39,937 bases of DNA from assembly GCA_013359215.1 (NCBI GenBank), contig JABWCH010000016.1, positions 1-39,937 on the forward strand, given 5' to 3'. The translations under genes and the position numbers were made by a program. Shown here in pieces: positions 1-39,937 of this stretch (the stretch's first letter is position 1; each line of letters opens with the position of its first letter). The notes beneath the pieces were generated by a model that saw only the letters and a program-made list of their open reading frames with translations, was not told where the DNA came from and did no database searches. Origin of the DNA: Candidatus Brocadiia bacterium. GTDB lineage: Bacteria > Planctomycetota > Uabimicrobiia > Uabimicrobiales > JABWCH01.

Positions 1-360
1 TGTAATAGTTCTTTTGCTTTTATTATTCAGAATATCTCTTAATCTCTTATTTTCAGATACTATTTTGACTTAATTAATCATAAATTTCAAATAATTTTTA
101 TTTTTTTTAGATACTTTTTGGCACTATACAAGAAATCAGAATTTAACATTGTCAAAATAAAAAAAATTTATTTTTTATGCTAAAATCTTAAATGGTTTAG
201 ATAAAAAATGTTATATGGATTTTTTTTAAAAATTTTTTTTGTTTCTTGACATTTTATAGGAAATCGACTATTTTAGATCAAATTATCCGATTTTGGCTTG
301 ATAGCATACATTTCATCATAACTTGATCTAGCAAATTAATACATTTAAGATAATATTCCG
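1..360. other. AT-rich intergenic region upstream of the giant gene
   Basis: No open reading frame with coding character is visible. The stretch is very AT-rich with several A and T runs, unlike the coding DNA that follows. The only strong signal is a promoter-like pair near 246-274, described separately. I see no tRNA, repeat array or gene remnant here. Confidence 0.7.
246..274 (+). promoter_or_regulatory. Putative sigma-70-type promoter for the giant gene
   Basis: A perfect -35 hexamer TTGACA (246-251) is followed after 17 bases by TATTTT (269-274), which matches four of six -10 consensus bases. Transcription would start near 281, giving an untranslated leader of about 135 bases before the ATG at 415. 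This is a sequence match only, in AT-rich DNA where chance -10 matches are common; the perfect -35 and ideal spacing are what make it credible. Confidence 0.45.
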
Positions 361-400
361 ATGAATAACAAGGGGAAGAAACTTCATCTGTTATTTTTAT

Positions 401-408
401 GGAAGGAG
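401..408 (+). promoter_or_regulatory. Ribosome binding site that decides the giant gene's start
   Basis: GGAAGGAG lies six bases before the ATG at 415. The longer in-frame option, ATG at 361, has only AT-rich sequence upstream with no purine-rich ribosome binding site. The start at 415 is therefore preferred over 361. A further in-frame ATG at 439 has only a weak purine stretch. Confidence 0.75.
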
Positions 409-414
409 TGGAGT

Positions 415-3400
415 ATGGACCGTAAGGAAAGAAAAATCATGAGCTTATTTTCAAAGTATATCAACAAGTTTTTGGGAGTTGACCACAAAGATGCGGCTCC
501 CGAAAGAGAAGCTTTGGAGTTGGAACAACTAGAGCCAAGGACACTCTTTTCAGGAACACCCCTGGATGAACTCCTGATGTCGCAAGAGACAAGGGATGTG
601 CTGATGGAAGAAGGTTCTATAAACCTTGTGATGGAAGAAGCCCAGGAGAGCAACTGGAATGTGGGAAAAGAAATCGTATTTGTCGATTCGCAGGCATTGG
701 AAGAAGGGCAGAGTGACTGGCAAAACAATATAGATATGTCACAGGCACAGGTTATAGAACTAGACAATACAAGGGATGGAGTGGAGCAAGTAGGAGAAGT
801 GCTGGCAGAGAGCGAGAATATATCGGGAATCCATTTTATAACCCATGGAACAGCAGGGAGCTTCCAGTTGGGTGCAACCCAGGTAGATGGAGAGCTTCTG
901 GAGAAAAGGGCTGCGGAATTGGAGAGTTGGGGAAAAGCCATGGTAGAGGGCGGAGATATATTGATTTATGGATGCAATGTAGCCGAAAGCACAGAAGGAA
1001 AAGATCTGGTCAACAGACTCAGCGAAATAACAAATGCGGATGTTGCTGCTTCAGTCGATAGCACAGGAACAGAAGACCAGGAAGCAGACATGGTTCTGGA
1101 ATACCAGACAGGGACAATCGAAACGCAGAATATCTTTGAGGGAAGCTGGTCAGAAGAGATGTCGTTCACTCTGGACAATCTTCCTATTCCAGGGACAACA
1201 GGGAATGATATATTCACTTTAGGCTGGAGCAAAGTAAACAATTCTATACCTACCAATGGGCATAATGTAACAATCAGTGCGAATGCTGGGAATGATACCT
1301 TTGTCATAGATCGTTTCTCAGGTGCAAATAGCATGCTTTTAAATGGTGGTGATGGAGAGGATGTGCTGGATTTTTCCCGATATTCAGGAAAAGCAAGACA
1401 CTTTGAATTTTTGGTGCAGAGCAACAAGGATATATTGGTAAAAGGAAAAACCCTATCAGGAACAGTCTTTACAATCACAGCCCGCAATATTGAAAAAATC
1501 ATAGCCAGGCAAGGCGATGGTTATACAAACCTTTTGTCTTTTGCTGACATGACAACAGGCTTTGCATTTGATATAGCCCAAAATACACAAGGAAAAGAAA
1601 TAAAGGCAGCAGGAGCAATCAGCTTAGAGGCAACAGGCATAGAGTATCTGGTTGGAACATCCCATGCTGATACCTTCAATGTGAAGGCAAGTGCTTCAGG
1701 AATGACACTAGACGGGCATCTGAATGTAGAAGGTCAGAATACAGTCCAAGATACGATGGACTTTAGCGATTGGACACAAGCCCTGACATTGGCTTATCGC
1801 AGTGGAGTGACAAATCCTCACTATTCCGACATAGAGGCATTATATACAATAAAAGCAGGCGGCGTAGAGAAAATCCAGGCTTATGATATGGAAATCATTA
1901 AGGGTGGGCAAGGAACAGATACTCTGGATTTCTCGAATGAAACACGCTCCATGAAAGTCAATCTTTCCAATGCTTCCTATGATGTAGAAAATCTAACCCT
2001 CCAGGCTAAAACAGCCGAGCTATATAAAAATTCCACAACTATTTCTATCAAGATAGAAGAATTTGAAAATATCCGCGGCGGATCAGGAGAAGACTATCTG
2101 ATTGGAAATGAAAAGGACAACACAATAGAAGGCGGCGGAGGTAAAGATATCTTAGTAGGACAGGAAGGCAAAGACTATCTGTATGGTCAGGATGGAAACG
2201 ACTATTTGTATGGAGAAGGCGGAGGCGATTTTCTCTTTGGAGGCAAAGGAGATGATACCCTTGTTGGTGGAGATGGAGTAGATCACCTGTATGGCAACGA
2301 AGACAAGGATAAGCTGTTTGGAAATGAAGGTAATGATGAGCTTTCAGGAGATGAAGGAGAAGATGAAATTTATGGTGGAGCAGGAAATGATCTGATAGAA
2401 GGCGGAGAAGGCGATGATTCCATGCTTGCTGGAGGTGAAGGCGATGATATAATCCTGGGAGGTGCTGGAAACGATAAACTCTATGGTGAAGCAGGCAACG
2501 ATACGCTGGACGGTGAAGCAGGCAACGATACGCTGGATGGTGGAGCAGACAATGATACGCTAACGGGCGGTACAGGAACAAATACCTTTGTCTTTGGGCA
2601 GGCATGGGGCAAAGATACAATCCAGGAAAAATCAGTCGAAAAGCCAACCCAAAGCATACTGCAATTCAAAGATGCAGTGAATGCCATTGACGTGAAGGCA
2701 AGCGGTACGCCTAATAGAGTAGATTTCAAATTAGATATTCAAGACCAGGCCCAGAATAAGCTATCAGGAAATATTTTAAGCCCTGTAGAAATCAAAGGGA
2801 ATGTCCTGAGCAAGCTAGATTTCAGCGGGTTGGATGAATCTGTACTTGCTTTGTCTTATAAAGTAGGAACAGGAGAAGCAACGAAAACAGCACCAACAGG
2901 TCTTTCCACAACAGGCGACCTGGTGAGCATAGCAACAAACAGCACTTTCCTGTCAGCAGAAAAAGTGACATCTGTAACAGGAATCAAACGAGAGGAAATG
3001 AGCAAGCTTTTCCCAGACGATGTGGTCATGGAAAGCCTGCCTGATATTATTCTGGAAACAGGAAAAGTAAGAACCATAGATGGATCGAGTGCCTTCTATT
3101 CCACTCCTGAAAATATAGGCAACAAAAGCTTCCAAAATTTAAGCTTTAGCAGCGTGAGCGCGGCCCAGGCAGATGGAACTATGCGTGCCAAAATCAATCT
3201 AGGGCCACAAGCAACAGCAAACAAAAGTCTGATATATGACATAAAAGAATTGCCTGCTGCGGATATAACGATTGATGGAAGTGGAACAGACACAAGAATA
3301 TACCTGGGAAATCTTTTGGCTCTCCCAACACTAGAGGGAATCCAGGTAACAGCAAACAGCATTTCCTTCAGCTATAAGCTCACAGTAGACGGAAAAGAGC

Positions 3401-6400
3401 AAACCTTTAATTTCTCTGCAAAAAACATCACCCGCGTTGTAGGATCAAAGGGCGCAGACAAATTTGTCGTAGACAGCGCGTATATGACCCAAAGCAGTGG
3501 AACAAAACCGCTTTCGATTTTAGGCTATAGCGGAGAAGACACCATTGATTTCAGCAAGGTAGACGAAAACCTTCAATGGAACATAGAGCTTGCCACGATT
3601 CATGGAGAAGAGACAACAAAGGTTTCTGTCCAATCTGGCGGAAAGACAGACAAAAGCCTGAACATAGCAGGTTTTGAAAAATGGATTGGGGGCAGCAAAG
3701 CCGATAAGCAAGACACATTGGATTTTTCAAAAATAGACCTGGGTGCGAGCTTTACAGAAATTGCTATCAACGCCAACCTGGAACAAAAAACTCTGAGTAT
3801 CAAAGGAAGTCTGAATCTTACAATAGAAGATTTTGAGAACGTAACAGGAAGCCAGAATAAAGACAGCATCACAGGAAATGAAAAAAACAATATACTGTCA
3901 GGCGAAGCAGGAGAGGATACAATCCATGGCGGTGCTGGAAATGATACACTCCATGGCGGTATTGGAGTTGATACCCTGAGAGGCGGAGCTGGAAACGATA
4001 TACTAGAAGGCAATGAAGGAAACGATATACTAGAAGGCAATGAAGGCGATGATACGCTTCTCGGTGGCGAAGGAAATGATACGCTCAATGGTGGTATAGG
4101 AAATAACACTTATATCATGCAAGACCTTTGGGGTGGAGACAAACTGATCTTGTCTGCTATGGAAAATCAGAGTAGGGATAAACTGGTTTTCAATGAAATG
4201 ACAGAAGATTTAACATTGTCCTTGAGTTCGTCTGTAGGTAATGAATATAAAATGAAGCTCACATCAGGGGCAAATATAATCCAGAGTGAAAGTAGTGATT
4301 TTATAGAGCTTATAAGACCTATTGATATTGATTTTATAGAGCTTATAAGACCTATTGGTATGGAAAGCCCTGCAAAAGTTATTTTAGATGCCACTGCTAC
4401 TACAAAAGGATTGAAATATAAAATAGGGGATGAGGGCATTTCTCTTTCCAAGCTGGAAACGGATGCACCCAGCCCAAATACATATAGCTTTGTTTCCGTA
4501 AGCACCCCTGCTAGTACTCCCTCTAAGATCAATGCTGGATCAGGGAACGATACATTCTTGTTTGCACCAGATGCCAGTTTCAACACTTTGCTGGATGGTG
4601 GTCAAGGCATCAATACAGTAGATTTTTCTCTTATGAAGCAATTGGATTTAGATAAGGTAAAAAACTCTATTTCCAATGCAAATATCTTTATTTTGTCCGA
4701 AGGCGCGGATAAAGGTTCTTTGGATATAGAAAAGATCCAGGTTTCTGCGGGTGCTGGCGATGATAGTATAACCTTAACAAAAGGCAAGAGCATTCTCGAA
4801 GGAAGCACTGGTGCTGATACCCTAAAAAGCGAAGCCAGCCAGAACATACTCAAAGGCGGTGCAGGCAATGATACCTTGGTTGCTGGAACAGGATACACTC
4901 TATTGGCAGGGAATACAGACGATGATACCTATGCAGCAAATCCGAATTTCGGAGTATCTTCCGTTGTAGAAGGAAAATCGCAAGGAAAGAAAGATACCAT
5001 TGATCTATCAGGCCAGACAAAAGACTATGTGCATATTCTAAGCGGTGGAACTTTGGTTTCTACAGAAGGAATACTTTTTGATGGTCAAGAGGTAAGAAGG
5101 GGAATAGTGCCAACGCTATCCCTGGAAACATCGCAAGAAAGCCTAAAGGGCTGGACATATTCCGAAGGGGAAGTGAACATCACGAACCTTTTTGGATTTA
5201 CAGCAGGCCAATATGCAGAAAGCGCGAATGGCAGCATTACGCTAAAGGCAGACAAGACGCTTCCTGATACAATGAGCAAAACACAAGACATATACCTGGA
5301 AATCAATTTTGGCAAGGGCGTAGAAGTTTATGAAATCCATGTATCTCTTCCCAATAGTAAGCTGAGCTATGATTTTAGCCTAGAAGCAGACAGGAATGAG
5401 TTAAAAGATATTATAAACGCCGAGCTGGCTCGCCTTAGCATTAATACCAGCGTAACAGCAAACATTGTACACAGAAGTTTTACAGATATATTGAATGGAA
5501 CACTAAGCGGCTATTTCCTGGAATTTACAGTGCAAAGAGCATCCAATGCAGAGCAGGCAACAAGCATAAGAATCACACCTAAAATAGCAGGAACAGTGGT
5601 TGTAGGCCAGGATGCCCAGGGACAGGGAATGCTGCAAAATATCGAAACAATAAAAGCAAGCACAGGCACTAATAACTTTGTCTTTGGAAACGATTGGGGA
5701 ACACGCAATGTAAGTGCCAACAAATGGGTCAATGGTCTTGTGGAAAAAGGAGTGGGTGCCTTATTGGGCGACCTTGTTCCTGCTGTGTTGAATAAAAACC
5801 AGGAACTCGTTATAGACACAAGAAATATGTATCTAACCAATGATCTGATTTTGGATTTCCGAGCAGTCAATCAGGCTTTGAATTTTAGTTTTACCCACAT
5901 TGATGCTGATCCAGCAAAGGGAATAGAGGCACATACTGAGTTGACAATATGCCTGGCAAATCCCCTGGAAATTCCTTACTATGGGCCAAACTTTGGCGAC
6001 ATAGAATACAGTAAGATCAAGATCACCCACGTTGGAGAAAAGACAACAGTCTATGGTGGCCGAAAAGAAAATACCTTCAAAATGGAAGCCAGCGTACAGG
6101 CATTTGGAAATGAATTCAAAGGCAAAATCATAGGGGGAGAAGGAAGATCCATTACTCCCACCGATTTGATCCCCACATCCTTAGGCGATGTCCTGGGAAT
6201 GCTGGATGGCATATCGGGAATGGCTTTCATCCCTGGACTAAACGTAAGCAATACCATAGACATAAGCTCATGGTCTATGGAGCATCCTAGCAGCTTGCTC
6301 AATATTGCTAATCTTGGCGATAATCTTCTCTCCACTTCCATGAAATATCTTTACGATGCTATGGTTTATGACGCAACAGAAGAAGATCCTAATGTAAATT

Positions 6401-9400
6401 TAGAAAAGATTTCAGGCTTGCTCGCAGGCCAATTCGAAAATATCGATAGTGTAGTGTATGGCGCAGGAGTGAGCTTTGTGTTTGGAAATGACCTCATGCC
6501 AGGCGGCGATACCCTGGATTGGATAGAAACCTTGTTCACATCAGGCGAACATAATGATAGCGATGATAACAAGAATATGCTCTGGGATGTTGTGTCTGGA
6601 ATGATCTCAGGTTGGGGTGGAAACACCTTTACTGTAAGTGGCCCAGATGTGTTTTCTTTCTTCTCCACTATGTACGATAGCGTCAAGGCAGTCAAAGATG
6701 GCGAAACAGGAAAAGACAAAGCTCTGGGAGCAGCCAATACTCTTTTGAATGCAATCACAGGCGGCCTGGGTGTCCATGCTTTGATGGGAATGACAGGCGC
6801 GGATACGTATAAATTCGAAGGCTTATGGGGCATGGCGAATATAGTAGAAATGCCCGATCCTCTGGCTGTGTTTGGCGCAGATACGCTAGATTTCTCAGCC
6901 ATTGAAGGCGATGTTTTGGTCACTGTGGAAAAAGGGGATGGAAAGACCAATCTTGTCACTGCCACAGCCCACAATCCGATTTTGGATAAGATGAATGTAA
7001 ACCAAGATCCTGATGATATTCTGTCTGGATACAGTTGGGTCTTTGCAACAGGAATCGAAAATATAGTAGGAAGCAAGGGAACAACCACAATCAAGTTCAT
7101 TGGAAATGCAGCAGGTCTTCCAGGAGCAAGACCAGAAGCACCAGAAGGTGCTTTGCTGAACGGAACAGTAGCTCCAGGGCAGGGCGGATCGATTGTGCTG
7201 GACTATTCGGAATACACAGGCGGCAGCATTGAAGTAAACACAGGAGCAGGCAGACAGCAAGTTTTAGTGCCAGAATGGGAGATTCCTGGCCTTTTCAAAT
7301 TCCCGTCCATTGCTTTTGATTGGGGTAAGGCCAGTCTCATGGCAAGCGGCTTTGGAATCCAGATACTGGATATCATCAACGGCCTTCAGGCTTTCAATCA
7401 GATAGAGCATGGCGGAGACACAGCAGCCATTGAAAGTGGAGATCTGGCAAACTTTGTTGTTTCCTCTGTAGCCAAAACCATTGGAAGCGCGGCAGATGAT
7501 ATTTTAATAGGAAAAGAAGGCGAAGACCACTTTGTTTTAGGCAAAGGCGGAGAAGACAAAGTAGATGGCAAAGGCCAGGGCAAGAATTTTAAAGGCGAGC
7601 CAGAAGCCGATAAGGTTAGCTTCGACAAAGCAGGCGAGGGAGTTCTTTTGGATTTAAGACCAAAAGCGGACAAGGTTAGAGCAAAAATAGGAAATAGCGA
7701 TAAAATCAGCGAAATCATCAATATCGAAGCCTATTCTGGCAGCTTATTCAACGATAAAATCTGGAGCAGTAGTGGAGATGATTCTTTCTTCTTCACAGAT
7801 GAAAACTTAGGCGGCAATGACATTATCTTTAACATTGGTGGAACGGATGAACTGGATTTTACTGGATTGAAGCAAGCAAATGTTGAGTTTGTAGAGAAGA
7901 AAGAAAACCAGGCAACACCAACAGGAAATGATTATAAAGACATTGATGGAAATGTCTTGTCTTTAACCACAAAATATAGCAAATACAAAGTTACAAACGC
8001 CCAAGGAATCGTAAGCTATCTGGAAGTCTATGGTGATGTGAATGTAAAATATAAAAAAGATGCCCAGGTCGATTTCTATCTGAGCAAATTTTTAAGCACA
8101 GGCGGCGGCTATCTGGTAGTGGCAGACGAAACCGAGACACCAGTAAGTACCCCAAATGCCTTGAGCTACAGCCAGCTTAATCCTATCATTGACGAAGCCA
8201 TAGCCAGATGGAAAGAATCTCCGCTGTCTAGCAGTGTAAACCTGGAAGAGTTGTCTTTCATCATTACTGATTTACCAGACTATAACCTGGGCCAGACCAT
8301 GAACGGCATTATCTTTATCGATGCCACAGCAGCAGGCATTGGCTGGTTTGTAGATGGAACACCAGGACAGGACGAAGAGTTTTTGGCAGGGAGAGCGAAT
8401 GGACTCGATAGCGATGCTTATGGCAAATTCGATCTTCTGAATGTAGTCATGCACGAAATCGGACACGTTCTTGGGCTGGACGATATTGCAGGGACTTCGC
8501 AAGACTTGATGAATTTCAGGCTTGCCACAGGCCAGAGAAATGAAGTGCCCGAATGGGATGGCAAAGACGCAATCGTTCTGACATCCATAGAAGGCTATGA
8601 AGAAGGCACTCCTCAGTCTGATGAAGAAAAGATATTGTCAGGACTCAATGAATTTGCGGATTGGGCAGCAGGCTATGGCGACATCATTCTTCAGAATGCA
8701 GGGATTGTAGGCAAGCTGCCTTTCATGGACACAGCTTTCGATGCTCTTTGGAGCATGACAGGACAGAACATCACAGACAAGATAGCCCAGGAAATCCGCG
8801 ACCAGATAGCAGGCGTATTCCAGAACCTGGAAACCGTAACAACCGCAGATCTGTATGCTCTGGATATGCTGAAACCTACATTATCGAGCGAGCCCATCGA
8901 ATTCCAGGCAAGCGTAGACCTGATGAGCTTTACACAGAACGTGAACTTAAGCCTGAATGGATCTATGCTAGGAGACTTTGGATTCCTGATGCCAGCAGAA
9001 CTGGAACAATCCACACCTATTGTACTGTCAGGCGGCTTTAGTCTGGATTTCGTGTTTGGTATTGATACAGAAGGCAAATTCTATATCCAAGATCCTTCTT
9101 TGACAGGAAGCCTGAATGTAGACCACGAAGAGCCTTTGGATTTATCTTTCAATGTAGGGCCAGCAGGCATTGGAGTAGAAGATGGGACAATATTCATTGA
9201 CCTGGCCTTGCTGATGAACAAAGAAGGGCGTTTCTATACACAAGACCTGTCCACTTTGGCACTGGGTTCTCCGAAATTGAGCCAGGACAGCACATACACA
9301 ATAGATCTGCCCATAGAATTGCAAGGAGCTTTAGGCGGACTCAACGACAAACAGAATCCAGCAAGGATTCATTCAGAATACAATACAATAACAAATCCTT

Positions 9401-12400
9401 CGACTTTCTCCGAAGGTGCGACATTATCTCAGTTCTTTGCCAGCATTCCTGTATTCACGAGCGTAGAGAATTTGGACAAATTGCTTGACATTCAGAATAT
9501 TTCTCTGGATGCGTTGCTGGAAGGAATGAAATCCACACTAGAGCAATTGATAGATGAAGAGGGAATAGCTTACAAGAATATGCCTATCATAGACAAGAGC
9601 CTGGTGGATTTACTAGGATCAGGCTCTACCAATATGATCTCTGGCCTGATAGGCGCGATAGAGACAGTGCAAGATACGCTGACAAACATCCAGAAGCTGG
9701 AAATCGACTTGAGCCAGGAAATCAACAGTGCACTGGGTCTTGGACTAAACATAGGCGGACAAGAATTAGACAATGCATACCAAAACCTGACCAATGTTTC
9801 CATGAATCTCAGTGGCAGCTCCACAGATGAAGAGATTGCCCTGGCAATGGCAAAAGGCGCGGAAATGGAAAACCTCCAGTTCTTCCGAGAAATCGCCAGC
9901 AACCAGGCAAAACTCGATATATATGGCCTGAACAGAACAGCCACTGACCTTGCGATTGCCATGGCAAGCGTAGATGCATTAGCTCTAAGCGCAATGCAGG
10001 CAAACAGAGACTTAGTCGCCAGCGATAGTGCGAGAACACAGGCTTTGGGGAATCTGAATTCTATGGGCCTATCAGAAGCCTCAACAGACGAAGAAATCCA
10101 GGCAGCCTTTGACAAGACAACCCAAATCAAAATTTTGCAAATGGCCCGATCTATAGTAACAGGCGACCTGGCACAAAGCTTCCAGGATGAGTTGGGCATG
10201 ATCTATGGCATGGTCAAAGATGCAGCGCAGGATATGCTCAACAAGCTAGGGCTTTCGAGCGACATGACAGACCAGGCCATCCAACTGCTCATGGATGCAA
10301 GCAATAGCGTAACTCAGGCAAAGGCAGACCGTGATCTGATCCTTAGTGCAGATCAGTCATGGAAAGATGCCCTGGCAAGCTTGAAAAATTTAAGGCTGAC
10401 AGGTAAATCCACAAACAATGAAATTGCCCTGGCTATGAGCAACGGTAGTCTAGGCGACAGCCTGAAGCAAGCCAGGAATTTCCTGACAACAGTATATAAT
10501 ATTAAAGGCATGGATTCTGCTATGGCGATAAGCAATCTGGCAGCCAAAGGTCTGGATGATTTGTCCAAAGACGTAGACATAGCCATGAGCCTGATTGATG
10601 CCAGTGAATTTGCAGCCAGGAAAGCCGACCGAGACATACTGCATACATTCGACCAGAACAAGCTGATTGATTTTGAATACAAAGATTCGCGCCTTGATGT
10701 GGATTTCCTGTTTGAGAAGCATCTGACAACCCAAATGGGTTTCAACTTAGACTTACAAGACCTGATCGCCAACTCAGGAGCACCTGGAGCAATCCAGGCA
10801 TTGATTGGAGATGGTGGCGTTCTGAACGTAGAAGCCAATGGCAATGTGGCAGTGGATGCCTTCCTGAACTTTGATTTAGGCTTTGGATTTGACCTGAAAG
10901 ACATCACGGCCCCTAAATTCTTTGTGAAAGATTCCACAAAGATTATGGTAGGTCTGGATGTTTATAACGATGCACCTTTGAGCTTCTCAGCTTCCATTGA
11001 CGTTCCTATCGTGGGCGAAGTGAAGCTGGCAGCAAAGGATGTGGATGCAAGCCTGTCTCTGAGAGCGGGTTTTGAGCTAAAAGACAATAGTGCCAATGGA
11101 AACGTTTATGCTGTAAGCGACCTGAGCATGGATGCCGTAGAAGTCACGGCAACAGGAGATGCCCAGATCGATATGCCCATCTACTTCCCCACAGCCAACA
11201 TGCCTGTAGGCGGATCGACAAAGGACGAAAACAACGATGGCTATGCAGACAATGTTTTGCACGTAGACACAGGTTTTGATGCTTTGGGCGGCGGCTTTGA
11301 AGGGTTCAACGTAATCGTTCCCGATCTAGCCAATACCTTTGATCTCTTTGCCTTGCTGAACGATCCTGAAAACATTGTAATGGGTTTGAACAAAGTATTC
11401 GATGGCATGAGCGGAATCAGCAATTTCTTTGGTGATCTGGATCTGCCTTTGGTAGGCGATGCCCTCCATTCTGCAGGCGATTTCATCAATGAAGATTTGC
11501 GAGGTCTAATCGTTGGAACAGCCAATGGTGATGGAACTTACACGGGCGGTATTGGTGGATTCCTTTTGGGATCTCAGCAAAATCTGGATATGACCACAGT
11601 AGAGATCATCCAGCAAGCCCTGTTTGAATCTTTAGGCGCGAGGCTGGTAACTCAGACCTTTGATGAAGCCACAGGACAATATGTCTATAATTCCATAGAT
11701 TCAGCAGACGATATACAGCTTGTGGTCGGGGATGACTATGTTGAATTCAACATGATGATTCAAGGCAACATGCTGGACGAAACCGTCCCCATAGACTTTG
11801 ATATGGCAGTGCCAGGATTGGGCTTAGACATTGATTCTGACATACAGATCAAACTCGACTACCTGATGGCCTTTGGATTTGGATTCAGCACAACCCAGGG
11901 ACTCTATATGGTAACCAATGGATTTGGTGCTGGCGGAGATGAGCTAAAGCTAGACCTTACGGTAAACTTCAGTGACCAGAACGGAACGCCTTCGACCCTG
12001 ACAGGCGAACTGGCAGTGCTTACCCTGGAAGTTGTGGACATTTTGAAAAACGATTCCAGAGACACAGATGGCAAAGCAAGCGGGCTCTTTGGAACTTTGA
12101 GCGTAGATCTGCAAGGCGGAGAAAATGGCCGCCTGAGTGCGAGCAACTATCAGGATATGGTGATCGAAGTAGACATGAGTGCAGGCGTAGACCTGGATCT
12201 GGACACGAGAATCAGCCTGGGCGGTGAATTTGCCAGTTTCTCTACTCTATTCCACTATAGCCAGAATCTGGCAAACTACAAATGGAATTCCCTGACAGGT
12301 TCGCAGTCTTCCTTTATGCAGACTCCGACGATCTGGCTGGAAGATGCTACCATAGACATCGCAGGACTGGCGAGAGTATCGGGCGATTTCAGCCTGTTAA

Positions 12401-15400
12401 GCCAGAATGGCAAGACCATACTCGCTGGTACAGATATAACAGGATCTTTAGGAACACAGGACTTTGGATTCAGCCTGACAAATGGCTCTTTGGGCATGGT
12501 ATTCTACGAGAATTCTACTTATGCACTAGAAGCCGCTGGAAACATAGCCTTCTCAGGATTAGAAGGATTCGACATTGCAGCCGAGAACATGAAGGTGCGT
12601 GTCAATACCACAGGCGGAGCAGTCAATGAAAGCATACAGATCGGAACAGAAAACGTAGGAATCTCCTTTAGCTCTTCAGAAGGAAACTACAAGGCCGTAA
12701 GCGGCGATGCCACAATCAATATAGCCGACTTTATCCAGGTATCAGGGAGCATTTCTGTAGCCATGCAGAATGGAAAGACCATCCTGGCAGCCAGCAATGT
12801 AACAGGCAGCCTGGGAGTGGATAACCTTAACTTCCAGCTTTCGAATGGTAACCTGGGACTTGTGCTGTATGAAAATTCTACCTATGCTTTGGAAGCATCA
12901 GGAAATATGTCTTTCACAGGATTCCCTGGGCTAGATGTTTCTGCTCAAGACATGCAAATACGAGTCAACACAACAGGCGGTGCGGTCAATGAAAATATCC
13001 AAATTGCAGGAAAGACAAAGTCCATCAGCTTTAGCTCATCAGAAGGAAACATCAAGGCTTTAGGCGGAAATGCCACTTTCACAGTAGCCAATCTCTTCAG
13101 TCTGAGCGGGCAGGTATCTATTGAAAAGAATCTGAACGTTTTCGACATTGACATCCAGCAGGCAAGGCTTGGCCTGATCGTGGAGGGAGAAGAGATCATA
13201 GCCCTGGGCGGAAGTGCCTCTTTTGAAATGAGCAGCACTCAGGGTTTTAAGATGAAATCCTTTAGCATCGCAGGCTTTGACTTTGGCAATGAATCGTCTT
13301 CCAGTGGAAGCACAAACGGTTCAACAGGAGGAAGCACGGGCGGTTCAACAGGCGGAAGCACGGGCGGTTCAAACAACACAGTGCCTTCTACTACAGCAGG
13401 CAAAAAGCTTGGGCCTTTGAGCTTCAGCGACCCTTCCATAGCCATCTCGAACTTTGATTTCGACATGGAAGGCAATGTCAGTGCCAGCATCACCTTGAGC
13501 GTAGGACAGGCTTCTATCACAGCAGGAAGTGCCTTTGGCATTTCGGTCAAGAATCTGTCTGGCAGCTTTGATATGAGCATGAATGTCTTTGATTTCAACA
13601 TAGGAACACCAGGAAACTGGCAGCTCAGTGCCGATGAAATCGTGATCAGCATTGGCAGCTTCCTGGATATTAAGGCAACCGATGTAATCCTGAATCCTAA
13701 TGCAGCGGATGATGAATATCTGGTAAGCTTTGCCTCGGCTTCGGCAAGCTTAAAGACATTAGGCATAACAGGTACAGCCCGCAACTTTGCGATTATGGGA
13801 AGCGGAGACTTCAGAGCCTTGGAAGGCTTTGGTGTAAGTCTGGACTTTGGAGCAAACACAAGCGGAAAACTGCTCTGGCCTTCCTGGTTGCCCATCCAGA
13901 TCCAGTCTTTGTGCCTTGTCTGGGAAGATTTCAATAATGCACCAGAAGATTGCAAGATCGTTCTGTCCGCAGGAATTTCTGCCAATATGGGGCCTTTGAG
14001 CATTAGCGGAGCAATAGACAGAGCCGTAATCGATGTTCAAAAACTCATGGATGGCGAAATGCCGATTGAAGATCTTTCTGGCGTTGCCATCAGCATATCA
14101 GGAAATATGTATGCTATGGAGGTTAGTGGAACCATCGTACTTGGGCTGATCCGCCTGGATGAAAGCGGAGATCTGATTGACGATCTCGATATGACAACAA
14201 CCGTGGCAGATCGAATTCTTTACGGCGGCCTCCAGGCATCGGCTACCATGAAGGGAGTCGGTGGATTTGAGATTATGCTAGGCTTATCGGAATTAGGGCC
14301 TTTGTCCATCTATATGATGGCAAACGTTCCCATTGTTGTTGGCCCAGTTGTGTTGAGCAATTTCCGAGGCGGTGTGACATTCAACGATACATTCCCAACA
14401 ATCAACACAGCAACAGATTTGAGGAATCCTGTTTTCAATTCTCCTACGGATTTGACAGCCTTGCAATGGATGAGCCAGCTCAAACGCCAGGTAATCCTGC
14501 AATATGAGACAACATCAGGCGGAAATGGCAGTTTCTGGGATCAATTCCTGAATCCTATCATCATTCGCGCTGGTGCTACGATTACATGCCCTGCTTTCAC
14601 TGGTGATGTGCAGATGATTGTTAGCACAGAAGGAAAATTCGCTTTAAGTGGAAATCTGCTCTACACAACAGGCATGATGATGGACACAAGGCTTTTCTTT
14701 GACCTGGAAGACGTAGGCCAGGGCGATGTCAGGATCATGCTCCTGATAGACCAGTATAGTTCCCCTGGTATGAAGCAATTAGGATTGCCTCCTGACATGA
14801 CCATCCGTGGTATGATTAGCATTCTTGCTTTGGACATGGACAACGATGGCAGCGACGATGCAGCCCAGATCATTCTGGAAGGCGGCATAGATCGCAATAT
14901 TATGAATTTCTCTACCTTGACATTCGAAGGCTCGGTCACTTTGACTTTCCAGGAAACCAGATTCACAATAGATCTGGATGCCCAGGCGAAATTCTCCTTG
15001 TTTGGCAGCGAAATGACGCTAGGAGCAGCAGCAGGTAGGCTTGTAATAGACAACAGCAGTGGATTTGCAATATGGGGCGTTGTCAAGATCGAAAGCAACC
15101 TGAGCTTCTTGCAGCCTTATGGCATTGATGTGAATGCAGAATCCTTGATGTATTTAAACACAAGCTCTGAAAGCAAGACAGAAACTTTGGTTTTGCCAGG
15201 AATGGGAGAAAGAACATTCACTCTTGATCCAACATGCTTTGGCTTCCAGATTGTCGGCAGCCTGTATCTTTCTCTGCCAGGAGATGACAAGAAAATCGCT
15301 GGTTTGAGCGGAGCGTTTGCTCTTGAAATTAGCGAAGAGGGCATGAGCATATTCGTGAATGCAGACATGACCATTGGGCCTCCTGAAATCCAATTCTTCA

Positions 15401-18400
15401 GCTTCCATGCATTAGGCGTACTCATGATCAATGAAGATGGATTTGCAGCCAGCCTGGATCTATCTATGAAAGTCGGTGGAGTTCTGTCTTCTGTCATCGA
15501 ATTTGATGGTAATTTCCAATTGATTACAAACATGACCTCCAAGAATCAGGACTATGTGATTCCTGAAATGTTCCTGGACGATCTGTCGCCTGAATTCTTG
15601 AACACACTTGAAACCAATGAATTAGGACAGAAATATGTCCGTATCTCTGGCGGCGCGCCTCAACTGGACGGATCTATAGGTGATTTTGGTCCATACTTTG
15701 TATTCCGAAGAACAGGCAACATAACCCTGGCGAGCGTAATACAGTTGCAGGGCGATGCGTACTTCCGCATTGATACAACAGGAATGGAACTCTTCCTGAG
15801 CGGAATCGCTAACTTTGGTGGACTCGGATCTATAGGAGCTGCTGGGCAGCTTAAGGTAAGCGAGGCTGGTCTTGTGGGCGTTTTAGATCTTGCAGGCAAT
15901 TTGGGGATTGCTGGTGTAATCGAAATGCAAGGTCGCGCTCAACTGGAAATCAACACAACCTCTTCAAGCCAGATTGTCAGACGGCTTGACATAGACAAGC
16001 GCACAGGGGAAGTCCTGGGTCTTGTGAATGGAACGATTGATCCTGAAACTTTCCGCATCAGTCTTGGCGGTTCGATTCTATTGGCAGATGCCTTTGAATT
16101 GAAAGGTAGCGTAGACTTGCTTATCAATTCGCAAGGGTTTGATCTAAAATTCGACGCTTCTCTGGACATGGATTTCTTTGGCAGGCTGGAAGTCAAAGGC
16201 GGAGCTATCATACGAGACAATGTCTTTGCCATGGCTATTGACATTGGAGCAAAAGCCTTGTCTTTTGATCCATTCAATCTGGAAGGCAATTTTGACATCA
16301 AGATCAACACAGGCTCTCAGGCAATGAACGTGAACGGCATTAACGTGGCTGGTCATACAGCCCTGATCCATGCTGATGCTACTCTTTCCTTTGGATTGTT
16401 CAGCGCAGTAGGCTCGATAACCCTGGGAGTGGAAGACGGCATCTTTGTCATGTCTCTGGATGAACTCAGCGTGGACTTCTTTGGATTTGTAACCCTGGAC
16501 GTAGATGGTTACATTAAATCCAATGGCGATTTCCGTCTCCATGGAGAAGTGAACATCGAAATCCCTATGGGGCCTTTCCGATTGAGAGGTGGATTTGAAC
16601 TCACGGTATCTAGTGGAGATCCTATTTTTGCTGGTGCAGCCTGGGGCTCGATTAGCGTTTATATACCTTTACCCTGGCCTCTTGATGATATTGAAATTAC
16701 ATTGGCAGGTCTGCGAGGAGCTTTTGAATTTGGTCGCAGCAGCATTCGTCTGGGTATAGAAGTAGAAGTCATGGGCATTACCTTCAGCGGTGAAAAATAT
16801 TGGTGCTGGGGGCCTGATCCCATTCTGGCGACCAAAGTCGGGGATGTTCTGTATCTCAACATGGGCGTGGATGCCTATAAGAGAGATTTGCCAGGCAATG
16901 ATTATTATAGCAAAGACAGCGGCGAAGCCTTCACGGTAGAGCATGTATCGGGAAGCTATGGCAATGAAACCGTCAATGTTACAGGAATGGGTGTCACGCA
17001 GCAATACGCAGGCGTAAGAAAAGTGGTCGTTACCGATTCTGGAAAAGGCAAAGACACCATCCATCTGGCTTCTGGTTTGCTTGCAGATGCGGACATAACC
17101 ACAGGAGAAGGCGATGATACTATTCTGGCTCTGACAACAGGCCAGGTAACCTTGCGCGGAGGCGATGACAACGACCGCATCTTGAGCATCAGCGACAATG
17201 CTTTGTTGTACGGCGATTCAGGCAACGACCTTATCGAAGTCCAGGGAAACAATTCCATTATCTATGGTGGCAATAGTAGCGATACGCTGCGATCCTGGGG
17301 TCATAACAATGCAATCTATGGCGGATTAGGAAACGATACTGTCTACGCTCATGATGGCAGCAATACCATATACGGAGAAGAAGGCGCGGACAATCTCATC
17401 GCTGAGGGAGGATACAACACTCTGTATGGTGGAGTAGACAACGATACAATAGAAACCAGGAATGGTACAAACTTTGTCTATGGTCAGACAGGCGATGATA
17501 TCTTGATTGGTGGCGCAGGCAACACAACCTACTATTTTGATGGTAGCTGGGGCAAGGATGTTGTCCAGACCAACAACACAGGCAACGATGTTTTTATCGT
17601 AGGCATAGATTCTACCAACAAGAACCTGACCTTGAATAACCATAAGCTGGTCTTTGGTGCAAATTCGATTTCCTATGACGATGGAGCAGAGAGCATCATC
17701 GTAACAGACCAGGCAGCCGTAACAACAGTAAACAACACGGACAACAATGGTGTTTCGATGACAGGGCTGGTGGATCTGACCCTTCATGTCAACAGTCTTG
17801 TTGTAAATAGCGAACTGCATGCACAGGGGATGATCTTCCGAAGCGTAGGCGATGTAGTGGTCAACAAGAAACTCAATTCCCTGGAAAATGGCAAGATAGA
17901 CATCGAAGTGTCGGGCATTGGCTCGAATATCCTACTTTATGATGACCTGTCTGTATCTTCAGGATACAATGGCGATACTCTGGGAGCTGGTTTGATGAGG
18001 CTTATCGCTCTGACAGGCAACATCCGAATTGACGATACAGTCTTCTTAGGCGCAGGAAGCCATCTGATTCTGGATGCTGCAGGAATTACGAACACCATTC
18101 ATTCTACAGTAAAGACCATTACTGTGAAGACAACAGCCGAAGCTGGGGACGACATTATCATCAGGGAAACCGATAGCCTGGAAATTGTGAATGGCGTGGT
18201 TACAAGCTCAGGTATCATTGATATTATCCTGGAACAGGCAGATTCCTTGCTGGATCTGAAATCGGGCATGCTGGCTACCCTGGCTCATGACAAAGACATC
18301 AAGATCATAGCCGATGATGTGAACTTCCATTCAGGCGAAGATATGGTAAAGGGTACAGGAGAGCTGATCCTGAGATCCCGATGGGATAACCAGAGCTATA

Positions 18401-21400
18401 GGATTGGTAGTGCTGCGGAAGACTTTATGGGTACGGATAAATCTATTCTTGGGCCAGACGGACACTTCGACCTGTCCATGAGCGATATATCCGCCTTTGC
18501 CAATGGATTTACCTTGATTACCATTGGGCATCGCACAGAAGGCAACACCATGACTTTTGGCGATGTAAAGGACATCACGGAAACCTGGGCCAATGGCAAT
18601 TTTATTGGCCCCAGGGTCTTGAATGCAGCCTTGAGGGATTATGTAAAGTTCTATGCTGACACAATGTATGTTCGCGGTGATGTAGAGTCTCCTGATGATA
18701 TTATAGAGTTCCATACAGGAAAAGCCCAGATCAAGTCACAGAATGTCCATAATGAAATGGGGCTGCCTGATTCTGGCGTAAGTGCCAGAATGATCTGGTT
18801 CAATGTAGACGAACAAATGCAGGTTTCTGGCTGGATCGAAGCCCAGGAGAGGTTGCTGCTGGAAATCCATGGCACCCAGGGAACAGACAACTTTGCCAGC
18901 TATCCTGATGGTTTGAACAGCTTGCGAACCGATGTCGGTAGCGCAATCCGAACCACAAAAGCAGGAAGCTTGCTGGAAATTCGACCTGTTGCTTCGGTCA
19001 AAGTAGCTGGAACTATAGATGCCCAAGGCGAAGGCTCTGCTGCCTGGATAAGAGGAACAGGCTCTTTCACGCTGCTGGAAGGCGGTATTGTAAAGGCACA
19101 GGGCAAAGAGGCAGAAGTCTATATTGACATTGATGGCCTTGTCCATCTGAACTCAGGCAGTGCTATTGTGGCAGGTTCTGATTTCATGGATGTTGAAGGC
19201 ACACCCGTTCCTTATATAACAGGAACAGATTCCAACATCGAGATTACCTCAGCCAGTGAAATCTGGGTCGCTGGTTCTGTAACAGCCAGTGGAAGCATGA
19301 AGTTCAATATGGGCGGCAAAGCTCTGGATCATGCAGACTACTTCGATGCAATTGGAGTGCTGTCTCCTGAGCATTATCTGGTAGGACACAGAGGATTCGG
19401 ATTCATGCTCACAGGAACGATTACGTCTTTGGGTGATGACTATGATGTGAAGATCGCAGGCCAGGACGACCTGATCTTCCGAGGCAACATCAACGCTCTG
19501 GGAGCAAATTCCGAAATCTTCTTACAATCCGATAAATGGGTATATTGGGAAGGTTTTGCCAAAGCCACAGGCGATATTAGCGTCTATGGTGGTGTTCAGG
19601 TAGATCCTGCTGGCAATGTAAGCAACATAGGCGGCAGCGACAGCAAAGGCACAAGCGTTTATGTACACGCTACCTCTGTCATCAATACACCAGAAGCAGG
19701 TTCTAATGTTATCATCCACGGCGGCCAGGATGTGGATATTTATGGAGCTATCGTGGCAGGCGGAACAATTGGCGAAACAGGAGTAACCCTGGCAGGGCCA
19801 GATTCTACCGTAAAGATCACAGCAGGACAACAGATTGTTCTCAATGCTCCTGTGGTTGCTGCCAAATCTGTAGAGATTCTCACAACAGGGCAGACAAGCG
19901 TGGAAGACAATCGCATGAGCGTGATTCTTCCTACTGTATCTGGTCTAACAGCAGCAGGTTTGACCTCGGACAACACAGGCGGGCTTGTGAATGTTGTTGC
20001 TCAGAATGATGTGCAGATTTCGGGTCATATTCTTTCTGGCGGAATCCGCAACCAGGAATTCAATGAAGATGGTGAAAGAATCGGTGAAACAACAACCTGG
20101 TCAGCAGAAAAATCCGCAGCCTTGATCCAGGCAGGCGGACAAGCTTATATTGGTGGCATGACACTGAACCAGCAAGGCAATATGGTAGAAACAGGAGGTT
20201 ATGTCGCTGCCTCGGAATTCATCAGCATCACAGGCGGCCAAAATCCTCAAGGAGTTGGCGTAAAGATAGCAGCAGCCAGCGAAATCACAACCAGAAATGC
20301 AGACAGTACCATCCTGGTTGGCTCTGCTCAGGACACCGAAATCATGGGTCTTCTGGTGGCTGGTGGTGATGTGGAAACCCTGTATGATAGCAATGGCGGA
20401 TACTTAGGCAGAAAGATCAACACTTACGGAGGCGATTCGCAGATCGTTGTTCAGGCGGATAATGAAATCACCCTGGGAACGGATTTGCGTGCTGGAAAGC
20501 GGATTGACCTGATTGGCGGACTTGATCCCATAACAGGCAAGGCAATCGTGCTGCATGGTTCTGTGCAGATCAGCACATGGCAAGAGAACAGCGTAATCAA
20601 CCTCAATGCTCCTGGCGACATTGATATTCTTGCTCCTGCTCATACAAATGAAATCCAGGCAAGCGGATGGAGAGAGAGCGCGGATGGCAAACTTAGCCAG
20701 GATGTAACATTATATGTGGAAATAGACAAAGTTGGATTCAAAGTGCGCGGTGCTGTTACCATTGAAGCTCAGGCAACACAAGACAACAACCAGGTGCAAG
20801 ACCTGATGGCTGATATTGACGCTGCCTTCTTGAATACAGACTTTGTGGTGGTCGAGTCCACAAATCCCGATCATCCTGTGGATTCTCTCTACAGAGGCGA
20901 TGCAGAATATCCTGATATTAAGGTCAAACTGCACGATTCTCGTCTGGTATTGACCAGCGCGTACGCTCTGACACTGGAAAGCACTTCAGAGAATGCAGAG
21001 CTTCTAGGGTTCGAGAATCTATCCGAAAGCGATTTGCATTCTAGTTTGCCTTACACACTCTATGCAGCCAAGGCTGGCTCTGTCATCAACATCGGTATAC
21101 CAGAAGGGCCTAATGGCAGGCTGTATGTGGGCGGTAAGGTCTTGGCTCACACTGCGATCAATATGTATAGCGGACAATCCGCAAACGAAACCGATCTGGA
21201 CCTGGACTTCACAGGTTTGCTGGAAACCATCAATGGCTCGATTATCTTTAATGCAGGAGTCAATGGAGTTGTCAAGGGTGATGTTGTTGCTGGTGGTGCG
21301 AATTCGGATGTGATTGTCCATTCTGACCATACCCTGACACTCTTTGGTGATCTAAGCGCAGGAAGAAAAATCGTTCTTTCCGCTGGTATAGGGGAGAATC

Positions 21401-24400
21401 CAGGAGAGGTAAGCATCCGCACAGAAGCCACAAGCATGATGAAGACAACAGGCGAGAATGGCAAGATTTATATCTATGGCATGAACGACATCAGCATCAA
21501 TAGCCATATTGGCGTAGAAGATGGTGAAATCTTGAGCCTGGATCTTATCGAAATTGGCTCTATGTATGGCAATGCCTATATCGAAAAAGAAGGCGGCTGG
21601 ATTGAAACCGCAGGGCTATTGCATATTGTTGGAGCTAACGTAGATTTGGGCGGCGTGGTCAAGAGCCACTATAAGACCGAGTCAACAGACGATTATGAAA
21701 TCCAGATTGATGTAACCGACACAGCCAGCATCCATGGCGATTTGAACCTTGCAGGCTCTCTATGGGTAAAAGCAGGCCAGAAGATCGAAGTCTATGATAC
21801 TGCTCTCGAAGTCAAGGGAGATGGAGAAGACATCCTGCTGCAATCGGGCGGTGATGTTGTGTTTGGCAAAGCTGAGATGCTCAATGGCAAGCTGACCCAG
21901 TTTGGTGGTTTGGTCAAGACCGATGAACTCTTGCACATCCAGGCAACAGGAACAGTGGAGGTTGGTTCTGGTTCTCAGATCATGACTTCCGAATCTGGCA
22001 GCAAGGTATGGATTGAAGCAGACAATCTGGAAGTGGTTGGTTCTATATACGCTGGTGCTGTCCTAGAAGAAGGTCAGGTACAGTGGACTGGCTCTTCTGC
22101 TATCGTAGATCTTGACATAACCACTGCCTTAAATATGGGTGGCCTCGGAGTGGATGGCGATGGCAATATGGCCGTTCGCGGCGGTTCTATCCAGGCAACG
22201 GGCCTCGTGGACATTGCCGTTGATACAATGGCTGTCAGTGCCTTGAGTGGAATCTATGCAGAAGAAACCAGAGGCGGCGCACCTGCCCAGATACTCATGG
22301 ATGTCCAAAACGATGTTCAGATATCGGGTACTCTGGAAGCCAATGGCACAGGAGCTAAGCTTGTTCTGGATTCTGAAGGATTGATCGTAGTCAATGGCAC
22401 GATCAAGGCTCAGGATCACCTGGTTGTGAAGGGCGGAACGCATTCTTCTGGTGCTGGCATCATCGTGCAGCCTGTAGTCTATGATGCAAACGATACGCCT
22501 GTTTCTGGTGGTATCCTGACCACAGGCATGGGCGGCAAGATGGACATCACATCCCAGGCTGATCTTGTGATTCATGGTATAGCGGGTAATGTCAGTTTGC
22601 AAGGCGCGGCCTTTGTCTCTGAGATGAATCTGATTTCCCAGACAGGAAACGTTTCTATAACAGGCAATGTGGATACACAGGACAACCTACGCATCCTGGG
22701 CAAGAGCATCCATGTCCTGCCCAATGCGGTTGTCAAGACTCATGCTGCTAATGCCAACATGACCCTTAAGGCGCAGGAGCGCGTCTATGTCGCCAGCAAT
22801 ACGGAAAATACATCGCCTGGCGAACTGGATTCTTCGAATCTGCTGCATCTCATGGCTCAGGCCATTGTTCTGGATGGTATTGTGGAAAGCACAGGCAACA
22901 TTGTGGCTAATGCCTCTTCGGAAATCGTGGTGAATGGGCTTGTTCTCTCTGCCGCAGACATTGCCTTCAATGCTGGTGTTAATCTGTCGCTCTCGGAAAG
23001 CGAATTGCTTGGTAGCATAGCCCAGACCGACCTTTCTGGTGGTGATATTCTCATCGAAAAGACAGGCAGTGTTCAGGCCGCAGGCGATGTGGTTTTCCAG
23101 GGCGGTGGCAATGTGGATGTGAAGGCATCCGCAGACACAGGCGATGGAGTCAAGGCTTCGCTGCGTCCGATCATCAGCAATACCACCTCGGTTGTGGACG
23201 TTGTCACAGGCTACCGCAGAGTGGCAGTAGGAACGATTGAAGTTCCTCAGATATATTGGGTCAAGACCACAGTCACCGAGCAGGTTGGCACGCAGACCAT
23301 TGAAATCGGCAACTACTTCCGCACCATGGATGTCACCCTGACGCAGGATGGCTATTACAATGGCAGCACTGTAAGAGAATTCTTTGTGGAGAATGTGGAT
23401 TATTGGAATGAACATATTAACTGGACAGCCTACGGCGTGGCAGCCCCTGTTCACGGAGATACAGCATTCACCGACCTTACTGATGACCAGAAGACAGTCG
23501 TTTTGAATCATTTAGGCTATAAACGTCTCTACAACTTTAGCTTTGCCAACGCCAAGGAACACAGAAACATAGACGGAGTGCCAAGCACTCATGACTGGAC
23601 ACCTGATTGGAAGAACAATGGACAGGCCATATACAATATCCAGGTAGCAGGCTGGAGCGACAAATACATTCGTATGCCTATTGGATCACAAGAAGACGTA
23701 ATCCGCGTTGTTTCTCAGGGGGTTCCCAATACCTGGAACGAGCATGTAGGACAATGGCGCGAATATGCCCGCATCCGCATGGTTCAGGATCGGTCTTATT
23801 TGCAAGGGTATTGGCATAATGGAGGCGAAGTGGATGATTGGGATGATAGCCAGGCAAGATGGGCTTTTAATACCTATTTTAATCCTTTGCGAGAGTTCAA
23901 TATCTACGATGGTCGTAATGGAATGACTTACACCTATGATCCAGAATGGATAAGAAATCAGAGCTATTGGAAAGCAGACTGGATGCACGGCATCTATACC
24001 TGGGCACCCAATCTGTATTTTTCTCCAGACTCAGCCATCTACAATCAATATAATTGGCGTGCTCGCTATGAGACTGTAGGGTGGATATTCAATCACCATA
24101 AGGCCAACAATGCTGTTACCTTCTGGGATGCCGCCACATGGGACAGATGGAAAAATGGCAATCAGTTCCAGGTCGCTACAGGCGATTATGGCAACGTAGC
24201 TTGGGTTACCCCAATAGGTTGGGGAAGCAATTTAGGTACCTGGTGGAATGATCGAGTATCTTCTATTATGGTATCCCCCAATATGCATGTCAAAGTTTTC
24301 GACAATGACAATTTTGGCGGTACTTCATACGAACTACATGGGGGATCTCAAGGAACAGATTACGATTTGCCTTATTTGAATTTTAATGATCGCATGACTT

Positions 24401-27400
24401 CCTTCCAAATCTGGGGTGATTGGATGGGAGACTACTACTATGAATGGCAGCACGATTATGACTATGACTGGTATTCTAGCTGGCGCAACATCTATGATAA
24501 ACGCCTGACCTTGAACTACCAGTGGGTGAGCAATTCCCATACGATATGGGGTGAACGTCCTGAATATAAGTCCTATGAAACCGAAACCAAGGTCGTAGAG
24601 ACAAAGACCATTACCGATTGGAAGACTGAGACCATCACCGAGCAGCAAGTGGTGAGATTCAGCAACCGTATCTACCAGAACGATGGCGAGCATCCTTTTG
24701 GTGAATTCGGCGTGGATTCTCTTGCAGCAGGCGGTAATCTGGTGATTCGTTCTGGAAGCACCAGCTTGAGCGGTATTATCAAAAGCGATGGAGTGATGAG
24801 CATCCACTCTCTGAGCAATGTGTTTGTGACAGGCGTTCTGCCTGAAGGCGCAACGGAAGACACACTTCCTGCCATTTCGCAGCTTTTGTCTCAGAGCAAA
24901 ATTGACATACAGGCAGTGAACCAGATTGTAGTTGCTGATTCTGCTCTTCTCAAAGTAGACGATGGTGGTGTTGGCGAAGCCAGCGAAATCCATCTGTTTG
25001 CCAGGGAGGATGTGGTGATCCTGGGCGAGCTTTCTTCCTCTAGTCAGATACTGGTGGAAAGCGATAGCAATGTTCAGGTTAAAGGCAAAATCACTGGCAA
25101 GGATCTTGTGGTTCTGCAAGCAGGCATGAATGATGGTACAGGCAACATTGTAGGAGACATCTACGGAAGCGTAGAAGCTTTTGGCGAAGAAGGCATGATA
25201 AGTCTGATTGCTGGAAGCGTACAAGGCGATATCTTGCTGGCAGAAGCTGCGCTGAACGCAAAAGAAGTCTTTATGACAGCCGATGGTGGTAAAGTCGAAC
25301 AGCCAGGCTCCTTTATAACAGCCAATGTCTTGAGAGCGAGAGCCAACAAAGGCTTCTCTGGTAACCTGAGAGTAGAAAAGGCATACATAGAAGTCACAGG
25401 CGAAGGCATGATCGAGGTCATCAGCCCTGTTGACATCGAAGTTGACCTGTATGCTGCTCATGGTGATATTTATGTCACTGTGCAGGAAAACCTGACAGCA
25501 ACCTCTGTGATTAGCGATCATGGAGACATCTATCTGAAAACAGTCGGCAGCCTTTATGCTGATGGTGTTGTCGCAGGCGATGGCACAATTGCTCTCGAAA
25601 GCGTAGGCGCAATGTATGCCAACAATATCGCGACTCTGGGAACTTCAGAAGACAGCGACATCCGTCTGACCACGCACAATGGTTCTGATATGGTGCTTGG
25701 TTCTCTGACAGTAGGCGATCCTAATGCAGGTGACATCTTCATCGTATGCACAGGAAGCATCCAGGGAACATCTTTGAGCAGCCTGGTGGCTGACCATCTG
25801 GATGTAAGGGTCAACGGCAGGATGATGCTTGTGGCTAATGTGAATTCGATTGGTATGTCTACCATCGTGGCAGGTGACATGGTCGTAAGCGATGATGCAA
25901 ACCTTACCATGACAGAAGACATGGCTGCCTTGATTATTCTGGGTTCAAGAGGAACTCTGGGTCTGGACAATATCAAGGTCTTGGATGGTTCTTTGACGGT
26001 CAATGTTGCTGGCAACCTGATCCTGGGTGATGTCCAGCTTATGACAAACAGCGATGACAATGATGTTACTGTAACAGCAGGCGGCAATGTAAGCATAGGA
26101 TACCTGAGTGCTGGAATCTATGCAGCCAGCCAAGAGGAAGCCTTGGGTGGCGAAACCACTTCTATGGGTGACATAAGCATTACAGCAGGCGGCTATATCA
26201 CAGAACTAGTCGATGATCCTGGTGTGGATATCGTGGCCGATAAACTCAGTCTTGTCGCTCAAGGCAAGATCGGCGATCTGGAAATCGCAGCCAATGAACT
26301 TTTGCGTGTCTATACGACAAACGGGGACATCAACCTGAGAGACTATGATGGCTTTGGCGAAGCAATTCCTGGACTTGTGATCACTTCTGTCAAGACAGAT
26401 ACAGGCTCTCTGACCGTGCGTTCCGATAACCAGATTGAGGTCTTCGAGGCTAGTGCCATGGGATCTGGCGGAATCGTAAGGCTGGAAGCCTTGGACGGTA
26501 ACCTGAAGGTGTCAGGCAATGCCATCCAGGCAGCCTCTGGTGTCGCCCTTGTTGCAGGCGATATCCTGATTCTGCATAGCAGCATTACGACTCCTGCTCT
26601 TCTGGAACTCAGAGCGGGTGACCACTTTGATTTTGGCAACACCGTAGGCGATATGTACGGAAGCGAGCTGAATCTGAGTGCTGCCAGACTGATTCTCGAA
26701 AGCGGCAGACCTTTGGAGATCAAAGGAAACCTGACTGCCACAGAGGAACTGACCCTGATTTCTGGTTCAATGGTATCTATTGATGGCGAGATACGAAGCG
26801 GAAATGGTTCTCCTATCCAGCAGGTGAACATCATCGCTCGTAGCGAAGAAATTTATATACAAGAATATGAACAGGATACGAATTTGCCAATTTACATTTT
26901 GCCCAATGGAATGCAGGTAGTCTGGAATCCTTCAAGCAATAAGTACTATCAATACAAAGAAAATGGCAAGTATATTTTCCGAGGAACATATCTGAACGAT
27001 AATGGCACTTCAGAAGAAAAGACTTTCTACTGCGACAATGTCGATGGATCTGGTACACTATACTATAATGCCGATGGAACAGGTACTCTGTCTCAAAATG
27101 AGCGCGATCATATCAGGGCAAACAGCCTCTATCGCAAGCTGAACGAAGTCGATGGCACAGGGGCAGTCAGAAAGCTGGTATTGCCTGATTTGGGTCTTGT
27201 GGACATCAAAGACATGAGCAGCATCCCAGCCGACAACCTGAACATCCAGGCAACGAAGATACAATGGCATAGCAGCCAGAACCTGGATTTGAGCAATGCT
27301 TCTCTGGTGGCTTCGGAAAGAATCGTTCTCGATGCAGCAGGAAATATTCAGTTGCAATCTGCCACAACAGCATTGGCTACACTGAACGCTGGCGGATCAA

Positions 27401-29526
27401 TCACTGCGACCGTAGTGGCAGACACTTTGGCAGCGATTGCTAACAATTCGCTGACTCTGAATACAACAGTAGATGCAATCTCTGTAGAAAGCAAAGTATC
27501 TGGAAACATTACGGTAAACGAAACCGATGATCTGAGCGTTACCAACGCCAAAGCAGCGAATGGAAACGTTACTCTGACCGCAGGTGGTAAAGTAGATGCC
27601 ACGGTCACTGCCAATGGCTTGACGGTAGTTGCTCAGAAAAGCATAGATCTTATAACCAACGTAACCAATCTATCTGTCGAAAGCCAGACAAGCGGAAACA
27701 TAAAGGTTACTGAAGTCGATTCCTTGAATATAACTAAGGCAATTGCCCAGGATGGCAAGATCGACATTGTAGCCAAGGGAACGCTTAATATTCATGAAAT
27801 GGCATTGCTGACAGACAAAAAAGGCAACAATATCAATCTGACAACAACAAGCGGCGATGTTGTGCTTGATGAGATCAAGGCTGGCAAAAACTTTGGTCAG
27901 ATCTCGATCAACAGTGCTGGCAGCATCCATGAGATGGACAATGATCCTGAAATAGACCTGGTTGCCCATAGAGTGATTATGATAGCTGCGGGCAGCATCG
28001 ATCCCTTTGAAACCGATGTTGTGAATATGAATTCCTTTGATGGAACTCAGGATATTCGTATCGTGCTTGGTTTGAATGAGATAACAGATGTAGAACTGAA
28101 CATCGTCACGCAGCGTGCTGTTGAAGTTGTCACAGGAGGTAATATCCTGATAGAAAACATCAAGGCTGGCGGAGCGATTCGTTTGTTCTCTGGCAAAGAC
28201 ATCATCATTCGTGGATACCTGGATTCAGGAAGCGACATCAGTCTGGAAAATCGTTACTGGAGTACAGGCATTATCCAGATTGCTGGCGATGTAACAGCCC
28301 AGGGCAGCATTAACCTGACATCGGACTTTGGTATGAAGCTGGATGGTAATGTATGGGCCAAAACAGGCAATGTATCCATCCGCAACAGCGTGGCTCATGT
28401 CTATAATTCTATAGATGACATCGTGATTGCAGGTTCTATCAAGGCAGATCAGGGCAATGTCAATCTATGGTCATGGTACAATCTCTCTGTAAGTGGATCT
28501 ATCCAGGCACAAGGCTCTATCACGGGTTATGCATTCAACAACATGACGCTGCATGCCCCTGTAGTAGCGCAAGGCGATGTCTTATTGCAGAACCAGATGT
28601 ATGGCTATGGCAAGATGAATATTCTGAGCGATGTAACAGCAGGAAACAATCTGACCTTGCTGGCAGATGCAGGATTGAACCTCACGGGCAACTTGCTGTC
28701 TCAAAGAGGGAATATTATCGTGCGCAGCAACCTGACATACACCAATATCAATATAGCTGGTACACTGACAGCCGCTCAGGGCTATGTTGATATGAGATCT
28801 GCTATGGATATTCTGGTAACAGGCAAGATCACAGCGCAGAGTTCGATCCAGATATTTGCCAATAGAGACATAAAAGTAGCTGCTCTGGATGCAGGGACAA
28901 ACGTGACTCTGGAAAACCTGTATTACTGGTATGGAAAAGTGGAAGTAACGGACAACATCCGTGCTGGTTATAGCCTGAGCATCTCTTCAGATGCCATGGT
29001 CAAGGTCACTGGCTCGATCCAGGCAGAGCAAGGCAATATTCTGATCCAAAACCGATTGAATTATAATAGCATTGAGCTAAAGGATATTTCTGCATGGCAG
29101 GGTACGGTCGATATTTCTTCGAGAATGGATCTGATTATCAACGGGACAATCCATGCAGCGCAAAGTTCCATTACCCTGTTCGCCAATAGAGATTTGCTTC
29201 TCACAGGAAACCTGACCTCTGGTGGAAGCGTATCCTTAAGCACAGCCCAATATTGGTGGGGCAGGATTGTGACTGTAGGCAATATCACAGCGAAAAATAA
29301 CCTGAGCATGGTTTCTGATACCCTGGTTTCCGTAGATGGACAGATTGTATCGCAATCGGGTGATATTCTTCTGAGAACACAGCTTTACTATAGCGACATC
29401 ATTCTCAAGGGTATGGTCAATGCACAGCTTGGAAAAGTGGATTTGATTTCTTTATATCGCCTTATCATTCTAGGCAATGTATCAGGTTACAATGGCGTGA
29501 ACTATAACGCGCCCGTCATCATGTAG
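415..29526 (+). CDS. Giant LEPR-motif, DUF4347, RTX and beta-helix surface protein with a matrixin-like domain
   Basis: One uninterrupted frame of 9,703 codons from the ATG at 415, chosen for its ribosome binding site. Order seen (residues from 415): LEPR motif 39-42; DUF4347 87-218; RTX-type repeats about 556-727, 1146-1237, 1371-1507 and 5563-5711; zinc-peptidase domain 2584-2711 with HEIGHVLGLDD at 2680-2690; helical island about 3116-3422; beta-strand repeat region to about 5460; hemagglutinin-like beta-helix from 5776 to the end, interrupted by inserts at 7591-8109 and 8812-8922. I count only nine cysteines on reading, as expected for an extracellular calcium-loaded protein. There is no classical signal peptide, autotransporter barrel, dockerin or LPxTG-like tail. 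Proteins with this architecture are thought to be exported adhesins or cell-surface structural proteins; that role is inferred. The reading frame is intact and no frameshift was noticed. Confidence 0.95.
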   Translation: MDRKERKIMSLFSKYINKFLGVDHKDAAPEREALELEQLEPRTLFSGTPLDELLMSQETRDVLMEEGSINLVMEEAQESNWNVGKEIVFVDSQALEEGQSDWQNNIDMSQAQVIELDNTRDGVEQVGEVLAESENISGIHFITHGTAGSFQLGATQVDGELLEKRAAELESWGKAMVEGGDILIYGCNVAESTEGKDLVNRLSEITNADVAASVDSTGTEDQEADMVLEYQTGTIETQNIFEGSWSEEMSFTLDNLPIPGTTGNDIFTLGWSKVNNSIPTNGHNVTISANAGNDTFVIDRFSGANSMLLNGGDGEDVLDFSRYSGKARHFEFLVQSNKDILVKGKTLSGTVFTITARNIEKIIARQGDGYTNLLSFADMTTGFAFDIAQNTQGKEIKAAGAISLEATGIEYLVGTSHADTFNVKASASGMTLDGHLNVEGQNTVQDTMDFSDWTQALTLAYRSGVTNPHYSDIEALYTIKAGGVEKIQAYDMEIIKGGQGTDTLDFSNETRSMKVNLSNASYDVENLTLQAKTAELYKNSTTISIKIEEFENIRGGSGEDYLIGNEKDNTIEGGGGKDILVGQEGKDYLYGQDGNDYLYGEGGGDFLFGGKGDDTLVGGDGVDHLYGNEDKDKLFGNEGNDELSGDEGEDEIYGGAGNDLIEGGEGDDSMLAGGEGDDIILGGAGNDKLYGEAGNDTLDGEAGNDTLDGGADNDTLTGGTGTNTFVFGQAWGKDTIQEKSVEKPTQSILQFKDAVNAIDVKASGTPNRVDFKLDIQDQAQNKLSGNILSPVEIKGNVLSKLDFSGLDESVLALSYKVGTGEATKTAPTGLSTTGDLVSIATNSTFLSAEKVTSVTGIKREEMSKLFPDDVVMESLPDIILETGKVRTIDGSSAFYSTPENIGNKSFQNLSFSSVSAAQADGTMRAKINLGPQATANKSLIYDIKELPAADITIDGSGTDTRIYLGNLLALPTLEGIQVTANSISFSYKLTVDGKEQTFNFSAKNITRVVGSKGADKFVVDSAYMTQSSGTKPLSILGYSGEDTIDFSKVDENLQWNIELATIHGEETTKVSVQSGGKTDKSLNIAGFEKWIGGSKADKQDTLDFSKIDLGASFTEIAINANLEQKTLSIKGSLNLTIEDFENVTGSQNKDSITGNEKNNILSGEAGEDTIHGGAGNDTLHGGIGVDTLRGGAGNDILEGNEGNDILEGNEGDDTLLGGEGNDTLNGGIGNNTYIMQDLWGGDKLILSAMENQSRDKLVFNEMTEDLTLSLSSSVGNEYKMKLTSGANIIQSESSDFIELIRPIDIDFIELIRPIGMESPAKVILDATATTKGLKYKIGDEGISLSKLETDAPSPNTYSFVSVSTPASTPSKINAGSGNDTFLFAPDASFNTLLDGGQGINTVDFSLMKQLDLDKVKNSISNANIFILSEGADKGSLDIEKIQVSAGAGDDSITLTKGKSILEGSTGADTLKSEASQNILKGGAGNDTLVAGTGYTLLAGNTDDDTYAANPNFGVSSVVEGKSQGKKDTIDLSGQTKDYVHILSGGTLVSTEGILFDGQEVRRGIVPTLSLETSQESLKGWTYSEGEVNITNLFGFTAGQYAESANGSITLKADKTLPDTMSKTQDIYLEINFGKGVEVYEIHVSLPNSKLSYDFSLEADRNELKDIINAELARLSINTSVTANIVHRSFTDILNGTLSGYFLEFTVQRASNAEQATSIRITPKIAGTVVVGQDAQGQGMLQNIETIKASTGTNNFVFGNDWGTRNVSANKWVNGLVEKGVGALLGDLVPAVLNKNQELVIDTRNMYLTNDLILDFRAVNQALNFSFTHIDADPAKGIEAHTELTICLANPLEIPYYGPNFGDIEYSKIKITHVGEKTTVYGGRKENTFKMEASVQAFGNEFKGKIIGGEGRSITPTDLIPTSLGDVLGMLDGISGMAFIPGLNVSNTIDISSWSMEHPSSLLNIANLGDNLLSTSMKYLYDAMVYDATEEDPNVNLEKISGLLAGQFENIDSVVYGAGVSFVFGNDLMPGGDTLDWIETLFTSGEHNDSDDNKNMLWDVVSGMISGWGGNTFTVSGPDVFSFFSTMYDSVKAVKDGETGKDKALGAANTLLNAITGGLGVHALMGMTGADTYKFEGLWGMANIVEMPDPLAVFGADTLDFSAIEGDVLVTVEKGDGKTNLVTATAHNPILDKMNVNQDPDDILSGYSWVFATGIENIVGSKGTTTIKFIGNAAGLPGARPEAPEGALLNGTVAPGQGGSIVLDYSEYTGGSIEVNTGAGRQQVLVPEWEIPGLFKFPSIAFDWGKASLMASGFGIQILDIINGLQAFNQIEHGGDTAAIESGDLANFVVSSVAKTIGSAADDILIGKEGEDHFVLGKGGEDKVDGKGQGKNFKGEPEADKVSFDKAGEGVLLDLRPKADKVRAKIGNSDKISEIINIEAYSGSLFNDKIWSSSGDDSFFFTDENLGGNDIIFNIGGTDELDFTGLKQANVEFVEKKENQATPTGNDYKDIDGNVLSLTTKYSKYKVTNAQGIVSYLEVYGDVNVKYKKDAQVDFYLSKFLSTGGGYLVVADETETPVSTPNALSYSQLNPIIDEAIARWKESPLSSSVNLEELSFIITDLPDYNLGQTMNGIIFIDATAAGIGWFVDGTPGQDEEFLAGRANGLDSDAYGKFDLLNVVMHEIGHVLGLDDIAGTSQDLMNFRLATGQRNEVPEWDGKDAIVLTSIEGYEEGTPQSDEEKILSGLNEFADWAAGYGDIILQNAGIVGKLPFMDTAFDALWSMTGQNITDKIAQEIRDQIAGVFQNLETVTTADLYALDMLKPTLSSEPIEFQASVDLMSFTQNVNLSLNGSMLGDFGFLMPAELEQSTPIVLSGGFSLDFVFGIDTEGKFYIQDPSLTGSLNVDHEEPLDLSFNVGPAGIGVEDGTIFIDLALLMNKEGRFYTQDLSTLALGSPKLSQDSTYTIDLPIELQGALGGLNDKQNPARIHSEYNTITNPSTFSEGATLSQFFASIPVFTSVENLDKLLDIQNISLDALLEGMKSTLEQLIDEEGIAYKNMPIIDKSLVDLLGSGSTNMISGLIGAIETVQDTLTNIQKLEIDLSQEINSALGLGLNIGGQELDNAYQNLTNVSMNLSGSSTDEEIALAMAKGAEMENLQFFREIASNQAKLDIYGLNRTATDLAIAMASVDALALSAMQANRDLVASDSARTQALGNLNSMGLSEASTDEEIQAAFDKTTQIKILQMARSIVTGDLAQSFQDELGMIYGMVKDAAQDMLNKLGLSSDMTDQAIQLLMDASNSVTQAKADRDLILSADQSWKDALASLKNLRLTGKSTNNEIALAMSNGSLGDSLKQARNFLTTVYNIKGMDSAMAISNLAAKGLDDLSKDVDIAMSLIDASEFAARKADRDILHTFDQNKLIDFEYKDSRLDVDFLFEKHLTTQMGFNLDLQDLIANSGAPGAIQALIGDGGVLNVEANGNVAVDAFLNFDLGFGFDLKDITAPKFFVKDSTKIMVGLDVYNDAPLSFSASIDVPIVGEVKLAAKDVDASLSLRAGFELKDNSANGNVYAVSDLSMDAVEVTATGDAQIDMPIYFPTANMPVGGSTKDENNDGYADNVLHVDTGFDALGGGFEGFNVIVPDLANTFDLFALLNDPENIVMGLNKVFDGMSGISNFFGDLDLPLVGDALHSAGDFINEDLRGLIVGTANGDGTYTGGIGGFLLGSQQNLDMTTVEIIQQALFESLGARLVTQTFDEATGQYVYNSIDSADDIQLVVGDDYVEFNMMIQGNMLDETVPIDFDMAVPGLGLDIDSDIQIKLDYLMAFGFGFSTTQGLYMVTNGFGAGGDELKLDLTVNFSDQNGTPSTLTGELAVLTLEVVDILKNDSRDTDGKASGLFGTLSVDLQGGENGRLSASNYQDMVIEVDMSAGVDLDLDTRISLGGEFASFSTLFHYSQNLANYKWNSLTGSQSSFMQTPTIWLEDATIDIAGLARVSGDFSLLSQNGKTILAGTDITGSLGTQDFGFSLTNGSLGMVFYENSTYALEAAGNIAFSGLEGFDIAAENMKVRVNTTGGAVNESIQIGTENVGISFSSSEGNYKAVSGDATINIADFIQVSGSISVAMQNGKTILAASNVTGSLGVDNLNFQLSNGNLGLVLYENSTYALEASGNMSFTGFPGLDVSAQDMQIRVNTTGGAVNENIQIAGKTKSISFSSSEGNIKALGGNATFTVANLFSLSGQVSIEKNLNVFDIDIQQARLGLIVEGEEIIALGGSASFEMSSTQGFKMKSFSIAGFDFGNESSSSGSTNGSTGGSTGGSTGGSTGGSNNTVPSTTAGKKLGPLSFSDPSIAISNFDFDMEGNVSASITLSVGQASITAGSAFGISVKNLSGSFDMSMNVFDFNIGTPGNWQLSADEIVISIGSFLDIKATDVILNPNAADDEYLVSFASASASLKTLGITGTARNFAIMGSGDFRALEGFGVSLDFGANTSGKLLWPSWLPIQIQSLCLVWEDFNNAPEDCKIVLSAGISANMGPLSISGAIDRAVIDVQKLMDGEMPIEDLSGVAISISGNMYAMEVSGTIVLGLIRLDESGDLIDDLDMTTTVADRILYGGLQASATMKGVGGFEIMLGLSELGPLSIYMMANVPIVVGPVVLSNFRGGVTFNDTFPTINTATDLRNPVFNSPTDLTALQWMSQLKRQVILQYETTSGGNGSFWDQFLNPIIIRAGATITCPAFTGDVQMIVSTEGKFALSGNLLYTTGMMMDTRLFFDLEDVGQGDVRIMLLIDQYSSPGMKQLGLPPDMTIRGMISILALDMDNDGSDDAAQIILEGGIDRNIMNFSTLTFEGSVTLTFQETRFTIDLDAQAKFSLFGSEMTLGAAAGRLVIDNSSGFAIWGVVKIESNLSFLQPYGIDVNAESLMYLNTSSESKTETLVLPGMGERTFTLDPTCFGFQIVGSLYLSLPGDDKKIAGLSGAFALEISEEGMSIFVNADMTIGPPEIQFFSFHALGVLMINEDGFAASLDLSMKVGGVLSSVIEFDGNFQLITNMTSKNQDYVIPEMFLDDLSPEFLNTLETNELGQKYVRISGGAPQLDGSIGDFGPYFVFRRTGNITLASVIQLQGDAYFRIDTTGMELFLSGIANFGGLGSIGAAGQLKVSEAGLVGVLDLAGNLGIAGVIEMQGRAQLEINTTSSSQIVRRLDIDKRTGEVLGLVNGTIDPETFRISLGGSILLADAFELKGSVDLLINSQGFDLKFDASLDMDFFGRLEVKGGAIIRDNVFAMAIDIGAKALSFDPFNLEGNFDIKINTGSQAMNVNGINVAGHTALIHADATLSFGLFSAVGSITLGVEDGIFVMSLDELSVDFFGFVTLDVDGYIKSNGDFRLHGEVNIEIPMGPFRLRGGFELTVSSGDPIFAGAAWGSISVYIPLPWPLDDIEITLAGLRGAFEFGRSSIRLGIEVEVMGITFSGEKYWCWGPDPILATKVGDVLYLNMGVDAYKRDLPGNDYYSKDSGEAFTVEHVSGSYGNETVNVTGMGVTQQYAGVRKVVVTDSGKGKDTIHLASGLLADADITTGEGDDTILALTTGQVTLRGGDDNDRILSISDNALLYGDSGNDLIEVQGNNSIIYGGNSSDTLRSWGHNNAIYGGLGNDTVYAHDGSNTIYGEEGADNLIAEGGYNTLYGGVDNDTIETRNGTNFVYGQTGDDILIGGAGNTTYYFDGSWGKDVVQTNNTGNDVFIVGIDSTNKNLTLNNHKLVFGANSISYDDGAESIIVTDQAAVTTVNNTDNNGVSMTGLVDLTLHVNSLVVNSELHAQGMIFRSVGDVVVNKKLNSLENGKIDIEVSGIGSNILLYDDLSVSSGYNGDTLGAGLMRLIALTGNIRIDDTVFLGAGSHLILDAAGITNTIHSTVKTITVKTTAEAGDDIIIRETDSLEIVNGVVTSSGIIDIILEQADSLLDLKSGMLATLAHDKDIKIIADDVNFHSGEDMVKGTGELILRSRWDNQSYRIGSAAEDFMGTDKSILGPDGHFDLSMSDISAFANGFTLITIGHRTEGNTMTFGDVKDITETWANGNFIGPRVLNAALRDYVKFYADTMYVRGDVESPDDIIEFHTGKAQIKSQNVHNEMGLPDSGVSARMIWFNVDEQMQVSGWIEAQERLLLEIHGTQGTDNFASYPDGLNSLRTDVGSAIRTTKAGSLLEIRPVASVKVAGTIDAQGEGSAAWIRGTGSFTLLEGGIVKAQGKEAEVYIDIDGLVHLNSGSAIVAGSDFMDVEGTPVPYITGTDSNIEITSASEIWVAGSVTASGSMKFNMGGKALDHADYFDAIGVLSPEHYLVGHRGFGFMLTGTITSLGDDYDVKIAGQDDLIFRGNINALGANSEIFLQSDKWVYWEGFAKATGDISVYGGVQVDPAGNVSNIGGSDSKGTSVYVHATSVINTPEAGSNVIIHGGQDVDIYGAIVAGGTIGETGVTLAGPDSTVKITAGQQIVLNAPVVAAKSVEILTTGQTSVEDNRMSVILPTVSGLTAAGLTSDNTGGLVNVVAQNDVQISGHILSGGIRNQEFNEDGERIGETTTWSAEKSAALIQAGGQAYIGGMTLNQQGNMVETGGYVAASEFISITGGQNPQGVGVKIAAASEITTRNADSTILVGSAQDTEIMGLLVAGGDVETLYDSNGGYLGRKINTYGGDSQIVVQADNEITLGTDLRAGKRIDLIGGLDPITGKAIVLHGSVQISTWQENSVINLNAPGDIDILAPAHTNEIQASGWRESADGKLSQDVTLYVEIDKVGFKVRGAVTIEAQATQDNNQVQDLMADIDAAFLNTDFVVVESTNPDHPVDSLYRGDAEYPDIKVKLHDSRLVLTSAYALTLESTSENAELLGFENLSESDLHSSLPYTLYAAKAGSVINIGIPEGPNGRLYVGGKVLAHTAINMYSGQSANETDLDLDFTGLLETINGSIIFNAGVNGVVKGDVVAGGANSDVIVHSDHTLTLFGDLSAGRKIVLSAGIGENPGEVSIRTEATSMMKTTGENGKIYIYGMNDISINSHIGVEDGEILSLDLIEIGSMYGNAYIEKEGGWIETAGLLHIVGANVDLGGVVKSHYKTESTDDYEIQIDVTDTASIHGDLNLAGSLWVKAGQKIEVYDTALEVKGDGEDILLQSGGDVVFGKAEMLNGKLTQFGGLVKTDELLHIQATGTVEVGSGSQIMTSESGSKVWIEADNLEVVGSIYAGAVLEEGQVQWTGSSAIVDLDITTALNMGGLGVDGDGNMAVRGGSIQATGLVDIAVDTMAVSALSGIYAEETRGGAPAQILMDVQNDVQISGTLEANGTGAKLVLDSEGLIVVNGTIKAQDHLVVKGGTHSSGAGIIVQPVVYDANDTPVSGGILTTGMGGKMDITSQADLVIHGIAGNVSLQGAAFVSEMNLISQTGNVSITGNVDTQDNLRILGKSIHVLPNAVVKTHAANANMTLKAQERVYVASNTENTSPGELDSSNLLHLMAQAIVLDGIVESTGNIVANASSEIVVNGLVLSAADIAFNAGVNLSLSESELLGSIAQTDLSGGDILIEKTGSVQAAGDVVFQGGGNVDVKASADTGDGVKASLRPIISNTTSVVDVVTGYRRVAVGTIEVPQIYWVKTTVTEQVGTQTIEIGNYFRTMDVTLTQDGYYNGSTVREFFVENVDYWNEHINWTAYGVAAPVHGDTAFTDLTDDQKTVVLNHLGYKRLYNFSFANAKEHRNIDGVPSTHDWTPDWKNNGQAIYNIQVAGWSDKYIRMPIGSQEDVIRVVSQGVPNTWNEHVGQWREYARIRMVQDRSYLQGYWHNGGEVDDWDDSQARWAFNTYFNPLREFNIYDGRNGMTYTYDPEWIRNQSYWKADWMHGIYTWAPNLYFSPDSAIYNQYNWRARYETVGWIFNHHKANNAVTFWDAATWDRWKNGNQFQVATGDYGNVAWVTPIGWGSNLGTWWNDRVSSIMVSPNMHVKVFDNDNFGGTSYELHGGSQGTDYDLPYLNFNDRMTSFQIWGDWMGDYYYEWQHDYDYDWYSSWRNIYDKRLTLNYQWVSNSHTIWGERPEYKSYETETKVVETKTITDWKTETITEQQVVRFSNRIYQNDGEHPFGEFGVDSLAAGGNLVIRSGSTSLSGIIKSDGVMSIHSLSNVFVTGVLPEGATEDTLPAISQLLSQSKIDIQAVNQIVVADSALLKVDDGGVGEASEIHLFAREDVVILGELSSSSQILVESDSNVQVKGKITGKDLVVLQAGMNDGTGNIVGDIYGSVEAFGEEGMISLIAGSVQGDILLAEAALNAKEVFMTADGGKVEQPGSFITANVLRARANKGFSGNLRVEKAYIEVTGEGMIEVISPVDIEVDLYAAHGDIYVTVQENLTATSVISDHGDIYLKTVGSLYADGVVAGDGTIALESVGAMYANNIATLGTSEDSDIRLTTHNGSDMVLGSLTVGDPNAGDIFIVCTGSIQGTSLSSLVADHLDVRVNGRMMLVANVNSIGMSTIVAGDMVVSDDANLTMTEDMAALIILGSRGTLGLDNIKVLDGSLTVNVAGNLILGDVQLMTNSDDNDVTVTAGGNVSIGYLSAGIYAASQEEALGGETTSMGDISITAGGYITELVDDPGVDIVADKLSLVAQGKIGDLEIAANELLRVYTTNGDINLRDYDGFGEAIPGLVITSVKTDTGSLTVRSDNQIEVFEASAMGSGGIVRLEALDGNLKVSGNAIQAASGVALVAGDILILHSSITTPALLELRAGDHFDFGNTVGDMYGSELNLSAARLILESGRPLEIKGNLTATEELTLISGSMVSIDGEIRSGNGSPIQQVNIIARSEEIYIQEYEQDTNLPIYILPNGMQVVWNPSSNKYYQYKENGKYIFRGTYLNDNGTSEEKTFYCDNVDGSGTLYYNADGTGTLSQNERDHIRANSLYRKLNEVDGTGAVRKLVLPDLGLVDIKDMSSIPADNLNIQATKIQWHSSQNLDLSNASLVASERIVLDAAGNIQLQSATTALATLNAGGSITATVVADTLAAIANNSLTLNTTVDAISVESKVSGNITVNETDDLSVTNAKAANGNVTLTAGGKVDATVTANGLTVVAQKSIDLITNVTNLSVESQTSGNIKVTEVDSLNITKAIAQDGKIDIVAKGTLNIHEMALLTDKKGNNINLTTTSGDVVLDEIKAGKNFGQISINSAGSIHEMDNDPEIDLVAHRVIMIAAGSIDPFETDVVNMNSFDGTQDIRIVLGLNEITDVELNIVTQRAVEVVTGGNILIENIKAGGAIRLFSGKDIIIRGYLDSGSDISLENRYWSTGIIQIAGDVTAQGSINLTSDFGMKLDGNVWAKTGNVSIRNSVAHVYNSIDDIVIAGSIKADQGNVNLWSWYNLSVSGSIQAQGSITGYAFNNMTLHAPVVAQGDVLLQNQMYGYGKMNILSDVTAGNNLTLLADAGLNLTGNLLSQRGNIIVRSNLTYTNINIAGTLTAAQGYVDMRSAMDILVTGKITAQSSIQIFANRDIKVAALDAGTNVTLENLYYWYGKVEVTDNIRAGYSLSISSDAMVKVTGSIQAEQGNILIQNRLNYNSIELKDISAWQGTVDISSRMDLIINGTIHAAQSSITLFANRDLLLTGNLTSGGSVSLSTAQYWWGRIVTVGNITAKNNLSMVSDTLVSVDGQIVSQSGDILLRTQLYYSDIILKGMVNAQLGKVDLISLYRLIILGNVSGYNGVNYNAPVIM
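529..552 (+). other. LEPR N-terminal motif
   Basis: Residues 39-46 read LEPRTLFS, preceded by an acidic LEQ run and a basic amphipathic leader. This matches the LEPR-XLL type motif near the N-terminus of many very large planctomycete and proteobacterial proteins carrying RTX, cadherin or matrixin domains. The motif is presumed to act in export or processing, but its mechanism is not established. Here the usual LL is LF. It is the best single clue to lineage and to the protein being non-cytoplasmic. Confidence 0.8.
673..1068 (+). other. DUF4347 domain
   Basis: Residues 87-218 contain the hallmarks of DUF4347: an IVFVDS-like first strand, ITHG (residues 142-145) after a predicted Rossmann-like strand, and GDILIYGCNVA around 180-189. 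The H144-G145 and G186-C187-N188 pair resembles a caspase/gingipain-like His-Cys arrangement, which has been suggested for this family. It is usually found directly after a LEPR-type N-terminus at the head of giant RTX proteins, exactly as here. Proteolytic activity is not demonstrated by the sequence alone. Confidence 0.8.
2080..2595 (+). repeat. RTX nonapeptide array 1
   Basis: About seventeen nonapeptides of the form GGxGxDxLx occupy residues 556-727, for example GGAGNDTL-like units in tight tandem. Such repeats bind calcium and fold into a parallel beta-roll outside the cell. The array ends in a capping motif with the pattern NTFVFGxxWGxDT (2578-2616). Two neighbouring units at 2485-2537 are identical over 26 bases at a 27-base period, indicating recent duplication. 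Confidence 0.92.
3850..4125 (+). repeat. RTX nonapeptide array 2
   Basis: A second calcium-binding array of about nine nonapeptides (residues 1146-1237), with units such as GGAGNDTLH and GNEGNDILE. It closes with a YIMQDLWGGD capping motif (near 4108-4140). A 27-base unit is perfectly duplicated in tandem at 3991-4044. An RTX beta-roll is inferred from family knowledge. Confidence 0.9.
4297..4357 (+). repeat. In-frame 33-base tandem duplication
   Basis: A 28-base segment at 4297-4324 recurs without change at 4330-4357, a period of 33 bases. It duplicates eleven residues, DFIELIRPI followed by two variable positions. The identity at nucleotide level shows a recent slippage or recombination event that kept the frame. 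Confidence 0.95.
4525..4935 (+). repeat. RTX-type array 3, looser spacing
   Basis: Residues about 1371-1507 contain scattered units such as AGSGNDTF, GAGDDSIT, STGADTL and GGAGNDTL, separated by non-repeat strands. The pattern is the same calcium-binding motif but less regular than the first two arrays, so the beta-roll is probably interrupted. Confidence 0.75.
8164..8545 (+). other. Matrixin-like zinc metallopeptidase domain
   Basis: Residues 2584-2711 form a metzincin-like domain. It begins with a helix like that of matrixins (SQLNPIIDEAIARW), then strands including GIIFID, then HEIGHVLGLDD at 2680-2690 and a Met-turn candidate at M2699. The zinc signature HExxHxxGxxH/D is complete with H2680, H2684 and catalytic E2681; the third ligand position is D2690 instead of His. 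Aspartate at this place is known from the snapalysin family, so activity is possible. It might cleave the giant protein itself or neighbouring surface proteins; that is speculation. Confidence 0.8.
9760..10680 (+). repeat. Alpha-helical island with three STDEEI-type repeats
   Basis: Residues 3116-3422 are strongly helical and alanine, leucine and methionine rich, in contrast to the beta-rich surroundings. A motif of the form ST(D/N)(E/N)EIxxAM with a downstream LQxxRxI starts at 9820, 10081 and 10408. A second recurring element, A(N/D)RD(L/I), sits near each repeat end. The stretch may form a coiled or helical-bundle spacer within the filament. I do not recognise a named family. Confidence 0.75.
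12349..13074 (+). repeat. Two tandem 121-residue repeats, with a partial third
   Basis: The segments 12349-12711 and 12712-13074 are each exactly 121 codons and align without gaps. Shared blocks include YENSTYALEA, RVNTTGGAVNE and ISFSSSEGN. A third, diverged and shortened copy starts at 13075. The equal length shows selection on the structural period of the fold. Confidence 0.93.
13291..13380 (+). repeat. Ser/Gly/Thr-rich flexible linker
   Basis: Residues 4293-4322 are a low-complexity linker built from GGST units, encoded by a 24-base near-perfect repeat. It separates the 121-residue repeat block from the next beta module and probably acts as a flexible hinge; such linkers are often glycosylated in surface proteins. 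The repeat is prone to length change. Confidence 0.9.
17101..17545 (+). repeat. RTX-type array 4
   Basis: Residues 5563-5711 hold about twelve calcium-binding units with long intervals, such as GEGDDTI, GDSGNDLI, GGLGNDTV and GQTGDDIL, ending in the cap YYFDGSWGKD (near 17530-17559). The preceding segment (about 16840-17100), with LYLNMG, AFTVEHVSG and VVVTDSGKGKDTI, looks like the junction found before central RTX blocks in other giant LEPR proteins. It divides the protein into an N-terminal and a C-terminal filament. Confidence 0.85.
23185..24740 (+). other. Aromatic-rich insert within the beta-helix
   Basis: Residues about 7591-8109 are packed with Trp, Tyr, Asn and Asp, unlike the surrounding beta-helix coils. 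Both ends carry similar Thr/Glu/Val strand pairs (for example TTVTEQVGTQTIEIG at the start and KTETITEQQVVRFS at the end), as if one domain were inserted between two strands of a hairpin. The interior holds the beta-gamma-crystallin domain listed separately. Such an exposed aromatic domain on a stalk could bind carbohydrate or partner proteins; this is inference. Confidence 0.7.
24160..24417 (+). other. Beta-gamma-crystallin-like calcium-binding domain
   Basis: Residues about 7916-8002 contain two Greek-key motifs. Each ends in the microbial beta-gamma-crystallin calcium signature (N/D)(N/D)xx(S/T)S: NDRVSS at 7945-7950 (24247-24264) and NDRMTS at 7991-7996 (24385-24402). The second motif begins with the typical VKVFDNDNFGG strand and turn, Tyr-corner-like aromatic positions and a hydrophobic strand after the signature. 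With both signatures intact, a double calcium site is likely. This is a second calcium-binding fold in the same polypeptide. Confidence 0.8.
26848..27180 (+). other. Second non-repeat insert in the beta-helix
   Basis: Residues about 8812-8922 depart from the coil pattern. They are rich in Tyr, Asn and Lys, include NGKYIFRGTYL and two DG(S/T)GTL motifs, and are more AT-rich than neighbouring coils. One of the protein's few cysteines lies here. The fold is not recognised; it could be a small beta domain displayed on the stalk. Confidence 0.55.
28186..29523 (+). repeat. Four C-terminal repeats of about 108 residues
   Basis: Copies start at 28186 (115 codons), 28531 (108), 28855 (108) and 29179 (final copy, ending at the stop). 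Shared landmarks are a FANRD-like start, a Tyr/Trp-rich YWYGK turn, a NLSISSDA-like strand, GNILIxN and an AQGxVDxxS element. Copies two and three are exactly equal in length. They continue to the last residues, so the protein ends in the repeat with no distinct terminal domain. Confidence 0.9.
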
Positions 29527-29541
29527 TTTAGATTGCAGCAA

Positions 29542-29565
29542 TAGCCAGAATATGGCTTCTGGCTA
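29542..29565 (+). other. Hairpin directly after the giant gene's stop
   Basis: Perfect 9-base arms TAGCCAGAA and TTCTGGCTA with a six-base loop, starting 16 bases after the stop. No T run follows, so it is not a canonical intrinsic terminator. It could protect the 3' end or take part in a compound termination region with the next hairpin. Confidence 0.5.
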
Positions 29566-29600
29566 AAGGTTGGCCTAACCCCAAGGGGCTTTACATACTA

Positions 29601-29636
29601 GCCCAGGCAACATCCTGGGCATAGATTATTTTTTTT
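29601..29636 (+). terminator. Putative rho-independent terminator between the giant gene and the next gene
   Basis: Arms GCCCAGG (29601-29607) and CCTGGGC (29614-29620) pair perfectly around a six-base loop, and eight Ts follow at 29629-29636. The T run begins eight bases after the stem, later than ideal, so termination may be partial. Some read-through into the 260-residue gene is therefore possible. Confidence 0.45.
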
Positions 29637-29653
29637 ACAGGAGAGTTTGTTTT

Positions 29654-30436
29654 ATGGTAGAAACCAACAAAGAGCAAAAGCAGGAAACAAACATTGATTT
29701 GCAAAAAGTTGTGATGAATTATCTTAAAGCCACACAGAGAGTGTTTGATGTGGTAAACTATCTTTTGGCATCAGAAAGGCTCTTGAACGAAGAAGAATAC
29801 GAAAAATATACGCAAAGACACAGAGTCATGCCCTCCCAGCAAGACGCTATGAACTATGAAACCGCCAAGGAAGAAGCCAATGGATGGATTTTACGCCAGA
29901 CCATGAATGAACTTCTCTTTATCCTCGCTCTTTTCCTGGACGATTGCAGAGCCATTGCCACGATTGCAACCTGGAATGCGAAAAAAATCACAGGCGATCT
30001 GCAAAAGTTGCTCCAAGACGAAAGAGCCGAATTCTTCAAAATGGATTTTGCCCAGAGAATCCAGCATCTCAAAACCAAATACGGAATTGCCTCCGCAGTA
30101 GAAGATCATATTCTGAGCATCTATAACACCTACCGAACATTGGCAGGCAAAGGTGGAGTTGTTTCTGAAGCAGAAGCCGTTGAAGAAGGCCGTCTTGTGT
30201 TGAAACTCCGCAGCGTTCTCTTAAAAAGCACCCCATCCGCAGAAGGCCCAAAACCAGGTGCGATTACCGTCACTTCCGAAATCGGCGATGTGGTCAAAAA
30301 ATTTGCAGCAGGCGATAAGATCAAACTTAGCAAAGACGAACACGTTGCCAGCATCCTCACAGGTGCTTTCTTCATTGGCTCTATGGCTGAATCACTCAAA
30401 AAATACGCCTTACAATTAGGCGTTCTCAAAAGCTAA
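29654..30436 (+). CDS. Uncharacterised helical protein downstream of the giant gene
   Basis: 260 residues starting at ATG 29654, with AGGAG ten bases upstream. The protein is almost entirely predicted helical, without signal peptide or clear membrane span, rich in Lys, Glu and Ala. A more hydrophobic stretch (ELLFILALFLDDCRAIATIATW) lies in the first half and another (VASILTGAFFIGSMAESL) near the end. A segment around residues 155-185 with RTLAGKGGVVSEAEAVEEG loosely recalls the RN/H-GG turn of HEPN-type helical domains but lacks the RxxxxH motif, so I do not assign it. It follows the giant gene by 127 bases on the same strand, separated by hairpins, and is the only candidate accessory gene. 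Function unknown. Confidence 0.85.
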   Translation: MVETNKEQKQETNIDLQKVVMNYLKATQRVFDVVNYLLASERLLNEEEYEKYTQRHRVMPSQQDAMNYETAKEEANGWILRQTMNELLFILALFLDDCRAIATIATWNAKKITGDLQKLLQDERAEFFKMDFAQRIQHLKTKYGIASAVEDHILSIYNTYRTLAGKGGVVSEAEAVEEGRLVLKLRSVLLKSTPSAEGPKPGAITVTSEIGDVVKKFAAGDKIKLSKDEHVASILTGAFFIGSMAESLKKYALQLGVLKS

Positions 30437-30447
30437 TCTCCCCATCC

Positions 30448-30470
30448 ACCAGCAGCGAAAAGCTGCTGGT
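30448..30470 (+). terminator. Hairpin after the 260-residue gene, probable terminator
   Basis: Arms ACCAGCAGC and GCTGCTGGT pair over nine bases around GAAAA, a stable loop, 12 bases after the stop codon. No T run follows immediately; a run of seven Ts lies about 46 bases further on (30516-30522). The right arm is part of a direct repeat that recurs at 30480-30494, allowing two alternative stems with the same left arm. Confidence 0.45.
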
Positions 30471-30494
30471 CAAACTTCTAGCTGCTGGTCAAAC
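30461..30494 (+). repeat. 15-base direct repeat with 19-base period
   Basis: AGCTGCTGGTCAAAC occurs at 30461-30475 and again at 30480-30494. The shared GCTGCTGGT can pair with the single left arm of the hairpin at 30448. A more degenerate TATGGTCAAG follows at about 30506-30515. Confidence 0.85.
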
Positions 30495-30570
30495 CTCTAT
30501 AACTCTATGGTCAAGTTTTTTTCTATGGAATCGGAATTAAATAAGTTCCCCATTTAGACGATAAAGATAA

Positions 30571-30649
30571 CGATTAAGATTAAGATTAAGATTAAGATTA
30601 AGATTAAGAATCGTAGTCCGATTCGTTATCATTATCTTAATCTTAATCG
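30571..30649. repeat. GATTAA hexanucleotide microsatellite with inverted complement
   Basis: Six exact copies of GATTAA run from 30572 to 30607. Downstream, ATCTTAATCTTAATCG (30634-30649) is the perfect reverse complement of 30571-30586. A short inner stem GAATCG/CGATTC (30608-30613, 30619-30624) sits between. The result is a long, slippable hairpin that can pair in several registers, followed by five Ts at 30653-30657, so it may also act as a terminator. Confidence 0.9.
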
Positions 30650-30785
30650 AAATTTTTGTGATTTCCCTTTAATTTAAGGATACACAGAAGTAAAATTTAC
30701 ATAACAAGCTGTCTTGTATTCAATTAAAAATGGGGAAGTTATTTGCATTTGATTTCAAATGCTATAAGGAAGGACTTGGATTACC

Positions 30786-31271
30786 ATGAAAGTTATCATT
30801 CTTGGAAACGCTGGAGCGGGTAAAAGCACCCTGTCCAGAAAACTGATCGCCAAGCATCCTGCCGCTCGGTTGTCGCTTGATGAGGTTGCGTTTCACGGTG
30901 GTATGGAAAGACGGCCACTTCAAGACAGTATTGAAGATGTGGAACGCTGGATCGCTGATAACGAGAACTGGATCATCGAGGGCTGTTATGCCGACATTAT
31001 TGAGCCTGTGTTAAAGCACTGCGATGAACTCATCTTTCTCAACCCTAGTGTACATACATGCATTGCACACTGCCTCTCAAGACCTTGGGAGCAGGAAAAG
31101 TTCGGATCCCGACAAGAGCAAGACGAAAATCTAGAAAATCTGCTCCAATGGGTTCGCGCCTACGAGAGTCGTACTGACGAATATGGGCTTTTAAGGCATC
31201 GGGAACTCTACGAATCGTTTAAAGGCAAGAAGCGTGAATTTAATGATCCTGGGGAATATGAAGCGTTATAA
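30786..31271 (+). CDS. P-loop nucleotide kinase-like protein (adenylate kinase/FlaR-like)
   Basis: 161 residues from ATG 30786, with GGAAGGA eleven bases upstream. A Walker A motif GNAGAGKST occupies residues 7-15, followed by LSLDEVAFHGG and then WIIEGCYAD (62-70), which fit the small family of kinase-like P-loop proteins variously annotated as topology modulation protein FlaR, adenylate kinase or shikimate kinase. The lid region RPWEQEKFGSRQEQ carries several charged residues. Substrate unknown. The base composition appears more GC-rich than the neighbours, with CGG, GCG and CGC codons, and the gene abuts a transposase remnant, so transfer is possible. Confidence 0.85.
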   Translation: MKVIILGNAGAGKSTLSRKLIAKHPAARLSLDEVAFHGGMERRPLQDSIEDVERWIADNENWIIEGCYADIIEPVLKHCDELIFLNPSVHTCIAHCLSRPWEQEKFGSRQEQDENLENLLQWVRAYESRTDEYGLLRHRELYESFKGKKREFNDPGEYEAL

Positions 31272-31295
31272 CAACTGGTTGCAGCGGACTGTTCA

Positions 31296-31513
31296 CTAGA
31301 AATCACGATTTTAAGAAATGGGCATTATGACTACGACCGAGAATCTGTATATAAGTTTTTAAACAAAGATGTGCAGAGAAAAATAGTTATTTATGAGTTA
31401 TTTATGCAAGAGTTTCGACGACTAAACAGAAGAAAGACCTTGAAAATCAAATAGAATTATTAAAAAATTATGCTTTTATAAATGGTTTACAAGTTGGAGC
31501 AATATATAGCGAT
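31296..31513 (+). pseudogene. Broken remnant of an IS607-family serine recombinase (TnpA)
   Basis: Two frames together encode the central part of an IS607-type transposase. From 31311 one frame reads RNGHYDYDRESVYKFL and ends in RKIVIY; from 31403 another reads YARVSTTKQKKDLENQIELL and continues to GAIYSD. In intact family members these join as VVIYARVS, where the Ser is the catalytic nucleophile. Here an 11-base tandem duplication at 31385-31406 shifts the frame exactly at the junction. The N-terminal helix-turn-helix and everything after IYSD are missing, and the right end stops at the start codon of the hydrolase. No tnpB is present. Confidence 0.85.
31385..31406 (+). repeat. 11-base tandem duplication that breaks the transposase
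   Basis: AGTTATTTATG occurs at 31385-31395 and immediately again at 31396-31406. Removing one copy restores the reading frame VIYARVS across the join. This identifies the inactivating mutation. Confidence 0.93.
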
Positions 31514-32245
31514 ATGATAATAAGAAAATATATACCACTGAGCACAGCACCTGCTTTGATTTTGTACAAGGATCATATGGACAAGGCTATCCAAAAAGGC
31601 GCAATTTTATTTTATCATGGATTGGGGGCAAGCAAAGAAGGGCAGGAAAAAGAAATTGTAAGCCTTGCAGAGCATGGTTTTCTTACCATTGCCATAGACA
31701 ATGTTGGTCATGGAGAAAGGAAATACCATGATTTTGAAGAAAAGTTTTCCCTGAAAAACCCACGGCTAGAAGCTGACTTTATCCAGATGGTTCATGAAAC
31801 AGCAAAGGAAACTCCAAGGGTTGTTGATGCCTCTATAGCACAAGGATTTGCCCATCCAGGCAATATAGGAGTTTGTGGGATTTCTATGGGCGGATACATT
31901 GTATACTCCGCCCTTCTCCAGGAGAAAAGGTTCAAGGCTGCTGTTTCCATTCTTGGCTCACCTAACTGGAAAATACAGCATCCACAAAGTCCACACCATT
32001 TCCCAGAATCCTTTTTTCCCACAGCCTTTTTAGCTATGAATGCAGAAAAAGATAGAAGCGTTCCTCCGCATTTTGCCAGAGAATTCCATAAACGCCTCGA
32101 ACCATTCTATGCTTCTGCTCCAGAAAGCCTTTGCTATAAAGAATATCCAGGAGCAGACCATTTTATGCCAGAAAAAGATTGGAACGATTTGTGGTCAAGA
32201 ACCCTCTCTTGGTTTGACCGATATTTAGGAAGATCTATCGGCTAG
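31514..32245 (+). CDS. Alpha/beta hydrolase (dienelactone hydrolase/esterase-like)
   Basis: 243 residues. The nucleophile elbow GISMGG places Ser124; the oxyanion region is HGLG at 35-38; the acid is probably D180 in NAEKDRSVPP and the base H216 in GADHF, giving a complete triad for a serine hydrolase of about the usual single-domain length. No signal peptide, so cytoplasmic. The substrate cannot be told. The ATG at 31514 has only a weak GGAG 14 bases upstream, and that GGAG lies within the transposase remnant. The same open frame continues upstream into the remnant without any ATG, GTG or TTG. Its original upstream region has probably been lost. Confidence 0.88.
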   Translation: MIIRKYIPLSTAPALILYKDHMDKAIQKGAILFYHGLGASKEGQEKEIVSLAEHGFLTIAIDNVGHGERKYHDFEEKFSLKNPRLEADFIQMVHETAKETPRVVDASIAQGFAHPGNIGVCGISMGGYIVYSALLQEKRFKAAVSILGSPNWKIQHPQSPHHFPESFFPTAFLAMNAEKDRSVPPHFAREFHKRLEPFYASAPESLCYKEYPGADHFMPEKDWNDLWSRTLSWFDRYLGRSIG

Positions 32246-32378
32246 TATAGAAACTAAGAAGTTTGCCAAAAAGCAAAGATTTATATCACGAATAAGACGA
32301 ATGAGCGAATGACACAAATAGTTTTTATAAAAATTTTATTCGCGTAATCAGTTTTCATATTAGTGTGTAGAAAGTCAG
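32246..32378. other. Convergent intergenic gap
   Basis: 133 AT-rich bases between the converging hydrolase and UbiB-like genes. CGAAT occurs at 32289, 32298 and 32306, and its complement ATTCG at 32338. No convincing intrinsic terminator was found on either strand. Confidence 0.6.
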
Positions 32379-34067
32379 TTAGAGGCTGTCTGATCGGAAG
32401 ATGGCGACAATAAGCCATAGAGCCATGATACAGGCAACTCCGTAGCCTATCATACCTAGAAGAGGAATATCCTGTACTTTGGGGCCTACGCCTGATGTTG
32501 TAAGAAAGGTAGAGCAAACCAAAACAGCAGAAAGAAGAATGCTAAAAGAAAGGCGGTTGAAAATGCGCCTGAAATCGCAGATATATTTGTCCATAGCCTC
32601 ATGCTGGACAATGATGCGGATATTACCACTTTTGATTCTTCTTAGGATTTCTTTGAGTTCTATTGGCAGCTTTTGGAAGAGAGAAAAAAAAGACCACATC
32701 TGGAATACGCTCATGCTCAAGAGCCTTTTTGGTGAAAATTTTTCTCTCAAAATAGCAGAAAAATGTGGAGAAGCTGCTTTGGCAAGATTGAAGTCAGGAT
32801 CAAGATCTCTGGCTAAAGATGCTGCCATGACCAAGGATTTGCCCAGGAGAATAAAATCGCGTGGGAGTATCACCTTATGGGTTCTGCCAATCTGTACAAT
32901 GTCCTGGAAGACTTTGGAAATATCCATGTGCTGGAAAGGAGTGTTGAAATATTTATCCAGCATTTCTAAAATATCGCTTTTCAGTTCTCTCCTGTTTACT
33001 TCACCGCCCAAAACACCTATGTCCGCGTAGACTTCGATGATGGTGTCTATATCGTCTTTTACCAGGGCAAGCACTACTGTGGAAAGCTGGTTTTTCAATT
33101 CTTCGGAAAGGTGGCCTACCATCCCAAAGTCAACAAGATAGATCATTCCGTCTTTACCTACAAGAATGTTGCCTGGATGAGGGTCAGCATGAAACATACC
33201 CCAAACGAAATATTGTTGCATAAAAGAGGAAATAAAATGCTTTGCAAGTTTTTTTTCGTCAATCCCTAATTCTTTGAGCTTTTCCCTTTCCCCAATGTTG
33301 ATTCCTTTTAGTTTTTGGAGTGTTATTACATTGGATGTAGTGTATTCCCAGTATACCTTGGCAGAAGAAACATGAGGGTTGTCTTTCAGCAGGTTGTAAA
33401 ATTTTTCTGTATAGGCTGCCTCTGCTGTAAAGTCCATTTCTCTTTGTATGGTTCTTGCAAACTCTTCCACAAGGAGAATCGGCTGAAAAAATTTGAGTTC
33501 TGCAATATATTTTTCAGCAAGTTCTGCTAAAAAGTGAAGAATCGCAATGTCTGTTGCAATGACTTTTTCTATTCCAGGCCGTCGGACTTTTACAATGACT
33601 TCTGTGTTGTCAGGTAGTAAAGCACAATGCACCTGCCCTATAGAGCCAGACGCAAGCACTTCCTTGTCAAAGGAAATAAAGACATCTTCTGGCTTTTTTT
33701 TGAACTCTTTTGTGAGGATTTCCATCGCCTTTTCTGTTGGAAAAGGGGGAACTCTGTCTTGCAAAAGCTTAAATTCATGCACCATATCTTCAGAGAGGAT
33801 ATCAGGTCTTCCAGAGAGTACCTGGCCTAATTTGACAAAAGTTGGGCCAAGTTCTTGTAATACCATGCGCAATCGCACAGAGGTAGAATCCTGGGAAAGA
33901 TGGGCAGGCAATTGGGATAGTATCCCAATTTGTCTTAGGCTTGGCAAATGGATCGCCAGGTTGAGGCGTGAAACAAGATGACCAAATCCATGCTTGCTTA
34001 AAACTTGTAGTATTTCTTTAATTCGTACTAAATTGCGATAGGTACGGCCAACGCTGAGGAGTTTCAT
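32379..34067 (-). CDS. AarF/UbiB (ABC1) family atypical protein kinase
   Basis: 562 residues, usual length for bacterial UbiB. Hallmarks in order: KxGQ with K79-Q82 followed by SGRPDIL; the A/G-rich loop LASGSIGQVH (138-147); K160 in VIVKVRRPG; ExD at 210-212; HADPHPGN (293-300) and DFG (313-315). Two hydrophobic spans at about 506-524 and 534-557 anchor the C-terminus in the membrane. UbiB proteins support ubiquinone biosynthesis or related isoprenoid lipid handling by an ATPase activity; which one applies here cannot be told, since no ubi gene is nearby. ATG at 34067 is preceded by TAAGGT on the minus strand. Last gene of the minus-strand run. Confidence 0.93.
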   Translation of the reverse strand: MKLLSVGRTYRNLVRIKEILQVLSKHGFGHLVSRLNLAIHLPSLRQIGILSQLPAHLSQDSTSVRLRMVLQELGPTFVKLGQVLSGRPDILSEDMVHEFKLLQDRVPPFPTEKAMEILTKEFKKKPEDVFISFDKEVLASGSIGQVHCALLPDNTEVIVKVRRPGIEKVIATDIAILHFLAELAEKYIAELKFFQPILLVEEFARTIQREMDFTAEAAYTEKFYNLLKDNPHVSSAKVYWEYTTSNVITLQKLKGINIGEREKLKELGIDEKKLAKHFISSFMQQYFVWGMFHADPHPGNILVGKDGMIYLVDFGMVGHLSEELKNQLSTVVLALVKDDIDTIIEVYADIGVLGGEVNRRELKSDILEMLDKYFNTPFQHMDISKVFQDIVQIGRTHKVILPRDFILLGKSLVMAASLARDLDPDFNLAKAASPHFSAILREKFSPKRLLSMSVFQMWSFFSLFQKLPIELKEILRRIKSGNIRIIVQHEAMDKYICDFRRIFNRLSFSILLSAVLVCSTFLTTSGVGPKVQDIPLLGMIGYGVACIMALWLIVAIFRSDSL

Positions 34068-34120
34068 CTTTACCTTAAAATAACAAAAAATTTACGAAGT
34101 CGAGATAATTGCAAATTCCA

Positions 34121-34150
34121 GCCCAGGCAAGGATGGAGTATTGCCTGGGT
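34121..34150. other. Intergenic hairpin between the zinc-ribbon and ubiB-like genes
   Basis: CCCAGGCAA (34122-34130) pairs perfectly with TTGCCTGGG (34141-34149) around ten bases. It lies just after the stop of the zinc-ribbon gene on the minus strand, but no T run follows in that direction. The left arm shares GCCCAGGCAA with the hairpin at 29601. It may be a weak terminator or processing site. Confidence 0.45.
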
Positions 34151-34154
34151 AAGA

Positions 34155-35075
34155 TTAAAAAAGTTTTCCTATGAAAATTCCTAGTACAATGCCTATAAAC
34201 AAGATAAACCAGAACCAAAAAGGTCGCTTCTGGGGCGGAGGTGATTGTGGCTTTTGTTCAAAAATCATATATTGGAATTTTTCTTCCTGGCATCGTCCTA
34301 AAATAGTAGGATTGCCTTCTGGTATATCTCCAAAAAGCAAATAGTCGCAGTTTTCAGGAATATGGTTTTCAAAGGTAAAATCCAGAGTGTTTTCTTGTTG
34401 TATTTCTGGCAAAGGATCTTTTTTGGTTATTGCTACCTGAGGCTGGACAAGGGGTCTCTTTTGTGTTTTTTGACGCTGAGTAAGGACATCTGTCAAGCTG
34501 ATATATTGTGATTCTTCCAGTTCAGAGTCGAAAAATATTTTTTTCTCATCGTCTTCGGCAATAGGAGTTTTTTTGCTATGTTGGTCTTGCTGCTCTTTGC
34601 CTTCTTCCTTTTCTTGTTTAATATCGTTTTCTAAAGAAATAGCAAAATAGACCTCTTCTAAAGCTTCTTTTTCCAGCAATTCTGCTTCTTGAGCTAGGAT
34701 TTCTTTTTGTGCTGGTTCTGGGGTTTTATCCTTTTCGGTCGAAATTTCTTGCTCTGGCAAAATTTTAATTTCTTCTTGAATATCTTCAGGCAAAGTTTTT
34801 TCTTTGCCTGGAATTTCTTCTGAGACAGGCTGTGCTATTTCTTCTGTGCTTTGGATCTCTACTTCTTCTTTTATATCAATACGGATGGTTTTTTTGCTTA
34901 AATAATCAAAGAGGTCAAGATCCTTTAAATCGTCTGATTCTTTAATTTTATCTAAAAAATGGGATAAATCAGGATCAGGAAGCTTTAAAAAGCTAACATT
35001 AGCAGATTTATTGCAATAAAAACAGAATGATATGCACTCTGGTATCTCACGAAGACAATAAGAACATGTTTGCAT
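34155..35075 (-). CDS. Zinc-ribbon protein with acidic linker and C-terminal membrane anchor
   Basis: 306 residues from ATG 35075, preceded by AGAG nine bases upstream; a TTG at 35081 would add two residues but its spacing is poor. The N-terminus is a small zinc ribbon with CxxC at residues 4-7 and again at 18-21, plus one extra Cys at 14. A long Glu/Lys/Gln-rich, probably disordered middle follows, then a short conserved-looking segment with LLFGDIPEGNPTILGR, and a single hydrophobic span at the very end (about 286-306). This gives a cytoplasmic domain held on the membrane by a tail anchor. Function unknown. Confidence 0.8.
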   Translation of the reverse strand: MQTCSYCLREIPECISFCFYCNKSANVSFLKLPDPDLSHFLDKIKESDDLKDLDLFDYLSKKTIRIDIKEEVEIQSTEEIAQPVSEEIPGKEKTLPEDIQEEIKILPEQEISTEKDKTPEPAQKEILAQEAELLEKEALEEVYFAISLENDIKQEKEEGKEQQDQHSKKTPIAEDDEKKIFFDSELEESQYISLTDVLTQRQKTQKRPLVQPQVAITKKDPLPEIQQENTLDFTFENHIPENCDYLLFGDIPEGNPTILGRCQEEKFQYMIFEQKPQSPPPQKRPFWFWFILFIGIVLGIFIGKLF

Positions 35076-35132
35076 GGGCAATGTCTCTAAAATTTATTTT
35101 TAAATCATTTTTTTATAGGAGTTACGAAAGAG

Positions 35133-35138
35133 ATTATA
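35133..35138 (-). promoter_or_regulatory. Candidate -10 element for the zinc-ribbon gene
   Basis: On the minus strand this reads TATAAT, a perfect -10 hexamer. It lies 57 bases before the ATG at 35075. No good -35 is found at the right distance, so this is a weak call. It suggests the gene may be transcribed apart from ptsI. Confidence 0.3.
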
Positions 35139-35196
35139 TTGTATTTCACGAATATATGAGTAACGCCTATTGTGTAATTTATTGAATTCTGATTCC

Positions 35197-36912
35197 TTAG
35201 CCGAGTTCTTTATCTAAATACTCTAGTGCTTCTTCGTGTGTTATACAATTCAAAAGATTTTGGGCGATTTGCTTGGCTCTTCTCATCGTGATTTTTCGAA
35301 TCATTTCTTTCGCATTTAATATAATGCTGGAAGAAAGACTAAATTCTCGTAATCCAAGCCCCATAAGAGGCACAAGATAATGGGATTCTGCTGACATTTC
35401 TCCGCACATACTTACTTTAACATGGTTTTCTTTTGCAATATCGACAACTCTTTTAATCAATCGAAAGATAGCAGGATGGGCTGGTTTATATAAAGGAGCA
35501 ACTCGCTCGTTAATTCGATCTACAGCTAGTGTGTATTGAATCAAATCGTTTGTACCAATGGAAAAAAAGTCCACCTCTTTCACTAAAAGATCTGCGGTAA
35601 TAGCCACGGAAGGGATTTCCACCATCATGCCGACTTTGATATTTTTATTATAAGAAATGTTTTCTTTGGAAAGATCTTGTTTGACTTCTTCTAAAATGCC
35701 TTTGGCACGCAAAAGCTCTTCTAAAGAAGAAATCATAGGAAACATAATTTCCACATCACCCAAAGAGGAAGCTCGCAGAATAGCTCTAAGCTGTTTTTTA
35801 AATAAATCGGGCTTTTCAAAACACAAGCGTATGGATCGGCATCCTAAAAAAGGATTCTTCTCTCCCACAAAGTCTTCCAGGCCGAAATTTTTATCCGCAC
35901 CAAAGTCTAAAGTACGGATGATAAGCTTGTTTCCCTTGAGATCCTTTAAGGCTGTTTTGTAGGCACTAAGATGGGTTTCTTCTTGGGGATCTATTTCATT
36001 TACATAGATGAATTCTGTTCTGTATAAGCCTATTCCTGTTGCTCCGTTTTTCATGGCGATCTTGACTTCAGTAGGCTCTTCGATATTGGCTCTCAAGGTA
36101 ATAGTATAGCCATCTATTGTTTCAACAGGGAGGTTCAGTAGGGTTTTCAGTTTTTCCTGACGTACTTGCTCTTTTTTTTGCTGCAAACGATATTTTTCTA
36201 AAGCAGATGGCTCTGGATCTATGATGACGATCCCTTTCCCTCCATCCACAATGACAATATCGCCTGTGCGTATCTGGCTGGTTGCTGCATTCACACCAAC
36301 GACTGCGGGAATACCTTTCGTTCTTGCAACAATGGCTGTATGGGAAGTCCTTCCTCCAATTTCTGTGATAAAAGCTAGAATACGGTCTTGTGGTAAAATC
36401 ACAGTTTCGGAAGGAGTAAGATCTTTTGCCACTAAAATGACAGGATTCTTCAGATTGCAAAGATTTTCTCTTTGTCCGCCGAGAAGGTGCTTAAGAAGAC
36501 GATTTTCTATGTCTTCTAAATCAATGCTTCGTTTAGAATGGTAATCGTTAGGAAGAGATTTCAACTTATAGCTATGCTTGTGCATAGTATGGGACACTGC
36601 ATATTCCGCAGTATAATAAAAACTTTCTATTTTTTCTATGATTTCTTCTTGGATGCCAGGATCTTCGATGATGAAACGGTGTCCCATAAACAAGATAGCA
36701 ATATCTTTATTGCCTTGGTTTTTTTCTTCAATATCCTGAAGCTCACAGATTGCCTTTTCTACAGCATCCCTATAGCGTTCTTTTTCCCTTTCAACGGCTT
36801 TAGGATGATTGCTGATAAAACGCTTAGGAATTCTGTAGCCTTCATGGTCTAAGAGAAAAGCTTCACCAATGGCTACTCCTGAGGATACAGGAATTCCTTT
36901 TTTAATATCCAT
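35197..36912 (-). CDS. ptsI: Phosphoenolpyruvate-protein phosphotransferase (enzyme I)
   Basis: 571 residues, standard for enzyme I. It transfers phosphate from phosphoenolpyruvate to HPr. The N-terminal domain carries the HPr-binding helices and the swivelling domain with active His191 in GGRTSHTAI. The PEP-binding barrel follows with GATGIGLYRTEF, the DFFSIGTNDLIQYTLA signature and the catalytic Cys in SMCGEMS. Start at ATG 36912, six bases after AGGAAGG; that ribosome binding site overlaps the ptsH stop codon TAG, so translation is probably coupled. GTG at 36930 and ATG at 36918 are worse spaced. No sugar-specific enzyme II gene is in the window, which fits a regulatory phosphorelay, but this cannot be decided here. 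Confidence 0.96.
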   Translation of the reverse strand: MDIKKGIPVSSGVAIGEAFLLDHEGYRIPKRFISNHPKAVEREKERYRDAVEKAICELQDIEEKNQGNKDIAILFMGHRFIIEDPGIQEEIIEKIESFYYTAEYAVSHTMHKHSYKLKSLPNDYHSKRSIDLEDIENRLLKHLLGGQRENLCNLKNPVILVAKDLTPSETVILPQDRILAFITEIGGRTSHTAIVARTKGIPAVVGVNAATSQIRTGDIVIVDGGKGIVIIDPEPSALEKYRLQQKKEQVRQEKLKTLLNLPVETIDGYTITLRANIEEPTEVKIAMKNGATGIGLYRTEFIYVNEIDPQEETHLSAYKTALKDLKGNKLIIRTLDFGADKNFGLEDFVGEKNPFLGCRSIRLCFEKPDLFKKQLRAILRASSLGDVEIMFPMISSLEELLRAKGILEEVKQDLSKENISYNKNIKVGMMVEIPSVAITADLLVKEVDFFSIGTNDLIQYTLAVDRINERVAPLYKPAHPAIFRLIKRVVDIAKENHVKVSMCGEMSAESHYLVPLMGLGLREFSLSSSIILNAKEMIRKITMRRAKQIAQNLLNCITHEEALEYLDKELG

Positions 36913-36923
36913 AAGCATCCTTC

Positions 36924-37211
36924 CTACCACAACATATCTTCGACATCTTCATACTCATCAAAAAAAGTTTTCAATGCCTCTACTGCCCTGTCGGATTCTT
37001 CGCCTTTTGCTTCTATTGTAAGATTAGCACCACATTCTGCTCCCAAACTGATGATCTGGATAACGCTCTTGGCATTACAAATGCTATTGTCTTTAATGAT
37101 TTTGATCTCGCAAGGATATTTTTGGAGCAGCTTTACAATGTAGGTAGCTGGTCGAATATGTAGTCCTGCTTTCCACCTCACAGTAGTTTTTGCATGAGCT
37201 TCCATAAACAC
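36924..37211 (-). CDS. ptsH: Phosphocarrier protein HPr
   Basis: 95 residues. The active site is H18 in GLHIRPA, and the regulatory serine is S49 in NAKSVIQIISLG, the site of HPr kinase in relatives. Both are intact, so the protein can take part in phosphotransfer and probably serine phosphorylation. Two starts are possible: GTG 37211, with GGAGG six bases upstream, or ATG 37205, with twelve; the first has better spacing. It overlaps the ptsI ribosome binding site at its 3' end, forming a two-gene unit. A strong hairpin lies between it and hpf. Confidence 0.94.
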   Translation of the reverse strand: MFMEAHAKTTVRWKAGLHIRPATYIVKLLQKYPCEIKIIKDNSICNAKSVIQIISLGAECGANLTIEAKGEESDRAVEALKTFFDEYEDVEDMLW

Positions 37212-37237
37212 TCTACCCCTCCCTTTGAATAAAGAAA

Positions 37238-37270
37238 GTCTCCAGTTTTGAATGGTTCAAAACTGGAGAC
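37238..37270 (-). terminator. Strong hairpin between hpf and ptsH, probable terminator or attenuator
   Basis: GTCTCCAGTTTTGAA pairs perfectly over 15 bases with TTCAAAACTGGAGAC, separated by three bases. On the minus strand it is followed by TTTCTTTATT, a T-rich tail. Read in the direction of transcription it lies after the hpf stop and before the HPr ribosome binding site. It probably stops most hpf transcripts, leaving reduced read-through into ptsH and ptsI. Confidence 0.65.
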
Positions 37271-37299
37271 AGGGAAAAATCATCTAAGGCTTAGAGGAT

Positions 37300-37701
37300 C
37301 TATCCATTTTTCATTTTATTGACAACTTTTTCGTATGTGTCTTCCTCTTCCTTGGGTGCTTTTTCTTCTTTTTCGGCTTTAGTTGTTTCGGCTTCTGGTT
37401 TAGCTTTTTTCAGACGATGGCTTTTTACTTTTTCTTTTAGTTTTCGCAATTGCCTTTCTGCTTTTTCCAGCACGCTGTCAATCGCAGGTGCCCATTCCTC
37501 TCCTAAGGAAGATGCAACGATCTGGCTTCCTCGTTCAGGAGAAACCACCATTTCTACTTCGTATTTTTCTCCCTCCATTTGCATGATGATATCGATTTTT
37601 CTGATTTTGTAAAATTTCTCTAATTTTTTAGATTTTTCCTGCGCATAGTCTTTAGTTTCCTGAGGAATATTCTCTAGTTTGGTTAATAGATTAATCTTCA
37701 A
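37300..37701 (-). CDS. hpf: Ribosome hibernation promoting factor (HPF/YfiA family), short form
   Basis: 133 residues starting with TTG at 37701. A textbook AAAGGAG sits six bases before it and the protein then begins MKIN, as the family does; the longer open frame up to 37749 has no such signal. The fold core is seen as IDIIMQMEGEKYEVEMVV, then SSLGEEWAPAIDSVLEKAERQLRKLKEK, with the conserved basic helix end. Family members bind the 30S decoding region and inactivate ribosomes in slow growth. Instead of the dimerising C-terminal domain of long HPFs there is a Lys/Glu-rich tail of about 35 residues. It is in the familiar hpf-ptsH-ptsI context. Confidence 0.9.
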   Translation of the reverse strand: MKINLLTKLENIPQETKDYAQEKSKKLEKFYKIRKIDIIMQMEGEKYEVEMVVSPERGSQIVASSLGEEWAPAIDSVLEKAERQLRKLKEKVKSHRLKKAKPEAETTKAEKEEKAPKEEEDTYEKVVNKMKNG

Positions 37702-37744
37702 GGATAACTCCTTTCGTTGAGTAAAAAAATCTGCGCTTCTAAAG

Positions 37745-37760
37745 ACCAAAACCGTTTGGT
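37745..37760. other. Small palindrome upstream of hpf
   Basis: ACCAAA and TTTGGT pair around a four-base centre. It lies about 45 bases before the hpf start, where an operator or leader hairpin could sit. No regulator is known; low weight. Confidence 0.3.
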
Positions 37761-37896
37761 TTCTTGCCTACAGTAAACAACTATTAAAAGTATTTTAGCA
37801 TTAAAAAAAAAAATTTGCTACTGAAAATTTGCTTTTTTCCTAATACTTTCTTGATTTGTTTGCTGGTTCTTTGCTTAAAATAGGTTACAGCTATCC

Positions 37897-38691
37897 TTAT
37901 TTATCTTGTTTTGCCCATTGAGGCTTTCTTTTTTCCAAAAAAGCACTCAATCCTTCCTGTGCTTCCTGGCCGATTCTGAGCTTTGCAATCCATTCGGCAG
38001 TCGTACGCATATACTCTTCTGGGCGCATTCCTGGGACTTTTTCCAGAATTTCTTTTGCCATAGCCAGAGAATTTGGGCCGCAGGACAATATCTTTTCTGT
38101 AAATTCTGCTACCTTCTGGTCTAGTTCTTCTTTGGGTACGATTTCGTTGATAAGCCCGATTTCCTTGGCTTTACCAGCATCGAATCTTTCTCCTGTAAGA
38201 AAAAATCTTCTTAAAACTCCAGGCTGTATTCTTCCTAATAGATAAGGAGAAATGCAGGCAGGCACAAGCCCTAGCTTTACTTCAGACAGGGAAAAAGAAG
38301 CGCAAGATGCTGCAATGCTAATATCGCATGCACTTACCAGACCAACCCCTCCACCAAACGCAGAGCCATTGATTTTGGCAATGGTAGGGAATGGCAAGGC
38401 GTAAAGTCGATAAAGCATTTCCGAAAGCAGGTAAGCATCTTCATAGTTCTTTTCATAGCTATAGTTTTTCATTTTACGCATCCAGTTCATATCTGCACCT
38501 GCGCAGAAAGAAGCCCCCTGTCCACTCAGGACAAGGCATCGGATGCTTTTGTCTTCTTTTGCTGCTACGAAAGCTTCGTTTAATTCCTGGATTACATTCT
38601 CATCAAAAGCATTATGTATTTCAGGGCGATTGAGAACAACAGACAAAATGCCTTTAGAAACAGAAACAACGAGAGTTTTATATTCTTTCAT
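37897..38691 (-). CDS. Enoyl-CoA hydratase/isomerase family, methylglutaconyl-CoA hydratase-like
   Basis: 264 residues of the crotonase fold. The oxyanion-hole segments are SFCAGADMNWM (61-71) and GSAFGGGVGLVSACD (109-123), and catalytic Glu137 is in SEVKLG. The combination LNRPEIHNAFD, GADMNWM and SEVKLGLVPACISPYL is typical of bacterial 3-methylglutaconyl-CoA hydratase (LiuC) in leucine and isovalerate breakdown, although the other liu genes are not in the window. The ATG at 38691, five bases after AGGGGG, is preferred over the TTG at 38694. Cytoplasmic. General enoyl-CoA hydratase activity is sure; the exact substrate is not. Confidence 0.88.
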   Translation of the reverse strand: MKEYKTLVVSVSKGILSVVLNRPEIHNAFDENVIQELNEAFVAAKEDKSIRCLVLSGQGASFCAGADMNWMRKMKNYSYEKNYEDAYLLSEMLYRLYALPFPTIAKINGSAFGGGVGLVSACDISIAASCASFSLSEVKLGLVPACISPYLLGRIQPGVLRRFFLTGERFDAGKAKEIGLINEIVPKEELDQKVAEFTEKILSCGPNSLAMAKEILEKVPGMRPEEYMRTTAEWIAKLRIGQEAQEGLSAFLEKRKPQWAKQDK

Positions 38692-38743
38692 CAAATCCCC
38701 CTTTAGGTTTGCCTCGACAATGTCACATGAACGTGGGTGCTTC

Positions 38744-38843
38744 GTGTAAGCCTTATTTCAGGAATCAAAAAAACAGGTAGGACACTTTTTCTTTGTGCCA
38801 GGCTTAAGAGCCTATCCGAAAAATTTTTACAGAAGGCTTACAC
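38744..38843. repeat. 11-base inverted repeat flanking a 78-base gap
   Basis: GTGTAAGCCTT (38744-38754) and AAGGCTTACAC (38833-38843) are perfect reverse complements. A smaller palindrome AGGCT/AGCCT (38800-38813) lies between them and is followed by CTATCCGAAAA. The unit of about 100 bases could be a MITE-like relic or a structured intergenic RNA. No target-site duplication stands out. Confidence 0.6.
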
Positions 38844-38861
38844 TACGCTTGTTTCTTGCTC

Positions 38862-38885
38862 TTCCTGATTGTCCAAAATCAGGAA
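38862..38885. other. Hairpin just beyond the moxR-like stop
   Basis: TTCCTGATT and AATCAGGAA pair perfectly over nine bases around a six-base loop. It begins 18 bases after the stop of the MoxR gene on the minus strand. Without a T run on either strand it is at most a weak terminator or a 3' stabilising structure. Confidence 0.4.
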
Positions 38886-38902
38886 CTTGTAAGATTGTCA
38901 AG

Positions 38903-39835
38903 CTACACAGGAACTTTGGTTTGTTCTAAAATATCTTTAATCAATTCCTCAGAAGAAATCCCAGAATGGTATACTTTGGTTTCTAAAACAATTCTATGGG
39001 AAAGGACTTCTTTGGCAACAGATTTAAGATCATCAGGAATCACATAGTTTCGCCCATCAGACCATGCTTTGGACTGTGCTGTTCTGTAAAAGGCAAGGCT
39101 ACCGCGAGGGCTGATGCCTAGTTTTAATCGTGTGTCTTTGCGGCTTTGCTCTACTATGTCCAAAAGATAGTGGCATACTTCTTTGCCCATGGTAACGGCC
39201 TTCACTTCTTCTCTGGCTTGTAAAATAGATTCTACTTGTGTAATAGGGTTTAAATGCAAAATAGGATGGTTGTATTGTTGTGTATTGAGCATAGCCAGTT
39301 CGTCTTTTCTATCAGGGTATCCCAGACCTAATCGCATATAGAATCTATCCAACTGGGCTTCTGGCAAAGGATAAGTGCCATGAAAAGCAACAGGGTTTTG
39401 GGTAGCGATGACAGTAAAAACCTTGGATAACGGGCTTGCCTTGCCTTCAATGCTGACCTGGGATTCATTCATGGCTTCAAGCAAAGCAGACTGAGTTCTT
39501 GGTGAAGCACGATTGATTTCGTCCGCAAGAAAAATATCACTAAAGATCGGGCCTGGGCGAAAGTGGAATTCGCCTGTTTTAGGACTATAGATCATATTTC
39601 CTGTAATATCGGCAGGAAGAAGATCTGGCGTAAACTGCACACGATGGAAAGAAGACTGCACAGAAATAGCCAGAGACTTTGCCAGGGTTGTTTTCCCAAC
39701 CCCAGGAACATCTTCCAATAGAACATGCCCTCCAGCAAAATAGCAAACCAAGAATTGCTTAAGAACTTCTTGCTTTCCCTGTATGATTTTTTCGAGATTG
39801 TTCAGAATATCGCAAAAAATTTTGGGTTGTACCAT
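38903..39835 (-). CDS. MoxR-family AAA+ ATPase
   Basis: 310 residues, the usual length. Walker A GVGKTT with K48, Walker B IFLADE (101-106), sensor 1 ATQNP (144-148), arginine finger R164 in EAQLDRF, and sensor 2 SPRG (242-245) are all intact. MoxR ATPases act as chaperones that remodel or load cofactors into partner proteins, often with a von Willebrand A-domain or DUF58 protein encoded next to them. No such partner lies downstream here; the next gene on this strand is the enoyl-CoA hydratase, across a structured gap of about 210 bases. The ATG at 39835 has only a weak ribosome binding site. Confidence 0.93.
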   Translation of the reverse strand: MVQPKIFCDILNNLEKIIQGKQEVLKQFLVCYFAGGHVLLEDVPGVGKTTLAKSLAISVQSSFHRVQFTPDLLPADITGNMIYSPKTGEFHFRPGPIFSDIFLADEINRASPRTQSALLEAMNESQVSIEGKASPLSKVFTVIATQNPVAFHGTYPLPEAQLDRFYMRLGLGYPDRKDELAMLNTQQYNHPILHLNPITQVESILQAREEVKAVTMGKEVCHYLLDIVEQSRKDTRLKLGISPRGSLAFYRTAQSKAWSDGRNYVIPDDLKSVAKEVLSHRIVLETKVYHSGISSEELIKDILEQTKVPV

Positions 39836-39868
39836 ATATTTTACCCAACTTGCTAGTTGTAAATTTTG

Positions 39869-39896
39869 TTGAAAACAAAAAATAAAGAATTATACT
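39869..39896 (+). promoter_or_regulatory. Promoter for the rightmost + strand gene
   Basis: TTGAAA (39869-39874) and TATACT (39891-39896) are separated by 16 bases, each matching five of six consensus positions. Transcription would start near 39903, about 30 bases before the ATG at 39932. On the opposite strand the overlapping bases 39889-39894 read TATAAT and may serve the divergent MoxR gene, but no -35 fits there. Confidence 0.5.
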
Positions 39897-39931
39897 CCTA
39901 TCAAAAACAAATATGATTAGGAGCAATAAAA

Positions 39932-39937
39932 ATGAAA
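39932..39937 (+). CDS. Start of a further gene, cut by the window edge
   Basis: ATG AAA begins at 39932, eight bases after AGGAG (39919-39923) and downstream of a good promoter. Only two codons are in the window, so nothing can be said about the product. It would be divergent from the MoxR gene. Confidence 0.5.

Follow-up and report, generated by a model that had tools for sequence, protein, structure and literature searches.

The window analyzed here (the whole stretch of 39,937 nucleotides) is contig C57 of a fragmented metagenome assembly from a Planctomycetota lineage, the genome comprising 6.39 Mb in 576 contigs with an estimated completeness of ~85%. A single 9,721-codon open reading frame at 361-29526 encodes a giant protein whose first part carries RTX-like, glycine-rich GGxGxD repeats. 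Farther along, ~170 bp lie between the arms of an imperfect 16-bp inverted repeat (30541-30743; AATAAGTTCCCCATTT and AAATGGGGAAGTTATT, 15 of 16 positions matching), and this interior contains a run of (GATTAA)n together with a partial complement of it; this stretch, just upstream of a kinase gene, looks like a small MITE-like inverted-repeat element. Two intact genes follow on the forward strand: the P-loop kinase-like gene of the "DNA topology modulation" type (30786-31271; NF005576, E = 2.4e-17) and an alpha/beta hydrolase gene (31514-32245) with a GISMGGY nucleophile elbow and matches to several Pfam alpha/beta hydrolase families. The gap between them holds a 224-base piece of an IS607 transposase gene, truncated on both sides and broken in its frame, which begins ~18 bp after the TAA of the kinase gene and fills the rest of the gap. 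Homologues of the kinase, 68 to 70% identical, occur in two distant Planctomycetota families and match its C terminus within a few residues; a chimeric C terminus was ruled out, since the homologues end at the same place. No kinase relatives were found in viral contigs.

The transposase remnant (~31290-31513, forward strand) represents the middle of an IS607-family TnpA read in two frames, its breakpoints being set by protein similarity alone and the left one being accurate to a few codons. A profile hidden Markov model derived from 33 TnpA proteins, all from other genomes, was scanned against all six reading frames of the window, and the only significant matches were the two parts of the remnant (next best E, 0.58). 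Part 1, in frame +3 (31290-31393; profile positions 24-59, E = 4.9e-11), takes in the last portion of the winged-helix DNA-binding domain plus the linker into the catalytic domain, while part 2, in frame +2 (31397-31513; profile positions 56-95, E = 3e-16), corresponds to the beginning of the serine recombinase catalytic domain and includes the YARVS motif. The parts are ordered as in IS607 TnpA, but the N-terminal domain is represented by its tail alone (from profile position 24), and ~72 of the 200 profile positions are kept. Moreover, the 40-residue second part was matched by Pfam Resolvase (PF00239; E = 7.6e-8, above the cutoff) and by the NCBIfam IS607 transposase family (NF033518; E = 4.8e-12), the latter with a score below the curated cutoff because the remnant is truncated, as expected of a fragment. 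On these matches, the predicted product is of the IS607 serine recombinase type. The first-pass annotation had pointed to hallmark peptides of IS607 TnpA in two frames; both were located in the translation of 31201-31640 (NGHYDYDRESVYKFLNKDVQRKIVIY, frame +3; VIYARVSTTKQKKDLENQIELLKNYAFINGLQVGAIYSD, frame +2), and the comparison of the translated segments with IS607 recombinases that it had proposed gave matches to NF033518, PF00239, and the relatives' profile alike. The limits that it had assigned, 31296-31516, were right in place and not in extent, as similarity reaches slightly farther to the left and stops before the hydrolase ATG. An Rfam search returned no structured RNA around the remnant.

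The two frames adjoin at an exact tandem duplication of 11 bp (AGTTATTTATG in two copies, 22 bases, 31385-31406, forward strand), which shifts the frame and leaves the codons for VIY present twice, and the four-position overlap between the two profile matches (24-59 and 56-95) is what this small duplication predicts. Thus, the earlier proposal that an 11-base tandem copy explains the frameshift held. Four nontrivial exact tandem copies with a unit of at least 9 were counted in the window, by start position, versus 0.5 expected under a first-order Markov model; the 11-bp copy is therefore mildly unusual for the window, and it is its position inside a reading frame that gives it meaning. The accompanying claim that the duplication inactivated the gene was not sustained, as the helix-turn-helix part at the N terminus and the C-terminal half are both missing, and either loss would be fatal. 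In uninterrupted relatives, which are ~200 residues long, a helix-turn-helix segment such as MKAKEVLNLLRITRQTLTKYVKEG comes first, and the remnant is without the first ~23 and the last ~105 TnpA codons. It ends at GAIYSD, where relatives continue with IASGISFEKR, and its next codon is the hydrolase ATG; similarity stops at profile position 95 of 200, and the rest of the catalytic domain, including the downstream arginines and helix E, is gone. No tnpB lies beside the remnant, as the hydrolase gene follows directly, whereas uninterrupted relatives have a second open reading frame. IS607 elements end at a GG target, and both ends of this element are deleted. Considering that truncation alone would be fatal, inactivation cannot be put down to the duplication, which also need not have preceded the truncation. 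Even without the duplication, the fragment would be dead, and it makes no recombinase.

At its right end, the remnant abuts the hydrolase ATG and forms the 5' leader of that gene. The second TnpA frame runs open through the hydrolase, as noted in the first reading, and constitutes an open frame of 282 amino acids that extends back to a TGA at 31391. A TnpA-hydrolase fusion protein was rejected, since no ATG, GTG, or TTG precedes 31514 and the hydrolase orthologues (n = 3; same family and order, 238 to 240 amino acids, 52 to 54% identical) start at the same position. The hydrolase gene is intact and starts at its own ATG (31514), with only its 5' leader being transposase derived. For annotation, the hydrolase start should be placed at 31514, and the upstream open frame does not warrant annotation as a fusion protein.

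Related loci (54 in total) were found in diverse bacteria and archaea, and they have the N-terminal parts absent from the remnant. The closest relative found was a TnpA at G003:C188 (JAGVGO010000106.1; L008/L046) from Planctomycetota bacterium DeMMO2_28, a genome of the same family, with 79% protein identity; part 1 of the remnant is 64% identical to the L008 TnpA over residues 29 to 59. The G003:C188 contig begins inside tnpA, which is uninterrupted, and a second long open reading frame begins 4 bp before the tnpA stop, that is, at the tnpB position. Over 73 shared codons in two separate pieces, the remnant and this relative differ with a ps of 0.79 and a pn of 0.18, the synonymous sites being saturated and the amino acid sites conserved. 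Given this low pn/ps, almost all of the divergence occurred under protein-level selection, and the decay is recent relative to the divergence from the G003 relative, the protein having been under selection until recently. The intact copies that had been suggested for inspection elsewhere in the genome turned up in part: no second copy of the remnant DNA was found in the assembly (85% complete, 576 contigs), and an uninterrupted IS607 element of another subfamily is present (C219; tnpA of 191 amino acids and tnpB of 489 amino acids). A further IS607 tnpA fragment in the same genome, likewise decayed and with a stop codon, belongs to a different subfamily (G000:C554:8630-8791; L029/L130). Together, the C219 element and the C554 fragment indicate that IS607 insertion and decay are usual in this genome. 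The empty site that had likewise been suggested was not found in relatives, nor was a full one, and the neighbor genes are not syntenic there: the UbiB-type neighbor was found in five relatives, where its flanks differ and hold no other genes of the window, and no homologue of the 260-amino-acid neighbor was found in those five.

Taken together, the fragment is very probably a dead piece of an IS607-family insertion sequence that decayed between the kinase and hydrolase genes. An IS607 element carrying tnpA and, after it, tnpB would once have stood between the present genes, and illegitimate recombination may have removed its left end together with the first ~23 tnpA codons. On the right, a breakpoint at the ATG of the hydrolase would have taken away the terminal ~105 codons along with tnpB and the end of the element. 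Replication slippage produces tandem duplications like the 11-bp one, which would have shifted the remaining frame, and the fragment would now be at most a passive 5' leader of the hydrolase. This scenario accounts for all of the observations. The identity and limits of the fragment, the duplication, the intact state of both neighbors, and the existence of an uninterrupted relative are established, whereas we infer slippage and the order of events, as well as deletion rather than another joining route, the last because no second copy and no empty site were found. The first-pass annotation had a deletion placing the middle of the element at the ATG; the fusion of the middle to the ATG was confirmed, while a single deletion was not, as no undeleted or empty site was found in relatives. 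The remnant, which the first reading described well, is ordinary mobile-element debris of a known IS family. It is another decayed IS607 copy, still legible owing to its recency, from a Planctomycetota lineage that has been poorly sampled and that also carries an uninterrupted IS607.

The exact abutment on the ATG, the A+T-rich composition (28% GC), and a GGAG located 13 nucleotides before the hydrolase ATG would also suit a fragment kept as regulatory DNA, providing the hydrolase with its promoter and a leader for ribosome binding. This is unlikely, considering that promoter-like matches in 31200-31620 show no excess (2 versus 1.7 in shuffles), that the GGAG-ATG spacing is long, that read-through from the codirectional upstream kinase gene is possible, and that whatever sequence joins an ATG becomes a leader by default. 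It is still less probable that selection favored a deletion reaching exactly to the ATG because the hydrolase thereby gained a new transposase-derived leader and promoter, an IS fragment becoming a regulatory region. An error of metagenome assembly, affecting the junction or the 11-bp copy, would be conceivable in a fragmented assembly of 576 contigs with no second isolate available; however, the locus lies inside a 39.9-kb contig with coherent neighbors, and the remnant DNA is single copy in the assembly, whereas assembly chimeras usually arise at repeated DNA, and we consider such an error very improbable.

An integron was also considered, in which a gene cassette with a broken attC would comprise the kinase gene plus the beginning of the intergenic region, with the IS607 fragment inside it. 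At the kinase stop, TAACAACTGGTTGCAGCGGAC (31269-31289) matches the half-site pattern exactly and resembles an attC left half, the distribution of the kinase gene is patchy, and an integron-type integrase over its family cutoff is encoded in the same genome (454 bits, C572). However, the right half-site is absent and no hairpin was obtained (fold z, +0.6), the half-site pattern shows no enrichment across the genome (at ≤1 mismatch, 6 matches versus 26 for the reversed control), and the kinase homologues L132 and L133 have no such site downstream. With a half-site only, an integron attC at the kinase stop was rejected, and the cassette reading is very unlikely. The integrase itself (G000:C572:171-1064; L129) scores well over the NCBIfam cutoff of 265 bits, with no evident cassette array beside it on its 8.9-kb contig.

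IS607 TnpA is a serine transposase with an N-terminal DNA-binding domain (PMC6188088, PMC4058570), and the insertion of IS607 elements, for which tnpA alone is needed, leaves no target duplications and involves no terminal inverted repeats (PMC6188088). Like IS607-family TnpA, the remnant has the order GxYDYD..VYKFLNK in the linker region and then YARVS.KQK.DLENQ at the catalytic start, but it differs in holding only ~72 of the 200 positions, in its broken frame, and in being without element ends and tnpB. The element at G003:C188, in contrast, has both an uninterrupted tnpA frame and tnpB, and the remnant has neither.
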